The position numbers and the translations under genes were made by a program. Shown here piece after piece: positions 1 to 64,000 of a stretch of 64,000 nt of DNA (the stretch's first letter is position 1; each line of letters starts with the position of its first letter). The stretch spans positions 1,364,001 to 1,428,000 of the forward strand of contig NZ_CP066339.1 in NCBI RefSeq assembly GCF_016406125.1. The letters run 5' to 3'. The DNA is from Alicyclobacillus sp. SO9. GTDB taxonomy: Bacteria > Bacillota > Bacilli > Alicyclobacillales > Alicyclobacillaceae. Below the pieces are notes generated by a model. It saw nothing but the letters and a program-made list of their open reading frames with translations, was not told the origin of the DNA and made no database searches.

Positions 1-101
1 GATAGGACGGCAAGAATCCGAAATCGGTCACTGCGGGAATATGTTAGACTCCAATCTACCTAAGCTGTTTGTAGACAACCAATCTGTGGAGAGTGAAAAG
101 C

Positions 102-635
102 ATGTCAAATACGTTGTACTGGGGCAATGTCAAACACAGAGGGATGACTTTTACATTGGTACGTCACAAGGAAGCATTGTGCTTCGTTGGCCTGCCCAAT
201 CAGTCACATGACTCAATCGTCAAATGGACTCAATCTCATTTTCCTCATCATGATTTGGTTCATGTTGATGGAGAAATAGGCCAGCTCGCTGTCCAGTTGA
301 AAACCTATTTGGATGGGGAAGTGGACCACCTTGACGGTCCGCTCGAACTGCACGGAACGCAGTTTCAGCAAGCTGTATGGGATGCACTTTGTGCTGTCCC
401 GTTTGGCGAAACGCGGACGTATTCTCAGATTGCCGAAAACCTTCGCAAACCATCGGCGGTTCGTGCAGTCGGTGCTGCTATTGGTGCAAATCCACTTCCG
501 ATTTTTGTACCGTGTCATCGTGTGATTGGAAAGGATGGGAAGCTAACAGGATATCGAGGGGGGATAGAGTTGAAAGCGTCGTTACTGCTGTTGGAAGCCC
601 GAAGGAAAAAGATGATGTCATGTCACATGAACTGA
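102..635 (+). CDS. ogt: Methylated-DNA--protein-cysteine methyltransferase
   Basis: Suicide repair enzyme that transfers the alkyl group from O6-alkylguanine in DNA to its own cysteine. The active-site motif PCHRVIG is intact, with the acceptor Cys near residue 138, and the DNA-binding helix region (TYSQIAENLRKPSAVRAVG) precedes it. The length of about 177 residues is normal for the Ogt/MGMT family. A GTG lies at 93, but GGAGAG at 88-93 is correctly spaced for the ATG at 102, so I use 102. It is transcribed alone, with GH84 76 bp downstream. Family assignment is firm; the specific name ogt rather than adaB is a guess. Confidence 0.93.
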   Translation: MSNTLYWGNVKHRGMTFTLVRHKEALCFVGLPNQSHDSIVKWTQSHFPHHDLVHVDGEIGQLAVQLKTYLDGEVDHLDGPLELHGTQFQQAVWDALCAVPFGETRTYSQIAENLRKPSAVRAVGAAIGANPLPIFVPCHRVIGKDGKLTGYRGGIELKASLLLLEARRKKMMSCHMN

Positions 636-711
636 GGCCGTATCGTCTACATAATGGCAGGGAATAATGTGTAACTCGCCACGAACCGACTGAATTCTGG
701 GGGACATCCTT

Positions 712-2697
712 ATGCGTTGGATGAAGAAAACTATAGCAGGAAGCGGAACTATCATCCTTTCGCTATTCGCAGTCACTGCCTGTGCTAATACTTCTGGCAG
801 CTCCCATTCAACTTCAAATAGTGGTGGCTCACATAACGAGACTTCTTCGATAGGCAGTAATACAATAAGTGAGAACTCATCTGGCAAAGGCACGAAAGCA
901 GAGTCCAAAACGTTTGTGCTCCATTTAGATTCGGAGGCTAAGTCTGGGAAGACAGACAATTCACTTTATACAGCAGGGAACTCAAGCATCACACAGGTCA
1001 AACAGAGGTGGGGAAGTCCTGATAAACAGGGGGTTGCGGGTCAAGGAACCTACGCAACGTATAAGTCAGAAAAGGCTTCTTTTGGGTTTAATCAGGACGG
1101 CACTATCTTTGATGTCCGCTCTTACAGCAAGCAAGTGCAAAGCCTAACACTCTCCGACGTACGAGCAGTACTTGGGAACCCAAAAGAAACAACTAAACCT
1201 ACAGCGAGTCAAATTAATGAGATTTATCAGGTGAACAACACTTTCCAGCTTGAATTCATCATTAACACGGGAACAGATGCCGTTAATCACATTTCCGTGT
1301 TCGATGCGAGCGCCGTCCATTCACCGGGGACACAGCCCACATCACCGCATGGGTCGAACATCGCGATTCGAGGGGTGATTGAAGGATTTTATGGGAAGCC
1401 CTGGAGTAACAAAGAGCGCATAAATATGTTTTCGTTCATGCAAAAAGAGAATCTAAACACCTATGTCTATGCTCCAAAGGGTGATCCATATCAACGTGTA
1501 GATTGGCGAGAGCCCTACCCCTCTGTGAAACTTCAGCAAATGAAGGCGCTTGTGGCCCAGGCCAAACAAGACGGTGTTCAATTCGTTTACTCCATCTCAC
1601 CGGGAATGACCGGCTACTCAACAAAGGATATTCAAAAATCAATTACCTACAGTTCTGCTTCAGACAGAAAAGCATTAGAAGCCAAGATTCATCAACTTCA
1701 ATCAATTGGTGTCAACACGTTTATGTTGTCGTTTGATGATATTGAGAAAACCTTAAAGCCTGCTGATAAGAAGGTTTACGGTACGGACTATGCAAAAGCA
1801 CAAATGCAGTTGGCCAATCAGGTCCTAGCGTATGAAAAAGCAAGAGACCCCAACTTTAGGCTTTGGTTTGTTCCAACGTTTTACTATGGTATGACTGACG
1901 GCCCGTATTGGCAAACGCTTCGGTCCACCTTAAACCACAGCATTAAGGTCATTTGGACCGGAAAATGGGTTTTAAACAAGAGCATCAACAGTTCACAGGC
2001 AAAGGCTATCACAAACTTGTATGGGCGAAAGCCGATTCTCTGGGACAATTACCCGGTTAATGACTATACCTATGACAAGGGTAAACAGCATCAATTGATG
2101 TTGGGACCGCTAGAGGGAAGAACTGCAGACCTCACGAAAAACATAGCGGGATATATCAGCAATCCGATGGTGCAGCCATACGCGTCTAAGGTAGCGCTGG
2201 AGACAATTTCAGACTATCTCCAGAACCCCGGCAGTTATCAACCGAAGACGGCGTGGAACGGGGCAATCAATCATTTATCAGGGATCACTAACCCAACCTT
2301 GTTTAAAACCTTTGCGGAGTTTAACACTGTGAGTACTTTAAATTCTACTGGATATTCACCGATTGGAGCCATGGTGGCAGCCTACAGGAATGCTTCAACA
2401 AGTGCGCAAAAACAGTCAGCAGAACAAGGGTTGGAAACCGAGTTTCGCAGACTCCGCAATCTGCCTAGTACACTGCCGCCTACAATTACGAATAAGGAAT
2501 TACTTCATGAGATTCAGCCATGGTTAACCAAGCTCGGTGCAGAAGGACAGGGTGGTCTAGACGCACTTGCAGTCATTAATGACCCGAGTACGTCTAACAA
2601 AAACCGGCTTGCTAAGGAGCTTAAACTTGTTTCCGACTCACCATATCAGGTGGGAGGTGAAATGATTGCGTTTATGAAACAAGCGGGTAATCAGTAA
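712..2697 (+). CDS. Secreted lipoprotein: DUF4309-like domain fused to GH84 beta-N-acetylglucosaminidase
   Basis: The N-terminus is a lipoprotein signal with lipobox VTAC (Cys24), followed by a Ser/Gly/Asn-rich linker to about residue 65. Residues of about 75-200 (QVKQRWGSPDK, FGFNQDGTIFDVRSY, HISVF) resemble the DUF4309 domain of Bacillus YjgB. The GH84 catalytic domain begins at about 222 (RGVIEGFYGKPWS) and carries the paired catalytic aspartates D342-D343 in SFDDIE, consistent with substrate-assisted hydrolysis of terminal beta-N-acetylglucosamine. The remaining part to 661 is the usual helical tail. It is probably anchored outside the membrane. A carbohydrate ABC importer lies 5 kb away, but a functional link is only inferred. 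Confidence 0.9.
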   Translation: MRWMKKTIAGSGTIILSLFAVTACANTSGSSHSTSNSGGSHNETSSIGSNTISENSSGKGTKAESKTFVLHLDSEAKSGKTDNSLYTAGNSSITQVKQRWGSPDKQGVAGQGTYATYKSEKASFGFNQDGTIFDVRSYSKQVQSLTLSDVRAVLGNPKETTKPTASQINEIYQVNNTFQLEFIINTGTDAVNHISVFDASAVHSPGTQPTSPHGSNIAIRGVIEGFYGKPWSNKERINMFSFMQKENLNTYVYAPKGDPYQRVDWREPYPSVKLQQMKALVAQAKQDGVQFVYSISPGMTGYSTKDIQKSITYSSASDRKALEAKIHQLQSIGVNTFMLSFDDIEKTLKPADKKVYGTDYAKAQMQLANQVLAYEKARDPNFRLWFVPTFYYGMTDGPYWQTLRSTLNHSIKVIWTGKWVLNKSINSSQAKAITNLYGRKPILWDNYPVNDYTYDKGKQHQLMLGPLEGRTADLTKNIAGYISNPMVQPYASKVALETISDYLQNPGSYQPKTAWNGAINHLSGITNPTLFKTFAEFNTVSTLNSTGYSPIGAMVAAYRNASTSAQKQSAEQGLETEFRRLRNLPSTLPPTITNKELLHEIQPWLTKLGAEGQGGLDALAVINDPSTSNKNRLAKELKLVSDSPYQVGGEMIAFMKQAGNQ

Positions 2698-2776
2698 TTG
2701 CAAGAAGCACATTTGAACGACTGCTGAGATGCGGCAGCCCTTGATTTAGATTGGCCTCGCTTGGCTCCGATTGCCT

Positions 2777-3964
2777 TTAATAAACCCCTGTATCCCTGGA
2801 CAATCCGTCGACGAGTATTTGTGCGACCTCAGGCCGCGTTAGTTTTGGTGATGGAAGTGCGCCGCTTCGCAAAATTTCACGGACTCTGGTACCGGACAAA
2901 GTGTGTCGGTAGACTGACTCATGCGGACAAGTCTTTTCGGATGCCATCCCGTCACATTTATCGCAATAAAAGCTATTCTCGTAAAACAGCAGTTGGATTC
3001 CTAATTCATGTGGCGAGAACTGGGCAAAAATCCGTTGTGCATCGTAGGGGCCGTAGTAATTGCCAACGCCAGCGTGATCGCGTCCAATAATAAAATCAAT
3101 CCAAAATTCTTGCGAACGATGGTATGCAGCACTGCTTCCCTCGGACCGGCGTATCTCATGGCCGCCGGATAAACTGCGAGCAGGACTCGGTCGGCTGGGT
3201 AGTAGTGCTCAAGCAACGCCTGGTAGCTCTTCATGCGGATATCCGCGGGAATGTCATCTGGCTTTGTTGTTCCTACAAGAGGGTTTAAGAATAACCCATC
3301 CACAGTTTCCAAAGCTGATTTTTGAATATACTCGTGGGCTCTGTGCACTGGGTTTCGAGTCTGGAACCCAACGATAGTCCGCCAACCCCGACGTTTAAAT
3401 TGTTCACGCACTTCTGAAGGAGCAAGGTAGTACTCAGCAAATTGACTGGGCCTTTTATGGTTTAGCAACCAGACCGGACCGGCTGCATACCAATTGGGAC
3501 GTTGATAGAGACTTGACACACCTGGATGGTCGGAGTTCGTGGTCCCGTAGACAGCGGCCGATTCCCGGCGTTTATCGTAGGAGTAGACATCTGTCACTTG
3601 GATGATGCCGTAAGTGATGCCGTCTAGTGAAACCAAGGCCGCCTTTTGACCCGGGGAAAGCGTTTTTGCAACTTGCTCCGAAATGGGCAAGTTGACAGGA
3701 ATACTCCAGACTTCGCCTGTCACTAAGTGAAGGGAATCCAAAACTTTCGTAGTCCCTTTGATTCATGAAGCCGGTGAGCGGTGAATAGGCGCCAGTACTA
3801 ATGAGTTCGACATCTGATGCTGCCCAGTCTGACACCACGATTTTCTGCAGTTCCGCTGCTTTGGAAAGGCCAGCTTGTTTCTCCTCACCTGTAAGCTCCC
3901 GCTGAATTAATCTGCCTCCGTGAGGAGGAACCAATACTTGGCTGCTGCGCTGAAATCCCATCAT
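2777..3964 (-). pseudogene. sat: ATP sulfurylase (sulfate adenylyltransferase), two frameshifts
   Basis: ATP sulfurylase makes APS from ATP and sulfate. Read in three frames the gene is complete: N-terminus with AYSPLTGFM, middle with the nucleotide motif [14 protein letters not shown], and C-terminus with [19 protein letters not shown] and the paired-Cys segment YCDKCDG, ending at TAA 2777-2779. An extra A within CTTTC at about 3744-3748 shifts the frame after DYE, and a missing base near 3099-3104 shifts it after VRKNFG. Undamaged, it would be about 395 residues, a normal size. Start ATG 3964 has AGGACAG upstream. It is the last gene of a minus-strand sulfotransferase-cysC-sat group, all damaged. 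Sequencing error is possible but unlikely for so many clustered lesions. Confidence 0.88.
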
Positions 3965-4034
3965 GTCTGTCCTCCGTTCGTTTACCGGTGGTGATTGAAC
4001 GAAACTTCCAATGTACACACTGCTCTTGTGTCTG

Positions 4035-4645
4035 TTATTTCGCGTTTGTCGGTTTCACTAGCAGTAGTTGGCGGTTTGTGATATAAGCGAGGATTTGGTC
4101 TGTTCCGTCAGCAATGGAGAGCTGATCTGTGGGGATGATTAGTTCTGGATGAGAAGGTTCTTCATACGGTGAGTCAAAGCCAGTGAAATTGGTGATAACT
4201 CCTTGCTCGACCTTTTTGTACAGTCCTTTTGGATCCCGGTTTGCACAAACTTCAAAAGGACATTTCACGTAGATTTCGATGAACTCATCCTGTCCCACCA
4301 GATTTCGTGCGGCAGTTCGATCTCTCTGGTATGGAGAGATCAGTGCCACAATGCCTGCGTCGACCAAAACCTTAGCCAATTCTCCGGCTCTGCGAATGTT
4401 CTCTTGACGATGACGTTCCGTAAAGCCAAGGTCTGAACTTATCCCCATTCTGAGGTTGTCTCCATCAATTAAATAAGTGTGAACACCCCTGTAAAACAAA
4501 CGTTTTTCGAGTTCATTGGCAAGTGTGGATTTGCCGCCCCAGACAAGCCTGTCAACCAAATCACGAAACTGTTATGACTGTTCATCTCTTGCCTTTGTTG
4601 TTTGTCAATTGCACTTTGGTGCCAAGTTAAGTGGGTATTTGCCAT
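4035..4645 (-). pseudogene. cysC: APS kinase, frameshift inside the P-loop
   Basis: APS kinase phosphorylates APS to PAPS, the sulfate donor for sulfotransferases. Starting at ATG 4645 the protein reads [14 protein letters not shown] and then WLTGLSGA, and the frame breaks inside the Walker A motif. One G is missing in the G-rich tract at about 4533-4536, after which [13 protein letters not shown] continues in another frame. The rest (DGDNLRMGISSDLGF, FIEIYVKCPFEVCANRDPKGLYKK) is intact to 4035. With repair it would be about 203 residues, typical of CysC. The open fragment 4035-4559 could in principle initiate internally, but it would lack GxxGxG and so could not bind ATP. Confidence 0.9.
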
Positions 4646-4717
4646 GTTTTCAACCTTCCTCTTGAACTGTCATGCTGGCTCAATTGGAATGAGTAATAAG
4701 AAACTGTTGGGATATGA

Positions 4718-5498
4718 CTACCACGACAAGTCGTCCTCGTAGCCCAACTCAATGAGCATCTGTCCAGAGACGCGCTTAAAATCTCTCACATGCTGCTCAT
4801 TAAACACTGTCTTCCAATCACCAATTTGCCCTTTTCGATACGTTGGCGACGCTCCTGGGTTGATATTGTGCTCCATCAGTGCCGCCAGTTCTTGTCTTGG
4901 AATCTCAAGACGGGACAAATCACTCCACAAAAGTCGACAATCCGTTCTACCGCCATTGTTCTTGCGGTGGATTGTACTAGTTCTTCAAAGGTTACATGGC
5001 AGACGGACGTCAAGTCTTTTCAGCCTATAAACTGAGAATAAAATTGGCGGATATTGGGGTAATAATCAGTTCCCTGTGCCACTAGCAATTGGTTAGCCAG
5101 TACCGTATCTTCTATCACTTCCTGTAGGCTGATACCATTAATAATGGCTGACAACCTCGCTGCGTTTGTCTTCAGATATTTTGCAAAGACGGAACGAAGA
5201 AGTGTGACGGGAACTTGGAAAGAATAAAGTGCATCATGGAGACTGTCACGTCTCTTAAATCACGGCTGATAAACAGAATTTTTACGTTATTATCCAAAAG
5301 AGCTCTTTCAAACTGCGGCGCATAGGGAAGGTGCATGACTCCCATTTCTCCAGCAGAAATCCCGTTCTTTGCTGCTTTGGTCAACATGTTATGTCGAGTT
5401 CTGACCATTCCAGGAATGCCAAGTATCACCTGCATCAACAGATTGGTGCCGCCTTTAGGTATGGATACAATCAGCACCTTGGGTGAAGCAGAATTCAT
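4718..5498 (-). pseudogene. PAPS-dependent sulfotransferase, two frameshifts and a nonsense codon
   Basis: Cytosolic-type sulfotransferase remnant. The N-terminal part (to about 5172) has the 5'-phosphosulfate loop SIPKGGTNLL and the 3'-phosphate motif SRDLRDVTVS. It shifts frame near 5198-5206 into RSVFAKYLKTNAARLSAIING. That frame meets TGA at 5020-5022 where the family has Trp (FIG-stop-KDLTSVCHVTFEEL), and then a missing T in the run at 4929-4932 shifts it to WSDLSRLEIPRQ. The C-terminal PAPS-binding motif RKGQIGDWK is preserved. The natural acceptor is unknown. It is followed by cysC and sat, so the cassette once made and used PAPS. Confidence 0.87.
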
Positions 5499-5715
5499 AC
5501 GGGCTTCCCCCTGCCTCGTTGTGGATAAGCAACCTAACTACGGTAGTGTATGTTGGCTGCAATGTTGTGGGTGGGGGACTGTCCTTTTCAAGGACAACAC
5601 ATTTACAAATGTAAATTGAATTTTGCAAATCCTTAACATAATCAAGATATAAGCTACACATTTCCTAGCTATACTTTTCATTTAGAACAAGATTTAGTGA
5701 GGAGATAGCTCTACA

Positions 5716-6444
5716 ATGGCGGGAATCTTGATTATTGAGGATGAAAAGCATACTGCAGATACGATTGGTCTATATTTAGAAAAACAAGGGTTTCATTGCT
5801 TCATCGCATATGATGGGCAAGATGGCATACGATACTTGCTAAAAGAGACGATAGACCTCATTGTGCTCGATTGGATGTTGCCCGGTTTGTCTGGCATCGA
5901 GATTTGTCAGGTCGCTAAGTCTATGAATAACATTAGAGTCATCATGTTAAGTGCTAGAGCAACCGTGTCTGACAAGGTGAGCGGATTGGACAGTGGGGCT
6001 GACGATTACCTGGCAAAGCCGTTCAGCCTTCGCGAACTCAATGCCAGAATCAAGATGCTCCTGAGAACCACGAATTCACCTTCGCAAATCCCCCGGTCAA
6101 GCACCTCGTCCATAACGGAAATTCACTTTGATGATGGGGTTCTTTCATTGAATAGAGACGAGTTTACAGCTCGTTTTAATGACATAGAAATCCCTTTGAC
6201 TTTAACGGAATTCAAGATTCTTGGGCTGCTGGCAGAGCGAGTGCAGCGCGTTTTGACGAAAGAGGCGCTGGCACAGGAACTGTATGGAACAAATGACTCG
6301 GGCCAGTTGCATGCGATTTCAGCTCACTTGAGCAACTTGAGAACGAAACTGAAAGGTTTGAGCGGTACTCCCCTGATTAAAACGGTCTATGGAATCGGAT
6401 ACAAGTTGGGCGGAAGCACAGAAACTCAGATGAGGCGCACATGA
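5716..6444 (+). CDS. OmpR-family response regulator
   Basis: DNA-binding response regulator of 242 residues. It has an N-terminal receiver domain with acidic pocket EDEK and phosphoacceptor Asp in LIVLDWMLPG (about residue 54), and a C-terminal winged helix ending KTVYGIGYKLGG. A GAGGAGAT ribosome site precedes ATG 5716. Its stop overlaps the start of the kinase gene by 4 bp (ATGA), so the two are translationally coupled. It is divergent from the broken sulfotransferase and sits upstream of a sugar ABC importer it may control. The signal is unknown. Confidence 0.95.
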   Translation: MAGILIIEDEKHTADTIGLYLEKQGFHCFIAYDGQDGIRYLLKETIDLIVLDWMLPGLSGIEICQVAKSMNNIRVIMLSARATVSDKVSGLDSGADDYLAKPFSLRELNARIKMLLRTTNSPSQIPRSSTSSITEIHFDDGVLSLNRDEFTARFNDIEIPLTLTEFKILGLLAERVQRVLTKEALAQELYGTNDSGQLHAISAHLSNLRTKLKGLSGTPLIKTVYGIGYKLGGSTETQMRRT

Positions 6445-7814
6445 CACGTCTCCCTGTATTTCCCAAACAGTCGCTGCGCCGACGTGTAATGGTGCTTGTC
6501 ACCACTGTGATTTTGGCAATGTCTTTTCTCGATCTCGTTGCAGCCCACTGGAGCCTTCAACAATCGCTGTACAAATACTCCAGACATAACCAGACAGACC
6601 AAACTTCAGACTGGGCGCAGATGATGGGCGTCCTATATGATGAGTTTGGTTCGTGGAATGCGGTTCGTCAGCACCTCGCAAGTGAATCCTCTCTGCACAT
6701 CGATGGACAAAAACTTAGTCAACTTGAAGCGGTAGTCGTCCCGAATAACGGAGGCGTTATCAGAACACAAAGTCATGCAAAACGAAAGCCTGATTGGCAG
6801 AGTGCGCCTATTTTGTTCCAGAACACAAAAGTCGGCACTTTCTACATGCATCCATACATCTCGCCCCAGGTCAGAACTTTGAAACGCAGAATTACGTATG
6901 GCTTTGACACAGCTCAATTCCTGGTTGTTTTTATCATTTCTATTGTAGCTTTTCTGTTTGTTGTGGTTCTTGTACGCAGTTTCCTTAGGCCGCTGGAGGA
7001 CTTGGCTGCTACGGCCATATCCATGACCGCCGGAGCATTCGATGCTCCCCTGCCGACGGGTGGAGATGTAGAAATTCAGAATGTGATTAATGCATTTGCA
7101 GTGACACGTAACAGGCTTCAGGAAGCACAGGAAACTCGCAAAAGGATTTTAGCGGATATTCATCATGAACTGCGGACTCCGCTGAACGTTATTGGAAATC
7201 GACTGGAAGCAATTCACCTTGGGCTGTATCAATGGGATAAGCAAACGGCCACAATTTTGCATGAGGAAACAGAACGGATTCAAACGATTGTTGACGAACT
7301 TGACGAGTTGAATGAGGTTCAGGCAGGTGTTCAAAAGTTGGACCTCGCGTGGGTGTCTGTAGAAGACTGGCTGACCAAACTGGTTACACTTTTTGAAGCC
7401 GAAGCAACAAGGCGGTCAGTAAACATAAATGTACATATTGAGGACAAGTCGCTTTGCATTTTGATGGATAAAAACAGAATGTCGCAAGTCATCATCAATC
7501 TTATATCTAATGCTCTCAGGTATACTCCGCCAGGAAAACGTATCATTGTGACTGTCCGCAATGCGGTACACGGGGTAGTCTTTACTGTCGAGGATGAAGG
7601 AATTGGTATTGATTCAAGTCATCTTCCATTTATTTTTGAACGGCTCTATCGGATTGAACCATCGCGCAGTCGGGATAAGGAAGGTGCTGGACTTGGACTT
7701 GCGATTGTAAAGGAAGTCGTCGACGCACATGCAGGGGAAGTCACCGTGCGAAGTCTCCCTGGGAAAGGTACCCGCTTTACCATCCTGATTCCACCACAGA
7801 ACTCGCTGTCTTGA
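6441..7814 (+). CDS. Membrane sensor histidine kinase
   Basis: The 457-residue kinase has a first membrane segment near residues 15-35, a roughly 110-residue extracellular sensor, and a second membrane segment near 155-180 (FLVVFIISIVAFLFVVVLV). A HAMP linker follows, then HisKA with phospho-His in DIHHELRTPLN, and an HATPase domain with N box NLISNALRYT and G boxes DEGIGID and GAGLGLAIVK. Start ATG 6441 overlaps the response regulator stop. All catalytic motifs are intact. The extracellular domain is not one I recognise. Confidence 0.95.
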   Translation: MTRLPVFPKQSLRRRVMVLVTTVILAMSFLDLVAAHWSLQQSLYKYSRHNQTDQTSDWAQMMGVLYDEFGSWNAVRQHLASESSLHIDGQKLSQLEAVVVPNNGGVIRTQSHAKRKPDWQSAPILFQNTKVGTFYMHPYISPQVRTLKRRITYGFDTAQFLVVFIISIVAFLFVVVLVRSFLRPLEDLAATAISMTAGAFDAPLPTGGDVEIQNVINAFAVTRNRLQEAQETRKRILADIHHELRTPLNVIGNRLEAIHLGLYQWDKQTATILHEETERIQTIVDELDELNEVQAGVQKLDLAWVSVEDWLTKLVTLFEAEATRRSVNINVHIEDKSLCILMDKNRMSQVIINLISNALRYTPPGKRIIVTVRNAVHGVVFTVEDEGIGIDSSHLPFIFERLYRIEPSRSRDKEGAGLGLAIVKEVVDAHAGEVTVRSLPGKGTRFTILIPPQNSLS

Positions 7815-7845
7815 GTTGAGATTTCATTAACAGAAAATTTACCAG

Positions 7846-7872
7846 CCGTGGAGATGTTTTTCACGGTTATTT
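7846..7872 (+). terminator. Possible terminator after the two-component operon
   Basis: Inverted repeat CCGTG/CACGG (7846-7850 with 7862-7866) with an 11-base interval, followed by TTATTTT. The stem is short, so termination is only plausible. It lies between the kinase gene and the ABC importer operon. Confidence 0.35.
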
Positions 7873-7954
7873 TACGTTCACCACGTACACTCGGACTTGG
7901 TAAGGGGGAAACGCGGGCTGACAAGACTACTCCAGCAGGAAAGGCAGGTATACT

Positions 7955-8938
7955 ATGTCGGTTCAAAAAGAGATTCCTGTTGTTCGGATTGTGAGGCAAT
8001 CCTTACTCGAATCGGTTGGCAACATGGTGGTCAGAAAAGGCAAGCATCTTGTGGAGGCAAGTTTTGGATGGCTGCTCCTGAGTCCAACGTTAGCAGTGTT
8101 TGTAGTATTTACCTATGTTCCAATGGCATTTCTGTTTGTAATGGCATTGTTCCATTGGAACATCACCTTCAGTCACTCCCAGTTTGTTGGACTTGGTGAG
8201 TTCAAAATTCTTTTTCGGCAACCCTTGTTCTGGCGTTCCATGCTTACAACCGCGTATTTTGCATTCTTGATGGTACCGGCCCAAACATTCTTAAGCTTGG
8301 GTATCGCCATGCTGTTTCGTGAAGCAGCACGCTCCAAATTGCGCGGTTTTTTTCGCTCTCTAGTATTTCTGCCACATGTTACTCCTCTTGTCGCGACATC
8401 CATTGTCTGGGTGTGGGTGTTTAATCCACGATTTGGTTTGGCGAACTTCATTCTTTCGTGGTTCCACATACCCCCTCTTAATTGGCTGGAAAGCACCAAC
8501 TGGGCGCTTCCCGCCGTCATGATTTACAGTACCTGGCACTCGCTTGGGCTCTATGTAATATTGTTTCTTGCCGGTTTAGCCAATATTTCCCGCCATCCCC
8601 TTGAGGCGGCGATGGTGGACGGCGCAGGGCGGGGGACGATATTTCATAAAATCATTTGGCCGCTTGTGTCTCCAAGCACCTTTCTTGTCGTCCTGTTCGC
8701 CACGATGAACGCACTGCAGGCTTTTTCGCAGATTTACACTATGACCGGAGGCCCGAGAGGCGGAGGTGGAGGACCTGCCTATGCGACGACCACAGATGCA
8801 CTTTTGATTTATCAGACAGGCTTTCAATACTACCACTATGGTCTGGCTGCGGCCATGAGCATCATCTTGTTTTTCGTCATTTTGGGATTAACGGTGTTTC
8901 AAAAATGGATATCCAACAGATTGGTGTTTTATCGCTAG
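7955..8938 (+). CDS. Carbohydrate ABC transporter permease, MalF/UgpA type
   Basis: Inner-membrane permease of 327 residues with about six membrane helices. The EAA-loop that contacts the ATPase is visible as HPLEAAMVDGAGRGTIFHKIIWPLVSPS. A long N-terminal extension (about 45 residues) precedes the first helix, as in MalF-like proteins. RBS AAGGCAGG precedes ATG 7955. It is first in an operon with a second permease and a binding protein. No ATPase is encoded here, so it probably uses a shared MsmX-type ATPase elsewhere, as is common in Bacillales. Substrate unknown. Confidence 0.93.
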   Translation: MSVQKEIPVVRIVRQSLLESVGNMVVRKGKHLVEASFGWLLLSPTLAVFVVFTYVPMAFLFVMALFHWNITFSHSQFVGLGEFKILFRQPLFWRSMLTTAYFAFLMVPAQTFLSLGIAMLFREAARSKLRGFFRSLVFLPHVTPLVATSIVWVWVFNPRFGLANFILSWFHIPPLNWLESTNWALPAVMIYSTWHSLGLYVILFLAGLANISRHPLEAAMVDGAGRGTIFHKIIWPLVSPSTFLVVLFATMNALQAFSQIYTMTGGPRGGGGGPAYATTTDALLIYQTGFQYYHYGLAAAMSIILFFVILGLTVFQKWISNRLVFYR

Positions 8939-8981
8939 AAGGAGAAGAAGACATCATTTCTAGTAGGAGAGGAGTGTTTCA

Positions 8982-9809
8982 GTGAGACAAAAGTGGCAAG
9001 TTCGAGTCCCAACCTGGTTTTCTCAGGCAAGCCTAGCCATTCTCTTTGGGTTTCCGATTTATTGGATTGTGGTAACCGCGTTGAACCAACCGCAGGACGT
9101 TTACAAGATTCCTCCTGCATTTCTGCCGAAACTTGATTTCAAACCCTTATTCAGCGTATTGGAGGGGACTCACTGGTCGCTCTACATATTCAATACAGTG
9201 ATGATTTCCGTAGTAACGGTCCTCTTGGTGCTCGTCACTTCTGCCTTGGCTGGATATGCGCTGTCGGATTTGAAGTTTCGCGGGCAGAACCTGACAACTC
9301 TTCTCATTCTGGGGACCATGATGATTCCTGGCCAGGCAATTCTCGTGCCGCAGTATGTCGTAATTTCAAAATTGCACCTCCTTAATACGTATGCTGTTGA
9401 AATTCTTCCGTTTGCGGCAAATGCGCTGGGTGTTTTTATGTTTAGGCAGTTTTTTAAAACACTTCCGAGAGCGTACTGGGAGGCCGTAGCGATGGAAGGG
9501 GGCAGTCGGCTGTTCTACTTGTGGAAAATAGCTATCCCCCTTGCAAGGCCTGCCGTGACGACGGTTTCCCTATTAACTTTTATAGGAGCTTGGAACATGT
9601 TTCAATGGCCGCTCATTATGACGGATAACCGAAATGTGCAGCCTCTAGAGGTGGTTCTTGCACACTACATGTCTGTCTATCAGGCAAATATACCAAAGAT
9701 GTCTTCCGCTGTACTGATTGCGTTGTTGCCGATTGTAGTCATTTTCTTTCTTGCCCAAAAGCACATTGTTGCAGGTGCAGCTGGGCGCGATGCGGGCATT
9801 AAAGGTTGA
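8982..9809 (+). CDS. Carbohydrate ABC transporter permease, MalG/UgpE type
   Basis: Second permease half (275 residues, about six helices) with the EAA-loop PRAYWEAVAMEGGSRLFYLWKIAIPLARPA. It starts at GTG 8982 with GGAGAGGAG upstream and ends in the typical HIVAGAAGRDAGIKG tail of UgpE-like permeases. It pairs with the permease 43 bp upstream, and the solute-binding protein gene follows 39 bp later. The CUT1 family of importers handles oligosaccharides or glycerol phosphates; the sequence does not decide the ligand. Confidence 0.93.
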   Translation: MRQKWQVRVPTWFSQASLAILFGFPIYWIVVTALNQPQDVYKIPPAFLPKLDFKPLFSVLEGTHWSLYIFNTVMISVVTVLLVLVTSALAGYALSDLKFRGQNLTTLLILGTMMIPGQAILVPQYVVISKLHLLNTYAVEILPFAANALGVFMFRQFFKTLPRAYWEAVAMEGGSRLFYLWKIAIPLARPAVTTVSLLTFIGAWNMFQWPLIMTDNRNVQPLEVVLAHYMSVYQANIPKMSSAVLIALLPIVVIFFLAQKHIVAGAAGRDAGIKG

Positions 9810-9848
9810 CCATATGGTTATTAAAATCGTTTCGAAGGAGAGAAAAAA

Positions 9849-11159
9849 ATGAAAAATAAAATGTTAGCATTTGGGGCTGTGAGCCTTGCCACGTTGGTAA
9901 TTGCGGGGTGTGGGACTGCAAACACGTCTTCAAGCGGAAGCAGCACAGGCGGTGCGAAAAATACCAGCAATACGGCATCGGGATCGACCAGTGGGCCAAT
10001 CAAGATTCAACTGTGGGAATCACATTCGAGCGGGCCCGTCGCAAACACTGAGCAGAAGCTTGTGAAGAAGTTTAATGCATCTCACTCCAAGGTGGATATC
10101 AGTCTTAACATTACACACGCTTCTGCCAAAGCCCTAGCAGCAGTTACAGCAGGTCATCCTCCCGTGCTTGCCGAAATCAGCCACTATATTGGAAAATATG
10201 TGAGTGCCAAAGCGCTGTTACCTTTAAACTCGTTTCTCTCTACAAACAGCAAAGAAACCTTCTGGTCAGGTGTACAGGGCAATACCATGTGGAACGGGAA
10301 AGAGTACCGCTATCCAGCAGATGTGAAGGTGGAAGAGTTCTACTACAATAAGTCGCTGTTTAAAAAAGCAGGAATCAAAGCGCCTCCTGCCACGTGGACA
10401 GCAATGGCCCTTGATCTGCAGAAACTAAAAGCACTTGGTGTGATTCCACTTGGCTTTAAAGACTCCTCAGCCCACATTCTCTCTGCGTTTATTTCCAACG
10501 GAGGCAGCACATTCGCGGGCACGTCGAAGAAGAAAGTGCAGTTTGACAATTCTGCCGGTAAAACGACATTCAATTACTTCCGAACACTGCACCAAAAGAA
10601 AGAGATGGTTTTTGGACATGGAAATACAATGAGGGCCGACTTCGGCGCACAGAAAATGGCCATTGTTGACGGTACGTCGGCAGGTTATCAAAAAATTCTC
10701 GCTGCGACGGGCGGGAAATTTAAGATGGGGGCCTTTGCATTTCCAGCCGGAGTCTCAGGACATAGCGGGGGTATCATTCAAGGGCTTGGCTTTGTCTTGT
10801 TTAATGGCGTCAGCAAGGCGGATCAAAAGGCAGCATGGACATTTGTCCACTGGTGGAATGAACCTGCGCAACAGGCATATTGGTCCATGCACAGCGGATT
10901 TGCACCCACAACTCCGGCCGGCGCAAAAGCAATCCCAGCTAGTTGGTTGAAGTCGAATAAGGGTGAGGCTGTGACGATTAACATACTGAAATCAAAACAC
11001 ACTGTGCCTCGTGCTAACACAAACGCATATTCAGAGGTGGACAGTGTGCTCGACTCCGCCTTCTTCAACGCAGTCACCGGAAAAACATCAGTCGCAGCAG
11101 CATTAAAAAAGTTGGACACTCAAGCAAACCAGTATCTTTCGGGTAAATCCGGACTGTAA
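9849..11159 (+). CDS. Extracellular solute-binding lipoprotein of the sugar importer
   Basis: Family 1 (MalE/UgpB-like) solute-binding protein, 436 residues. The signal ends in lipobox VIAGC (Cys21), followed by a Ser/Thr/Gly linker and then the start of the mature fold IKIQLWESHSSGPVANTEQKLVKKF. UgpB-like features include the tract YYNKSLFKKAGI and WTFVHWWNEP near the C-terminus. RBS AAGGAGAG precedes ATG 9849. It is anchored outside the membrane and delivers sugar to the two permeases upstream. A strong terminator follows, closing the operon. Confidence 0.93.
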   Translation: MKNKMLAFGAVSLATLVIAGCGTANTSSSGSSTGGAKNTSNTASGSTSGPIKIQLWESHSSGPVANTEQKLVKKFNASHSKVDISLNITHASAKALAAVTAGHPPVLAEISHYIGKYVSAKALLPLNSFLSTNSKETFWSGVQGNTMWNGKEYRYPADVKVEEFYYNKSLFKKAGIKAPPATWTAMALDLQKLKALGVIPLGFKDSSAHILSAFISNGGSTFAGTSKKKVQFDNSAGKTTFNYFRTLHQKKEMVFGHGNTMRADFGAQKMAIVDGTSAGYQKILAATGGKFKMGAFAFPAGVSGHSGGIIQGLGFVLFNGVSKADQKAAWTFVHWWNEPAQQAYWSMHSGFAPTTPAGAKAIPASWLKSNKGEAVTINILKSKHTVPRANTNAYSEVDSVLDSAFFNAVTGKTSVAAALKKLDTQANQYLSGKSGL

Positions 11160-11182
11160 CTGCACGCGCACCATCGACATCC

Positions 11183-11214
11183 AAAATGCCACCAAGCCAG
11201 GTGGCATTTTGTGC
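11183..11214 (+). terminator. Rho-independent terminator of the sugar importer operon
   Basis: Perfect 11-bp stem AAAATGCCACC/GGTGGCATTTT (11183-11193 with 11200-11210), 6-base loop, and T-rich 3' arm. It lies 24 bp after the binding-protein stop. Confidence 0.85.
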
Positions 11215-11367
11215 TTTCGCAGAAGGTTCGCCAGAAAGTTAGTAGGTTCTGCAACGAACAACAAAGACATGTGCTGTCGGATTAGACCCAGTTGTAGACT
11301 CGAGCCCACCCAAGGCTAAGGATACTTGGCATAGGCTGATGTCAGAGTGACGAGGAGGGCGTGTGGA

Positions 11368-12639
11368 ATGGAGATTCACGTTATACGGCAGGGCCAGACT
11401 TTGTGGAGCCTCTCACGGCTATACGGAGTGAATGTACAGGACATGATTCATTTAAATGGCATTTCTGACCCGCGGCAACTAGTCATTGGACAGGCGATAG
11501 TCATTCCAACCCCGCGAGGGGCTTATGTCGTGCAGCCTGGAGACACATTGTATGCCGTTGCAAAGGGGTACGGTACTTCCGCGACTGCTCTGGCTGCACT
11601 GAATCAGATTCAAAATCCGGATATTCTGTCGGTCGGGCAGAAGTTGAAGGTTCCTAAGAAAAGCAGACGTACCATTGAAGCAAATGCATATTTAACGGAC
11701 GTTGGCAGTAGAGGCGAGCAGGTTGTACGTGAAACCGCATCAGTCCTGACTTATTTGAGTCCATTCAGTTATCACGTTGGGCGAGACGGCTCTCTTGTCC
11801 CTCTGAACGATACCCAACTCATCAATTTGGCGAAAAATCAGACTGTTTCCCCTTTGCTCGTAATATCCAATTGGGAAGGCAGCATGTTCAGTTCGGATTT
11901 GGCTCACGTGGTGTTAAACAGCGACTCTGTTCAGCAGAGACTCATTGATAGTGTTTTGACTGTCATGAAAAACAAGGGGCACAAAGGACTCAACATAGAT
12001 TTTGAGTACGTCTATCCAGACGATCGCGAAGTGTACAACCAGTTCTTACAAAAGGTTGTGACTCGATTTCACAGTGAAGGCTATACAGTATCCACGGCAC
12101 TAGCTCCGAAACTGTCTGCATCACAGCAGGGGCTGCTTTATACAGCCCACGATTATCCAGTCCACGGGAGGCTGTGTGACTACGTTGTACTAATGAGCTA
12201 TGAGTGGGGATGGATTGGTGGAAAAGCAAGGGCAGTGTCACCTGTAGACCAAATCCGCAAAGTCCTTGATTACGCAGTGACGGCGATTCCACGGCGCAAA
12301 ATTCTCATGGGCGTCTCTGTCTACGGCTACGACTGGAAACTTCCCTTCGTACAAGGAAGCAGGGCTCGGACGTTAACCCCCTTGGGAGCCGTTCAAGTTG
12401 CCGCGAGGAACAATGTACCTATTCGGTACAGTACCGTGTCTCAGGCACCACACTATGATTACAAGGACTCGGCGGGAAGCACTCATCAGGTATGGTTCGA
12501 AGACCCCCGAAGTTTTCGGGCGAAATTGGATTTGGTTTCTTCGTATCGGCTGCGGGGTATCAGCTTTTGGTCATATCCTACCAGCTTTCCGCAAGTGCCG
12601 GCGGTTCTTAGCCAAGACTTTCGTGTGAGAAAGTTTTAG
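11368..12639 (+). CDS. sleL: LysM-GH18 spore cortex-lytic enzyme, SleL/YaaH-like
   Basis: Two N-terminal LysM repeats (about residues 1-45 and 50-95) bind peptidoglycan; a GH18 domain follows, with catalytic motif HKGLNIDFEYVYPDD including the acid Glu. SleL/YaaH enzymes cleave cortex muramic-lactam fragments during germination as N-acetylglucosaminidases. The length of about 423 residues matches. GTG codons occur at 11347 and upstream, but GAGGAGGG at 11352-11359 fits ATG 11368. There is no signal peptide, as for spore enzymes made in the mother cell. Its 3' end overlaps that of the convergent MFS remnant by 69 bp. Confidence 0.88.
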   Translation: MEIHVIRQGQTLWSLSRLYGVNVQDMIHLNGISDPRQLVIGQAIVIPTPRGAYVVQPGDTLYAVAKGYGTSATALAALNQIQNPDILSVGQKLKVPKKSRRTIEANAYLTDVGSRGEQVVRETASVLTYLSPFSYHVGRDGSLVPLNDTQLINLAKNQTVSPLLVISNWEGSMFSSDLAHVVLNSDSVQQRLIDSVLTVMKNKGHKGLNIDFEYVYPDDREVYNQFLQKVVTRFHSEGYTVSTALAPKLSASQQGLLYTAHDYPVHGRLCDYVVLMSYEWGWIGGKARAVSPVDQIRKVLDYAVTAIPRRKILMGVSVYGYDWKLPFVQGSRARTLTPLGAVQVAARNNVPIRYSTVSQAPHYDYKDSAGSTHQVWFEDPRSFRAKLDLVSSYRLRGISFWSYPTSFPQVPAVLSQDFRVRKF

Positions 12640-13415
12640 TTGAGATGTTGCCGCAACTTGAACAACCATCATGAATAGCACCACAGCAATGAGTGCGAAG
12701 ACGGCAGAGGAAAAACTGTTCGAAACAGCATGGATCCAGCCTAGAAAAATTGGACCGGCAGCACCAATTACGTAACCGACTGACTGCGCTTTAGCAGACC
12801 ATGCTGCGGCTTCATGGTGGTCAGACGTAATGTCAATGGGAAGCAGCAGATTGAGCGGAAACAAGCCGCCGGCTCCAATGCCAATAAGTCCCGAGGCCAC
12901 TAGAGGGTGACGATGAAAAACCAGAAGCAGAAGTCCGCAAAGCTCAAACAGAGATTCCACGATGAGCCAAAGTCGACGAGACGGAATTTTGCGCAGTACA
13001 ACAGAGAGAATTAGGCTGACCGGAATTTGAACAGCTACAAATAGGGTCAAGGCGTTGGCTGCGTAGGACTTGGTGTAACCCATGCCTTGAATGATTTGAG
13101 GCAGCCAAGCGGTAAACGAGTAGAACAACACAGCCATTAACCCGAAGGATATGGTAATGAGCCACGCCTTCGGGTTCGTCCAAGGCAACTTGGTGTTTAC
13201 ACCGGAAGGCGTTTGATACTGTTTCTGTTGCGGAATATGGGCGAGCAGTCGCCAGACAACAGCTGCGACGAATGCAATCACAGCCCAGGACGCGAGAGAT
13301 GCCTGCCATGAATGAAAGCTTTTCTGAAGGAAGAGAGAGAATGAGGAACTGACGGCCGCAAATTCAACGATGCGATGAATAGTGCTATCGCCAACAAGAG
13401 CGTGTTTTTCTTCAT
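12571..13415 (-). pseudogene. MFS transporter (CynX/NimT family) with a large internal deletion
   Basis: The gene starts at ATG 13415 behind AGGAG with a normal first helix (MKKNTLLLAIALFIASLNLRPS). After about 24 residues it jumps out of frame into FSLFLQKSFHSWQASLASWAVIAF, which in CynX-type carriers is the fifth to sixth helix region. The C-terminal half (to 12571) is intact with six helices. Roughly 130-150 residues are missing, so transport is impossible. Related carriers export small organic acids, cyanate or 2-nitroimidazole. The adjacent divergent LysR gene, probably its regulator, is intact. Confidence 0.82.
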
Positions 13416-13567
13416 ATATTTAAACTCCTCTCAGTGCGCAGTCGTGTTGCACACTCTGTAAAGCAAACGGAAACCAATCTCATATCGGCATGAATTCATC
13501 TGTTACGGGTGGGTCTGAGAGGGCTGCATTGCCCCGGAAACGTCTTGAAAGAATCATACTTGCACAT

Positions 13568-13623
13568 CAATCATTTATCAATTAGATTTAATTTATCATT
13601 ATGATTTACCAGACAAATGATTG
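13568..13623. promoter_or_regulatory. Likely LysR operator region between the MFS remnant and lysR
   Basis: Perfect 9-bp inverted repeat CAATCATTT (13568-13576) / AAATGATTG (13615-13623) enclosing a second palindrome ATCAT-T-ATGAT (13595-13605), which fits the LysR T-N11-A style. It is AT-rich and lies between divergent genes, upstream of the LysR start at 13668. Confidence 0.5.
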
Positions 13624-13667
13624 TCTGCTGTATAAGTCGGGTCAACCGATGGAGGGAGAGTGTTACT

Positions 13668-14561
13668 ATGGAATTGAGACAACTGGAGTACTTTCTGGCG
13701 GTATGTGAAGAATTGCACTTCACCCGTGCAGCAGACAAGCTGAAGGTGTCACAGCCAAATTTGAGCTTGAAAATTAAAGCACTTGAAGAAGAAATCGGGA
13801 TCCCGTTATTTGACCGCATCGGCAAACGAACCGCACTGACTGAAGCGGGTAGCGTTCTTCGCAAACATACTCTGAGCATGTTTGCGAATTTACAAAATGC
13901 AATGACTGAAATAGAAGACCTGCGTCACCATCGCGGTGGACGTCTCAGTGTAGGAGCATTGCCCTCTGAACTGGACTTTCGTTTGACTCCGATGTTTATC
14001 AGTTATATGCAACAATATCCAACTGTAAAATTAGAAATCACTTCCGAAGTGAATCTGGTGGAAGAGGTATTAAGCAATGGCATTGATATTGGCATCGCTG
14101 TCAAACCTGCAGTCGATGCGCGTCTCGTTATCCGTTCTTTGTCCCGTGAAGAATATGGAGTGGTGGTTTCCAGACAGAGTGCTTTCTTTGACAGAGAATC
14201 AATGTCTCTATTTGAACTAATGGACATGCCTATAGTTGCGTACCCTAAAGGATTTTGGGGGAGGCATTTTCTTGAAGATTGGTGTCTGCAACACGGCTTC
14301 ACTATGAACATAGTGGTTGAAACCAGTTCAAACCCGTCTCTGTTTCACTTTGTCAGGGAAAATATCGGAATTGCCATCGTAGCGAATTCACTTGTTGAGT
14401 CCATGGATAAACTAAAATTGAGGTTTATTCCGATACATGACTATCCTCCGGTGAGGGAGATGAGTATCGTCTATAGGAGTGACAAGTATCTCAGTCATGC
14501 TGCACAAGCTTTTATCCGTTTTGCGGAAGAACACTTGCGGGTTACTTGGGACAGCCCGTAA
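13668..14561 (+). CDS. LysR-family transcriptional regulator
   Basis: Regulator of 297 residues. The N-terminal winged HTH (MELRQLEYFLAVCEELHFTRAADKLKVSQPNLSLKIKALEEEIG) is canonical; the rest is a periplasmic-binding-like effector domain. The ORF is open further upstream, but ATG 13668 with GGAGGGAG upstream gives the standard family start. It is divergent from the damaged MFS gene, its presumptive target. The co-inducer is unknown. Closest in style to CynR/GltC-type regulators. Confidence 0.93.
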   Translation: MELRQLEYFLAVCEELHFTRAADKLKVSQPNLSLKIKALEEEIGIPLFDRIGKRTALTEAGSVLRKHTLSMFANLQNAMTEIEDLRHHRGGRLSVGALPSELDFRLTPMFISYMQQYPTVKLEITSEVNLVEEVLSNGIDIGIAVKPAVDARLVIRSLSREEYGVVVSRQSAFFDRESMSLFELMDMPIVAYPKGFWGRHFLEDWCLQHGFTMNIVVETSSNPSLFHFVRENIGIAIVANSLVESMDKLKLRFIPIHDYPPVREMSIVYRSDKYLSHAAQAFIRFAEEHLRVTWDSP

Positions 14562-14579
14562 GCAGTTGGAGTGATAGAT

Positions 14580-15419
14580 TTGAACATTGAAGTCAAGGAT
14601 GTTGTTTCAAAGACAATTCTTACGGAAGCAACGGGTTATCTAAACGTTGGTTTTACTCATTCGTTGAATCCGTACAGCGGCTGTGCCTTCGCTTGCAAGT
14701 ACTGCTATGTACGGGAGATGCCCGTTCAGAAATTTAAAGACATGCCTTGGGGAACCTGGGTGAACATCAAAACCAACGCAGCAGAGAAATACAGAATCGA
14801 GGCAGTCAAACTACGCGCGAGAAACAGGCCAATCAACATTTTCATGTCTTCTGTTACAGACCCCTACCAGCCGATTGAAAGGAAAGCAGAGATTACTCGC
14901 AGTATTCTAGAACAGATGCTTGTAAATCCACCTGATTTTATTCAAATTCAGACACGGAGTCCGCTTGTTAAACGTGATATTGATTTACTGAAGCAACTCA
15001 AAGATGTGTGCAGAGTTCTCGTTTCGATGACAGTTGAGACTGACCGTGAAGATATGAAACGGATTTTTGCACCGTATGCGCCCGGTATTCGATTGCGGTT
15101 GAAAACGCTGGCAGCCGTCCATGAAGCAGGCATACCAACACAAGCTTCGGTTTCTCCGGTTCTGCCGTTTACCCGCGACTTTGCAAAGACACTGGAGGGA
15201 ATCGCAGACAGTGTTTGGATTGACACCTTGACTATAGGTGACGGTTTAAGCGGAAGACGGTCAGCGACACTTGGCATGCCGAAGCTTTTTGAAGAACATG
15301 CCCTTACACAATGGTACAGAGGCGATTTGCATCACAGGGTTGAGAAGTATTTCAAAAAGTACTTTCCTGCTGAAAAGATTCGAGTTTCGAAGTCGGAAGC
15401 GTTTCTGCCGAAGGGCTGA
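14580..15419 (+). CDS. SPL-like radical SAM protein
   Basis: Radical SAM protein of about 279 residues with the cluster motif CAFACKYCY near residue 35, in the form CxxxCxxC. The neighbourhood NPYSGCAFACKYCYV and the block SSVTDPYQPIE are characteristic of COG1533, the spore photoproduct lyase-related family (Rv2578c-like). True SplB has a different C-terminus, so photoproduct repair is not established. TTG 14580 is well spaced from TTGGAG at 14566-14571; GTG 14571 overlaps that site and is less likely. It follows lysR by 18 bp and may be co-transcribed. Confidence 0.85.
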   Translation: MNIEVKDVVSKTILTEATGYLNVGFTHSLNPYSGCAFACKYCYVREMPVQKFKDMPWGTWVNIKTNAAEKYRIEAVKLRARNRPINIFMSSVTDPYQPIERKAEITRSILEQMLVNPPDFIQIQTRSPLVKRDIDLLKQLKDVCRVLVSMTVETDREDMKRIFAPYAPGIRLRLKTLAAVHEAGIPTQASVSPVLPFTRDFAKTLEGIADSVWIDTLTIGDGLSGRRSATLGMPKLFEEHALTQWYRGDLHHRVEKYFKKYFPAEKIRVSKSEAFLPKG

Positions 15420-15442
15420 ACCAGCAGTTGGTATCTCTCTTA

Positions 15443-15868
15443 TTACATATGTATGAGGATATATGACCCCGGCCCGGTCAAGGCTACGCCAATCACGACA
15501 GCAATCAATACCAAATTGTATTCAAACCCGCCCTTATCTATCCAGAAGCCGTTTTTCATGTGCACAATCAGAATGGCATCTATCATGACAAGGGAGATCA
15601 GAATTGCGCCAATCGGTGTCAGGGTTCCCGCTGCAAATAGGAATCCGCCTGCGAGTTCAAACAGGCCTGCAATGATACTCCAAATTCGCGTTCCAGAGCC
15701 AAAACCCAAGGATTCCAGCCATTTTCCAAATCCTATGGGTCCCGGTCCGCCGAACCAACCAAAAAGCTTTTGACCGCTGTGTCCGATAAACGTGATACCG
15801 ACAACCAGGCGAATGAGCAAAAGGCCAACACTAATGAGTCCCGGATTATTCAAATGTTGATAAGACAT
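15443..15868 (-). CDS. DoxX family membrane protein
   Basis: Small membrane protein of 141 residues with four helices and the DoxX signature GLLLIRLVVGITFIGHSGQKLFGWFGGPG. In Bacillales such proteins are linked to thiol or oxidative stress and quinone-associated redox. It is convergent with the radical SAM gene. Promoter-side repeats lie at 15962-15993, between it and the divergent flavin monooxygenase. Confidence 0.88.
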   Translation of the reverse strand: MSYQHLNNPGLISVGLLLIRLVVGITFIGHSGQKLFGWFGGPGPIGFGKWLESLGFGSGTRIWSIIAGLFELAGGFLFAAGTLTPIGAILISLVMIDAILIVHMKNGFWIDKGGFEYNLVLIAVVIGVALTGPGSYILIHM

Positions 15869-15961
15869 GAATGGAAACCTTCCTTCGTCAAGGATCGCGT
15901 TGCTGTGCAGCCGTCAAGGGTCGTATTGTTGTACAGCAGGAGTGTGTATCTGTTTAATTGT

Positions 15962-15993
15962 GTACGGGTCCAATTGCGTACGGGTCCAATGCC
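15962..15993. repeat. Tandem 16-bp repeat in the doxX-monooxygenase intergenic region
   Basis: Two adjacent units beginning GTACGGGTCCAAT (15962-15974 and 15978-15990). They lie between divergent genes, about 95 bp from the DoxX start and 160 bp from the monooxygenase start, and could be a regulator binding site. Confidence 0.6.
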
Positions 15994-16152
15994 GTTACTA
16001 TTCCGTTGCAGACTTATGTCATGCATATTTCATATCAAACTTGAGACAGGAATAAAACCTGTATATAGTTGCAGGAGGGTTAGGCATCTTGCCTAGCCTC
16101 TCGGATACGCATCGTTACCTATTTTTTTGTGCTTTTGAAAGGGAGAGATATC

Positions 16153-17163
16153 ATGTCTGGTACACATAAACTGGAGGACATTTCTTTTTCAGTGTTAGAC
16201 CTGGCTCCCATCACAGAGGGTCACACTGCAACAGATGCTCTGAGAAACAGTCTGGATTTAGCCCAACATGCTGAGAAGTGGGGCTACAAGAGATACTGGG
16301 TTGCAGAACATCACGGTATGCCGGGGATTTCCAGTTCAGCCACTTCAGTGGTGATTGGCTATATTGCGGGAGGTACCTCGACGATTCGGGTTGGTTCCGG
16401 CGGTATTATGTTGCCCAATCACGCACCACTTGTTATTGCTGAGCAGTTTGGAACGCTGGAAGCGCTGTACCCGGGCCGCATTGACTTGGGATTGGGGCGT
16501 GCACCTGGTACTGACGGTGTGACAGCACATGCCTTACGTCGCAGATTCGATGAAAGTGCCGATGACTTTCCAGAGTTATTAGCGGAACTGTACTCCTATT
16601 TTCATCCGCAGGATGACGGAAAAAGGCATGTGCGCGCAGTTCCTGGGGAAGGTTTGGATGTTCCCTTCTGGCTGCTGGGGTCAAGTGATTTCAGCGCCCG
16701 CCTGGCTAGCCAACTTGGATTTCCCTTTTCCTTTGCGAGTCACTTTGCACCAAACTATACAATTCCCGCATTACAATTGTACCGGGAGAACTTTCGTCCC
16801 TCAGCACATCTCAGCAGGCCTCACAGCATGATTGGTGTGAACGTCATAGCCGCCGATACAGATGACGAAGCGCACAGGTTAGCCACATCTATGCAGCAGC
16901 AGGCATTGAGCTTGTTCCGCGGCCGTCCGGGGAAACTCCAACCACCAGTGGACAGTATCGAGCGTGTGGCAAACGAATATGAACAAGCAGCCTTGGCAGA
17001 GCGTGCCCGGTATACGGTTGTAGGCAGTAAGGACACGGTGCGAAAAGGTCTTGAACGCTTTCTAGAGGAGACGAGAGCGGACGAAATGATTGTCAGTGCA
17101 CAGATTTACAATCACGATGCTCGGCTGCGTTCCTACGAAATTCTTTCGGGCATCATATCATAG
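16153..17163 (+). CDS. LLM class flavin-dependent oxidoreductase (MsnO8-like)
   Basis: Luciferase-like monooxygenase of 336 residues. The TIM-barrel N-terminus [13 protein letters not shown] and blocks [19 protein letters not shown] and [44 protein letters not shown] mark the YvbT/MsnO8 subgroup. It uses reduced FMN and oxygen on an unknown substrate. ATG 16153 is preferred over upstream codons because GGGAGAG lies at 16141-16147. It is divergent from doxX with tandem repeats between them. Confidence 0.92.
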
Positions 17164-17254
17164 CAGTTCACCAATTGTCTGGAGAAGTGGTTGCTTGCCT
17201 GCTGGAACAAGCCTTGCCTGCTGAAACGAGCCAACCATTTCTCCAGTAGTGTTG

Positions 17255-18418
17255 TTATCTGCTCACATACGTACTGTTAATTTCCCTGACCTTGCTGAAC
17301 CCCGACAGAGCCAACTGCAAATCCAGCTCAGCTTTCCACTGCATGAGCAGTTCCTCTACTCCCTCCTGACCTCCGACACCGAGAGCATAAGCGTACGGCC
17401 TTCCAAGCAGTACCGCTTTGGCCCCAAGCGCAATGGCCTTATAAACATCTGCGGCGCACCGGATACCGCTGTCCATCAGCAAGAGGTAATCGGGTCCCAC
17501 GGCCTGACGTACAGGGCTCAGTGCATCAATGGCCGCAATGCCGCCGTCTACTTGCCGTCCGCCGTGATTCGAGACAATGACCCCATCCATGCCCATGAAC
17601 TGAGCCTGTCTCGCATCCTCTGGATGAGTAATCCCTTTGACGAGGATAGGAAGTTTGGTCCAGGTCCTCAATTCTTCCAGGTCGTCCCATGAGAAGGCGG
17701 GATTTACATAGACTTTCAGGAATTCTTCGATTGCGGCGCTCGGATTATTCTGCGGGGGCTCGTCGAGTCTGGATAAAAAAGCGGGATCGGACATAAAGTT
17801 TGCTACGCCTTCACCTTGCAGAAATGGGAGGTACACGTTGCTAAGGTCCTGGGGGCGCCAACCCAACATGGTTGTATCGACGGTCACAACCAGTGCAGAG
17901 TATCCAGCTTGTTCGGCGCGGGTGATAAAACTTCGAATAATATCTTTGTCAGTGCCGGGATAAAGTTGAAACCAACGTACTCCTTCTCCCATTACTTTAG
18001 CGATTTCTTCAATGGTGAAGGAGGACACAGTGCTTAAAATAAATGGAACCTCTTGGTTGTATGCAGCCTTTGCTGACGCTAATTCTGCGTCTTTATGGAT
18101 AATCGACTGCACACCAATTGGGGCGAGGAGCAAAGGGGTGGGAAAGTCTTGCTCCAGGAGACGCACACTTAAGTCGCGAGTTTCCACATTGCTCAGCATT
18201 CTTGATTGGATTGCATACCGCTCAAAAGCAGACCTGTTGTGCCGCATGGTTTGCCCCATACCGGCACCTCCGTCTACATAGCCGAATGGGCCAGCATCCA
18301 AACGCTGTTTTGCCTCCTCTCTCCACCCATCTGATGTGACGGGCCACGGCCATTTGGAGACGCCTTTCAGTGCAGACGAGTAGATTCTAAGTTCTGCTTC
18401 ATATCCGTATTGTGTCAT
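17255..18418 (-). CDS. FMN-dependent alpha-hydroxy-acid oxidase (lactate monooxygenase-like)
   Basis: Flavoprotein of 387 residues in the glycolate oxidase/LldD family. FMN-binding and catalytic blocks are visible: LLLAPIGVQSIIHKDAELASAKAA, VVTVDTTMLGWRPQDLSNVYLPFL and SNHGGRQVDGGIAAIDAL with the catalytic His, then DSGIRCAADVYKAIALGAKAVLLGRPY. The long insertion after WRPQDL is typical of the lactate 2-monooxygenase/lactate oxidase subgroup. It oxidises L-2-hydroxy acids, producing a 2-oxo acid or decarboxylated product. It is divergent from the dead Cas12f gene across 266 bp. Confidence 0.9.
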   Translation of the reverse strand: MTQYGYEAELRIYSSALKGVSKWPWPVTSDGWREEAKQRLDAGPFGYVDGGAGMGQTMRHNRSAFERYAIQSRMLSNVETRDLSVRLLEQDFPTPLLLAPIGVQSIIHKDAELASAKAAYNQEVPFILSTVSSFTIEEIAKVMGEGVRWFQLYPGTDKDIIRSFITRAEQAGYSALVVTVDTTMLGWRPQDLSNVYLPFLQGEGVANFMSDPAFLSRLDEPPQNNPSAAIEEFLKVYVNPAFSWDDLEELRTWTKLPILVKGITHPEDARQAQFMGMDGVIVSNHGGRQVDGGIAAIDALSPVRQAVGPDYLLLMDSGIRCAADVYKAIALGAKAVLLGRPYAYALGVGGQEGVEELLMQWKAELDLQLALSGFSKVREINSTYVSR

Positions 18419-18611
18419 TGGTTTTAGTTCAGCCCTTTCAGTGCTTTTGTACTGGCACGTGTCACCCCCATTCTAGAGGAAGTTGAAGAATAAGAAAATT
18501 AAAACATCTTTGCCTTGAGATTGTGCGCCATTTGCTAGGCCTGCAGTCATCCGTTATATGGGAATGAGATTACTACCCTCACTATAAAGCATCAAAATTC
18601 ATAAGGAAGTG

Positions 18612-18630
18612 TTATATAATTTATGTGAAC
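18612..18630 (+). promoter_or_regulatory. -10-like TATAAT and repeat upstream of the Cas12f homologue
   Basis: TTATATAATTTATGTGAAC contains a consensus TATAAT at 18615-18620, 64 bp before the Cas12f start; the -35 is not obvious. A similar sequence occurs after the gene at 19986-20005. Confidence 0.5.
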
Positions 18631-18684
18631 TTTCTATGACAAGATTGCCGGACTCTTGCGCCTGCGCGGCGAGGTGACATCTTT

Positions 18685-19968
18685 ATGACACAACACATCA
18701 GAGTCATGCAATACCAGATTGTAAAACCCTGTAACGGTGACTGGAGTACTCTTGCAAAGGTCCTTAGTTATTTGCAAAATGCAACCAGACAAGTTCTGAA
18801 CAAGACCATACAATTATGCTGGGAATGGCAGGGGTTTGGCAGTGACTATAAGAGAAAGTTTGGGGAAAATGCTGTTGACCGCGAGCTTTTGGGATACAGC
18901 CTGTTTGGGTTTTGCTACCATCAGTTGCGACAAGAATTTCCCCTGATACACAGCAGTAACATTTCTCAATCCATTCAAAGAGCCGTATTACGTTGGAACT
19001 CAGATGCACCTGAGATTTTGAATGGAGTGAAATCGGTTCCGTGCTACAAACGGGGTGTCGGTGTGGACCTGCACAAGGATACCGTGCGTCTCAAGAGAGG
19101 TAAGAACAATGAGTTCGTTGTCAGTATGAACCTCCTGAGCTTAATTGGAAGAAAGGAATTTGGATTTAAATCCGCTGCGTTGGATACTGTGATAAAAGTT
19201 GCCGACGGTAGGCAACGTCAAATCTTTAGTCGGGTATTATCTGGTGAGTATGGTCTGGGAGCATGTCAGATTGTCTGCCATAAGCGCAAATGGTTCTTGC
19301 AAATGAGATACAAGCTGGCTGTGAAAGAGCGTCAATTGAATTCGAATCATATCCTGGCTGTACGAATGGGAATAGAACGGCCGCTGTACATAGCATTCAG
19401 CCACACGTCGTCTCGCGTCACTCTCAACGGTGATAACGTTACTGCATTTCGAAAGAAATTCATGGCCCGGTATGCAGGTATGATAAGACAGAAAACCATG
19501 CAGGGCGGAGGGAACATCGGCCGCGGTAAAGCAAAGAGATTCGAACGTATTGAGTCCATGCGCACGAAAATTTCGGGCTTCCAAAAGTCACTGAATCATA
19601 AATACAGTAGAATCATTGTGGAACAAGCTGTTCTGAACAGATGCGGAACGATCCAAATTGAATCACCAAATGTGATTCGCCGTCAGACTGCATTTCTAGG
19701 AAACTGGGCTTACTTTGACTTGAAGAGAAAAGTGGAATACAAAGCTCAGCAACTTGGCATTAAGGTTGTCTGTCTAAAGACTCGTGACTACGAGCAACGT
19801 TGCAGCCAGTGCGGACACTTGAATGCAGTAAGGGAGACTTCGAAGGTGCTTTCGGGAGCCTATGCACGAAGCTTTTTCTGTGAATCCTGCGGCTTATTGA
19901 CGACTGTGGACGAGAATGCCGTTCAAAATTTGACTCTGCCAAACAAACCGGTCATGTCGCAGGATTAG
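18685..19968 (+). CDS. Nuclease-dead Cas12f1 homologue
   Basis: The 427-residue protein aligns in memory end to end with compact Cas12f1, especially the 422-residue Acidibacillus enzyme: IVKP, LNKTIQLCWEWQGFGSDYK, SVPCYKRG, SGEYGLGACQI, NHKYSRIIV, GCGTIQ-like CGTIQIE and NWAYFDLKRKVEYKAQQLGIKV. Cas12f is an RNA-guided DNA nuclease with RuvC residues Asp, Glu, Asp. Here the first motif, normally MGIDLGV, reads LAVRMGI, placing Arg227 (codon CGA at 19363-19365) where Asp is required. Glu326 (IQIES) and Asp409 (VDENA) remain, as do the zinc-ribbon cysteines 373, 376, 399 and 402. The ORF is otherwise undamaged, which suggests selection for binding without cutting. A TnpB relative is the alternative name. 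No CRISPR array or cas1/cas2 is near. Confidence 0.88.
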   Translation: MTQHIRVMQYQIVKPCNGDWSTLAKVLSYLQNATRQVLNKTIQLCWEWQGFGSDYKRKFGENAVDRELLGYSLFGFCYHQLRQEFPLIHSSNISQSIQRAVLRWNSDAPEILNGVKSVPCYKRGVGVDLHKDTVRLKRGKNNEFVVSMNLLSLIGRKEFGFKSAALDTVIKVADGRQRQIFSRVLSGEYGLGACQIVCHKRKWFLQMRYKLAVKERQLNSNHILAVRMGIERPLYIAFSHTSSRVTLNGDNVTAFRKKFMARYAGMIRQKTMQGGGNIGRGKAKRFERIESMRTKISGFQKSLNHKYSRIIVEQAVLNRCGTIQIESPNVIRRQTAFLGNWAYFDLKRKVEYKAQQLGIKVVCLKTRDYEQRCSQCGHLNAVRETSKVLSGAYARSFFCESCGLLTTVDENAVQNLTLPNKPVMSQD

Positions 19969-19985
19969 CACCATAACTTAATGAC

Positions 19986-20005
19986 TTATATAAAATTACA
20001 TGAAC
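19986..20005 (+). repeat. Downstream copy of the TTATATAA...GAAC element
   Basis: TTATATAAAATTACATGAAC resembles 18612-18630, differing by a few bases and one extra base. It lies 18 bp after the Cas12f stop and could promote the structured RNA or be a degenerate repeat unit. Confidence 0.4.
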
Positions 20006-20631
20006 CTCACACGAACCGTTTTCACACGAATGCCTCTTCCCGTCTGGAAAGGCATGGTCTCAAACAACTCTCTCCGTGCCTAGGCGGATTTTGTGCCAAG
20101 GGTTTCAGTGCAAAATGAATCTACACTACCTTGCCGAGTGTCTGGCGTCCCATCCAGGGGCTGACCTCGGCTATAGGCCGCTGAGTCGACCTTACTTTTC
20201 TTTAGCTCACATACTAAACAATCTCTTCGCTTATTTCAATGTTTTCTGAGTGTCCTCAACATGTTACACGACGTGGGCTCCCTTTTTTCTTTTCTCTGTA
20301 ATACGTCAGGGCACTGACGTAACTGGACGGCTGTTGCCGTCGCGAGCCGCCGCCAGGCTGGTGCTGTCAGGGACTACTGTAAGGCGGTTCGTGCCTGGAA
20401 AGATCCCTATCGTCGAAGGGGCAATACAATTGTGATTTCAATGATAATAATGCTCCTGAGCCCACGTGACAATCCCTCTTCTTGCCTTTGTTCTGCTTTC
20501 GCGACTGCCAGTACTGCTCCATGAAAAATGGGCACTGGAGCGTTTAAGATGGTTGTTTGTTCTATTATTAATAAAAATTTAAGAGGATTTTAGCTGCATG
20601 TACGTAATATCTGATGAAACTCTGCCTTATA

Positions 20632-20663
20632 GAGTTTGAACGGAATTGAGTTTGAACGAAATT
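20632..20663. repeat. Two tandem 16-bp units
   Basis: GAGTTTGAACGGAATT (20632-20647) is repeated with one change at 20648-20663 in the AT-rich half of the intergenic region. Confidence 0.65.
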
Positions 20664-20696
20664 TGAGCTTTGAGGCAATCAATGTCGATAACAGGG

Positions 20697-20719
20697 TATT
20701 ACATTATCTACATGTAATA
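20697..20719. repeat. Inverted repeat TATTACAT/ATGTAATA
   Basis: Perfect 8-bp arms at 20697-20704 and 20712-20719 around TATCTAC. It could be an operator or hairpin upstream of the sigma-linked promoter element at 20853. Confidence 0.5.
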
Positions 20720-20852
20720 TGATAACAAAATCAAGCTTTATAAAATCCATAAATTTCATAATAATTATAGATGTTTGCAATTAGAGAACCTTATCTGGCT
20801 GTTGACGGAAAATAACTGCAGTTCTTCGCGGAGCGTTTTTGTTCAGTACCGG

Positions 20853-20900
20853 GGTTACCTTTTTGCACGGGGATGCCTTGATCTATAGCGAGGGACGGGT
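20853..20900 (+). promoter_or_regulatory. Promoter-like two-block element, copy A
   Basis: GGTTACCTTTTT (20853-20864), 25 bp, then AGGGACGGGT (20891-20900). An equally spaced copy occurs at 22072-22119. It precedes the first micropeptide and the sigma region-2 gene, so it is a likely promoter, perhaps recognised by the encoded sigma factor. Confidence 0.55.
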
Positions 20901-21040
20901 TCACCAAAACAGCTGAGCAGGGAAGAAGTGGGGCAGTGCACCGTCGTAAGCGCAGTCATTTCGTCGCAGAGTTGTGTCCAGTGAGGAGTAACTGATGGGA
21001 GACCGTAGTTGTGACTTGAACGACTGAGGGGGTGAGTTTC

Positions 21041-21118
21041 TTGAACAGCAATAACAGCCTATTTATTGTTATGCTACTCATCTTTATGATGAATCAGCAG
21101 AGTAATAGTTCCAACTAA
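21041..21118 (+). CDS. Membrane micropeptide, copy 1
   Basis: 25-residue peptide from TTG 21041 with GGGGGTGAG just upstream. It has a single hydrophobic stretch (FIVMLLIFMMNQQ) flanked by Asn/Ser-rich ends. A paralogue with the same ribosome-site arrangement lies at 22371. It is encoded immediately before the sigma region-2 gene. The family is not recognised. Conservation of both sequence and translation signals in two copies is the evidence that it is translated. Confidence 0.55.
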   Translation: MNSNNSLFIVMLLIFMMNQQSNSSN

Positions 21119-21119
21119 T

Positions 21120-21152
21120 GAGGGGCCGGACAGAAAACCTCCCGTCCCTCAA
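21120..21152 (+). repeat. Inverted repeat upstream of the sigma region-2 gene
   Basis: TGAGGG/CCCTCA arms with inner GGAC/GTCC form a hairpin between the micropeptide and the region-2 start. There is no T-run, so it could attenuate or stabilise the message rather than terminate it. Confidence 0.4.
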
Positions 21153-21175
21153 TTTGTACTTAGGGAGTGTGAATC

Positions 21176-21415
21176 ATGCCAGACAAAAGAGACATGGAGC
21201 AAGAAAGCTTGACAGAGTTGATAATTGACGCGAAATCAGGCGATAAGAGAGGCCAGGAGGAATTGTATCGAAGGTTCAAACCGATGATTTGTAAAATGGC
21301 TCACAGAATGAATTGGAATGATTGGGAAGATGCACAGCAAGAACTAATTTACGAGCTGTTCTTGGCAGCCCAACGGTTCGAACCCCATATAGACGCAGGC
21401 AATCAAGAGTTGTGA
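21176..21415 (+). CDS. Stand-alone sigma-70 region 2 protein (RsoA-like)
   Basis: 79-residue protein whose body (SLTELIIDAKSGDKRGQEELYRRFKPMICKMAHRMNWNDWEDAQQELIYELFLAAQRFEP) looks like sigma region 2, the part that binds core RNA polymerase and the -10 element, with no region 4. The size and makeup match RsoA, the partner of SigO in the two-subunit sigma factor of Bacillus subtilis. ATG 21176 follows AGGGAG. The partner would be the region-4 protein at 22792. It sits 1.2 kb downstream of the dead Cas12f gene on the same strand. Assignment is by pattern, not search. Confidence 0.7.
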   Translation: MPDKRDMEQESLTELIIDAKSGDKRGQEELYRRFKPMICKMAHRMNWNDWEDAQQELIYELFLAAQRFEPHIDAGNQEL

Positions 21416-21452
21416 AACGGCAATTCGAAGATTGTGGATACGTGTTAAATGC

Positions 21453-21475
21453 CCCTCTTTGAGGGTTCTTTTTTG
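21453..21475 (+). terminator. Rho-independent terminator after the region-2 gene
   Basis: CCCTC-TTT-GAGGG stem followed by TTCTTTTTT, 38 bp after the stop at 21415. It ends the first sigma-linked transcript. Confidence 0.8.
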
Positions 21476-21581
21476 TTTATTCACCGTAAGACATTTCTCA
21501 TCTCCTCCTTCACTTTTCCACAAGTACCTGTTCCAAGCTGTTTAGTGCGCTAGTTGACCTGTGAGTGAGTATGCAACGAAA

Positions 21582-21663
21582 CCAGCAGCCGTTGTCTGCT
21601 GGAACGAAGCGGAAGACTTCCCTGCTACCCGGATACCGGGCAGCACGTATCTCAGAACGAGAT
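21582..21663 (+). promoter_or_regulatory. Structured RNA leader with serial hairpins
   Basis: CCAGCAG/CTGCTGG (21582-21602), GGAA/TTCC (about 21611-21621), GCTACCCGG/CCGGGCAGC with one mismatch (21624-21644) and ATCTC/GAGAT (21649-21663) lie in a row before the AGGAGGTGA of the 71-residue ORF. They could be a cis-regulatory leader or a small RNA. I do not recognise a known riboswitch class. Confidence 0.45.
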
Positions 21664-21697
21664 TTGGCCATCCTGATGAGTAGGAGGTGAATTCAAA

Positions 21698-21913
21698 ATG
21701 TCCAAAAGAGACGAGGCGCGGTTGAGTTCTGATGACGAGTCAACAACAAAAACTTCGATGGGCAATCTTGCAGCAGACTGTAGAAGAACTTCTTTCGATG
21801 TGAGATATGCAGATAATACTGTCACGGCTTTCGAGTTTTTGAGACAACAACTCGCGACTGGAGAAATTACACTTGGTGAATATATGATGATTTGTCAGGG
21901 TATCACTTCCTGA
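21698..21913 (+). CDS. Hypothetical 71-residue protein with SHOCT-like C-terminus
   Basis: Small soluble protein with a very strong ribosome site (AGGAGGTGA at 21682-21690). The N-terminal half is Ser/Asp/Thr-rich; the C-terminal segment FEFLRQQLATGEITLGEYMMI resembles the short SHOCT helix pair often found at the ends of bacterial proteins. It lies between the two sigma fragments, behind a structured leader. No function is assigned. Confidence 0.6.
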   Translation: MSKRDEARLSSDDESTTKTSMGNLAADCRRTSFDVRYADNTVTAFEFLRQQLATGEITLGEYMMICQGITS

Positions 21914-22071
21914 TGTTTTTCAAGAAAGGTTCTAAGTCCCCTAGGTTCTAAGTGCCCTCCACAAAGTACCTGAATGCGGATTGTACCCGTGTGCCTGATG
22001 CGATGCGAGACTTCCCCTCAACGAAAACTATCTCTTGAACTTATCTACTCTATTTTTCTTTTTTCCTCATA

Positions 22072-22119
22072 GGTTACCTTTTTCAACGTTTACGTCTCTA
22101 TATATTGCAAGGGACGGGT
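22072..22119 (+). promoter_or_regulatory. Promoter-like two-block element, copy B
   Basis: GGTTACCTTTTT (22072-22083), 25 bp, then AGGGACGGGT (22110-22119), matching copy A at 20853 in both blocks and in the 38-bp block-to-block distance. It precedes the second micropeptide, the region-4 gene and the transporter. Confidence 0.6.
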
Positions 22120-22138
22120 CAAGCCAACCCGAGAAGAG

Positions 22139-22447
22139 GTGAGACAAATTTCCGAAGACTCGCCGCGGCACTACAAGGTGCCTCAATCCATTTGCGCATT
22201 GGAATCTTCTACACCGGTCCTGTCAAGACAATCATACGCGCTTTCTCTTGTCCTCATCCTCGTGATGCTGGTGATAGAGAAGATAGAGAAGATAGAGAAG
22301 ATAGAGAAGATAGAGAAAGACAAGTCAACTGGCAGGCATGTGCTTATTGAGAATATGGGAGGTGAGATCGATGAAAACGGACCACAACATGTTCATCATT
22401 CTGCTGCTTATCTTTCTGATGAATCAACAACAAGGAACCAGTTCTGA
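22139..22447 (+). CDS. Possible membrane peptide with EKI repeats (doubtful)
   Basis: Open frame of 102 codons from GTG 22139 with GAGAAGAG upstream. It contains one hydrophobic segment (SYALSLVLILVMLVI) followed by four EKI units encoded by a 9-bp tandem repeat. The layout of one helix plus a charged repeat recalls small YvrJ-type peptides, but similarity is not established. Its last quarter overlaps the better supported micropeptide at 22371 in another frame, so it may be shorter or not a gene. Confidence 0.3.
   Translation: MRQISEDSPRHYKVPQSICALESSTPVLSRQSYALSLVLILVMLVIEKIEKIEKIEKIEKDKSTGRHVLIENMGGEIDENGPQHVHHSAAYLSDESTTRNQF
22273..22317 (+). repeat. Five tandem copies of GATAGAGAA
   Basis: Perfect 9-bp units in a row (22273-22317), in frame with the doubtful peptide 22139-22447. 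A 9-bp period keeps the reading frame when copy number changes. Confidence 0.9.
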
Positions 22448-22451
22448 TTGA
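22371..22451 (+). CDS. Membrane micropeptide, copy 2
   Basis: 26-residue peptide from ATG 22371 with a near-consensus GGAGGTGA at 22358-22365. The core MFIILLLIFLMNQQ matches the core of the peptide at 21041, and both end in a short Ser-rich tail. It opens the second sigma-linked operon, and the next ORF starts directly after its TGA. Function unknown; a single membrane-spanning helix is predicted by eye. Confidence 0.65.
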   Translation: MKTDHNMFIILLLIFLMNQQQGTSSD

Positions 22452-22721
22452 TTGTCAGAATTGAATAAGGGGTGGCTGCTCGTCCCAGATATCAACGGAC
22501 AGGAGTTGTTAATGTTGATTACCAATCAGGAAAACCAACTAGATTTGCTGTGCATTTCAGTGCCGGGCCCCATTACGGTAGACATTCTGGGCAGTAAAAC
22601 AATTGATTTTGAAGTGCCGGAGCTTCGGTTATCCAGTACAGATACTCTGTCCCAAGAGCAAATGAACATTTTGCAAGTCATGATGAAATTAATGGCGCAG
22701 ATGAATCCTGAACAGAATTAG
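22452..22721 (+). CDS. Hypothetical 89-residue protein
   Basis: Small protein starting at TTG 22452, abutting the micropeptide stop, so translation is probably coupled. The sequence (GWLLVPDINGQELLMLITNQENQLDLLCISVPG, then a C-terminal helix LSQEQMNILQVMMKLMAQM) suggests a beta-rich core with a helical tail, with no signal or membrane segment. I do not recognise the family. Its place between a micropeptide and the region-4 protein suggests a role in that sigma system. Confidence 0.6.
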   Translation: MSELNKGWLLVPDINGQELLMLITNQENQLDLLCISVPGPITVDILGSKTIDFEVPELRLSSTDTLSQEQMNILQVMMKLMAQMNPEQN

Positions 22722-22791
22722 CAGTCTTACAAGCTCTTTGAAAACGCACTTGCATACCGATGACGACACCCTAATTGAGGGGGGAGGTTTC

Positions 22792-23202
22792 ATGACATTC
22801 CATAACAGCGACAGTTTTGACGCAGCAGCATTTGTGTATATTCGTTCATGTTTGATGGGGCGAGCGCACCGTTTCCGGGAGAGGCAGCTGATTCAAGTGA
22901 AAAGGGAACCTGCAATACTTAATGAACCGCTTCGTCAGAGTGAAAACAGTGCGGACAGACTCAGTCTGATTACTGCTTCGGACCCGCACTACGACCCGAA
23001 TCGAATTGCAGATTCCGTCACGTTGCAAGGTGCAATGCAGTGTCTTACGCCGAATGAGTTGAGAATCATCGAGGCCTTGTTTTTCGAAGGGGAAAAGGTA
23101 ATTCGTCTGTGTGAAACCTTACACGTTTCGAAAAACACGGTGTTAAAAACGAAGCGAAATGCGTTAAGAAAACTTCGTAGAGCCCTACAACAATTACAGT
23201 AG
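22792..23202 (+). CDS. Stand-alone sigma-70 region 4 protein (SigO-like)
   Basis: 136-residue protein from ATG 22792 with GGGGGGAGGT upstream; the ORF is open from 22738 but that start lacks a ribosome site. The C-terminal domain LTPNELRIIEALFFEGEKVIRLCETLHVSKNTVLKTKRNALRKLRRAL is a sigma region 4 HTH that would read the -35 element. The N-terminal half (YIRSCLMGRAHRFRERQ) could be a linker-region remnant, and region 2 is absent. Together with the region-2 protein at 21176 it would form a two-subunit sigma factor like SigO-RsoA. Family placement is by pattern. Confidence 0.7.
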   Translation: MTFHNSDSFDAAAFVYIRSCLMGRAHRFRERQLIQVKREPAILNEPLRQSENSADRLSLITASDPHYDPNRIADSVTLQGAMQCLTPNELRIIEALFFEGEKVIRLCETLHVSKNTVLKTKRNALRKLRRALQQLQ

Positions 23203-23222
23203 ATGGACCAGGAGGAAAAATC

Positions 23223-23627
23223 ATGAAAGACCACGATGGTATTGACCAAGTGAATGCTTCCACTGATAGAAAACAGTCCATTTATGTGAAACAAGTTGAA
23301 TCCCGTGTTGATGCAGAAGCTGAGCAAGGTCAAGGACCCGCTGCTGCAAGCGCCAGCAGTTCTGCAACTGGGGAACACACAACGAGTACCAGTGCAGTGT
23401 CCGTTGCAGTCAGCCCATACGGAGCTGCTGCCGCTTGTGATATCGGAGTGGTTGTAGTCGGCCCCTATGGGGCCGCTGCAGCCAGCGAAATCGGAGTCGT
23501 GTCCGTAGGACCAAACGGTGCTGCTGCAACCAGCAATGCCGCAAACTCCAGCAAGGTTACCACAGGCAGAGATGGTACCGGCAGACCCTGTCGAGACAAC
23601 GAAAAAAAAGGAGATGAAAAAGCATGA
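23223..23627 (+). CDS. Ala/Gly-rich repeat protein
   Basis: 134-residue low-complexity protein. The centre holds three tandem units of about 16 residues built on VGPYGAAAASEIGVV (about residues 59-106), preceded by Ala/Ser-rich sequence and followed by a charged tail. There is no signal peptide. Such repeats could form a small beta-solenoid or a coat-like filament; this is speculation. RBS GGAGG precedes ATG 23223. Its stop overlaps the start of the TSUP gene by 4 bp (ATGA). Not recognised as a known family. Confidence 0.65.
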   Translation: MKDHDGIDQVNASTDRKQSIYVKQVESRVDAEAEQGQGPAAASASSSATGEHTTSTSAVSVAVSPYGAAAACDIGVVVVGPYGAAAASEIGVVSVGPNGAAATSNAANSSKVTTGRDGTGRPCRDNEKKGDEKA

Positions 23628-24538
23628 CACGTCTAGTCATAATGGTGCTCATCGGGTTCTTTGCTCAGATGTTGGACGGATCACTGGGGATGTCATATGG
23701 AGTTTCGACTACGACTTTCCTTTTATTATCAGGTCTAGCCCCTGCGGCCGCGTCTTCCGTGACACATATGGCAGGTGTTGCGACGACTACGGCTTCAGGA
23801 TTGTCGCATTGGAAGTTCCACAATCTCAACAAACGTCTCGTGAAAGGCATTGTTGTACCAGGTGCAGTCGGAGCCTTTTTGGGAGCATTTTTCCTGACGA
23901 GTATCCCCGGGGACATTATTAAGCCGTACATTGCTACGTTTTTGCTCTTGCTCGGGTTCTATATTTTGATTCGCTTTCTGGTAGGAGATCACCGTAAAAT
24001 TCATCACAAGAACAGTGTTGCACATGGAGACGTAACACTGAAACGGCGATTTCTTATTCCATTGGCGCTCTTGGCCGGGTTTATGGATGCTATCGGCGGA
24101 GGCGGGTGGGGTCCCTTAATGACGCCAATCCTGCTCACTCATCGTACCATGAAGGCACGCAGGGTAATTGGTTCGGTGGATACCAGCGAAATTGCGGTTG
24201 TCTTTTCGGGTGCAACGGCCTTTATTATCGCTCTGGGATTTCACGGAGTACATTGGCTGTGGGCGGGGGCAATTATGATTGGCGGTGTATTCGCAGCTCC
24301 GTTAGCTGCTTGGATAGTTAGAATACTTCCAGAATTCATTCTCGGTGTGGCGGTAGGCGGCATGATCATTCTCATGAACGTTCATACTCTACTGCACTCC
24401 GGCCACTTTCTACCAGCTTCATGGGACGCATCTGTGTACTCATCTCTTGTAACACTGTGGTTCTGTGCAATTGCCTTCGTTCTCTGGAGAAAACACGAGC
24501 AGAATTCACTGTCTTCGGAAACGGAGCAGTCCAGGTAA
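23624..24538 (+). CDS. TSUP family transporter (TauE/SafE)
   Basis: Membrane protein of 304 residues with about eight helices and the duplicated TSUP pattern: FFAQMLDGSLGMSYGVSTTTFLL in the first half and GFMDAIGGGGWGPLMTPILL in the second. The family exports or imports sulfite, sulfoacetate and related anions. It overlaps the repeat protein by 4 bp and is last in the region-4 sigma operon, so it may be a sigma target. A substrate cannot be deduced. Confidence 0.88.
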   Translation: MTRLVIMVLIGFFAQMLDGSLGMSYGVSTTTFLLLSGLAPAAASSVTHMAGVATTTASGLSHWKFHNLNKRLVKGIVVPGAVGAFLGAFFLTSIPGDIIKPYIATFLLLLGFYILIRFLVGDHRKIHHKNSVAHGDVTLKRRFLIPLALLAGFMDAIGGGGWGPLMTPILLTHRTMKARRVIGSVDTSEIAVVFSGATAFIIALGFHGVHWLWAGAIMIGGVFAAPLAAWIVRILPEFILGVAVGGMIILMNVHTLLHSGHFLPASWDASVYSSLVTLWFCAIAFVLWRKHEQNSLSSETEQSR

Positions 24539-24798
24539 GGTATCTGGACCTGGCAAACGCTGCGGTACATTTGTACAATAATAGCCAAAGGCGAGGTGTC
24601 CAGAGATAGATGAATATCAGGTCAGTGCTGATTGCTTTCTGGACAGCTGAAGCGGATCAGGAGTAGTCTATTGAGTCTGCAACTCAATAGACTGAAGAGT
24701 ATGAATGATATAAATGAAAAAACCTGTAATTCGGCCTATGACCTAGAGAAATAAGCAGGGAGTTGCGGCCATGAGTAAGTACAGTGGTGGAGGAGCAT

Positions 24799-26445
24799 AT
24801 GGAGTTTGATGTCATTGTCATTGGTGCAGGATTGGCTGGACTTGTTACGGTATCGGAGATTGTCAAATCGGGTAAAAAGGTCCTGCTTCTAGACCAAGAG
24901 CCCGCAACATCTTTTGGAGGCCAAGCCTGGTGGTCCTTCGGCGGGCTCTTTCTGGTTGATTCACCCGAACAGAGATGGATGGGAATTAAAGACTCTCGCG
25001 AGACTGCGTGGCAAGATTGGCTGGGTTCCGCTGATTTTAGCAGCGGTGTGAATGACTACTGGGGACGCCGATGGGCCGAAGCATACGTTGATTTTGCTGC
25101 CGGTGAGAAAAGGAGCTGGTTGCACTCACTGGGAATGTGGTTCTTTCCAGTCGTCGGATGGGCGGAGAGAGGCGGACACCTGGCTGAGGGTCATGGGAAC
25201 TCTGTACCGCGTTTTCATATTGTTTGGGGCACTGGTCCTGCAATTTTGGATCCGTTTGCGGCCCAAGTCCAAGCAGCTATACAAAGGGGACAGGTTGATT
25301 ACAGGCCGCGCCATCAGGTTGATGAACTTCTTACTCACGATGGGACAGTCACAGGCGTTAAGGGCTCCATACTGGTGCCAAGTCATGCAAACAGGGGTGA
25401 ACCAAGTTCACGAGAAGTCATAGGAGATTTTGAATTCTATGCGCCAGCCATCGTGATTTCCAGCGGAGGAATTGGCGGCAATCACGACTTGGTGAGACAC
25501 AATTGGCCGGACAGGTTGGGAAAGCCTCCGAAAACCATGCTCTCAGGTGTTCCGTCGCATGTAGACGGTCGTATGATTGGTGCTGCAGAGCAAGCTGGCG
25601 GCAAACTTGTAAATCGCGACAGGATGTGGCACTACACGGAAGGAATAAAAAATTGGAATCCAATTTGGGAGAAGCATGGTATACGAATCCTTCCCGGACC
25701 CTCTTCCATATGGTTGGATGCCACTGGCAAGAGGTTTCAAACTCCGAATTTCCCTGGATTCGATACACTTGGGACTTTGAAGGCCATTCAAGAAACTGGC
25801 TATGACTATTCCTGGTTTATTTTGACCGAGAAAGTGATAAGAAAGGAGTTTGCCCTTTCTGGTTCGGAACAAAATCCTGATTTAACTGGGAAAAGTGTTT
25901 GGGGTGTTTTGTCCCGTGTCCGAAAAACGGTTCCCGAGCCAATACGGGCTTTTCTTGATAAGGGGGAAGACTTCGTTACCGCAGGTACTTTACAGGAATT
26001 GGTCGAAGGGATGAATAAACTCGCGGGAAATCATCTTTTGGACTATGGCAGTATCGAACGACAGGTTCTCGCTCGCGATAGGGAAATGGATAATAGGTTC
26101 AGTAAGGACTTGCAAATTGCAGCACTGCGAAATGCAAGTTATTACCTGGGTGATAGGATTAGTCGTACGGCTTCACCACACAAATTTCTTGACCCAAGGA
26201 ACGGACCCCTCATCGCTGTCCGATTGCATATTGTCAGCAGAAAAACGTTGGGCGGCTTTCAGACCGATTTGTCAGGCCGGGTTCTGAATCAAGCTGGCGA
26301 ACCAATAACTGGTTTGTATGCAGTCGGAGAAGCTGCTGGATTCGGCGGCGGCGGCTTGCACGGATACCGTGCTCTGGAAGGCACCTTTCTCGGCGGATGT
26401 CTGTTTACCGGAAGGAAAACGGGAATTCACATTGCGAAAACCTAG
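24799..26445 (+). CDS. FAD-binding dehydrogenase (ketosteroid dehydrogenase/fumarate reductase flavoprotein fold)
   Basis: Flavoprotein of 548 residues. It has the N-terminal dinucleotide motif DVIVIGAGLAGLVTVSEIVKSGKKVLLLDQE, substrate-domain block GGQAWWSFGGLFLVDSPEQRWMGI, and C-terminal FAD block GLYAVGEAAGFGGGGLHGYRALEGTFLGGCLFTGR. It belongs to the KsdD/FrdA-related family annotated as FAD-binding dehydrogenase, with an unknown substrate. I use ATG 24799 (GGAGGAG directly upstream); GTGs at 24784 and 24787 overlap that site. Confidence 0.9.
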   Translation: MEFDVIVIGAGLAGLVTVSEIVKSGKKVLLLDQEPATSFGGQAWWSFGGLFLVDSPEQRWMGIKDSRETAWQDWLGSADFSSGVNDYWGRRWAEAYVDFAAGEKRSWLHSLGMWFFPVVGWAERGGHLAEGHGNSVPRFHIVWGTGPAILDPFAAQVQAAIQRGQVDYRPRHQVDELLTHDGTVTGVKGSILVPSHANRGEPSSREVIGDFEFYAPAIVISSGGIGGNHDLVRHNWPDRLGKPPKTMLSGVPSHVDGRMIGAAEQAGGKLVNRDRMWHYTEGIKNWNPIWEKHGIRILPGPSSIWLDATGKRFQTPNFPGFDTLGTLKAIQETGYDYSWFILTEKVIRKEFALSGSEQNPDLTGKSVWGVLSRVRKTVPEPIRAFLDKGEDFVTAGTLQELVEGMNKLAGNHLLDYGSIERQVLARDREMDNRFSKDLQIAALRNASYYLGDRISRTASPHKFLDPRNGPLIAVRLHIVSRKTLGGFQTDLSGRVLNQAGEPITGLYAVGEAAGFGGGGLHGYRALEGTFLGGCLFTGRKTGIHIAKT

Positions 26446-26734
26446 CTCTGCGCTGCACTGTGCGCTTTGGTAGTTTGCGCTTAGGCGGTTTGCGGCGCTT
26501 AGATGACTTGCGGTGCTTAGGTGGATTGCGTTTGCCTGTGAACTTCCGTGTAGTTCCGTGTTAGGTGATACGTATCAGCAGGCTTTTGCTTTGGCTTGAG
26601 GCAATTTTGAATTTAGAGGGTGATACTTTATGAGTCCATACGGTGATAGTGTGGTTTGCGTCGAATTTGACAACTGAGCATAACGGTAAGCAGCTTCACC
26701 TTATCGCGGTGCCCGGCAGTAGGAGGTCTTCATC

Positions 26735-26908
26735 ATGCAGCACAGACACTGGGAAATTGACTCTATCTGTCCGAAATGCGAAAAGACGAATCATCTGTCT
26801 GTTCCGGAAGGAAATACGGTTGTTCGAGTTCATTGTGAGCACTGTACACACGGCTACGATTACATTCATGTGGTGCAGGAACACAGTGTAGTAGAAGACG
26901 CAAGCTAG
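26735..26908 (+). CDS. Small zinc-ribbon-like protein
   Basis: 57-residue protein missed by a long-ORF view. ATG 26735 follows AGGAGGT at 26721-26727. It carries two Cys pairs, CPKC near residue 12 and CEHC near 34, about 18 residues apart, as in a zinc ribbon, then an aromatic-rich tail (GYDYIHVVQEH). The family is unknown to me. The overlapping open frame 26643-26891 is its shadow. Confidence 0.65.
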   Translation: MQHRHWEIDSICPKCEKTNHLSVPEGNTVVRVHCEHCTHGYDYIHVVQEHSVVEDAS

Positions 26909-27011
26909 AAACGGTTCTCCTTCAGTGGGCTTGAAGTTTATGCACTCGCTGACGACGATACAGAATTTGCCGATAATCCGTTAAAACCACCAATTAAACA
27001 ACCAATCGCGA

Positions 27012-27052
27012 AAATAGGACTGCGCATTGAAGGTGTGTGCGCAGTCCTATTT
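27012..27052 (+). terminator. Strong hairpin, probable terminator
   Basis: Perfect 15-bp stem AAATAGGACTGCGCA/TGCGCAGTCCTATTT (27012-27026 with 27038-27052) with an 11-base loop. It follows the zinc-ribbon gene by about 100 bp; a T-rich 3' arm supports termination. Confidence 0.7.
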
Positions 27053-27133
27053 GTCTGCTATTAGCTCAACGACAGTAGACGTTTGGTACAATAGAAGCAG
27101 GAAAGTAAGGAAGTAGACAGGGTCAACTAGGGT

Positions 27134-27161
27134 CAATGGGTTAATGGGTTAATGGGTTAAT
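27134..27161. repeat. Tandem ATGGGTTA units
   Basis: ATGGGTTA occurs three times in succession upstream of the epimerase gene; a short microrepeat with no clear function. Confidence 0.6.
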
Positions 27162-27239
27162 GAACCGATGAGAGCGAGCGAAGTCTTGAGCTTGGGACAT
27201 CTTAATGTAAGCGATGACGAAACCGTACGGAGGGGTACT

Positions 27240-28256
27240 ATGAAGGCACTGTTTATAGGCGGTACTGGGACGATTAGCTCAGCCATTACGAGGCTGTTGG
27301 CACAGGAAGATTGGGAACTGTATTTGTTAAACAGGGGGACTCGCAATATCGACATTCCTAAAAATGTATCGCTGATTCAGGCGGACATTAATGATGAAGC
27401 AACAGTCTCAGACCTTATTAGAGAGCACAGTTTTGATGTAGTCGCCGACTTTATTGCATTTCACCCTGAGCAGTTGGAGCGGGATTATCGGTTATTCAAG
27501 GACAAAACAGCGCAATTCATTTTTATTAGCTCTGCCTCAGCATACCAGAAGCCGTTGTCAGATTATCGTATTACAGAAGGAACGCCTCTATCCAATCCAT
27601 ACTGGGAGTATTCCAGAAACAAAATTGCCTGCGAAGAGTATTTGATGGAGTTGTACAGAAACCATGATTTTCCTGTAACAATTGTACGACCCAGCCACAC
27701 CTACAATGAGCGCTCTCTGCCTGTTGGCTTTCATGGAAAGCAAGGAACTTGGCAAGTTGCCAAAAGAATGTTGGCTAATAAACCAGTTATCATTCACGGA
27801 GACGGTACCTCCCTGTGGACAATGACACACAATAGCGATTTTGCAAAAGGGTTTGTCGGGCTCATGGGAAATCTTCACGCGATTGGAGAAGCAGTCCAAA
27901 TTACATCAGATGAAACGCTCACATGGAACCAAATTTATCAAGCTATAGCGAATGCCCTTGGCGTTAAACTTCACCCTGTTCATGTCTCGTCAGAGTTCTT
28001 GAACGCATGCAGGCAAGATGACATTGCGGATGGGCTGCTGGGAGACAAGGCGCACTCGGTTGTATTTGACAATGCCAAGTTAAAGCGCTTGGTTCCTGGT
28101 TTTACAGCGACAACCCGTTTTGATGAGGGGGTACGCGAAACTGTAAAATACATCCTGGACCATCCAGAATACCAACAACAAGACCCGGAGTTTGACGAGT
28201 GGTGCGACAAAGTGATGGATGCCTTGAATACGGCCGCTCAGGCGTTCAGGGGGTAG
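27240..28256 (+). CDS. NAD-dependent epimerase/dehydratase family protein
   Basis: Extended short-chain dehydrogenase of 338 residues. The Rossmann motif MKALFIGGTGTISSAITRLL is at the N-terminus; the region SSASAYQKP followed by YSRNKIACEEYL supplies the family Tyr and Lys. It resembles SDR proteins of the chloroplast RNA-binding/UDP-sugar epimerase-like subgroup, with unknown substrate. ATG 27240 has GGAGGGG at 27229-27235; the open frame upstream to 27168 is ignored. The GNAT gene starts 3 bp after its stop. Confidence 0.88.
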   Translation: MKALFIGGTGTISSAITRLLAQEDWELYLLNRGTRNIDIPKNVSLIQADINDEATVSDLIREHSFDVVADFIAFHPEQLERDYRLFKDKTAQFIFISSASAYQKPLSDYRITEGTPLSNPYWEYSRNKIACEEYLMELYRNHDFPVTIVRPSHTYNERSLPVGFHGKQGTWQVAKRMLANKPVIIHGDGTSLWTMTHNSDFAKGFVGLMGNLHAIGEAVQITSDETLTWNQIYQAIANALGVKLHPVHVSSEFLNACRQDDIADGLLGDKAHSVVFDNAKLKRLVPGFTATTRFDEGVRETVKYILDHPEYQQQDPEFDEWCDKVMDALNTAAQAFRG

Positions 28257-28258
28257 TC

Positions 28259-28810
28259 GTGGTTAAACTTGAGTATTTTACGTCTTCTGACTTTGAACAG
28301 CTAATGGGGTGGATCACGTCAGCTGAATTTTTGCTGCAGTGGGGCGGGTCTGCTTTTACATATCCGTTGACTGGCGAACAGCTGCAGAACTATATTCAGC
28401 ACGCGAATCAGCCTGGTGCTGACAGTTTGGTATTTCGTGTTGTAGAGTCAAGCAGCAGCAAAGTGGTTGGACATATTTCCCTCGGTCGCATTGATAGAGC
28501 GAATCAGTCAGCAAGAATTGGCAAGGTACTTGTTGGCGATCCAGCCGCGCGCGGCAAAGGCTTGGGCCAGAGCATGACCCATTCTGTGTTAGAGATTGCA
28601 TTTGATAGATTGAAGCTACACAGAGTGAGTCTCGGTGTGTTTGATTTCAACCAAGCGGCCATTGCTGCGTATGAAAAAACCGGGTTTCAACTTGAAGGCG
28701 TGTTGCGCCATGCCAGGAAAACCGGACACGAGTATTGGAATCTTTGCGAGATGAGCATATTGGCTGAAGAATGGAAAGAGACGAGGGCTGCCGGTCGCGT
28801 TTTACGGTAG
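28259..28810 (+). CDS. GNAT family N-acetyltransferase (RimJ/RimL-like)
   Basis: 183-residue acetyltransferase starting at GTG 28259 behind CAGGGGG, immediately after the epimerase stop. Acetyl-CoA motif A is visible in ARIGKVLVGDPAARGKGLGQSMTHSVLEIAF and the RimJ/L-type end VFDFNQAAIAAYEKTGFQLEGVLRHARK. It transfers acetyl groups to an amine of unknown identity and is likely co-transcribed with the epimerase. Confidence 0.9.
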   Translation: MVKLEYFTSSDFEQLMGWITSAEFLLQWGGSAFTYPLTGEQLQNYIQHANQPGADSLVFRVVESSSSKVVGHISLGRIDRANQSARIGKVLVGDPAARGKGLGQSMTHSVLEIAFDRLKLHRVSLGVFDFNQAAIAAYEKTGFQLEGVLRHARKTGHEYWNLCEMSILAEEWKETRAAGRVLR

Positions 28811-28903
28811 ACAGCGAGATTGGAGGCAGCCTTCGGATGGTTTTCATGTATTTCTATTTGACAAGACCAGACCAACTAGAAGTAAATAAGTCGGCACTCG
28901 CAA

Positions 28904-30607
28904 TCATTCCGACAAAGGGCGCACGATTGGGTACTCTGGACGCCACATGGCATCATGGACAGCTTGAATCATGTCTTCGGGCTGGATGCGGGCAACCCCT
29001 TCTTCGACGGCTGCGGTTGCTACGGCCACTGCAACTGTTGCAGATACCGCGCGAAGTTCATGAACATCCGGTACCAGAGATGCACCAGGCTGCTCCACAT
29101 TTACCATTCCGGTAACGGCCCGAGCTGCGGCTTCCAGCATACCGTCCGTAACGCGGGTAGCACGGGATACAGCTACGCCCAGCCCAATCCCAGGGAACAC
29201 AAAGGCATTGTTTGCCTGACCAATGGTATAGGTGACGTCTCCACGAACTACCGGTGCATAAGGACTTCCAGTCGCAATCAAGGCCGATCCGTTCGTCCAC
29301 TCCAACAAATCTGCCGGCACCGCCTCGGAAGAAGTGGTCGGGTTCGACAAGGGGAGAATCACGGGACGGGCGGCGTGTTTACTCATTTCCCTCACAATTT
29401 CTTCGGTAAAAGCACCAGCGACAGTAGATGTTCCAATTAAAATCGTTGGATGTACTTGACGAATGACTTCCAACAGACTGATGTCTCCGGAAGGTTCGCG
29501 CTTCCATCCACGGACTTCTTCCTCAGACCGTGCATACGGTATTTGAGATTGCCGGAGTCTTGGCGAATCCATTGTAACAAGACCGCGACTGTTAATGAGC
29601 CAGAACCTTTTGTTAGCTTCTTCCTGTGGAACACCCTCTCGAATCATGGCGTCCCGCACTTGCTCACTGACACCGACGCCTGCAGAACCGGCTCCAAACA
29701 TGACAATGCGATGTTCAGAGAGCGGAATGTGTGAAGCTCTGACCGCAGATAGTATAACTGCCAGAGTCACTGCACCAGTGCCTTGAATGTCATCGTTCAA
29801 GGTGCAAATGTTGTCCCGGTATCGTTCCAGAATCGGTCGGGCGTTTGCCTGAGAGAAATCTTCCCAGTGAATCATGGCGTTGGGAAACATACGGGTCGCA
29901 ACACTTACGTAGGTGTCAACAAATTCGTCGTAACGCTCTCCGCGTACGCGGGAATGACGGGTCCCTATGTACACCGGATCGTTTAGGAGAGACTCATTGT
30001 TTGTCCCTGTATCGAGGATCACCGGAATGACCCGATTTGGATCAATCCCGCCAGCCGCGGTATACAAGGCAAGCTTTCCGTTGCAAATCTGGATTCCGCC
30101 CACACCCCAGTCGCCGATTCCCAGAATGCGTTCGCCGTCTGTGGCTAAAACGAGATCAATCTCTTCAGGATTGACGTTAAGATTCTCGAAGGCTTGCTCA
30201 ATGCCGTCTGGATTGTCGATAGACAAATAGACACCGCGGGAACGTTGATACTCGTGACTATATCTCTCAATTGCCTGACCGACAGTCGGCGTATAGACAA
30301 TTGGCATCATTTCTTCAACATGTTCTGTAAGCAACCGATAGAAGAGCACCTGGTTTCTATCATGAAGTGCATTGAGATAGGCATTCTTCGCCAAATCATT
30401 CGGCTGCTTGGAGTACTGTTCGTATGCACGACGAGCCTGTTCGTCGATGTTCAGCACTCTTGGAGGCAACAACCCCGCCAGCCCAAGTTCCTGCCGCTCC
30501 TCCTCTGTAAATGCCGTGCCCTTATTGACATCAGGGGTTTTGAGAAGTTCTGAGCCGCGTAACGTGGTTTCAATCATGCCTTTCGATCGTACACTTCGTA
30601 CATGCAT
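28904..30607 (-). CDS. NAD-dependent malic enzyme
   Basis: 567-residue malic enzyme, which oxidatively decarboxylates malate to pyruvate. Landmarks in order: YTPTVGQAIERYS, the malate block LVLATDGERILGIGDWGVGGIQI, the metal site with NDDIQGTGAVTLAVILSA, Rossmann motif FGAGSAGVGV, and the C-terminal PLSNPTTSSEAVPADL and FPGIGLGVAVSRA. The length and motifs fit the large NAD-type (MaeA/SfcA) enzymes. ATG 30607 has GAGAAGGCGA upstream. It is convergent with the GNAT gene. Confidence 0.95.
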   Translation of the reverse strand: MHVRSVRSKGMIETTLRGSELLKTPDVNKGTAFTEEERQELGLAGLLPPRVLNIDEQARRAYEQYSKQPNDLAKNAYLNALHDRNQVLFYRLLTEHVEEMMPIVYTPTVGQAIERYSHEYQRSRGVYLSIDNPDGIEQAFENLNVNPEEIDLVLATDGERILGIGDWGVGGIQICNGKLALYTAAGGIDPNRVIPVILDTGTNNESLLNDPVYIGTRHSRVRGERYDEFVDTYVSVATRMFPNAMIHWEDFSQANARPILERYRDNICTLNDDIQGTGAVTLAVILSAVRASHIPLSEHRIVMFGAGSAGVGVSEQVRDAMIREGVPQEEANKRFWLINSRGLVTMDSPRLRQSQIPYARSEEEVRGWKREPSGDISLLEVIRQVHPTILIGTSTVAGAFTEEIVREMSKHAARPVILPLSNPTTSSEAVPADLLEWTNGSALIATGSPYAPVVRGDVTYTIGQANNAFVFPGIGLGVAVSRATRVTDGMLEAAARAVTGMVNVEQPGASLVPDVHELRAVSATVAVAVATAAVEEGVARIQPEDMIQAVHDAMWRPEYPIVRPLSE

Positions 30608-31009
30608 CCAAATCGCCTTCTCTTCTGTGTTTTAGCCTAGGTGCAGTCGCGCCGCAGTTCACAACAGGTCGACGATGGCTTGTGCATCTACACTCAGGCC
30701 GCCGAGTACAGTTGAATTCTAACACTGCAGTTGTGTCATAACCTTGACTCTGTAGAGAGTTCACAAATTTGTACGTAATGAGCGCTATTTGAACTCCGGT
30801 TATCAGAATATTAAATATGGTTCATGCGGGAATATACAGATGCATGCAAAGATACAGATGTATCGGAATGAGGAAGTGTCGGAATGAGGAAGATTTGCGC
30901 TGGGGAGCAGTATCGAGGCGACAGTTCCGGCCAGTCGTACTTGAGGGCCCCCTTTGGGACGTTGTCCGTTGTCCTCACGTCGACGCCGCGTCAAAAGCTC
31001 TTTCAGCGC

Positions 31010-31040
31010 AGAGTGTGACCCCGGTTGGCAGTCACACTCT
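31010..31040 (-). terminator. Hairpin downstream of the aldo/keto reductase
   Basis: Perfect 10-bp stem AGAGTGTGAC/GTCACACTCT (31010-31019 with 31031-31040) 14 bp after the reductase stop; no clear U-tract. The rest of 30608-31009 shows only short direct repeats (GGAATGAGGAAG twice) and no gene. Confidence 0.55.
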
Positions 31041-31053
31041 ACACTGCTGTTAC

Positions 31054-31974
31054 CTATGGCAAGATATTGCCAGCTGCACGGTAAATGTCATACCATTCCT
31101 GACGCGTCAGTTGAACGTCGCTGGCCATAACACAGTCCTTCAGTCGAGTCGTGTTCATTGTCCCGATAACCGGCTGCATTTTTGCTGGGTGACGTAAGAT
31201 CCAGGCAATGGCAATGGTGGTGTTGCTAACGCCGTACTTTGCGGCTATCTCGTCAATCTTCTGGTTCAATTCCGGGAACTTCTCACTTCCCAAAAATACG
31301 CCTTCAAAGAAACCGTATTGGAACGGAGACCAGGGTTGAATCGTAATGTCATGTAGACGGCAGTAGTCGAGAATGCTACCGTCTCTGTCGGTTGAGGAAT
31401 CTACTTCCATGTTTACGTTAATGCCGTTACTAATCATATTGGCATTCGTTACACTCAACTGGAGTTGATTTGCTACCACAGTCTGCTTGACGTGCTTCTT
31501 TAGTAGTTCCACTTGCATTGGCTTCTGATTGGATACCCCGAAGTGGCGAACTTTTCCAGACTGTTCGAGTTCATCAAAGGCTTCTGCAACTTCTTCTGGT
31601 TCGACTAAAGCATCAGGTCGATGTAAAAGCAGGACATCAAGATAATCCGTCTTTAATCTCTTCAGGCTTCCTTCCACAGCTTCCAAGATGTGTTCCTTGG
31701 AAAAATCAAACATTCCTTGTCGTATACCGCATTTTGACTGGATTATGAGATTCTCGCGTACGTTGCTGTTCATGTGAACAGCGTCAGCAAAGATTTCTTC
31801 GCAGGTGCCGTTGCCGTATACGTCAGCGTGATCGAAGAAATTGGCCCCCTCTTCCAGCGCCGTTTGCACAAAGTTCTCAGCCTGGGATTTGTCCAAAGAG
31901 TTAATTCGCATGCAGCCAACTGCGATGACAGGGACTTCCAATGCGCTTTGACCGAGTTTTATTGTTCGCATCAT
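31054..31974 (-). CDS. Aldo/keto reductase (YdhF-like)
   Basis: NADPH-dependent oxidoreductase of 306 residues in the AKR TIM-barrel fold. The catalytic set is visible: DHADVYGNG (Asp, Tyr), QSKCGI (Lys) and the His in VLLLHRPDAL. Cofactor-site residues are in IAWILRHPAKMQPVIGTMNTTRL. It starts at the first of two ATGs (31974), with AAGGAGG spaced 5 bp upstream, rather than the longer open frame to 32070. Substrate unknown. Confidence 0.92.
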   Translation of the reverse strand: MMRTIKLGQSALEVPVIAVGCMRINSLDKSQAENFVQTALEEGANFFDHADVYGNGTCEEIFADAVHMNSNVRENLIIQSKCGIRQGMFDFSKEHILEAVEGSLKRLKTDYLDVLLLHRPDALVEPEEVAEAFDELEQSGKVRHFGVSNQKPMQVELLKKHVKQTVVANQLQLSVTNANMISNGINVNMEVDSSTDRDGSILDYCRLHDITIQPWSPFQYGFFEGVFLGSEKFPELNQKIDEIAAKYGVSNTTIAIAWILRHPAKMQPVIGTMNTTRLKDCVMASDVQLTRQEWYDIYRAAGNILP

Positions 31975-32327
31975 TTTATCCTCCTTCAGGTTTATGCGGA
32001 TAAGCATAGTCGCGTCAATACAGCTGTCGCGGACGAAAGTATCATGCAGGTGTACATACATAGGAGTCACTACCGCGCAGACATCAAGTCATCGGCAGGT
32101 CACCTTAGCATGAGGAGTAAGAACTGAAAATTTCGCGGAACTTACTTTTTTATGGAGCTCACTGTAGGTATGTACATTCTCCTCATGCGGGGCTCGGCTG
32201 AAGAGCGTTTGCAGGAACCTCCTATACATAGATAAGTGTGGCATAGATGCTACGCGCGCACAAGGAACATTAGGTGGCGAAGGGTCCGGATGGAGCTTAA
32301 GTCTCGTGTGGATACCAGGGGTGGGTA

Positions 32328-32402
32328 TGCGTGTAGGCGGATAAGCTGGGGTATCTCATCCGGCAGGTGTGCGTGCAGGCGTATAAGTTGTAGTATCCCA
32401 TC
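32328..32402. repeat. Two imperfect 33-bp direct repeats
   Basis: Units 32328-32360 and 32370-32402 begin TGCGTG(T/C)AGGCG and end TATC(T/C)CATC, with 27 of 33 positions identical. They lie in the 474-bp gap between the reductase and DinB genes, which otherwise has no gene. Confidence 0.65.
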
Positions 32403-32404
32403 GA

Positions 32405-32432
32405 GGGGCTATTCGAGAGGGTCAATAGCCCC
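32405..32432 (-). terminator. Hairpin at the end of the DinB gene
   Basis: Perfect 9-bp stem GGGGCTATT/AATAGCCCC with a 10-base loop, 17 bp beyond the DinB stop on the minus strand; no U-run. Confidence 0.5.
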
Positions 32433-32448
32433 AAACGGACGCGTTGGT

Positions 32449-33000
32449 CTATCTGGAATCAGAAGAACGTTGCTTCGTTGGGATGGGACTCTTGGCTGTG
32501 TACAGATACATCACATAGTCTGTCGGGGTGCCTCTGTGACCCAACTGTCTCAGCATGGCTGTAACATTTCCACGGTGGTAGGTGCCATGATTGACCACAT
32601 GCCCGATAATCTCCCGATAGCTCGCTTTGAGCGTGCCATATGTCGGATGAGGGTACTCCGATACCGTATCCAAATTTTGATGCTCTCTGAGAAATGCTGC
32701 GTACTCTTCTGCTGTCTCCGCGAACTCAGACTCCATCTGCGGGAGGTCAGCTTTTTCAATGGTCTGTTGCCATAGCGGCAATGAAGTGTTAATTTCCGCA
32801 AAATCACCTTTTAGTGCTGTGAGCCAAACGTGATCGACGATGTAGATGTGAGCCAGAGCATCGTGGATGGTCGGGAAGACACTCTGCAGTCGCCTTGTCG
32901 CTGTATTTGCAGGCAGGGTTCTAAGGTGACGGAAGACCTCATTGTTTGCCCAAACATGGTAGTGGTACAGGTCTCTTGTATTGTCGGCTGAATGACTCAT
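32449..33000 (-). CDS. DinB family protein
   Basis: 183-residue four-helix-bundle protein of the DinB/YfiT-like class. Metal-binding histidines are expected in the HIYIVDHVWL and HVVNHGTYHRGNVTAMLRQLG blocks; the second is the family hallmark. Members are putative metal-dependent enzymes or thiol transferases. ATG 33000 is preceded by GAAGGAGG. It is followed upstream by the WYL regulator in the same direction. Confidence 0.9.
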   Translation of the reverse strand: MSHSADNTRDLYHYHVWANNEVFRHLRTLPANTATRRLQSVFPTIHDALAHIYIVDHVWLTALKGDFAEINTSLPLWQQTIEKADLPQMESEFAETAEEYAAFLREHQNLDTVSEYPHPTYGTLKASYREIIGHVVNHGTYHRGNVTAMLRQLGHRGTPTDYVMYLYTAKSPIPTKQRSSDSR

Positions 33001-33114
33001 TTTTCCATCCTCCTTCTTTCTCTCCAATCAAAGGAGGCTCCGTGTACGCCGTGAACCCGGGTTGCATAAGCAAGTCTGCCTCCCCCTCATTGGTGATCCA
33101 AGGATAGCATGGCT

Positions 33115-34095
33115 TCACTGACAGGTACGGTCAGTAGATTGTTGATAATAGTCGGCCAGTTGCTGTGCCAAGTTGGCGATGCGGTGCCTTAAGGATGCCG
33201 GTTCTGCAATGAAGATGGACTTGCCAAAAGCGAGAAGGATGTGAGGAATGTAAGCGTGAAGGGATTGTTCTTCGACGACAAAGACGGCTTTCTTGGACCA
33301 TCGAGATACCATACGGGGCTTCAGAAACCAATGGCGTGAGAGGTCGGCGATTGCATCGGTCTCACCAGTGAGTACCATGCGCACGAGTTGTTCCGACGTT
33401 TGTATTTGCAGTTGTTGTTCCGCGAAGAAATCCGTTATTGAGAAGCCATCTGGACGGACAAAACGATTAGAAGACAGGGCATACTTTTGGATTCTGTCCA
33501 CGCGGAAGATGCGAATTTCCGTGCGCAGATGGCAAAACGCAATGAGATACCACCTGTCGCGCCAGTGGATCATTCCGTATGGATCGATGTTCCGGTGTGT
33601 ATCGGATTGCGCCTTAATCTTCCGATACGTAATACTGACTGTTCGGCAGGCGGTTATGCCCAGTGTCAATTTTGAGAGGGTGTCTGCGTAGGCACTGTGA
33701 TCGATACTATTGACGACGGCAAGTCCTCTCGTGTGCTGTGACAAGTCTTCCAGTTGCTGGGGTGTACTGTACAGTTCAATTTTGTGCAGAGCTTGTTCCA
33801 AGTCTTTCGTGAACGGATAGCCAGCGGTCCGGGCGAAAAGTGCTGAATGCTTCAGGGCAATTTTTTCTTCAGGACGAAAGAACAGGGGTGCATCATTAAA
33901 GGATGGCGCCAGGTGAAATCCGCCGTCGTGACCCGCCTCGGCTTCAATTGGCACACCGCTGGCACAGAGCGAATCAATATAACGATAGACAGACCTAACA
34001 CTGACTTCCAGTGCGTCAGCTAAGTTCTGTGCCGTCATACGTCCGCGAGATTTTAGCATCCAAACAATCGCCAACATACCATCTGCTTTGGCCAT
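33115..34095 (-). CDS. WYL-domain HTH transcriptional regulator (YafY type)
   Basis: 326-residue regulator with an N-terminal DeoR-like HTH (LAIVWMLKSRGRMTAQNLADALEVSVRSVYRYIDSLCASGVPI) and a WYL domain around IDPYGMIHWRDRWYLIAFCHLRTEIRIFRVDRI. WYL domains bind nucleotides or small ligands. ATG 34095 has AAGGAG upstream. It is divergent from the DUF2239 gene; an 11-bp inverted repeat in between is a candidate operator. Confidence 0.93.
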   Translation of the reverse strand: MAKADGMLAIVWMLKSRGRMTAQNLADALEVSVRSVYRYIDSLCASGVPIEAEAGHDGGFHLAPSFNDAPLFFRPEEKIALKHSALFARTAGYPFTKDLEQALHKIELYSTPQQLEDLSQHTRGLAVVNSIDHSAYADTLSKLTLGITACRTVSITYRKIKAQSDTHRNIDPYGMIHWRDRWYLIAFCHLRTEIRIFRVDRIQKYALSSNRFVRPDGFSITDFFAEQQLQIQTSEQLVRMVLTGETDAIADLSRHWFLKPRMVSRWSKKAVFVVEEQSLHAYIPHILLAFGKSIFIAEPASLRHRIANLAQQLADYYQQSTDRTCQ

Positions 34096-34268
34096 ATCGC
34101 ACTCCTTTCTTTCACGCATCTGCTAACACTTGTCTATAAGCCCTTCTCGGGACTCTCTATCATCTTCTATCGTAGTTTTCATTTCCACAAATGCAATCGT
34201 TTTTTCTCCATTAACGGAAGGGCGTTCATTCTAACTGAACAAATCATTTTTCCGTTTTTATTATTATT

Positions 34269-34314
34269 ATTTTATCCGGGTGATATTGACTGGGTTATTT
34301 AATCCGGATAAAAT
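34269..34314. promoter_or_regulatory. Candidate operator between WYL regulator and DUF2239 gene
   Basis: Perfect 11-bp inverted repeat ATTTTATCCGG (34269-34279) / CCGGATAAAAT (34304-34314), 24 bp apart; the right arm is itself within the palindrome ATCCGGAT. Its location between divergent genes suggests regulator binding. Confidence 0.5.
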
Positions 34315-34479
34315 GGATGGAGGGAGCGTGACAGCAACGAAAGCATGGGCACTCACAAGGTTACGAGAAGGGCCGCAAGGGGCCAAACGGCTGAACGGCT
34401 AAACGCCGAGGCGCCAAGAGAGAAACTTGCCCAATTGTGAACTAGGGCAGGAGAATTGGTTCAGAGAGGATGAAAGTAG

Positions 34480-35124
34480 ATGGAAAGTTCAACCGAGGAC
34501 AGAGTGTATTCAGCGTTTGCTGGGGATGAGTTGATACAGACGGGATCGCTGAGGGAAGTCGTATCGAAAGTGAAAAATGAACTTGACGATGACGATTTGT
34601 CACGAGTACTCATATTTGACGATACGACAGGACGAGTAACAGACGTTGATTTTCGCGGCACAATCACAGACGTGCTGCAGCGGCTAAGCTGCGATTTCGA
34701 AGGGGGAAGTGTCGCCAGTTCTGTCACTAGTTCTGACGCGGGGGATGCAGTCAACCGGGACAAGCCGAGGCGAGTGGGGCGTCCAAAATTGGGTGTGGTA
34801 CCAGGGGAAGTAACACTGTTGCCTCGGCACTGGGACTGGCTCAAAAGTCAACCTGGTGGCGCCTCTGTGACGTTGCGAAAACTAGTGGAAGAAGCACGGC
34901 GTGCACGGGCGAACAAGGATGCGATGCGGCAAGCGCAAGAAGCCACATATGGATTTATGACGGCGATGGCCGGCAATCGTCCACACTATGAAGAAGCCCT
35001 GCGAGCACTGTACGCAAAGGACTCTCAGCTCTTCTATCAGCTGATTGAGGATTGGGCAGAGGACGTTCGCAATCACATCAAAAAGTTGGCCCAGAACGCA
35101 TTTTTGGCGGAGGATAAGGGTTAA
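34480..35124 (+). CDS. DUF2239 family protein
   Basis: 214-residue protein. The N-terminal half contains the small domain with LIFDDTTGRVTDVDFRGT; the C-terminal half has the family hallmark VGRPKLGVVPGEVTLLPRHWDWLKSQPGGASVTLRKLVEEARR. The basic GRPKLG stretch and the following helices suggest nucleic-acid contact, but the function is unknown. GAGAGGA precedes ATG 34480. It is divergent from the WYL regulator. Confidence 0.88.
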   Translation: MESSTEDRVYSAFAGDELIQTGSLREVVSKVKNELDDDDLSRVLIFDDTTGRVTDVDFRGTITDVLQRLSCDFEGGSVASSVTSSDAGDAVNRDKPRRVGRPKLGVVPGEVTLLPRHWDWLKSQPGGASVTLRKLVEEARRARANKDAMRQAQEATYGFMTAMAGNRPHYEEALRALYAKDSQLFYQLIEDWAEDVRNHIKKLAQNAFLAEDKG

Positions 35125-35168
35125 TTCACTGGAAGCGGGAAGGTATGAAGGATGTACGGAGCCAAACT

Positions 35169-35190
35169 AGGCCGACCGCAGGGTCGGCCT
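35169..35190 (+). terminator. Hairpin after DUF2239
   Basis: Perfect 9-bp stem AGGCCGACC/GGTCGGCCT with GCAG tetraloop, between convergent DUF2239 and pirin genes; it could serve both strands, though the U-tract is weak. Confidence 0.65.
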
Positions 35191-35210
35191 CTGTGGCAAT
35201 TAAGTTGCGT

Positions 35211-36233
35211 TTAACCCTCTCTTCTTTCAACCGTTCCGTCAGCGTACTGTGCAAATCTTCCTGAGGTGCGTTCGTTCACAGGCTCCGGACCATCCCATTG
35301 CCATCCTCCAAACTGCGTCCGCTGATAATCTTCGAACGCCGCGCGAAGTTCTTCCTGTGTATTCATGACGAACGGGCCGTATTGTGCGACAGGCTCTCGA
35401 ATGGGCTCGCCTTCAAGAACCAGCAACTGTGCTTCCGTTGCACCATTTGTAATTGAGATGTGTTGGTCGCCGGCAAGCTTCACTCGACAATTTACTTCAA
35501 CGGGTGTTCCTTCAACACTGATTGTGTCGCCTTGATAGAAATAGAGATTGCGATTGAGGGTTCCTGTCACTGGCGGGAGCGAAAGATTAGCTCCGGGACT
35601 GAGAGTAACAAGGAAAATCCCCACATGATGCTGGGATACACTTGCCCACGATGCTTTGGTCGGCTCTAAGCTATCTCGTCCATTCAGGCTTCCAGCTATC
35701 AAACGGACTGTCGCGGTTTCCCCGTTGCTGCCGGTTATCTCCGTCTCTGGAATGTCCTCAGCCCAAAGCATTTTGTATTCAGGTGTCGCTGATTTTCCTT
35801 CACTAGGCAGGTTCAACCAAATCTGAAAGAGTTCAAGAGGATTCTCCTTATCTTGGTGAACCAGAGGAAACATTTCCGTGTGTTGAGCTCCTCGTCCTGT
35901 GGTCAGCCACTGAACATCTCCATTGCCGTATCGCCCGCACGATCCGGTGGAATCAAAGTGGTCTACGAATCCTTTCAAGACAATCGTAACGGTTTCAAAT
36001 CCCTTATGTGGATGCGCTGGGAAACCAGGTACTTTGCTTCCGTGATACATTCTGAATCCGTCTTGTAGTGTATAGTCCTGCCCGAGGTTTCTGCCGTCCA
36101 GAGACGTGGCTGGTCCTTGTACTTCGTTTCCTCGAGGGTAGGCATCTTGATGATGGACTGTCATAAGAAATGGGTCTTCTGTTGTCCAAGGAAAGTCCAT
36201 ATTTTGTATTTTGAGAATCTTGTTGTCTGACAT
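35211..36233 (-). CDS. Pirin family protein
   Basis: 340-residue bicupin. The N-terminal cupin has the pirin metal site: HPHKGFETVTIVL, then VQWLTTGRGAQHTEMFP with the conserved His and Glu. The C-terminal pirin domain follows (LLVLEGEPIREPVAQYGPFVMNT). Some pirins are quercetin dioxygenases and others redox sensors. ATG 36233 has AAGGTGG upstream. Convergent with DUF2239. Confidence 0.92.
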   Translation of the reverse strand: MSDNKILKIQNMDFPWTTEDPFLMTVHHQDAYPRGNEVQGPATSLDGRNLGQDYTLQDGFRMYHGSKVPGFPAHPHKGFETVTIVLKGFVDHFDSTGSCGRYGNGDVQWLTTGRGAQHTEMFPLVHQDKENPLELFQIWLNLPSEGKSATPEYKMLWAEDIPETEITGSNGETATVRLIAGSLNGRDSLEPTKASWASVSQHHVGIFLVTLSPGANLSLPPVTGTLNRNLYFYQGDTISVEGTPVEVNCRVKLAGDQHISITNGATEAQLLVLEGEPIREPVAQYGPFVMNTQEELRAAFEDYQRTQFGGWQWDGPEPVNERTSGRFAQYADGTVERREG

Positions 36234-36511
36234 GTGGTGCTTCCACCTTTCTTCATAACTTGATTGAGATGGCCCCTGTGCTTGAACACGAGAACAACTC
36301 CAATTTCTAAAACGTAAGTATACACTTTAATGTAACATAGTATCAGAAGGATACCAATGTAGGGGAATATTCTATGAAGAAACTGGAGGATGTTCAGTAA
36401 AAATATAGAATATGTATGACAACGTTTTGCGAAAACAGAGGTCAGAAGGTATGCCATTCAGTCAGCAGGATGGCCGGAAATTTCACTTTACTTTGCAGAG
36501 GGGGAACACTA

Positions 36512-37495
36512 TTGAAGAATCCAATCGACGTGCTGCTTGACAAGTCTAAGGACTGGATTCTTCTTCCTCGTGCATCGAGTGTTGCGGAGCAGGCGGTCGC
36601 TTTTCTTCGAGAGACCTTTCAGATTGAAGCGGGCATTCTCAGTTACGGAAGACGTCCTCGCAAAAGCGGACCAGATTACCTCCGCCGGTCAAAACGCTGG
36701 TACAAGTCATGGGGATTTGAAACGTCACAACCTGAAATTCAGGGAGCGATTGAGCAGTCTGCTCCATTTTCTGAGAATGCAGCTAAACGGCAATGGTTTC
36801 GAGCGGAAGAGGTACCTTTGGTTTGGCGAGGTATTTTGAAGGATAACCAGGTGCAGCAGGTAGGAATTTGGCTGGTGAATTTGGACATGAGTCCAGTAGG
36901 GTTGTTTGTGCTTGCCTTGAAGAAAAACAGAAGTGTTAGCGAGCGAGAAGCTATTGCACGGTGTATGGCTCACATTACTGTTGTCCTGGAATTGGTCGTA
37001 ACGCGTCGTTTGTCTGAGGAATTGAGTATCCGCGATCCGTTGACACGTGTGCTAAATCGACGCGGCCTCCTGTCTGAATTCGATAAACTGACGGCTCAGC
37101 AAACTCCGTCTACTGTCGTCGTTGTCGATCTTGACGGTTTTAAACAGTTTAACGACGAACAAGGCCACATCGCCGGTGATGAGACACTATTGCGCGTTGC
37201 AGATGTGCTTGAGGACCATACTGCAAAAGCTAACGGCATTTGTTCACGGTTCGGCGGAGATGAGTTTGTGATTGTGTATCGACATGCAACGGAGGACGTC
37301 GATTTGACCGCGCAACGGGTGGTAGACAAGCTTTTGGACGTCAAGGTGTCGGCAAGTGCAGGGGGTGCAGTCTTTCGTGTTGATGGATATGACTTTGATA
37401 CTTGCTATCGGATTGCTGACACTCGCCTGTATGAGATGAAGAAGCAGAAAAAGCGCGGGATTGGCAGGCCGGACAACGGAGGGTATGGCTTCTAG
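36512..37495 (+). CDS. GGDEF diguanylate cyclase
   Basis: About 327-residue soluble protein. Residues of about 30-180 form a GAF-like sensor; the C-terminal GGDEF domain starts at DPLTRVLNRRGL and carries an intact RFGGDEF signature with VVDLDGFKQFND for metal and nucleotide. It should make cyclic di-GMP. I choose TTG 36512 with AGAGGGGG upstream, although the frame is open from 36416; the exact start is uncertain. The inhibitory RxxD site upstream of GGDEF is not evident. Confidence 0.88.
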   Translation: MKNPIDVLLDKSKDWILLPRASSVAEQAVAFLRETFQIEAGILSYGRRPRKSGPDYLRRSKRWYKSWGFETSQPEIQGAIEQSAPFSENAAKRQWFRAEEVPLVWRGILKDNQVQQVGIWLVNLDMSPVGLFVLALKKNRSVSEREAIARCMAHITVVLELVVTRRLSEELSIRDPLTRVLNRRGLLSEFDKLTAQQTPSTVVVVDLDGFKQFNDEQGHIAGDETLLRVADVLEDHTAKANGICSRFGGDEFVIVYRHATEDVDLTAQRVVDKLLDVKVSASAGGAVFRVDGYDFDTCYRIADTRLYEMKKQKKRGIGRPDNGGYGF

Positions 37496-37571
37496 ACGCT
37501 AGTTGTACCGAGTCAATGTGATTCTATCTGCCTGTCTGGTAAAATAATGAATCAGAGAGGGGCGATAATGC

Positions 37572-37751
37572 ATGGTGCAGAATGTTGGGTATACTGGTCT
37601 CATAACGCTGGTCATGACACTTTTGATGTTCATTTTATTTTTCTCGATTATTGTAGCTATTTTTCAGATTCGCAATCATACTCGTGACACTTCTCAGAAG
37701 CTGGATGAGTTATCTCGCTTGTTAAGCGAGTATATCAGTCGTAAATCATGA
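37572..37751 (+). CDS. Small membrane protein
   Basis: 59-residue protein in a frame too short for standard tracks. ATG 37572, GAGAGGGG upstream. One strongly hydrophobic helix (LITLVMTLLMFILFFSIIVAIFQI) is followed by a charged amphipathic tail (DTSQKLDELSRLLSEYI) that could form a coiled coil. This layout is common in small Bacillales membrane proteins; no specific family identified. Confidence 0.6.
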   Translation: MVQNVGYTGLITLVMTLLMFILFFSIIVAIFQIRNHTRDTSQKLDELSRLLSEYISRKS

Positions 37752-37888
37752 GCGTACTTTGCATTGAGACAATTGGCATTAAGCAGAAATCGTACAAGCG
37801 AGAAGTGCTGCGCGTCACAGTCTCTAACCATCATTATTGCGTCGGACCCCGTTTTTCGTGCGAGGTCCCTTTTATCGCCCTTTCTTCA

Positions 37889-37916
37889 TTGACGACAGGC
37901 CATGAATATGTAAAAT
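37889..37916 (+). promoter_or_regulatory. SigA-type promoter of htpG
   Basis: TTGACG (37889-37894), 16-bp spacer, TAAAAT (37911-37916), directly upstream of the CIRCE element. Confidence 0.65.
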
Positions 37917-37926
37917 AAACAGTGTG

Positions 37927-37953
37927 TTAGCACTCGGCGGTATTGAGTGCTAA
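37927..37953 (+). promoter_or_regulatory. CIRCE element (HrcA operator)
   Basis: Perfect TTAGCACTC-N9-GAGTGCTAA. HrcA binds CIRCE and represses class I heat-shock genes. It sits 10 bp after the -10 of the htpG promoter. Confidence 0.96.
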
Positions 37954-38085
37954 TGTGAGAGATGTTCAGTATTTTGAATGCATTCATCATTGACAACTGA
38001 TACTGCACCAGCCGTTCTCGTACGACGAACAGAGGAACGACACATGCAAATGAATGTTTGAGAAACCGAAAGGAGACATTTTTAA

Positions 38086-39963
38086 ATGGAAAAAACCCCT
38101 TTTAAAGCGGAATCAAAAAGAATGCTCGAGATGATGATTGATTCCATTTACTCCAATCGCGAAATTTTTCTTCGAGAACTGATTTCAAACGCCAGTGACG
38201 CAATTGATAAACTATATTATAGGGCACTGACAGATGAAACACTCACTTTTGATAAGGACAAGTACTACATAAAAATCTCCGTGGATAAAGACAATCGAAC
38301 CCTGGTTGTTAAGGACACAGGGATTGGTATGACGAAGGAAGAGCTGGAAAGTAATTTAGGTGTCATTGCCAAAAGCGGTTCACTGGCCTTTAAAGCGGAG
38401 AACGAGGCTACAGACGGACACGACATCATTGGCCAGTTTGGCGTTGGCTTCTACTCATCATTCATGGTGGCGGACGTTGTCACCGTTGTGACGAAAGCGC
38501 TAGACAGTGACTCTGCATACAAGTGGGAATCTTCCGGTGTTGACGGCTATACAATCGCACCGACTGAAAAGATTGAAACGGGTACAGAAATTCGTCTTAA
38601 ACTGAAAGAAAATACAGATGATGACAACTATAACGATTATCTGGAAGAATATCGACTTCGCTCTATCATCAAGAAGTACTCTGACTTTATTCGCTACCCC
38701 ATAAAAATGGACGTGACGGAACAGAAGCCCAAAGAGGGCAGTGAAGATGAGTTCGAACAAGTCTCAGAAGAGCAGACCATCAACAGCATGGTTCCGATTT
38801 GGAGAAAAAACAAGAATGAACTGACAGACGAAGACTACGAAAATTTCTACATGGAGAAGCACTACGGCTTTGACAAACCACTCCAACACCTTCATATCAG
38901 CGTTGACGGCATGGTGCGCTACAACGCTATTCTCTACATCCCTGAGCAAACACCCTTCGATTACTACACAAAAGAGTACGAAAAGGGTTTGGAACTGTAT
39001 TCAAACGGAGTTCTTATTATGAGCAAGTCTCCGGATTTGCTGCCGGATTACTATAGTTTTGTAAAAGGTATGGTTGATTCTGAAGACCTGTCTTTAAATA
39101 TATCCAGAGAGATTCTGCAACAGGATAAACAACTGAAATTTATAGCCAAAAACATTAAGAACAAGATTACGAAGGAATTGCAACGAATGTTGGAGAACGA
39201 GCGAGAAAAGTATGAGAAATTCTATAATGCCTTTGGTACGCAATTGAAGTATGGCGTGTACAGCGACTACGGTATGAACAAGGAAGACCTTCAGGACCTG
39301 TTGATGTTCTATTCGTCCAAGGAAAAGAAACTGGTGACGTTAGACGAGTATGTTTCCAAAATGCCAGAGGAGCAAAAGTTCATATATTATGCAACGGGTG
39401 GCAGCTACGACAGAATTGAAAAACTCCCGCAGACCGAGATGGTATCGGACAAGGGGTACGAGATTTTGTATCTCACTGAAGATGTGGATGAATTCGCCAT
39501 TAAGATGCTTGTGAATTATAAGGAGAAAGAGTTTAAATCTGTTTCGGCAGGCGATTTGGGTATTGACGATGAGAAGAAAGAGCAATCCGAAGCTGAGGAA
39601 AATGAGAACAAAGTTCTCTTTGGAGCCATGAAGGAAGTACTCGGCGACAAAGTGAAAGATGTCCGTATTTCAAAACGGCTGAAAAATCATCCAGTATGCC
39701 TAACGGCCGATGGTGAAGTGACTATTGAAATGGAAAAAGTTCTAAGTCAAATGCCAAACAACCAGAATGTAAAAGCTGATAAGGTTTTAGAGATTAATAT
39801 CAATCATGATGTGTACAAGTCGTTGAAAGACGCTTTCGAGAACGACAAAGAAAAACTAAATCTGTATACCAATCTGCTCTACAATCAGGCACTCTTAATC
39901 GAAGGACTGCCTGTCAAAGACCCAGTAGAATTTACAAATGACATCTGTAAAATTATGGTTTGA
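38086..39963 (+). CDS. htpG: Molecular chaperone HtpG (Hsp90)
   Basis: 625-residue Hsp90 homologue of normal length. The ATP-binding GHKL motifs are clear: [26 protein letters not shown] and [15 protein letters not shown]. Middle-domain Arg is in [11 protein letters not shown] and the C-terminal dimer domain completes it. ATG 38086 follows AAGGAG. A SigA-like promoter and a perfect CIRCE upstream imply HrcA control, unlike Bacillus subtilis htpG, which is not in the CIRCE regulon. Confidence 0.98.
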
Positions 39964-40070
39964 TGTCGTTGCAGAAATTGACAAAGAAGCAGAGAAAGAG
40001 TTTTTTTGTCATAAGGATGAGTTCCTAGTGTAACTCTAGTGACAGAACTATCCTTAGTATGCGGCAGTCG

Positions 40071-40124
40071 TGTACTTAAAGTAAATGATATACTTAAAGT
40101 GAATAGTGTACGTAGAAGTGTGAT
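40071..40124. repeat. Three tandem 18-bp imperfect repeats
   Basis: Units 40071-40088, 40089-40106 and 40107-40124, with the first two sharing ACTTAAAGT and the third more diverged (ACGTAGAAG). They lie 56 bp before the DsrE-like start, where a regulator could bind. Confidence 0.6.
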
Positions 40125-40179
40125 GAAGTCAGTTCAGGAACTGCAGACGGTGAAAATTAGCACGAGAGGAGCTTGCGAA

Positions 40180-40512
40180 ATGGGCACCAAAGTCTTGGTT
40201 GTACTCTCAACGGGTGAAAAACAGAAGGCATTGACAGGTCTGCTCTATGCCAGCAATGCCATGAAGAACAAGTGGCTCGAAGAGGTTAAAGTTGTCTTTT
40301 TTGGTCCGTTCGAATCACTCTTGGCTGAAGACGAAGAAGTGCAGAACTGGACCGGGCAGTTGGCTGAGTTTCAGACACCTGTTGCGTGCAAGTTTGTGTC
40401 TGACAACGGCGGTGTGAGTGAGAAGCTCTCCGAGTTAGGTATTGAAGTCGAATATGTAGGTCAAATGGTATCGGATTATATTAACGATGGGTATGTACCA
40501 ATGGTATTTTAG
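40180..40512 (+). CDS. DsrE family protein
   Basis: 110-residue protein with the DsrE/F-like alpha-beta fold: KVLVVLSTGEKQKALTGLLYASNAMKN, VKVVFFGPFESLLAEDEEV and a C-terminal VEYVGQMVSDYI. DsrE-like proteins relay persulfide sulfur; the usual active Cys is uncertain here (the candidate is VACKFVS). GAGAGGAG at 40164-40171 selects ATG 40180 over the longer open frame from 40039. Confidence 0.78.
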   Translation: MGTKVLVVLSTGEKQKALTGLLYASNAMKNKWLEEVKVVFFGPFESLLAEDEEVQNWTGQLAEFQTPVACKFVSDNGGVSEKLSELGIEVEYVGQMVSDYINDGYVPMVF

Positions 40513-40561
40513 TAAGTACCCGTAGAAAGACATATCCATAGGCACCAAAAGAGGAAGTGGC

Positions 40562-40640
40562 TAAGACGGGTCAGGCGAGTGGAACAGATAAGCTGTTGTT
40601 GTCTGTGTACCATAAGCCTGGCGCCGTCTTTTGTTTTCTA
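40562..40640 (+). terminator. Branched terminator-like structure
   Basis: Outer stem AAGACGG...CCGTCTT with CAGGC/GCCTG inside and ACAGA/TCTGT at the tip, followed by TTGTTTTCT. It lies 50 bp after the DsrE-like stop. The rest of the gap to 40958 holds only a possible promoter near GTGATATACT. Confidence 0.55.
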
Positions 40641-40958
40641 AAAAGAAGCGACATCTGGGTGAAATGAGGCGACAGGCAATCTTCGTGCATGTGTAACATG
40701 TAGCGGACCGTTAAACAGTTATGACAATTTATGTTGGAAAAAGTTAGAGATGCCGAAGAGGTGGGGCTGTGATATACTAGATTTAAATAGACTGATAATT
40801 CTGATGTGTTTGATAAAAAAGAATAGATTTGCTCTTTTCGTGTCCTTGCTTCAATTCTTCCCTTAATTCTCCCTTCAAGTCGGAAGCTTTACTATCACCT
40901 AAAATTCTGCTTGTTCGCTCTAGTGGCTTAGAGAATCAAACTGAGGGAGGCGGTTATC

Positions 40959-42848
40959 GTGATTGACATGGCAAATCGGTTGAAGTCTTATACACAGGCA
41001 GAGAACAAGTTAAAATGGGAAGGTCGGTTTGAAGATTACCTCCAGATTGTCAAAGAGTATCCAACTGTCTCGAATTCCGCCCACGCACGCGTCTATGACA
41101 TGATTGCGGCAGCTGGTATTGAAGAAGTGAACGGGCACAAAGTCTACCACTTCTTTGACAATGAGATTTTTGGGATAGATACGGCCCTTGAACACTTGGT
41201 TGAAGAATACTTTCATTCTGCGGCACGCAGACTTGATGTGCGCAAACGGATTTTGCTCTTGATGGGACCTGTCAGTGGGGGAAAATCCAGTTTGGTGGCA
41301 CTTTTGAAGCGCGGTCTTGAGGAATACAGTCGAACAGACAGAGGTGCCATGTACGCAATCAAAGGATGTCCAATGCAGGAGGAGCCTCTGCATCTGATTC
41401 CCACACCTATGCGTAAAGACTTTGAGGACGAACTGAGTATTAAAGTTGAAGGAGAGTTGTGTCCTGTCTGCCGCTTCCATCTAGAATACACTTATGGAAA
41501 TGACCCCACACAAGTTCCTGTTGAGCGCATCCTGTTTAGTGAAGCAAACCGTGTCGGAATTGGTACGTTCAGTCCGTCAGACCCGAAATCACAAGACATT
41601 GCAGACCTCACTGGTAGTGTCGATCTCGCTACCTTAGCACAATACGGTTCGGAATCAGACCCCCGTGCTTTTCGCTTTGACGGTGAACTGAATAAAGCAA
41701 ACCGCGGTATTCTTGAGATGCAGGAGATGCTGAAGATTGACACCAAGTTTTTATACCACCTGTTGAGCCTGACGCAGGAGGGCAACTTCAAGGCAGGGAG
41801 ATTTGCGCTGATTAGCGCGGACGAAGTGGTGATTGCTCACACCAATGAAACAGAGTATCAGGCCTTCATTTCCAATAAAAAGAATGAGGCATTGCACTCC
41901 AGGATGATTGTCATGCCGGTACCCTATTCTTTACGAGTATCGGACGAGGTCTCGATTTATGAAAAGCTCATTCAGCAAAGCGATTTGAAAGACGTTCACC
42001 TTGCGCCTCACGGCCTCATGACCGCTGCCACCTTTACAGTGTTGTCCCGCCTCAAGCCTTCTGCCAAAGCAGAACTCATGAAAAAACTGCATCTGTATGA
42101 CGGTGACCTTCACGACAGTAGTGAGATTGATGTGAAGGAACTGAAGGCTGAGTTTTCCGATGAGGGAATGAATGGAATTGACCCGCGTTATGTTATGAAT
42201 CGAATTTCCAGCACATTGGTGAAAAATAATGCCGTTTGCATTCATCCGTTAGATATTCTGCGCGGACTAAAAGACGGACTGAACCAGCACACCAGCATCA
42301 GTAAAGAAGATAAGGAACAGTTGCTGAACCTTATTGCTATGGCACGCCGAGAATACGATGATTTGGCTAAAAAGGAAGTTCAGCGAGCGTTTGTGTATTC
42401 CTATGAGCAGTCTGCGCAAACCATGTTTAACAACTATCTGGATCACATTGAAGCCTTCTGCAACAGACAGACGCTCCACGACCCGATTACAGATGAGACG
42501 GTTGAACCAAATGAACACTTGATGCGCTCCATCGAAGAACAAATTGGCATCACAGACAACGCAAAGCGCCAGTTCCGAGAAGAACTGCTGATTCGCATCT
42601 CCAGCTACGCACGGCGCGGGAAGTCCTTCACGTACGACTCGCACGAACGCTTGAAAGAGGCTATTGAGAAGAAACTGTTCGCTGACCTCAAGGATGTTAT
42701 CAAGATTACCGCCAGTGTGAAAAATCCAGATCCGGACCAGTTAAAACGCATGAATCAAGTACTGGACACACTGGTCAACAATCATGGCTACTGTCCGGTC
42801 TGCGCGAATGAAACGTTGACATACGTTGGTAGTCTTTTAAGCCGGTAG
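40959..42848 (+). CDS. prkA: PrkA serine protein kinase / AAA protein
   Basis: 629-residue sporulation protein with AAA-type ATPase and kinase-like domains. P-loop ILLLMGPVSGGKSSLVALLKRGLE, family-specific block AIKGCPMQEEPLHLIP and the Cys pair in GELCPVCRFHLEYTYG are visible. In Bacillus subtilis PrkA is made in the mother cell under SigE and has Lon-like protease activity in some reports. GTG 40959 has GAGGGAGG upstream. First gene of the prkA-yhbH-spoVR operon. Confidence 0.96.
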   Translation: MIDMANRLKSYTQAENKLKWEGRFEDYLQIVKEYPTVSNSAHARVYDMIAAAGIEEVNGHKVYHFFDNEIFGIDTALEHLVEEYFHSAARRLDVRKRILLLMGPVSGGKSSLVALLKRGLEEYSRTDRGAMYAIKGCPMQEEPLHLIPTPMRKDFEDELSIKVEGELCPVCRFHLEYTYGNDPTQVPVERILFSEANRVGIGTFSPSDPKSQDIADLTGSVDLATLAQYGSESDPRAFRFDGELNKANRGILEMQEMLKIDTKFLYHLLSLTQEGNFKAGRFALISADEVVIAHTNETEYQAFISNKKNEALHSRMIVMPVPYSLRVSDEVSIYEKLIQQSDLKDVHLAPHGLMTAATFTVLSRLKPSAKAELMKKLHLYDGDLHDSSEIDVKELKAEFSDEGMNGIDPRYVMNRISSTLVKNNAVCIHPLDILRGLKDGLNQHTSISKEDKEQLLNLIAMARREYDDLAKKEVQRAFVYSYEQSAQTMFNNYLDHIEAFCNRQTLHDPITDETVEPNEHLMRSIEEQIGITDNAKRQFREELLIRISSYARRGKSFTYDSHERLKEAIEKKLFADLKDVIKITASVKNPDPDQLKRMNQVLDTLVNNHGYCPVCANETLTYVGSLLSR

Positions 42849-42860
42849 GAGGTGAGAAGG

Positions 42861-44003
42861 ATGGCCACAGTATCGAGGGATGACTGGACACTGCACCGTA
42901 AGGGCCAGCAGGCACAGGCACGGCACAAGAATAAAGTCAAGGCGGCTATCCGAGAAAATCTAAAGGATGTCATCACTAATGAAGGATTGATTGTGCAGGA
43001 CGGTCATCAGGTGGTTCACATTCCAATTCACTCCATGGATGAACCCCACTTTCAGTTTAACCGCTCCAAACAACAGCACATTGGCCAGGGGGAAGCAGAG
43101 AAAGGGCAAGTGATAGGACAAGCCGATGACCAAAAGAGAAATGCAGACGAGCCAGGTGATGGGCCGGGTGAGCGCGTATTTGAAGCCGAGGTGACACTGG
43201 ACGAAATCGAAGCCATTCTGTTTGCAAATCTTGAACTGCCCAATTTAAAGCCAAAGCCGAAACAGACAACCCGAGTCTCAGCCGAGGAGTGGACAGACGT
43301 TCGCACGCGGGGTATTCAGAGCAATTTGGATAGAAAGCGCACCTTCATCGAAGCGCTGAAACGGAGCGTCAGAAAGCAATCGGCGTTTCAAATTAGCCAG
43401 GAGGACTTGCGTTTTAAGACGTATGATGAAAAAGATGAGCCGCAAACTGGGGCTGTTATTCTTGCAATGATGGATATTTCGGCTAGTATGGGTGAGTTCG
43501 AGAAGTATGTGGCTCGTACATTTTTCTTTTGGATGGAGCGATTCCTGAACAAGCATTACCCACAGGTTGAAATTCGCTATTTGGTCCATCACATCGAGGC
43601 CGCAGATGTAGCTGCAGAAGACTTCTACCGGCTCCGGGAAAGCGGAGGAACCAAGTGTTCTTCCGTCTACGAATTAGCACTTCAACTGATAGAGACCGAG
43701 TACCCGGCAGCCTCGTGGAACATCTACCCAATGCACGTGAGTGACGGCGACAATATGAGCAGCGACAACAAGCTCGTATTCGAAATGATTGAAACCCTGT
43801 GTCAACGTTCTTCCATGGTAGGCTACCTTGAAATTCAATCTCATCACTATCATTCGAGTCTCTCGAGAGTACTTGGTGCCCTTGCTAGTCCTGTTTTCCG
43901 CCAGGTTCGGGTTTCATCCAAGGAAGGTGTCTTGGAAGCCTTATCCCGCTTCTTTAGATCGGCGGACTCTTCTGAAAGCACAGAGGGGGTCGAAGGCATA
44001 TGA
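42861..44003 (+). CDS. yhbH: Sporulation protein YhbH (DUF444)
   Basis: 380-residue DUF444 protein. The basic N-terminus is followed by a charged linker (GQGEAEKGQVIGQADDQK) and a von Willebrand-like domain with the metal-site style motif MMDISASMGEFEKYVARTFFFW. ATG 42861 is preceded by TAGGAGGTGA. It is co-expressed with prkA and spoVR, as in most spore formers and many Proteobacteria (YeaH/YcgB). Its stop overlaps the spoVR start by 4 bp. Confidence 0.95.
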   Translation: MATVSRDDWTLHRKGQQAQARHKNKVKAAIRENLKDVITNEGLIVQDGHQVVHIPIHSMDEPHFQFNRSKQQHIGQGEAEKGQVIGQADDQKRNADEPGDGPGERVFEAEVTLDEIEAILFANLELPNLKPKPKQTTRVSAEEWTDVRTRGIQSNLDRKRTFIEALKRSVRKQSAFQISQEDLRFKTYDEKDEPQTGAVILAMMDISASMGEFEKYVARTFFFWMERFLNKHYPQVEIRYLVHHIEAADVAAEDFYRLRESGGTKCSSVYELALQLIETEYPAASWNIYPMHVSDGDNMSSDNKLVFEMIETLCQRSSMVGYLEIQSHHYHSSLSRVLGALASPVFRQVRVSSKEGVLEALSRFFRSADSSESTEGVEGI

Positions 44004-45295
44004 GACCGGCAGACTATGAGCGATTTGAAAGAACGGCACAGTGGATGGAAGAACAGGCTGGAAAATGGGGCTTGTCACCATTTCCTATGCGCTATGAAAT
44101 CTGTCCTGCGGACGTTGTCTACAGTATTGCCGGCTTTGGCATGCCAACCCGATTTGTACACTGGAGCTTCGGGAAGCACTATCACAGACAAAAAATTGGC
44201 TTTGACTATGGAATGTCAAGAATATACGAGCTGGTTGTCAACAGCGATCCTTGCTATGCATTTTTTCTCGACAGCAACACAATTCTTCAAAACGAAATGA
44301 TTGTGGCTCACGTTCTGGGTCATTCGGATTTTTTCCGAAACAATGGTCGATTTCGTCATTCCAATCGACAGATGGTCGAAACCATGGCGGCGACTGCAGA
44401 GCGTTTTGAAAGCTACGAGCAGCGCTACGGTGTAAACCGCGTTGAAGCACTTCTGGACAGTGTCCTTGCCATTGCCGAGCACGTCGATCCATCTTTCTAC
44501 TATCTTTCAGAGCAGGGAGGAGCAAAAATAGGTCCCAGACAAGTCGATGCAAACTCATTAGTGAATTTATCGGTGGACTTGTCTCAAGACTTGCTGCTGT
44601 TTTTAATGGCAAAGGCGAAGGGCCTGGAGGACTGGGAACGAGACGTCATTGCCAGTGTTCGCGAAGAGATGCTCTATTTTTGGCCGCAAATCGAGACGAA
44701 AATTATGAATGAAGGGTGGGCCACATACTGGCACACGAAGTTTATGCAAACCATGGACCTGTCCGGTGAAGACGCCATTGAGTTTGCGAAAATGACAGCT
44801 CAAGTTACTCAACCCAATCGTTTTCAACTGAATCCCTACAACGTAGGACTGGCTATCTGGGAGGATATCGAGCGCCGGTATGGCAAGGAAGAGATGTTTA
44901 TTGTGCGAGAATCTGATTCAGACAGCGGTTTTCTTCGTAATTACCTGACGCAGGAGATTGTGGACAGATGCGATTTGTATCTGTATGAGCAACAACACAG
45001 TGAATGGGTTGTCGTTGAAAAGGACGTAAAGGTGATTTCACAAGTCTTGTTAAATGAGCGCGTTCACGGCGGTTTTCCTGTACTTCGCGTGAATGCGGAC
45101 CAAACACGGGCAAAAGGAACTCTGGAACTGATGCATTTATACGAAGGTGTTGAGCTGGACGAAAAGTATATTCAAAAGACTCTTCCTCATGTGGCTCGGC
45201 TCTGGGGTGACGCTGTGTCTCTAGAGACGACGGTCAACAAGAAGAAGGTAAAATACGTATTTGAAGGTGGGAAAACAAAGACGGTTGCGAGCTAG
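44000..45295 (+). CDS. spoVR: SpoVR family protein
   Basis: 431-residue SpoVR homologue of normal size. Family landmarks are PFPMRYEICPADVVYSIAGFGMPTRFVHWSFGK at the N-terminus, FFLDSNTILQNEMIVAHVLGHSDFFRNN and EGWATYWHTKFM in the middle. It is needed for cortex formation in Bacillus. The last gene of the operon, coupled to yhbH by ATGA overlap. Confidence 0.97.
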   Translation: MRPADYERFERTAQWMEEQAGKWGLSPFPMRYEICPADVVYSIAGFGMPTRFVHWSFGKHYHRQKIGFDYGMSRIYELVVNSDPCYAFFLDSNTILQNEMIVAHVLGHSDFFRNNGRFRHSNRQMVETMAATAERFESYEQRYGVNRVEALLDSVLAIAEHVDPSFYYLSEQGGAKIGPRQVDANSLVNLSVDLSQDLLLFLMAKAKGLEDWERDVIASVREEMLYFWPQIETKIMNEGWATYWHTKFMQTMDLSGEDAIEFAKMTAQVTQPNRFQLNPYNVGLAIWEDIERRYGKEEMFIVRESDSDSGFLRNYLTQEIVDRCDLYLYEQQHSEWVVVEKDVKVISQVLLNERVHGGFPVLRVNADQTRAKGTLELMHLYEGVELDEKYIQKTLPHVARLWGDAVSLETTVNKKKVKYVFEGGKTKTVAS

Positions 45296-45474
45296 CAGTT
45301 TAAAGTCCTTGTGTTCCTGCCCGTTGTTCCATGTCTGGGTATACTCTTGTTGCTATTCAGGAGGATGATACACTTATAGCGTCGCAAATGCGTAAAGGGA
45401 AAGACATGAACCGGAGCTGAGAGAGTTCTAAAGCTAAGGTGCATGGCCATCCCTTCACGTATTGTGCCAGACTG

Positions 45475-46215
45475 TTAGGACTGCTGTTTTGTCGGGCGGA
45501 TAAGAATTTCATTGACTGAAGTTCGTTGCGGTTGGTCAATCGCATACAGGATTGCCTCGGCAATATCAGCGGATTGAAGTGCTTCTGAAGCAGCCCGTGA
45601 TTTTAATGCAGAAAGAGCGTCTTCATCCGTGATGGTCGACAGCAGTTCGGTTTCAACCATACCGGGTGATATAATGGTCGCTCGTATGTTTGAACTTGAG
45701 GATAGTTCCATCCGTAGCCCTTCTGTAATGGCGCGGACAGCAAATTTGGTTCCACTGTACACTGCTCCGCCCATGCCAACTCGGTGGCCCGCGACGGAAG
45801 AGACATTAATGATATGGCCGCTATTTTGTTGTTCCATAATGGGTAGTGCAGCTGCAATGCCGTAAAGAACCCCTTTTATGTTGACGTCAATCATTTGATC
45901 CCACTCAGAAAGCTTTCTCTTATTCAGAAAAGAAAGCGGCATCAAACCGGCATTGTTTATCCACACGTCAACAGTTCCGTAGGTTTTCACAGCAAAATCT
46001 GCTAAAGACTGAACATCGTCTTTCGCTGTAACGTCAACTGCAAACTGTGTTGCATGTCCGCCTTCATTCACTATTTTTCGCACTGTCTCTTCGAGTCGGT
46101 CTACTCTGCGCGCGGACAATACGACCTTGGCACCTGCTTTTGCCAAGCGAACCGCAGCAGCTTGTCCGATGCCGCTGCTGGCACCCGTGATTACAATAAC
46201 TTTGTTTTCAATCAT
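45475..46215 (-). CDS. SDR family NAD(P)-dependent oxidoreductase
   Basis: Classical short-chain dehydrogenase of 246 residues. NADP motif [20 protein letters not shown] in [11 protein letters not shown], catalytic Ser in VSSVAGHR, and YSGTK as the YxxxK pair. Close in style to YdfG/YdaD-type general aldehyde or serine dehydrogenases. AAAGGAG precedes the ATG. Substrate unknown. Confidence 0.93.
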
Positions 46216-46441
46216 GTCAAGAAAACTCCTTTATTCGTGTTTATCATTTGTTCCGCACTAGATACAATGGTATCGATTCAATGAGTGTTTGACAACGCAT
46301 TTTGGCTTGGGATTGACACCGTATTAATCTTGCACAAGAATATGTCTAATCACGTCGAAGGCAGTTCGTTGACGCGTCATACCAGAACTTTGCTTAGGTT
46401 CTTCGAAAACTACTGTGTGACGCTAGGAGAAGGTGTGGATA

Positions 46442-47512
46442 GTGAAAATTAGAGTTCTTGTTGTCGATGACTCAGCGTTCATGAGAATGATGATTACAAA
46501 AATGTTGGAGTCAGATCCCGACATTCAAGTGGCAGGCATCGCGCGTAACGGTGTCGATGCATTGCGCCGTATCCAACAGCTCTCACCAGACGTGGTAACC
46601 ATGGATGTAGAGATGCCTGAGCTGGATGGAATCAGCGCGTTGAAACGCATCATGATGGAGTCTCCAAAACCTGTCATTATGGTGAGTTCTCTGACAAGCA
46701 GGGGCGCAGATGCTACCCTGGAAGCACTGAACAGTGGCGCATTCGACTTTATTGCCAAGCCGGACAATCGGTATAACGATATTGCTGGTGTTGCAGAGGA
46801 GTTAGTAGCCAAGGTTAAGTTGGCAGCCCAAACCAGTTTACCAATTGCGGGGTCTCGACTTATTAAATTCAGCCGTTCTAACCTTACGGGCAATCGTTTT
46901 CATACGGCTGATGTACCTAAGCAATCGCACCAGGTTGTCCAATTGGTTGCAATAGGGACATCAACGGGCGGCCCGAAGGCGTTGGATGTAGTACTCAGAA
47001 GCTTCCCGAAGTCAATGCCTTGTCCTGTCCTCATTGTTCAACATATGCCGCCAACGTTTACGAAATCTCTTGCTGACCGTCTCAATCATGAGTGTGACAT
47101 GGAAGTTGTGGAAGCACAAAACAATGAGGTTTTGCAAAACGGCAAAGCCTATATTGCTCCCGGCAATTTTCATATGACAGTTGTCAATGCAAGCGGAGAA
47201 TTTCGGATTGTACTAGACCAAGCTGAAAAGCGTAATATGCACCGCCCCTCTGTTGACATATTGTTTGAGTCGTTGGCGTTGCTGAAAGATGTTTTCCGTC
47301 ATTTGATAATCATGACAGGAATGGGAAGTGATGGTGCAAAGGGTATGTTGGCAGCAAAACAGTCGGGAGCTGTGACCATTGCCGAGGCGGAAAGCACCTG
47401 TGTCATCTATGGAATGCCTAAATCGGCAGTAAATCTGGGGTGTGTAGACAAGGTTATTCCTCTGCCGCAGATTGGTGCAGAAGTCCTTGCAATGGTGATG
47501 GAACAGCAATGA
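46442..47512 (+). CDS. cheB: Chemotaxis protein-glutamate methylesterase CheB
   Basis: 356-residue CheB. The receiver domain has VVDDSAFMRMMI and phospho-Asp in VVTMDVEMPELDG; the methylesterase domain has the catalytic triad Ser in IGTSTGGPKAL, His in QHMPPTF and Asp in MTGMGSDGAKGM. It removes methyl groups from chemoreceptors and deamidates Gln. GTG 46442 fits AGGAGAAGG better than GTG 46433. It is monocistronic here, with other che genes absent from the window, and a chemoreceptor lies 3.4 kb downstream. Confidence 0.95.
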   Translation: MKIRVLVVDDSAFMRMMITKMLESDPDIQVAGIARNGVDALRRIQQLSPDVVTMDVEMPELDGISALKRIMMESPKPVIMVSSLTSRGADATLEALNSGAFDFIAKPDNRYNDIAGVAEELVAKVKLAAQTSLPIAGSRLIKFSRSNLTGNRFHTADVPKQSHQVVQLVAIGTSTGGPKALDVVLRSFPKSMPCPVLIVQHMPPTFTKSLADRLNHECDMEVVEAQNNEVLQNGKAYIAPGNFHMTVVNASGEFRIVLDQAEKRNMHRPSVDILFESLALLKDVFRHLIIMTGMGSDGAKGMLAAKQSGAVTIAEAESTCVIYGMPKSAVNLGCVDKVIPLPQIGAEVLAMVMEQQ

Positions 47513-47602
47513 CTGATTGAAGCCCGTTATGCCTAAACTGGAGTCGTTTTTGCCTGCACCTCCTCTTTCTGTTGAACCAGATGCTGGCCCATACGACTTT
47601 CG

Positions 47603-47634
47603 TTATTCATTACTGGTGTTATTCATTACTGGTG
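47603..47634. repeat. Perfect tandem 16-bp duplication at the protease 3' end
   Basis: TTATTCATTACTGGTG twice (47603-47618, 47619-47634). The second copy contains the stop of the minus-strand protease gene, so the duplication repeats its last codons beyond the stop. Confidence 0.85.
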
Positions 47635-48509
47635 TATTCGTAAAAGAAGTGTTCGTAGTCCGTTATTGAACTGTGGTAGGTTTGTCTGTACGCACTCGCA
47701 AAAGATTCCTGACTTGAGGCGAAGACAAACTTTTGAAACGCCGCCAGACCGTAATCGGAAATGAGTTCGGAAACAGCGGCAAAGTCTTCAAATTCCAGGT
47801 TGTATTTCGTTTCTTTAAATATCTCTGCTTCATTTTGATTTAATGGAGCAATTCCGCTGGTTTGGGCAGCGTAATCCAAGTTGTAGTAGTTAGAATTGGA
47901 GAGTTGGCTTGAACGAGACTGATTGAACTTACTTTCTGCATTCATACCATTGTACCAGGCAAATCCTTCGTTGACCCACACAGGAACGGAAACCGTGTCT
48001 GCGTTTAGGACGGCATGAGTCAACTCATGAGTAAGATAATTTGCTAGTTCTGAGTTCGCGTAGTGAGATACTCCATTTTGGACATACCGGTATTTGTAGA
48101 TAGGTATGAAGGCAGTCGTCTCATTTGCGAAACCGTTCAGTATAATTCCGTCTCGTGTGTTCGCCGCGAGTGGAAAGTATTTTTTAACAGCCTTTTTGAA
48201 CTGGTCTCTACTATTAAAAAGCAGGATGTACAGCGGCTTGTTAATACCGTGGTTGATATCGGCATTGAGCGCCGGAATACTGTAGTTCTGGAGTATAAAT
48301 ATCACGTCATGAATATCGGACGGAGACACAGTTGAATCCGCTGTCTTAATGACTATGTTTTGGTTCAGAGAAGGTTGAAAGACAGACAACTGGTTCTCGG
48401 TCTTTTGAGTGGGCAGAGGTATCAGTTTTTGACGCCGTGCAGAGACGGTAAGAGTCGTTGGCACTAGCAGTATCAAACACGCAATCAGGACGCTGATGAA
48501 CTTGTTCAT
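47619..48509 (-). CDS. Secreted gluzincin-type metalloprotease
   Basis: 296-residue protein with an N-terminal signal peptide (FISVLIACLILLVPTTLTVSA, likely cleaved after the Ala). The zinc motif HELTH is followed 16-17 residues later by NEGFAWYNG, giving the third Glu ligand of peptidase MA/M1-like gluzincins. It is likely released or membrane-associated outside the cell. Exact substrate is unknown. Confidence 0.8.
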   Translation of the reverse strand: MNKFISVLIACLILLVPTTLTVSARRQKLIPLPTQKTENQLSVFQPSLNQNIVIKTADSTVSPSDIHDVIFILQNYSIPALNADINHGINKPLYILLFNSRDQFKKAVKKYFPLAANTRDGIILNGFANETTAFIPIYKYRYVQNGVSHYANSELANYLTHELTHAVLNADTVSVPVWVNEGFAWYNGMNAESKFNQSRSSQLSNSNYYNLDYAAQTSGIAPLNQNEAEIFKETKYNLEFEDFAAVSELISDYGLAAFQKFVFASSQESFASAYRQTYHSSITDYEHFFYEYTSNE

Positions 48510-48813
48510 ATATGATTGCCTCCTCTATATCAGGTATGGCAGATACTCCCAATGGACGCTGTGTCTGATCTTAAAAAAAAGAAAAGCTTCTATACAAAAC
48601 AGTATATGCGGAAAAAACACCTTTTCTTTACGTGAAATTAATATAATCTTAACATTTTCTTAATAATCAGTAATTGCTTTTTAGTAATGGCTTTTTAGAC
48701 AGTTTCACCATTTGAATGCAAAGCCAGTGAACTGGTTCCATACAACGATGTATACGGCCGAATAGATGGAAGCCTGGGCTTAGGCAGCACTGGTGTTACT
48801 GCAGGAGAATGTC

Positions 48814-50754
48814 GTGAAGACAGAGAATTACGAAAGTAGCTTGATGCAAGTGGGAGGGGAACCGGAGATATTGTTTGCTTTGTATCAAATGGGGGACTGC
48901 AGGTTGACGGACGTCATGGGTAAGAGGGGGGAATGCGGGGTGGATGTTGACTGGTCGCAAGACAATCGGAAAATTGACGTACATAAGCTTATAAATCAAT
49001 TTTCGGAGGCTTTTTTTGCGGTGGACAAGGATTGGAATTTCACCTTTCTCAACAAACTTGCGTGTGAACTGCTGGGTCGACACTGTAGTGATTTAATTGG
49101 GAAGTCCATATGGACCGAGTTTCACGAAGCGCTGGGGTCTGCATTTGATGACGAATATCACCGGGCTGTAGAAGAACGTAAAACGGTTGAATTTGAGGAG
49201 TATTATCGCCCGCTGAAGAAGTGGTTTCACGTACGTGCGTTTCCCGGTGATGAAGGATTATACGTCTACTTCGAAGATGTGAGTGTCAAAAAGGTGATGG
49301 AGTCTGAGATAAAACGCAGTCACCAATTGTTGTCACAGGCTCAGGTCATTGCAAACATTGGAATATGGGAATGGGATGTTGTGAACGATGAAATTACTTG
49401 GTCAGACGGTGCAATTCGTATCGGGCAGCACCCGCAGCCAACGGGGTCGTCCCATTACTTTTTAAATAACTTCGTGCATCCGGAGGACAGGCATTTGGTG
49501 CTTGCAGCCATGCAAAGCGCTTTAGCTGGCCAGCCCTGTGATGTTGAATATCGGTTTCTGCGGCCAAATGGGGACACACGTGTCGTCCATTCACAAGGAA
49601 TGCTGCTTGTGGACGATGGAGGTTCGCCGGTAAGGATGATAGGCATTGCCAAAGATGTTACACAACGAAAAAAAGTAGAGGTGCAATTAAGGGAAAGTGA
49701 AGAGCGCTATCGTACGCTTGTGGAAAACTCTTTAAATGTCATTGCGGTAGTCGATGGTATCAAGTGGATTTATATTAATAAAGCGGGCATGAAAATGTTT
49801 GGTGCAGAGCATTTGGATGAGATTACTGGGAGGCCCGTTGCGGACTTTTTGCACCCGGATTACCGAGTGATGTGCAAAGAACAAACACGTTTAGTATTGG
49901 TTGAACAGAGACTGCTCCATTTAACAGAAATAAAATGGCTGACCCTGCAGCAACAACTTGTTGAAACCGAAGTTATTGCCGTTCCGTTGTCGTATCAAGG
50001 AAAATCCGTAGTCCAATTGATTATTCGAGACACTTCCGACAGGAGGCAGGCACAACAACTTGTCATGCAATCTGAGAAGTTGTCTGCGGTAGGCCAGTTG
50101 GCTGCAGGGGTTGCGCATGAAATTCGCAACCCCTTGACATCTTTGAAAGGTTTTCTGCAGGTCTTGCGGTCTGACTACGAAGGTGCAAAACTTGAGTACT
50201 TCGACATCATGGAACGAGAACTCAGTCGCATTGAGTTGATTTCCGGAGAAATGTTGATGCTTGCCAAACCTCAGGCTGTAACCTATGAGGAGAGAAAGGT
50301 TCAATTTCTTCTACAGGGAGTATTGGCTTTGCTTGAGACACAGGCTCACTTAAAAAGTGTTGAAATTGTAACGGAATACTACTCTAACCCGCTGATCCGC
50401 TGTGTCGAGACAGCCATGAAACAGGTGTTTGTAAATCTCATCAAAAATGCAATTGAGGCGATGCCGCATGGCGGTAAGCTTACGATTCGAATCAAAGAAT
50501 CACACCAAAAGGCCTTAATTCAAATTGAGGATGAAGGGTGCGGTATTCCGGAAGACATTCTTGGGAAGCTTGGGCAGCCCTTTATTACGACGAAGGGAGA
50601 GGGCACGGGACTGGGGCTCATGGTCACACAAAAGATTGTCAAAGACCACAGAGGAACAATTGATTTCACTAGTCAAGTCGGCGTTGGAACTATCGTCAAC
50701 GTGACTATTCCCGGGAGTGAAGACGTCATCAAGGTGTCTTCTGCCGGCGCTTAG
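48814..50754 (+). CDS. Multi-PAS sensor histidine kinase, soluble
   Basis: 646-residue kinase without membrane helices. Three PAS modules (about residues 50-170, 185-300 with PAC motif VRMIGIAKDVTQRK, and 305-415) precede HisKA with phospho-His435 in GVAHEIRNPLTSLKGFL and an HATPase with NLIKNAIEAMPHGG and DEGCGIPEDIL/GTGLGLMVTQKIV. The organisation resembles the sporulation kinases KinA/KinE. GTG 48814 fits AGGAG at 48803-48807. No response regulator is adjacent. It heads a signalling run with chemoreceptor, EAL and GGDEF genes. Confidence 0.92.
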   Translation: MKTENYESSLMQVGGEPEILFALYQMGDCRLTDVMGKRGECGVDVDWSQDNRKIDVHKLINQFSEAFFAVDKDWNFTFLNKLACELLGRHCSDLIGKSIWTEFHEALGSAFDDEYHRAVEERKTVEFEEYYRPLKKWFHVRAFPGDEGLYVYFEDVSVKKVMESEIKRSHQLLSQAQVIANIGIWEWDVVNDEITWSDGAIRIGQHPQPTGSSHYFLNNFVHPEDRHLVLAAMQSALAGQPCDVEYRFLRPNGDTRVVHSQGMLLVDDGGSPVRMIGIAKDVTQRKKVEVQLRESEERYRTLVENSLNVIAVVDGIKWIYINKAGMKMFGAEHLDEITGRPVADFLHPDYRVMCKEQTRLVLVEQRLLHLTEIKWLTLQQQLVETEVIAVPLSYQGKSVVQLIIRDTSDRRQAQQLVMQSEKLSAVGQLAAGVAHEIRNPLTSLKGFLQVLRSDYEGAKLEYFDIMERELSRIELISGEMLMLAKPQAVTYEERKVQFLLQGVLALLETQAHLKSVEIVTEYYSNPLIRCVETAMKQVFVNLIKNAIEAMPHGGKLTIRIKESHQKALIQIEDEGCGIPEDILGKLGQPFITTKGEGTGLGLMVTQKIVKDHRGTIDFTSQVGVGTIVNVTIPGSEDVIKVSSAGA

Positions 50755-50868
50755 CTTCTGATGTTTGCCAATCCACGTACAACGTATTGGTCTTTACATA
50801 AATTTTAGCAAACATTTATTGTTTATTTACGTTTCTAAAATATGATCCTCCATAGGGGAGGATGGAAA

Positions 50869-52617
50869 ATGCGGAAATACAATGGCAACCAAGAAAAAAA
50901 CACCAGGACATTTCAAAACCCGTTAAGAAACCTTGGGGTACAATCAAAAATCTTGATTTCGCTAGCACTCATTTCTATTTTCTCGATGTTAATCCTGAGT
51001 TTTCTGAGTCTGAATGTCGTCAACAAAATGGCTGCTCAATCCAGCCGAAGCAAACTGGGCTCCGACGTGAAACTGGGGCTTACACTTTTTGATAATCAAT
51101 TTAACGGAAGCTGGGATGTCTCAAAAGGAACACTGTGGAAGGGCGGAATTAAACTAAATAACAATGCAGGGGTCGTACAACGAGTCAGTCAAGAACTGGG
51201 TGACGCCGTTACCGTTTTCCTTGGGAGTCAACCAGTGGCGACTAGCATCAAGAGCAAAAGCGGAGCAGCCCTCTCGACTCTTAATCCATCCGCAAAAGTA
51301 ATTCAGGCAGTCCTGAAGCAAAAGAAAGAGTCAGTTGGGAAAGTGAGAATTGCAGGTACAGTGTATGAAGGTGCATACACACCCATCGTAAACAATAAGG
51401 GTAACGCTATTGGCATGTGGTTTGTAGGGGTTCCCCTAAATCGATTAATGACCCAAGAGCAGACCTTGAGGAATGAGATTATGGCGGTCGGTTTGGCGCT
51501 TCTTCTTGCAGCGCTCTTGGTGGGATGGATTGTCGCACGACGTATTGTCAAGCCGTTGCAGAAATTAGTGGAAGCCTCCCGGAAAATTGCCTCTGGAAAT
51601 CTATTGAATAGAGTAGAACTACAGTCTCAAGATGAGGTGGGACGACTCGGAGAGAGTTTTAATGTCATGACAGAGTCGCTGCGTGCACTTATCCGGGAAG
51701 TTCACTCATCCTCTCAGCACTTAGTGTCGTCTGCTGAAGACTTGACCTCAAATTCCAAAAGCAACCTGAGTGTGAATGAACAAGTAACGGCCATTATGCA
51801 GGAGGCTGCAGCAGGAGCAGAACGCCAAGCAAGTGAAGTTGAAGTGATAGTTCAAAGCGTAACGGCCATTTCTGAGAAAATAGACATCATTTCAAGGACT
51901 TCATCGGATATGTCAGAGTCTGCTGGACAGGCCTTTGCGCTTTCAATGAGAGGAAATGAGTCGGTAGACACGGTTGTGCAACAAATGGATTCGATTCGTG
52001 ATTCTGTAGACGCGCTAGCACAGAGCATCAAAGGCCTTGGAGATGAATCGTCGGCAATCGGCGAAATTATCAGGGTTATCACTTCAATTGCCAGTCAAAC
52101 AAATCTACTTGCTCTGAATGCGGCCATTGAGGCTTCAAGGGCTGGTGAACAAGGGCGCGGCTTTGCTGTGGTAGCAGGGGAAGTCAAGAAACTTGCTCAG
52201 CAGTCTGCTGCTTCCGCCGAAGAAATTTCAGAGATAATCCATGTGATTCAGCGAGAAACCCGCCAAGCTGTTTCATCTGTGCAGGGGACTCTTGAAGAAG
52301 TTGCTGACGGTATCACGAAGGTTCATTCAACTGGGAACTTGTTTGCGGATATATCAAAATCGATACACGGTGTGTCGGCGCAGACAGAGGAGGTCGCAGC
52401 GAGTCTACAGGAAATGACTGCCGGAGCGGAGCAACTGCAGGAAGGCATTCAGACTGTGGCTTCGGTTATTGACACGACTACCAGAGGAATGAAAAATGCA
52501 AGTTTTTCGACTGGGCAACAATTATCGCTGCTGGAGAGGACTGCTTCCTCTGCAGCTTCACTCAATAAAATGGCGGAAGGGTTGGAGCAGCAGGTGAGTC
52601 ATTTTAAAGTAAGTTGA
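50869..52617 (+). CDS. Methyl-accepting chemotaxis protein
   Basis: 582-residue chemoreceptor from ATG 50869 behind GGGGAGGA. Membrane helices at about residues 22-45 and 205-225 bracket a single-Cache-like sensor (residues of about 50-200, with [27 protein letters not shown]), followed by HAMP ([12 protein letters not shown]) and the signalling hairpin tip [33 protein letters not shown]. It signals to CheA/CheW encoded elsewhere. Ligand unknown. Confidence 0.96.
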
Positions 52618-52653
52618 CTTGTAGAAGCTGCGAAAAGGGATCTCGAAGATTGG

Positions 52654-53895
52654 TTGGTGAACGAAATAATAGTATCAAATCCAGATCTGATAGATAAAAT
52701 TCCGAGTCTCTTCAGAGACACCATGAAACAGTTTGAGGCTGCACATCCTCGTGTTGAGTCAGTTTTGTTTATCGACATTGTGGGTTTTAGCCGATTTGAG
52801 CAATTTCATGGCGGTAAAGCTTGTGAAGACGTGCTGCAAATATTTGAAGGCGTGTTGACAGGGATTCTTTTCGAGGGTTATTTACCTTGGTCTGAACTCA
52901 AACCAGTCCATTTATTTGATGATAGTTTCGCTGTTGTATTTTGCGGGAATATTGTGCGGCGTGTACACGAGGACATCATCCATAGATTTGTTCGAAACCT
53001 GGAAAGCAAGTTTCACGAAGCGCTTCACCGGGAAAACTTTGACCTTCTTAGTCTCCGTTACGGGAGCGCCTCAAGATCCGACGTGCAAAGCGTGAGCCAA
53101 GAACAAGTCGATTTGTTTACGCTTGTGACGCAAGCAGGGCGAATTGCTCGGCGATACACTGAAGTCGTCTCCCTTTCCATAGTAGAACAACTGCAGTACA
53201 TCATAAACGAAAAAGCAGTTACCGTTCACTACCAACCAATTTGGGACCTGAAAGCAAAGACCATTATTGGTTGGGAAGGCCTTGTTCGCGGACCAGATAA
53301 ATCTGATTTGCAGGCACCAAAAGCGTTGTTTAGTGCTGCGGAACGATGCGGCTGGTTACTTGATGTGGAAAGGCTCTGCCGTAATACGGCAATTCGTGAA
53401 GCCCGGATATCGGAGTGTGAGCGCCTGTTTTTGAATATTTCACCAAATATCCTAGCTGACCCGTCGTTTCGTCAAGGTGAGACATTGGCTGTCCTGAAAG
53501 CGACAGGACTTCAGCCAAACCAAATTGTGTTTGAAATTACTGAGCATCACGCAATCGAGGACTATCAAGCATTCTTGCAACTCGTCCGTCACTACAAAGA
53601 GCAGGGTTACAAGATTGCTATCGACGACGTGGGAGCCGGACATTCCGGTCTCGTCACTTTGATGCAAGTAAAACCCGACTTTGTAAAGATAGACATGTCG
53701 CTCATCCAAGGTATTGAGAGTGATCGTACGAAACAAGATATTGTACGAGCAATTCATCAAATTAGCATTGGCTTTTCGGGAGAAGTCATTGCTGAAGGCA
53801 TCGAGACACCAGAAGAACTGGAGTGTGTTGAGGCTTGCGGCATTCCTTGCGGTCAGGGCTTTCTTCTAGGCAGACCAGGACCATATCCGCAATAA
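52654..53895 (+). CDS. EAL-domain cyclic di-GMP phosphodiesterase
   Basis: 413-residue protein. The N-terminal 190 residues look like a degenerate nucleotide-cyclase/GGDEF fold (SVLFIDIVGFSRFEQFHGG) without catalytic signature. The EAL domain begins at VHYQPIWDLKAKTIIGWEGL, so the name-giving EAL reads EGL but keeps Glu; metal and catalytic residues in FLNISPNI, FEITE, DDVGAG, VKIDMSLI, AEGIE and GQGFLLGRP are present, so it is probably active. TTG 52654 or GTG 52657 is the start. 37 bp after the chemoreceptor. Confidence 0.87.
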   Translation: MVNEIIVSNPDLIDKIPSLFRDTMKQFEAAHPRVESVLFIDIVGFSRFEQFHGGKACEDVLQIFEGVLTGILFEGYLPWSELKPVHLFDDSFAVVFCGNIVRRVHEDIIHRFVRNLESKFHEALHRENFDLLSLRYGSASRSDVQSVSQEQVDLFTLVTQAGRIARRYTEVVSLSIVEQLQYIINEKAVTVHYQPIWDLKAKTIIGWEGLVRGPDKSDLQAPKALFSAAERCGWLLDVERLCRNTAIREARISECERLFLNISPNILADPSFRQGETLAVLKATGLQPNQIVFEITEHHAIEDYQAFLQLVRHYKEQGYKIAIDDVGAGHSGLVTLMQVKPDFVKIDMSLIQGIESDRTKQDIVRAIHQISIGFSGEVIAEGIETPEELECVEACGIPCGQGFLLGRPGPYPQ

Positions 53896-53910
53896 CGAAG
53901 GTTAGAATCG

Positions 53911-53960
53911 ACGGATCGATGGATAGAGATAGATAGATACAGAAGTAGAGTTAGATAGCG
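53911..53960. repeat. GATA-rich microsatellite
   Basis: Irregular repeats of GATA/GATAGA between the EAL and GGDEF genes (for example AGATAGATAGATA). It probably varies in length; no function is apparent. Confidence 0.55.
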
Positions 53961-54027
53961 ACATGGAGAGAATTCTGGGGTGGAAAGCGCTGGATTGGTA
54001 GAGAGTTAGCTGCAAGAGGGTGAGATT

Positions 54028-55143
54028 TTGACGTGGGACAAGGATGATAACCCTTCGCTGATAAACTTCGCATCCGAATTTGCGGAGAATTGGCCTGGGG
54101 ATTTGCAGGGTGTTCATATGCATCGAAATGGGAATGCAGAGTCAATCGTTCGGCCCATTAAACAAGTGACTCCAGATACACCCGTATCGCAAATTGTAAA
54201 ATACTTTACCGAGTTTGAGTATGAGACAGGTGTTGCTGTGGTCAGCGATAGAAAACCTGTTGGGCTGGTCATGAGGGAGAAACTGTTTCAGCGGCTGGCT
54301 TTTAAATACGGTTACGCGCTCTTTTGGAATCGTGCCATTTCAAATGTCATGGATGAAGAACCACTCATTGTGGAATTGACGACACCACTTGATGCGGTGT
54401 CTAAGATGGCCATGGAGCGGCACCGCGATAAGGTCTACGATTTAGTGATAGTGACACAACGATCTGAGATAAAGGGCGCGTTGACGATTCGAGATGTGCT
54501 CAATATTATCACGGAAATGCAGATGGAACTTGCGAGGGAGGCTAATCCGCTGACAGGACTGCCGGGAAACCGCCGTATCGAAGGAGAGATACAGCGGCGC
54601 ATCAACCTAAGTCGTCCTTTTGCAGTAATCTATGCCGATCTCGATGGTTTCAAGTGGTTCAACGATGAATATGGATTCCTGAATGGCGATATGGTGCTTC
54701 GCTTTACTGCTGCAATGCTTCGTGAAACCCTGGGGAAAGCAGGCGACAGGGAAGGCTTCATCGGTCATATTGGCGGTGACGATTTCTTACTCGTGACAGA
54801 TACAGTTTATACTTGGGATTTGACGCAGACCGTCATCCAGCGCTTTGATAGGGAAGTTTCCCGATTTTATCCTGACTTACCTAAGCGTACGGACTTGAAG
54901 CGCGAAGAGAGTCTGGATAGACGAGGCGTTCCGGTGTCGAGGCAAGGCATTTCTATCTCTCTGTCTGTCCTCGAATGTCGGGTCACCTCCTCTAACAATT
55001 TGAGTTTTGAAGTGATTTCCCGGTACGCTGGCGAACTCAAAAAGACCGCAAAACGTACATCTGGCAGTACCGCAGTGTGGCAGGTATTGAATGATACCGG
55101 ACTTGAGAACAGTGTCAGAGCATTGAGTCACGATGACAAGTAA
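54028..55143 (+). CDS. CBS-GGDEF diguanylate cyclase
   Basis: 371-residue protein. Two CBS modules (about residues 45-165, with GVAVVSDRKPVGLVMRE and DLVIVTQRSEIKGALTIRDVL) are followed by a GGDEF domain starting NPLTGLPGNRRI with VIYADLDGFKWFND and signature GGDDF, an accepted active variant. CBS pairs bind adenine nucleotides, so synthesis of cyclic di-GMP may follow energy state. TTG 54028 follows AGAGGGTGA. Last in the kinase-chemoreceptor-EAL-GGDEF run. Confidence 0.88.
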   Translation: MTWDKDDNPSLINFASEFAENWPGDLQGVHMHRNGNAESIVRPIKQVTPDTPVSQIVKYFTEFEYETGVAVVSDRKPVGLVMREKLFQRLAFKYGYALFWNRAISNVMDEEPLIVELTTPLDAVSKMAMERHRDKVYDLVIVTQRSEIKGALTIRDVLNIITEMQMELAREANPLTGLPGNRRIEGEIQRRINLSRPFAVIYADLDGFKWFNDEYGFLNGDMVLRFTAAMLRETLGKAGDREGFIGHIGGDDFLLVTDTVYTWDLTQTVIQRFDREVSRFYPDLPKRTDLKREESLDRRGVPVSRQGISISLSVLECRVTSSNNLSFEVISRYAGELKKTAKRTSGSTAVWQVLNDTGLENSVRALSHDDK

Positions 55144-55149
55144 CTGTGG

Positions 55150-55908
55150 TTAGGCACGAACATCCCGTCGAGAAAAATGAATCAGCCCAACAAGAGTAAA
55201 AACCACAGAAGACAGAATGACTGTCCAAACGGCTGTGTGAGTGAGATTCCATCCGCTTCCGCTGTCGCTCGGGAGCATTGCCAGCGCTGGCTGTACCCAA
55301 GGATAATAGGGGGAGTATGTTGACGAGTTAATAATCATGAGTGATGGAATGGTAAAAATGACGTTGACAGCAAATTGAGCACCAAAGCTTTTCCACCATG
55401 TTGAGACCCACAATTGTAAAGCTGCTAAAGGTATTGCGGCCACCCAACCGCCAACGAGACTTTTCAGCATAAGACTCCATGGAACAGGTCCATTGATGTG
55501 CAGTAGCACGGACCCTGAAAACAAAACTGAAAAGAACATCAGGATTTGGGATAAGGCAAGAAAAAACATAATAATTGTAAATTTGGCGGAGTAGATGTAG
55601 GTCCGTCGGACAGGCAAGGCCAGAATCTGTTTCCAGCCTCCCGCAAGGTGTTCAAATCTGCAGACCAACGACGTCAAGATACCAATCAGCAGCGGAAAGA
55701 GCAGCAGTCCATAGAAGGCTGCTGTTACGCCATAGGCGTCGTGCCAGGTAATTTGCTGATGTGGTGTGCGTCGAATGAACCCAATTGTGGTCAGGGACAA
55801 AACCGGGGATATGAGTAACGGGATCCACACGCTGGAGTAGCGTATCTTCCTCCACTCGGAACCTAGTACGGGTAAAAACACCATCAGTTGATTCCTTTCT
55901 ACATTCAC
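55150..55908 (-). CDS. ABC-2 family permease (lantibiotic-protection type)
   Basis: 252-residue membrane protein with about six helices, typical of LanE/LanG-like export permeases (EWRKIRYSSVWIPLLISPVLS at the N-terminus, FEHLAGGWKQILALPVRRTYIYSAKF). It lies 13 bp after the second permease. Such transporters confer resistance to bacitracin or lantibiotics at the membrane. Since its ATPase is truncated, it would need another ATPase to work. Confidence 0.85.
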   Translation of the reverse strand: MNVERNQLMVFLPVLGSEWRKIRYSSVWIPLLISPVLSLTTIGFIRRTPHQQITWHDAYGVTAAFYGLLLFPLLIGILTSLVCRFEHLAGGWKQILALPVRRTYIYSAKFTIIMFFLALSQILMFFSVLFSGSVLLHINGPVPWSLMLKSLVGGWVAAIPLAALQLWVSTWWKSFGAQFAVNVIFTIPSLMIINSSTYSPYYPWVQPALAMLPSDSGSGWNLTHTAVWTVILSSVVFTLVGLIHFSRRDVRA

Positions 55909-55920
55909 TCTATATTGGGT

Positions 55921-56682
55921 TTACTTTATTTCTTGGCGTTGAAACACAAGCAATCCAACGTTCACAACAAGTACTCCGAAGCCAATGCCGTATAAGACAA
56001 ACACGGCTGAATAGTGGGGAGACACAGGTGAAGCGATGGCAGGATATACCCAGGGAACCCACTTTGGCAGAAGTGTTGTTGTACTGGCAATAAACCCGAC
56101 GACGCCTGCAATGAGTGCGTAAACCTGGCTGTTAAAGAGTGTCGAAAGCAAGAGTTGGAAAGCGATTATTCCGTATGAAGCCAGGTATGGGTAAAATCCG
56201 TCCTTTAGAATTAGTGCCCAAGGTATTTGACGAGGAAGTCCAAGGCCTAGTCCGAGCAGCCATGTTCCCACAACAGCAAGCGTTGCAGAAACGGCAAGAA
56301 ACGCGATGAGCCAGAAAAATTTGCTGAGGTATAAAACATAGCGGGGAACAGGGAGTACTAGGAACTGCTTCCACATGTGTCCTTGGTACTCGATGCTGTT
56401 CATCATAGATGCCAATACTGCGATACCAAGGACCAGTGTAGGAATTAGAACGACATTGACACTGTTCATGACGGCTCCCCACTTATCCGGTTGTTGGATA
56501 AGCCACTTGTAGCCCAGCGTAAAGCGCAGAGTGTTTACCAAAATGACACCAAAGGGGCCGAGAAAAACGAGAAATGTGATCCACGTTTTTCGAAGTTTTA
56601 CCCAATCTGCAGCAATGGCTCTCCACCAAGGAGCCGACACGCGAAAGCACTTCAAGTTTGTGTTTGGGAAAGTCCTTATCAA
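55921..56682 (-). CDS. ABC-2 family permease, N-terminus altered by the deletion
   Basis: 253-residue permease paralogous to 55150 (ADWVKLRKTWITFLVFLGPFGV, YQGHMWKQFLVLPVPRYVLYLSKF). The normal protein should start just before the ADWVKLRKT region, so the first 20-25 residues shown in this frame are remnants read out of frame from the deleted ATPase gene. The original start codon seems lost in the deletion, and translation would have to begin in the ATPase remnant. Confidence 0.75.
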   Translation of the reverse strand: MIRTFPNTNLKCFRVSAPWWRAIAADWVKLRKTWITFLVFLGPFGVILVNTLRFTLGYKWLIQQPDKWGAVMNSVNVVLIPTLVLGIAVLASMMNSIEYQGHMWKQFLVLPVPRYVLYLSKFFWLIAFLAVSATLAVVGTWLLGLGLGLPRQIPWALILKDGFYPYLASYGIIAFQLLLSTLFNSQVYALIAGVVGFIASTTTLLPKWVPWVYPAIASPVSPHYSAVFVLYGIGFGVLVVNVGLLVFQRQEIK

Positions 56683-56878
56683 ATAGTCTCACACGGCCCT
56701 CAGTGGGACGAATTAGGCCAAGCAACATGCGAATGGTGGTTTTCCCAGCACCGTTTGGACCAAGAAAACCATAAATACTGCCTTTGGGCACACTCAGATT
56801 CAGTTTATTTACAGAGAGCTGGCGCCCGTACTTTCGGGTTAGATCCATTGTCTGAATCACAGTTTCACTCACACTCAA
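56630..56878 (-). pseudogene. ABC transporter ATPase truncated after the Walker A region
   Basis: The N-terminal part of a LanF/BceA-like ATPase with intact Walker A (FLGPNGAGKTT) and Q-loop area up to GSLVES near 56630. At that point the sequence jumps into the permease coding region (WWRAIAADWVKL) in another frame. Signature LSGGQ and Walker B are absent: about 150-200 codons are missing. ORF 56483-56878 extends beyond the junction only by frame accident. The gene is the first of an exporter operon downstream of a TCS. Confidence 0.85.
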
Positions 56879-57023
56879 TCACCTCATATCCAAGGATAGA
56901 GGGTCAAGTTTACACACTGTTTAAGGCTTCCTTAACAGGAGCTAAACTTTTCTGTGAACAGGAAGGTGGCAATTCAATAACAATGAAGGTATGTTGGAAT
57001 AAGGATGTCAGCTGAACAAGTAG

Positions 57024-58487
57024 TCAATTTTTAAGTATTTCATTTTGCGGCGGCAGAGTAATCGTAATGTTTGTGCCCTCGCCCGGTACACTATGCACGT
57101 CAATTTGCCCGCCGTGTGACTCAATTAACTGCTTGGCAACGGCTGTTCCCAAGCCGCTGCTTTTACTGTGTTCCGGATTGGTATTTGTCCCGCGGTAATA
57201 GCGATCAAATAGGTGCTCTACTGTTTCTTCGTCCATTCCGCGGCCGTTGTCCGAGATGGAAATTTTGACTCCTGAATGGATGTAATCAAAGGCGTTCACG
57301 GGTTTCACTTGGACTTTAACGCTGGTTTCAGGTGGATTGTGGAGTACTGCATTGGACAGCAGGTTCTCGAGAGCTCGGCCAAGCCAATGTGTATCAAATG
57401 GATATATGAGGTAATCAGAATAGCTGTTGAAAGTGACCTCCTGATGCTCATGGGTCTCAGTATTTATCAGTTGGATAACGAGCCTTCGGACAAATTCCAC
57501 AATGTCTTGAGGGCGACGTTCCAACGGCAGGTCTTCATTCTTTAGCCGGAACGTCAGATTTAAATCTTCGATTAGGTTCTCCATGTATTCGGCTTTTTCG
57601 GAAACAATCTTGGCAAACCCTCTCGTCTCGGCTTCCGTCCAGCTATAGTCGACTGCCGACAACAGGTCACCATACCCTTTGACCGTGGACAGAGGTGTCT
57701 TTAAGTCATGGGATACGCCTGTAATCCACTCTTCTCGGGTTTGCTCAAGTTTCCTGTACTCCGCCTCATTTCGGGCCAAGGTTAAAGATAAATTGTTGAG
57801 CGCTGCGAGCACTTCTCTATAAACCTGGTAAGAGCGGCGTATTTTACCAGACGCGTTGCGGCTTCTCGGAGTGCCGCTGGTATCCTTGGGTTCATCGAAT
57901 GTGCCAGTTGCCAGACCTTGGAGCCATGACATCATGTGCAGCAAGGGAGCGCCGAGGCGCCGGCCAAACAAGAGTGCCACGAGCAGCGGCAGGCCGACTA
58001 GGGATAATCCAAACGCGAGGATGAGTTGAAGCAGAGATACTCCTGAATATGATTTGGCCTTCTCTCCAACAATCCACGTGATGGATTGTCCGTTCAGCTC
58101 TGCATACCACGTGTGGAGTGTGTAGCCCAAGTCGGATTTGCTGTGTTCGTAGACCAGGTACCCTGGACTATAGTGAGTAGGAATGTTGTTGGGAACGCGG
58201 TAAGCATATATTTGTCGGCCGTTTCCATCAAGGACTTGCAACCAATCACCGGCGTGAGCGACTTTGCTCAATACGGTTGGCGCAATGCTGACGGTACTGC
58301 CAGTTAGGGTTGTGTACTTCGGAATATGCTCCAAAATCGACGCAGCAGTAACTCGTTCCTTGGATGAAAAGTCGATGGTTGCTCGCCTCGCAGCGACCAT
58401 TATTCCAATGTAGACGACGCTCTGCAATACCACAAGCAGTCCGAGTTGCAATAGGAATCTCATCGTCAGTCGAGTCTTCAGGTTCAT
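57024..58487 (-). CDS. Sensor histidine kinase of the exporter locus
   Basis: 487-residue membrane kinase. Two membrane segments (about 10-32 and 153-175) flank a roughly 115-residue extracellular domain; HAMP-like linker, phospho-His in GVSHDLKTPLSTVKGYGDLL, N box ENLLSNAVLHNPP, and G boxes SDNGRGMDEE and SSGLGTAVAKQLI follow. It overlaps the upstream response-regulator gene by 4 bp. The position next to an ABC-2 exporter suggests it senses a membrane-active antibiotic. Confidence 0.93.
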   Translation of the reverse strand: MNLKTRLTMRFLLQLGLLVVLQSVVYIGIMVAARRATIDFSSKERVTAASILEHIPKYTTLTGSTVSIAPTVLSKVAHAGDWLQVLDGNGRQIYAYRVPNNIPTHYSPGYLVYEHSKSDLGYTLHTWYAELNGQSITWIVGEKAKSYSGVSLLQLILAFGLSLVGLPLLVALLFGRRLGAPLLHMMSWLQGLATGTFDEPKDTSGTPRSRNASGKIRRSYQVYREVLAALNNLSLTLARNEAEYRKLEQTREEWITGVSHDLKTPLSTVKGYGDLLSAVDYSWTEAETRGFAKIVSEKAEYMENLIEDLNLTFRLKNEDLPLERRPQDIVEFVRRLVIQLINTETHEHQEVTFNSYSDYLIYPFDTHWLGRALENLLSNAVLHNPPETSVKVQVKPVNAFDYIHSGVKISISDNGRGMDEETVEHLFDRYYRGTNTNPEHSKSSGLGTAVAKQLIESHGGQIDVHSVPGEGTNITITLPPQNEILKN

Positions 58488-59275
58488 AGATGGTCACCGG
58501 ATTCAAGTGTGACTTTCGCTTTTTGGGGGGGATAAACAAGCTTGTATCCTAAACCTCGAACCGTAACAATGTATGAAGGGTTGCCTGGGTTGGCTTCAAT
58601 CTTTTCTCTCAACCTACGAATATGTACCATAACGGTGCTGTCATCACCAAGACTGTCTGCACCCCAAACCACTTCGTAAAATTCGTTGCGGCTGAATACA
58701 TAATTAGGGTGTTTGCAAAGAAATACAAGCAACTGGAACTCTTTTGCAGGGCAGTCGACATCTCGTCCATTGACCACAAGGCGCGCAGCGTGTTCGTGAA
58801 TTTGGAACCGCCCCAAGTCAAGAACCTTGTCATCTTTCGTGGCCGCGGAGGTATGGTCTGTCGGTATGAACGTTCGCTCACCTGGGCTGTCGGGGGAAAG
58901 GCGGCGGCGCAGATGCGCCTTGAGCCGCGCTACAACTTCAAGTGGATTGAAGGGCTTTGTAATATAGTCGTCTCCGCCCATTCCGAATCCCATTAATTTG
59001 TCCAAATCGGAACTGCGGGCCGTCAGAAAGAGAATCGGAGAGTCTGTGATTTCACGCAGCTTTTGCGCGACGAGAAAGCCTTCCATATCAGGGAGCATTA
59101 CATCCAGCACAACAATGTCCGGATGGGTCAAGTCACACAATTCTAGTGCCCGATTACCGCTATGGGCAACATGTACTGATGTGAAGCCTTCTTTTGCGAG
59201 CACAACTTTAAGCATGTCCACAATGGATTGTTCGTCGTCGACAAGCAGGATTGTCGCTTCTGACAGAGTTGCCAT
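58484..59275 (-). CDS. OmpR-family response regulator of the exporter locus
   Basis: 263-residue regulator with acidic pocket LVDDEQS, phospho-Asp in PDIVVLDVMLPDMEG, and winged helix ending NPSYIVTVRGLGYKLVYPP. The frame is open to 59368, but ATG 59275 gives the family start (ATILLVDDE). A 35-residue linker joins the domains. Pairs with the kinase by ATGA overlap. The expected target is the broken exporter operon. Confidence 0.94.
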   Translation of the reverse strand: MATLSEATILLVDDEQSIVDMLKVVLAKEGFTSVHVAHSGNRALELCDLTHPDIVVLDVMLPDMEGFLVAQKLREITDSPILFLTARSSDLDKLMGFGMGGDDYITKPFNPLEVVARLKAHLRRRLSPDSPGERTFIPTDHTSAATKDDKVLDLGRFQIHEHAARLVVNGRDVDCPAKEFQLLVFLCKHPNYVFSRNEFYEVVWGADSLGDDSTVMVHIRRLREKIEANPGNPSYIVTVRGLGYKLVYPPQKAKVTLESGDHL

Positions 59276-59553
59276 CTTGTCACGCCTTTGCACACTTGAT
59301 GCTGGAAAAGGCAGGTCCAGAGATGCCGTGAGACTGTGATTCGTGAGACTGTGATGCCACGTACACACAGCAGTGTTTCTCTGTTTCCAGTATAGTGCAT
59401 TTTCCTCTGTTCTATCGACCTATTGGAGAAAATGGACAATCTGGAGCTGTACGTCACGAGTGTACACTTATCGCTCCAATTATACTGCGCGGTGTGTCTG
59501 CTATTCGTCCGTCCAAGTCAAGAATCTTTATCGGCCATGTGGGGTGATGAAGG

Positions 59554-60780
59554 CTACATTTGCGAATCTCCGCTTCGAGACAAGCGAATTCTAAGCACAA
59601 ATACGATTGCCAGCACACTGGCTGTCATGCTCACCAGGAACATACTGGAATAACTGCCTGACCAGGACACAACAACCCCGGTAAGTGGAGCTGCAATGAG
59701 TAACCCGGCTGCTTCCATAAGCGTATTGAGACCAAATAATCCGCCGCGCAGTTGTTCTTCTCGTTTCTCATTTTGGACAATTTGATGGAGCAAATCCGTA
59801 ACAAGTGCAAAGGACACGGTTAGGTTGACAGCCCAGAAGACGCCTTCAATTGCAACGACAATGTAGACGCCTGTCATTGAGTGAATAAATAGTCCTGCGA
59901 GGCTGACCAAGCCGTATAGTCCCAAAGCACTGGACAACATAAGTTTAGGGGAAACCCGTTTGTACAATTTACCGACGACAAAAGCTGTTACAATGCCGGT
60001 TCCAGTATAAAGGGCCATAGCCAGAGCCGCATCTATTTGTTTGCCATGGGCAACATGTAACACGAAGAGTGTAAAAAAGGAGGCCATTGATTCGTAGGAC
60101 AACCAGCTTAAAAAATGTACCGTAAAATACAGAACAAGATTTCTGTGCCGCAATGTTCTGTATGAGAATCTCGGTTTGTTTCTAGCATCCGTTTTCTGAA
60201 CGACAGCCTCTGGTACACCGATTACAGTTGTCAATCCGCCGAGAACCATGATTGCTGACGTAAGAATAAAGGCTCCTGTGTGAGTAAAGGTCCAGACCAT
60301 AGGAATGACAAGGAATGCTGCAAGATTCCCCACTAGCCACCATAAGTTCAAGTATCCGGACGCGACACCCCATTTGGACGCCGGAACAACTTCTGGCATC
60401 CACGCCTGATAAGGACTCATGGAAGTCTGTTGGAAAAGATAGAAGATGACAATGACTATCATTGCAAGAAGAGGTTGATGAAGAAAATAGAACAACAACC
60501 AAGCTAAAGCTGCCCCGGGAAGACAGATGGCTACATAGATTTTTCGGCGGAAACCAGGTTTCGTTGTGTGGTCGCTGAGCCATCCAGCTAATGGGTTCAT
60601 AATCAATCCCAAGAGTCCTTCAAGGCCCAAAATTAGTCCAATGAGAGGCTGCGAAATGTGAAGATTCTGAAGCATCGGGCTCGTGAACACCTTATTTGCC
60701 CCATATCCTACATTGCGGCCAAGACCTGCCATGCCCAACAAGTGGATAGTACGTGATTTAAATGTTTTTTCTTTTGACAC
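59554..60780 (-). CDS. MFS transporter
   Basis: 408-residue carrier with twelve helices. Blocks LIMNPLAGWLSDHTTKPGFRRKIYV (the A-like motif between helices 2 and 3) and YQAWMPEVVPASKWGVASGYLNLWWLVGN resemble the SLC45/sucrose or GPH-like sugar carriers. GTG 60780 follows GAGGGGGT. Substrate unknown. Divergent from nothing nearby; convergent end is near the response-regulator promoter. Confidence 0.88.
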   Translation of the reverse strand: MSKEKTFKSRTIHLLGMAGLGRNVGYGANKVFTSPMLQNLHISQPLIGLILGLEGLLGLIMNPLAGWLSDHTTKPGFRRKIYVAICLPGAALAWLLFYFLHQPLLAMIVIVIFYLFQQTSMSPYQAWMPEVVPASKWGVASGYLNLWWLVGNLAAFLVIPMVWTFTHTGAFILTSAIMVLGGLTTVIGVPEAVVQKTDARNKPRFSYRTLRHRNLVLYFTVHFLSWLSYESMASFFTLFVLHVAHGKQIDAALAMALYTGTGIVTAFVVGKLYKRVSPKLMLSSALGLYGLVSLAGLFIHSMTGVYIVVAIEGVFWAVNLTVSFALVTDLLHQIVQNEKREEQLRGGLFGLNTLMEAAGLLIAAPLTGVVVSWSGSYSSMFLVSMTASVLAIVFVLRIRLSRSGDSQM

Positions 60781-60951
60781 CCATGCAACCCCCTCATTTA
60801 TCTGTATCTTGCTTATTACACCTATCCTACTTTTCTTTCATTAATCTTGCGTTGAGGTTTTCTTAAGGCTTTGTAAAACCAGGTGCTAACGTGGAAGTTT
60901 CAGGGTCTATCCGCGCAACTCAATATCCGGTCCAAACAAAAGGTCTATTGC

Positions 60952-62172
60952 CTATTTTTGCTTTCTTAGTTCACGCAGTGAGTAAAATGTGTCCCTCCAG
61001 CGAATACCTCCGTTTACAGCAGTAAGCATTGCAGCTCGTACGAGAATGCAACATAAAACTGGGGCTGACAATGGGACTGTGATGGACCACAATGCGGACA
61101 CACCGCTGTACTTTCTTGTCATGTAAAACAAGTAGGTTTCCATTGCCCAGGCCAAGGCGAAAATACCTCTTGTCCATCCGGCAGACAAAATTGTACCAAC
61201 GGCAGGCCCACTATAGAATAGAAGCATGGCTGCCATTGCTGACGAAAAATACCAATACCTATAGTGAAAAGGTGCCAAAGCGTTTTTTTCGAGCCCCAGT
61301 GTCATTTCAGACAAGGTTTTGTACCACTCAACGGACAGAAGATGTGTACCGCCTGCAAACACCTGCTTAAAACCAGCTTTCTTTATGACGGAGCCAAGCG
61401 CTAAATCTTCATCCGTCCGCATTGCCACGCTGCGGTGTCCGTCTACGCTGTCATAGGCTTGTTTTTGAATGAGATTAAAGGCCCCTATACCTACCGACGC
61501 AGATGAATGAGAAGAATCTGCATTTTGCGGCCTAAAGGCTAGAACCACGTTGTACAGAAAGAAGTAAACTACAGACCGCAGCCAAAATCCCTTTGCAATA
61601 ATACGCGGTGATAATGCTAAATGAGTTATGTTTCTTGTTGTGACATACTTCATTGCAGTTTCCACTGCATCACGCGTAAACGCCACATCGGCATCCGTGA
61701 ACAGAAGCCACTTTCCGTTCGCTTGCCGCGCAGCTGTCCACAAAGCGTATGTCTTTCCCAACCAGCCTTCCGGGAGTGTTGTATTGTAAATGACTTTTAA
61801 CTGGGGCCAATTGTGCGAGGCTTCCTTTAAGACACGTCGTGTATTGTCAATTGATCTGTCGTCGACTACGATGACTTCCAGGTTTGCCCAAGTTTGCTCT
61901 CGCAGGGAAGATAGTGTGTGGGGAAGATTCTGTGCCTCATTTCTTGCCGCTAGTATGAGGGAGACTTTTTGGGAATAGAGACGGTTTTGGTCGTCCTCAG
62001 CGCTGGAGCCGGACAAGTCCAGAGCTGCTCTCGAAGGCTGTTTACAGTCCCATTCAGCTGACACATGACTATTTTTGAGAGCAACAGCTCTTTTCAGTCC
62101 TGGAAAAGATAGTATGGTAAAAATCATCCATGCTGTGAGAGTTGTTGCAGCAAGCAACCAGAGCCACATCAC
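60952..62172 (-). CDS. Membrane glycosyltransferase family 2 (HpnB/CrtQ-like)
   Basis: About 406-residue GT2 enzyme. N-terminal membrane helix, then SLILAARNEAQNLPHTLSSL, VIVVDDRSIDNT and the metal-binding LLFTDADVAF; RTDEDLALG is the acceptor/base region. Three or four C-terminal helices follow. This layout matches HpnB and carotenoid glycosyltransferases, consistent with hopanoid or carotenoid glycosides, though the product is unproven. Start GTG 62172 or ATG 62169 fits AGGACGGGG; the longer frame to 62220 is less likely. Confidence 0.85.
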   Translation of the reverse strand: MMWLWLLAATTLTAWMIFTILSFPGLKRAVALKNSHVSAEWDCKQPSRAALDLSGSSAEDDQNRLYSQKVSLILAARNEAQNLPHTLSSLREQTWANLEVIVVDDRSIDNTRRVLKEASHNWPQLKVIYNTTLPEGWLGKTYALWTAARQANGKWLLFTDADVAFTRDAVETAMKYVTTRNITHLALSPRIIAKGFWLRSVVYFFLYNVVLAFRPQNADSSHSSASVGIGAFNLIQKQAYDSVDGHRSVAMRTDEDLALGSVIKKAGFKQVFAGGTHLLSVEWYKTLSEMTLGLEKNALAPFHYRYWYFSSAMAAMLLFYSGPAVGTILSAGWTRGIFALAWAMETYLFYMTRKYSGVSALWSITVPLSAPVLCCILVRAAMLTAVNGGIRWRDTFYSLRELRKQK

Positions 62173-62324
62173 GTTTCGTACCCCCGTCCTTTGTAGACTT
62201 ATTGTAGCGTATTCTTTCACACGGTGGTAATCTCGTTTTTTGATTTGGATTCGATACTTTCGGAGTTTACAATAGATGAAGAATTTGAAGGATAGTCTTG
62301 CAAGAAGGGGAGGAGAGGTAAGCT

Positions 62325-63011
62325 GTGAAAAGGATTGTTGATGGAATTGCGCTGCTGGATTTGTCCTTGAACTTCGGCGACAGACAGATGGTTATTCATC
62401 CAACGCTGTTGTGGGACAATGACGAGGCAGTACTTGTCGACACTGGCTTTCCCGGGATGTTGTCTGACATCAAGACGGAGATGGACCAGGCCGGAGTGCC
62501 TTTTGACCGACTGAGAAAAATCATTTTGACACATCAGGATTACGACCACATTGGCGGATTGCCTGACATTATCAATGCGTTGGACCATACGGTAGAAGTG
62601 TGTGCACATAAGGACGATGCGCCTTATATTGAGGGAGAAAGACTTTTAATCAAGCACGACCCGTCCCGTGGTACACCTCCTCAAGCTAAGGTAAATACCT
62701 TACTTCAGGATGGAGAACTACTCTCTCTGCTGGGCGGGTTGCAAGTTATCTTTAGTCCAGGGCATACGCCTGGACACATAAGTCTGTATCACCCAGAGAG
62801 CAAGACCTTGATTACAGGGGATGCTATTGTTTCCGAAGAAGGAAAGTTGTTGGGTCCCAACGAAAAGTTTACACCAGATATGTCTCTGGCCTGGAAATCG
62901 ATTGCAAAGTTCACAGCATTTAACGTGGAAACAGCCTTGTGTTATCACGGCGGCGTGTGTAATGAGGATGTTAATAAACAGTTTGCTGACCTTGCACAGG
63001 CGCATAGTTAA
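62325..63011 (+). CDS. MBL-fold metallo-hydrolase
   Basis: 228-residue metallo-beta-lactamase fold protein. The metal motif THQDYDHIGGLPDI (HxDxDH), then PGHTPGHISLYHPESKTLITGDAI and a later CYHGG supply the ligands. It resembles YflN/glyoxalase II-like hydrolases of unknown substrate. GTG 62325 follows GGGAGGAGAGG. Divergent from the glycosyltransferase. Confidence 0.92.
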   Translation: MKRIVDGIALLDLSLNFGDRQMVIHPTLLWDNDEAVLVDTGFPGMLSDIKTEMDQAGVPFDRLRKIILTHQDYDHIGGLPDIINALDHTVEVCAHKDDAPYIEGERLLIKHDPSRGTPPQAKVNTLLQDGELLSLLGGLQVIFSPGHTPGHISLYHPESKTLITGDAIVSEEGKLLGPNEKFTPDMSLAWKSIAKFTAFNVETALCYHGGVCNEDVNKQFADLAQAHS

Positions 63012-63049
63012 TCTCGTTTACGCAGCCGGAAACACTCAGTACAGTCACA

Positions 63050-63080
63050 GTACCACGGAACTTATATCGTTTCGTGGTAC
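63050..63080 (+). terminator. Hairpin after the MBL-fold gene
   Basis: Stem GTACCACGGAA/TTTCGTGGTAC (11 bp with one G-U) and 3' AATTTT, 38 bp after the stop. Confidence 0.7.
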
Positions 63081-63121
63081 AATTTTGAACGGAGAAAATA
63101 CTATTGCAAGGGTGGACGCAT

Positions 63122-63889
63122 TTGATAAAAACCGTGTTTTTTGATATCGATGGTACCCTGGTAAACTGGCAAGGGAACCTGTTGCAAAGCACGAAGAGAG
63201 CCGTTTTGCAGTTAAGAGAGAATGGCGTTACTCCTGTCATTGCATCCGCCCGTCCTGCTTTTAACATTTACGGATTGATGCAGGAACTTGGAATTGCTTC
63301 GTATGTAGCCCTTAACGGCAGCTTAGTGGTATACGAGAACGAGACGATTTATCGAAGTGTGATTCAGTCGTCAACTGTGGATGCGATACGTAAGTTAGTG
63401 CTGCAACAGAGTGATTCATTGGTGACTTGTACATCAGATGGTTTCGAAATTGCCAGTCGTGACAGAACGGACATATTGGAAAATTACATGCGCAAATGGG
63501 ATATGAGCAAGGAGTGTGCCGGCGGTTGCGAAGGGGACGTTCTGCAGCTCGAAGTGATGTGTTCTTCAGAGGGAATTCGTCTGTATACAGAGGGAAACCG
63601 ACTTGATTTTTATCCGTGGGGGTCTAGAGAAGATGCTTTCAACGCCGTGAACAGGGGAATTTCAAAGGCCTCAGGGATAGAAAAGCTGCTGGCCGTTCTC
63701 CATCAGGACAGGTCGGAAGCTGCTGCATTTGGCGACGGCATCAATGACATTGAAATGATGTCAGCAGTGGGTATCGGCGTAGCCATGGGAAATGCGGTCG
63801 ATGAATTGAAGCACAGGGCCAGTTTTGTAACATTGGATGTAAATGAGGGCGGTATAGCTCACGCACTTGAGAAACTGGGACTTATATAG
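63122..63889 (+). CDS. Cof-type HAD hydrolase
   Basis: 255-residue haloacid dehalogenase superfamily phosphatase. Catalytic motif I FFDIDGTLVNWQG at the N-terminus, motif II Ser in VIASARPAF, and motif IV FGDGINDIEMMSAVG are intact, with a Cof-type (C2B) cap between. It dephosphorylates sugar or cofactor phosphates. TTG 63122 is chosen, with AAGGGTGGA upstream; earlier codons in frame give a non-family start. Confidence 0.92.
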   Translation: MIKTVFFDIDGTLVNWQGNLLQSTKRAVLQLRENGVTPVIASARPAFNIYGLMQELGIASYVALNGSLVVYENETIYRSVIQSSTVDAIRKLVLQQSDSLVTCTSDGFEIASRDRTDILENYMRKWDMSKECAGGCEGDVLQLEVMCSSEGIRLYTEGNRLDFYPWGSREDAFNAVNRGISKASGIEKLLAVLHQDRSEAAAFGDGINDIEMMSAVGIGVAMGNAVDELKHRASFVTLDVNEGGIAHALEKLGLI

Positions 63890-64000
63890 GTCTGAAGCCA
63901 AGTGTGTCCAACAGAGTTGCATGGAAAATACCTGTCGTAGTATTTTGTTAAATTTTCTAGTAAGATGAACACATTAAGAGGAACAGATAGAACGAGCAAA

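What the first reader, a model, noticed from the sequence alone, without database searches (positions are those of the whole stretch)
18685..19968. Naturally nuclease-dead Cas12f1 homologue outside any CRISPR locus
Seen: a full-length 427-codon ORF similar across its length to compact Cas12f1 (from memory of the 422-residue Acidibacillus protein), with Arg227 where the first RuvC Asp should be, in LAVRMGI. Glu326, Asp409 and four zinc-ribbon cysteines are kept. The Asp to Arg change needs more than one base change (codon CGA). Known: nuclease-dead TnpB proteins (TldR) act as RNA-guided repressors, and I recall dead Cas12f homologues reported with an ECF sigma factor. Inference: this is an exapted RNA-guided DNA-binding regulator rather than a decayed nuclease, because the frame is otherwise intact and there is no array, cas1 or cas2.
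Basis: partly seen in the sequence, partly recalled or inferred. Interest (0 to 1): 0.93.

Follow-up and report, generated by a model that had tools for sequence, protein, structure and literature searches.

The report
Nuclease-dead Cas12f with own guide RNA
A bacterium of the Alicyclobacillus family carries a CRISPR DNA-cutting protein whose cutting site is destroyed but which still sits beside its own single guide RNA, as do three relatives, so it probably binds chosen DNA to regulate it rather than to cut it; the DNA it targets was not found.

Summary
The ORF at 18685-19968 is a full-length AsCas12f1-type protein (38% identity) with Arg227 (codon CGA) where AsCas12f1 has catalytic Asp225. 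Glu326, Asp409 and four zinc-ribbon cysteines remain. Of 26 aligned rows readable at this site, 22 keep Asp; the four that do not all come from the window's family.

A covariance model built only from tracrRNAs of nuclease-active relatives hits the window once, just downstream on the opposite strand (20192-20078, 56 bits), and is the only hit reported in the genome. All four dead loci keep such a scaffold; none shows an array (20 of 21 active loci do). In three it appears fused to a repeat and one putative guide, a natural single-guide RNA.

Three of the dead proteins, the window's included, form a clade (99/99). In that clade constraint has shifted from the RuvC half to the guide/DNA-binding half; its two nearest members give dN/dS about 0.09.

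Best reading: an exapted RNA-guided DNA-binding regulator, far from the solved dCas12f (15% identity) and with no linked sigma factor. No target was found, so regulation is inferred. New variant of a known kind.

The parts
18685..19968 (+). Nuclease-dead Cas12f1 homologue, 427 aa
19363..19365 (+). Codon CGA, Arg227, in place of the first RuvC Asp
20078..20192 (-). Guide-RNA scaffold homologous to Cas12f1 tracrRNA, convergent with the gene
   Evidence: model R1 built only from active relatives: 56 bits, E 9.6e-12 in the window, only hit reported in the genome; folds better than shuffles, z -2.79
20025..20077 (-). Putative fused anti-repeat/repeat segment (inferred by comparison with L014, L015 and the A. 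macrosporangiidus units)
   Evidence: this segment alone does not fold better than shuffles (z -0.79 for 20012-20090)
19999..20020 (-). Putative guide, about 20 nt; start uncertain by some 4 nt
   Evidence: position by analogy with A. macrosporangiidus units; no target found
20211..20239 (-). Promoter-like TTGAAA-17-TAGTAT before the scaffold (weak)
   Evidence: 9 of 12 matches; 7 such sites found in 2.8 kb against 4.5 in shuffles

Best explanation
A CRISPR-Cas12f1 effector and its guide RNA were exapted together. The protein still binds its tracrRNA-derived scaffold, which is fused to one repeat and one fixed guide, and forms an R-loop at a matching chromosomal site. It cannot cut, because the first RuvC metal ligand is replaced by Arg. 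By sitting on a promoter or early transcribed region it most likely represses a gene, like a natural CRISPRi with one guide. Shown by sequence: dead site, intact frame, homologous scaffold, dead clade, purifying selection on two dead relatives, shift of constraint. Inferred: RNA binding, exact guide, DNA binding, repression, and which gene.
For: Arg at Asp225. Scaffold found by a model that had not seen the window and kept in 4 of 4 dead loci, with 27 sequences covarying (alignment fitted to the structure). Array in 0 of 4 dead against 20 of 21 active loci. Dead clade 99/99. dN/dS 0.093 between two dead members, N half 0.044, C half 0.173; 0 of 200 neutral runs free of stops at their divergence. 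N/C identity ratio 1.01, 0.99, 1.2 for the three clade members against 0.39-0.89 in 186 active pairs.
Against: No target: hits of the putative guide are at control level (26 non-self hits, 41 for the reversed control), and the same for G039/G040. No close orthologue of the window gene. The repeat segment of the window RNA does not fold better than shuffles. Long branches: dS near saturation, and the tree program warns of odd letter make-up for L064, L071 and L016. The fourth dead protein, G027, has an N/C ratio of 0.81, inside the active range. No expression data.
Confidence: 0.7

Rival explanations
1. Decayed relic: the array was lost, the nuclease mutated, and gene and scaffold are remnants without function.
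For: No array, no target, no close orthologue; G039 has also lost its zinc ribbon.
Against: Intact 427-codon frame on a branch of 0.91 changes per column, where neutral runs to 50% identity gave no stop-free case in 200; purifying selection on two dead members and reversed N/C constraint; scaffold kept in all four.
Confidence: 0.17
2. Immunity by binding, as Cas12m: the single guide silences a phage or plasmid.
For: Cas12m2 protects by silencing without cleavage (PMC10442227, passages); the protein descends from a CRISPR effector.
Against: One guide and no array; best guide matches in 50,697 phage and 72,556 plasmid records have E 7 or 8; no exact 18-mer in viral contigs; the guides of L014 and L015 are largely alike while the proteins are 69% identical.
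Confidence: 0.06
3. RNA-guided activator that recruits the nearby split sigma-like factors (21176-21415, 22738-23202), like the dCas12f with a sigma factor that is recalled from the literature.
For: Region-2-like and region-4-like genes lie 1.2 and 2.8 kb downstream.
Against: The same block is syntenic in G018, which has no Cas12f match; a relative of the nearer protein was not found in G027, G039 or G040 (the region-4-like protein was not searched alone).
Confidence: 0.04
4. Still a nuclease: another residue replaces the Asp.
For: Glu326 and Asp409 are intact; Glu231 is near.
Against: Arg at the metal-ligand site; no Asp at 215-240; D225A inactivates AsCas12f1 (PMC12702181, passages).
Confidence: 0.03

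Closest known systems
AsCas12f1 (Sulfoacidibacillus thermotolerans Cas12f1, type V-F)
   Same: 38% identity over the whole length, same predicted fold, homologous scaffold RNA
   Different: AsCas12f1 has Asp225 and a 19-repeat array behind its tracrRNA; the window has Arg227, no array, scaffold on the opposite strand
dCas12f of PDB 9n9c/9n9m (natural dead Cas12f; the sigma-factor partnership is recalled, only PDB titles seen)
   Same: dead Cas12f-like protein with a guide RNA
   Different: 15% identity by fold search, ranks 21 and 24, E 2.3e-10 by sequence; no sigma gene linked here
TldR (TnpB-like nuclease-dead repressor)
   Same: dead RuvC, guide RNA kept, no transposon or array (TldR described in PMC13418256, passages)
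   Different: TldR derives from TnpB; this one derives from the AsCas12f1 branch, with a tracrRNA-type scaffold; target not found
Cas12m (type V-M)
   Same: altered RuvC triad, binding without cleavage (PMC10442227, passages)
   Different: immune effector, distant Cas12 branch (9-11% identity)

Membership tests
Type V-F CRISPR-Cas12f system | Cas12f1 effector sequence and fold | tested here: met
Type V-F CRISPR-Cas12f system | RuvC Asp-Glu-Asp triad | tested here: not met
   Arg-Glu-Asp
Type V-F CRISPR-Cas12f system | CRISPR array beside the effector | tested here: not met
Type V-F CRISPR-Cas12f system | tracrRNA-type scaffold | tested here: met
TldR | dead RuvC with guide RNA retained | tested here: met
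TldR | descent from TnpB rather than from a Cas12 | tested here: not met
   nearest rows are AsCas12f1-type proteins, most of them beside arrays
TldR | guide matching a promoter, with repression | tested here: inconclusive
   no match above control; repression not testable
dCas12f with sigma factor (recalled) | linked sigma factor gene | tested here: not met
RNA-guided DNA-binding regulator, any origin | RNA and DNA binding and effect on a gene | not testable with these tools
   needs experiments

The most novel reading that the evidence does not exclude
A whole CRISPR module (effector, tracrRNA scaffold and one spacer fused into a natural single-guide RNA) was exapted in the Alicyclobacillus family into a stand-alone, sigma-independent RNA-guided transcription regulator. 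There were at least two separate inactivations (the window/L064/L071 clade and G027), and the route may have passed through an active Cas12f with scattered single guides, as still seen in the sister Alicyclobacillus macrosporangiidus.
Probability: 0.5. Interest if true: 0.85.

Novelty: new variant of a known kind. Interest (0 to 1): 0.74.

Why it matters
If true, a CRISPR effector, and not only a transposon nuclease, has become a bacterial regulator together with its own guide RNA, and possible intermediate stages survive in one family. It would give natural single-guide dead Cas12f proteins of about 400 residues, of use as compact CRISPRi tools, and make the order of events (loss of array, guide fusion, loss of cutting) testable.

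Tried and rejected
Guide target: window scan, best non-self 15 of 22. Own genome, 16-base core, up to 3 mismatches: 26 non-self hits against 41 for the reversed control; wider context no better. One hit with 3 mismatches lies 1.3 kb from a cytochrome b gene with a signal-peptidase gene between; not claimed. Guide of L014/L015 in 8 genomes, up to 3 mismatches in 20: 8 hits, 2 the guide itself, 6 others at 3 mismatches (one in G039, none in G040, two of them the same sequence in G024 and G025) against 1 for the control. Shorter form in G039 and G040: 47 non-self hits against 52 for the control. One G040 hit (2 mismatches of 16) lies some 300 bp upstream of a cytochrome b gene; I estimate 1.6 such hits per genome by chance, and G039 has only distant homologues of that gene (about 30%). 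Not claimed. These searches would miss a target with a short seed match.

Guide in mobile DNA: 0 exact 18-mers in viral contigs, one contig for the L014/L015 form (not pursued), best E 8 in phages and 7 in plasmids.

Sigma-factor partner: not linked. Rfam on 18400-21200: no match at gathering scores.

More dead relatives: viral contigs gave 10 loci, 9 with Asp and one fragment; two hits are contigs already seen. A clade-specific scaffold pattern gave none. The 4 plasmid and 2 phage hits were not read at the catalytic site. The first genome-contig scan, with the single protein, found none.

All four dead proteins as one clade: p-AU 0.024, but the group was named from what was seen, and long branches are in play.

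Full report
What is there. The ORF 18685-19968 (+) encodes 427 aa. It matches AsCas12f1 over residues 5-421 (E about 1e-94), the PADLOC Cas12f model (1.5e-95) and, by predicted fold, AsCas12f chains first (model pLDDT 82.6, pTM 0.56). The first RuvC Asp (Asp225; D225A is the inactive mutant in PMC12702181, passages) is Arg227, codon CGA. Glu326, Asp409 and the zinc-ribbon cysteines are kept. No Asp lies at residues 215-240.

Relatives. Searches of 41 family, 59 order and 398 class genomes (overlapping sets), genome contigs (14 loci) and viral contigs (10 loci) gave the rows of one alignment of 29. Three are fragments without this site (L070, L072, L082). Of the other 26, 22 have Asp and 4 do not: window (Arg, CGA), L064 = L014 = MAG clean1249 = G040 (Arg, CGC), L071 = L015 = Alicyclobacillaceae bacterium I2511 = G039 (Ser, AGC, one base from CGC), and L016 = G027 (Arg, CGT; also Glu to Asp and Asp to Glu at the other two sites). 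Names and handles are equated from equal contig length and place. I2511 has also lost the zinc-ribbon cysteines, and L064 and L071 lack some 20 residues between the first two RuvC motifs. All four belong to the window's family f1. Several rows are near-identical pairs (L080 and G004 identical), so 22 and 26 are not independent counts.

Tree. In a maximum-likelihood tree of 26 rows (25 different), window, L064 and L071 form a clade with 99/99 support, sister to the active Cas12f of Alicyclobacillus macrosporangiidus (93/87). G027 groups with G004 (96/84). Holding all four together gives p-AU 0.024. The program warns of long branches and of odd letter make-up in L064, L071 and L016. At least two inactivations are the simplest reading.

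Guide RNA. In the AsCas12f1 locus the tracrRNA follows the gene and a 19-repeat array follows it. A covariance model was built from six tracrRNAs of four active genomes (As, three of A. macrosporangiidus, G176, G235). It hits the window once, minus strand, 20192-20078, 56 bits, E 9.6e-12, and this is the only hit reported at E <= 10 in the 5.29-Mb genome (E 7.9e-10; 150 of 281 first-look candidates were scored). It also hits beside the other dead genes: G027 53.5 bits, G039 26.3 bits (E 2e-4), G040 20.6 bits (E 0.005), the last two weak. Window and L064 share a run of at least 26 identical bases over the last scaffold hairpin. In the 27-sequence alignment 97% of pair cells are standard pairs and covariation exceeds all 500 shuffles (this alignment is fitted to the structure). 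A second model, whose training set holds the window, G027 and G039 but not G040, finds scaffolds in 6 of 41 family genomes, one in each dead genome and five in A. macrosporangiidus; all 6 are among the 7 with a protein match, and the seventh, G014, is a distant match with Asp (the stricter filters lose weak matches).

Anatomy. In L014 and L015 the RNA lies upstream of the gene on its strand, behind a TATAAT-like box. A repeat-anti-repeat stem closes the scaffold (L014 z -3.24), followed by AAGGGAAAGTC[A/T]CAC[T/G]CCTCC and a hairpin with perfect 12-base arms in both species, kept by changes on both sides. In A. macrosporangiidus four of five units are fused in the same way, with differing sequences after GTGTTGTGGG; one of the four is followed by further repeats, and the fifth unit is cut short. 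By this comparison the window repeat segment is 20077-20025 and its guide starts near 20020. That segment does not fold better than shuffles (z -0.79) while the scaffold does (z -2.79). A promoter-like TTGAAA-17-TAGTAT precedes the scaffold, weak alone. In G027 the scaffold follows the gene on the same strand; its guide was not worked out.

Array. A repeat-cluster test found arrays in 20 of 21 full-length active loci (L061 and L065 at a low level, L067 none; G280 not given to this test, but 17 repeats) and in 0 of 4 dead loci; three fragments were left out of the count (one of them, L082, has an array). The stretches tested for the dead loci were 24, 5.3, 13.2 and 19 kb. Cas1 is absent from the genome.

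Selection. L014 against L015, both dead: 68.6% identity, pN 0.193, pS 0.719, dN/dS 0.093; the neighbour ctaA gives 0.071. dS is near saturation, so the ratio is rough. N half 0.044, C half 0.173. Neutral simulations: 0 of 200 runs free of stops at 68% identity (L014) and at 50% (window), 2 of 200 at 82%. Among active proteins the RuvC half is the better conserved in all 186 pairs kept (of 190; four close pairs dropped): N/C identity ratio 0.39-0.89, median 0.56. Against active proteins the median ratio is 1.01 for the window, 0.99 for L064, 1.2 for L071; window against L064 is N 42%, C 31%; L064 against L071 N 78%, C 52%. G027 gives 0.81, inside the active range. Constraint has left the nuclease half and stayed on the guide- and DNA-binding half in the clade of three.

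How it works. Best reading: RNA-guided binding without cleavage, most likely repression of a chromosomal gene. Dead site, scaffold and selection on relatives are shown; RNA binding, guide, target and effect are inferred. No target was found and no expression data exist here.

Known systems. TldR: PMC13418256 (passages). Cas12m: PMC10442227 (passages), PMC11013384 (search listing). Cas12f guides: PMC13186708 (passages). A TldR paper (Nature 2024) and a PNAS paper looked up by DOI are not held. The work on dCas12f with a sigma factor is recalled; only PDB titles were seen. None of the titles and abstract starts listed describes this clade; only open-licence papers are held, so it may be described elsewhere.

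Noticed in passing
L061 / L017 (A. macrosporangiidus, G024:C69 at 24196, 25912, 27547, 36324, 50362): A nuclease-active Cas12f with five scattered guide scaffolds on one contig, four of them natural single-guide fusions; a possible stage before the dead clade.
   Followed up: partly
L137 (G024:C69:36324-36431): A scaffold cut short and followed at once by what I read as the start of a TnpB-like frame; that label is from memory, not from a search.
   Followed up: no
L016 9263-10540 (G027): A separate dead Cas12f (Arg, Asp, Glu triad) with its scaffold directly downstream; guide and target not worked out.
   Followed up: partly
window 21176-23202: Split sigma-like pair (79 aa region 2-like, 154 aa region 4-like) reminiscent of RsoA/SigO, syntenic with G018.
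   Followed up: partly
L014 and L015, gene upstream of the scaffold: Both dead loci of this genus lie beside a heme A synthase-like gene (ctaA, my label), divergent from the guide RNA.
   Followed up: no
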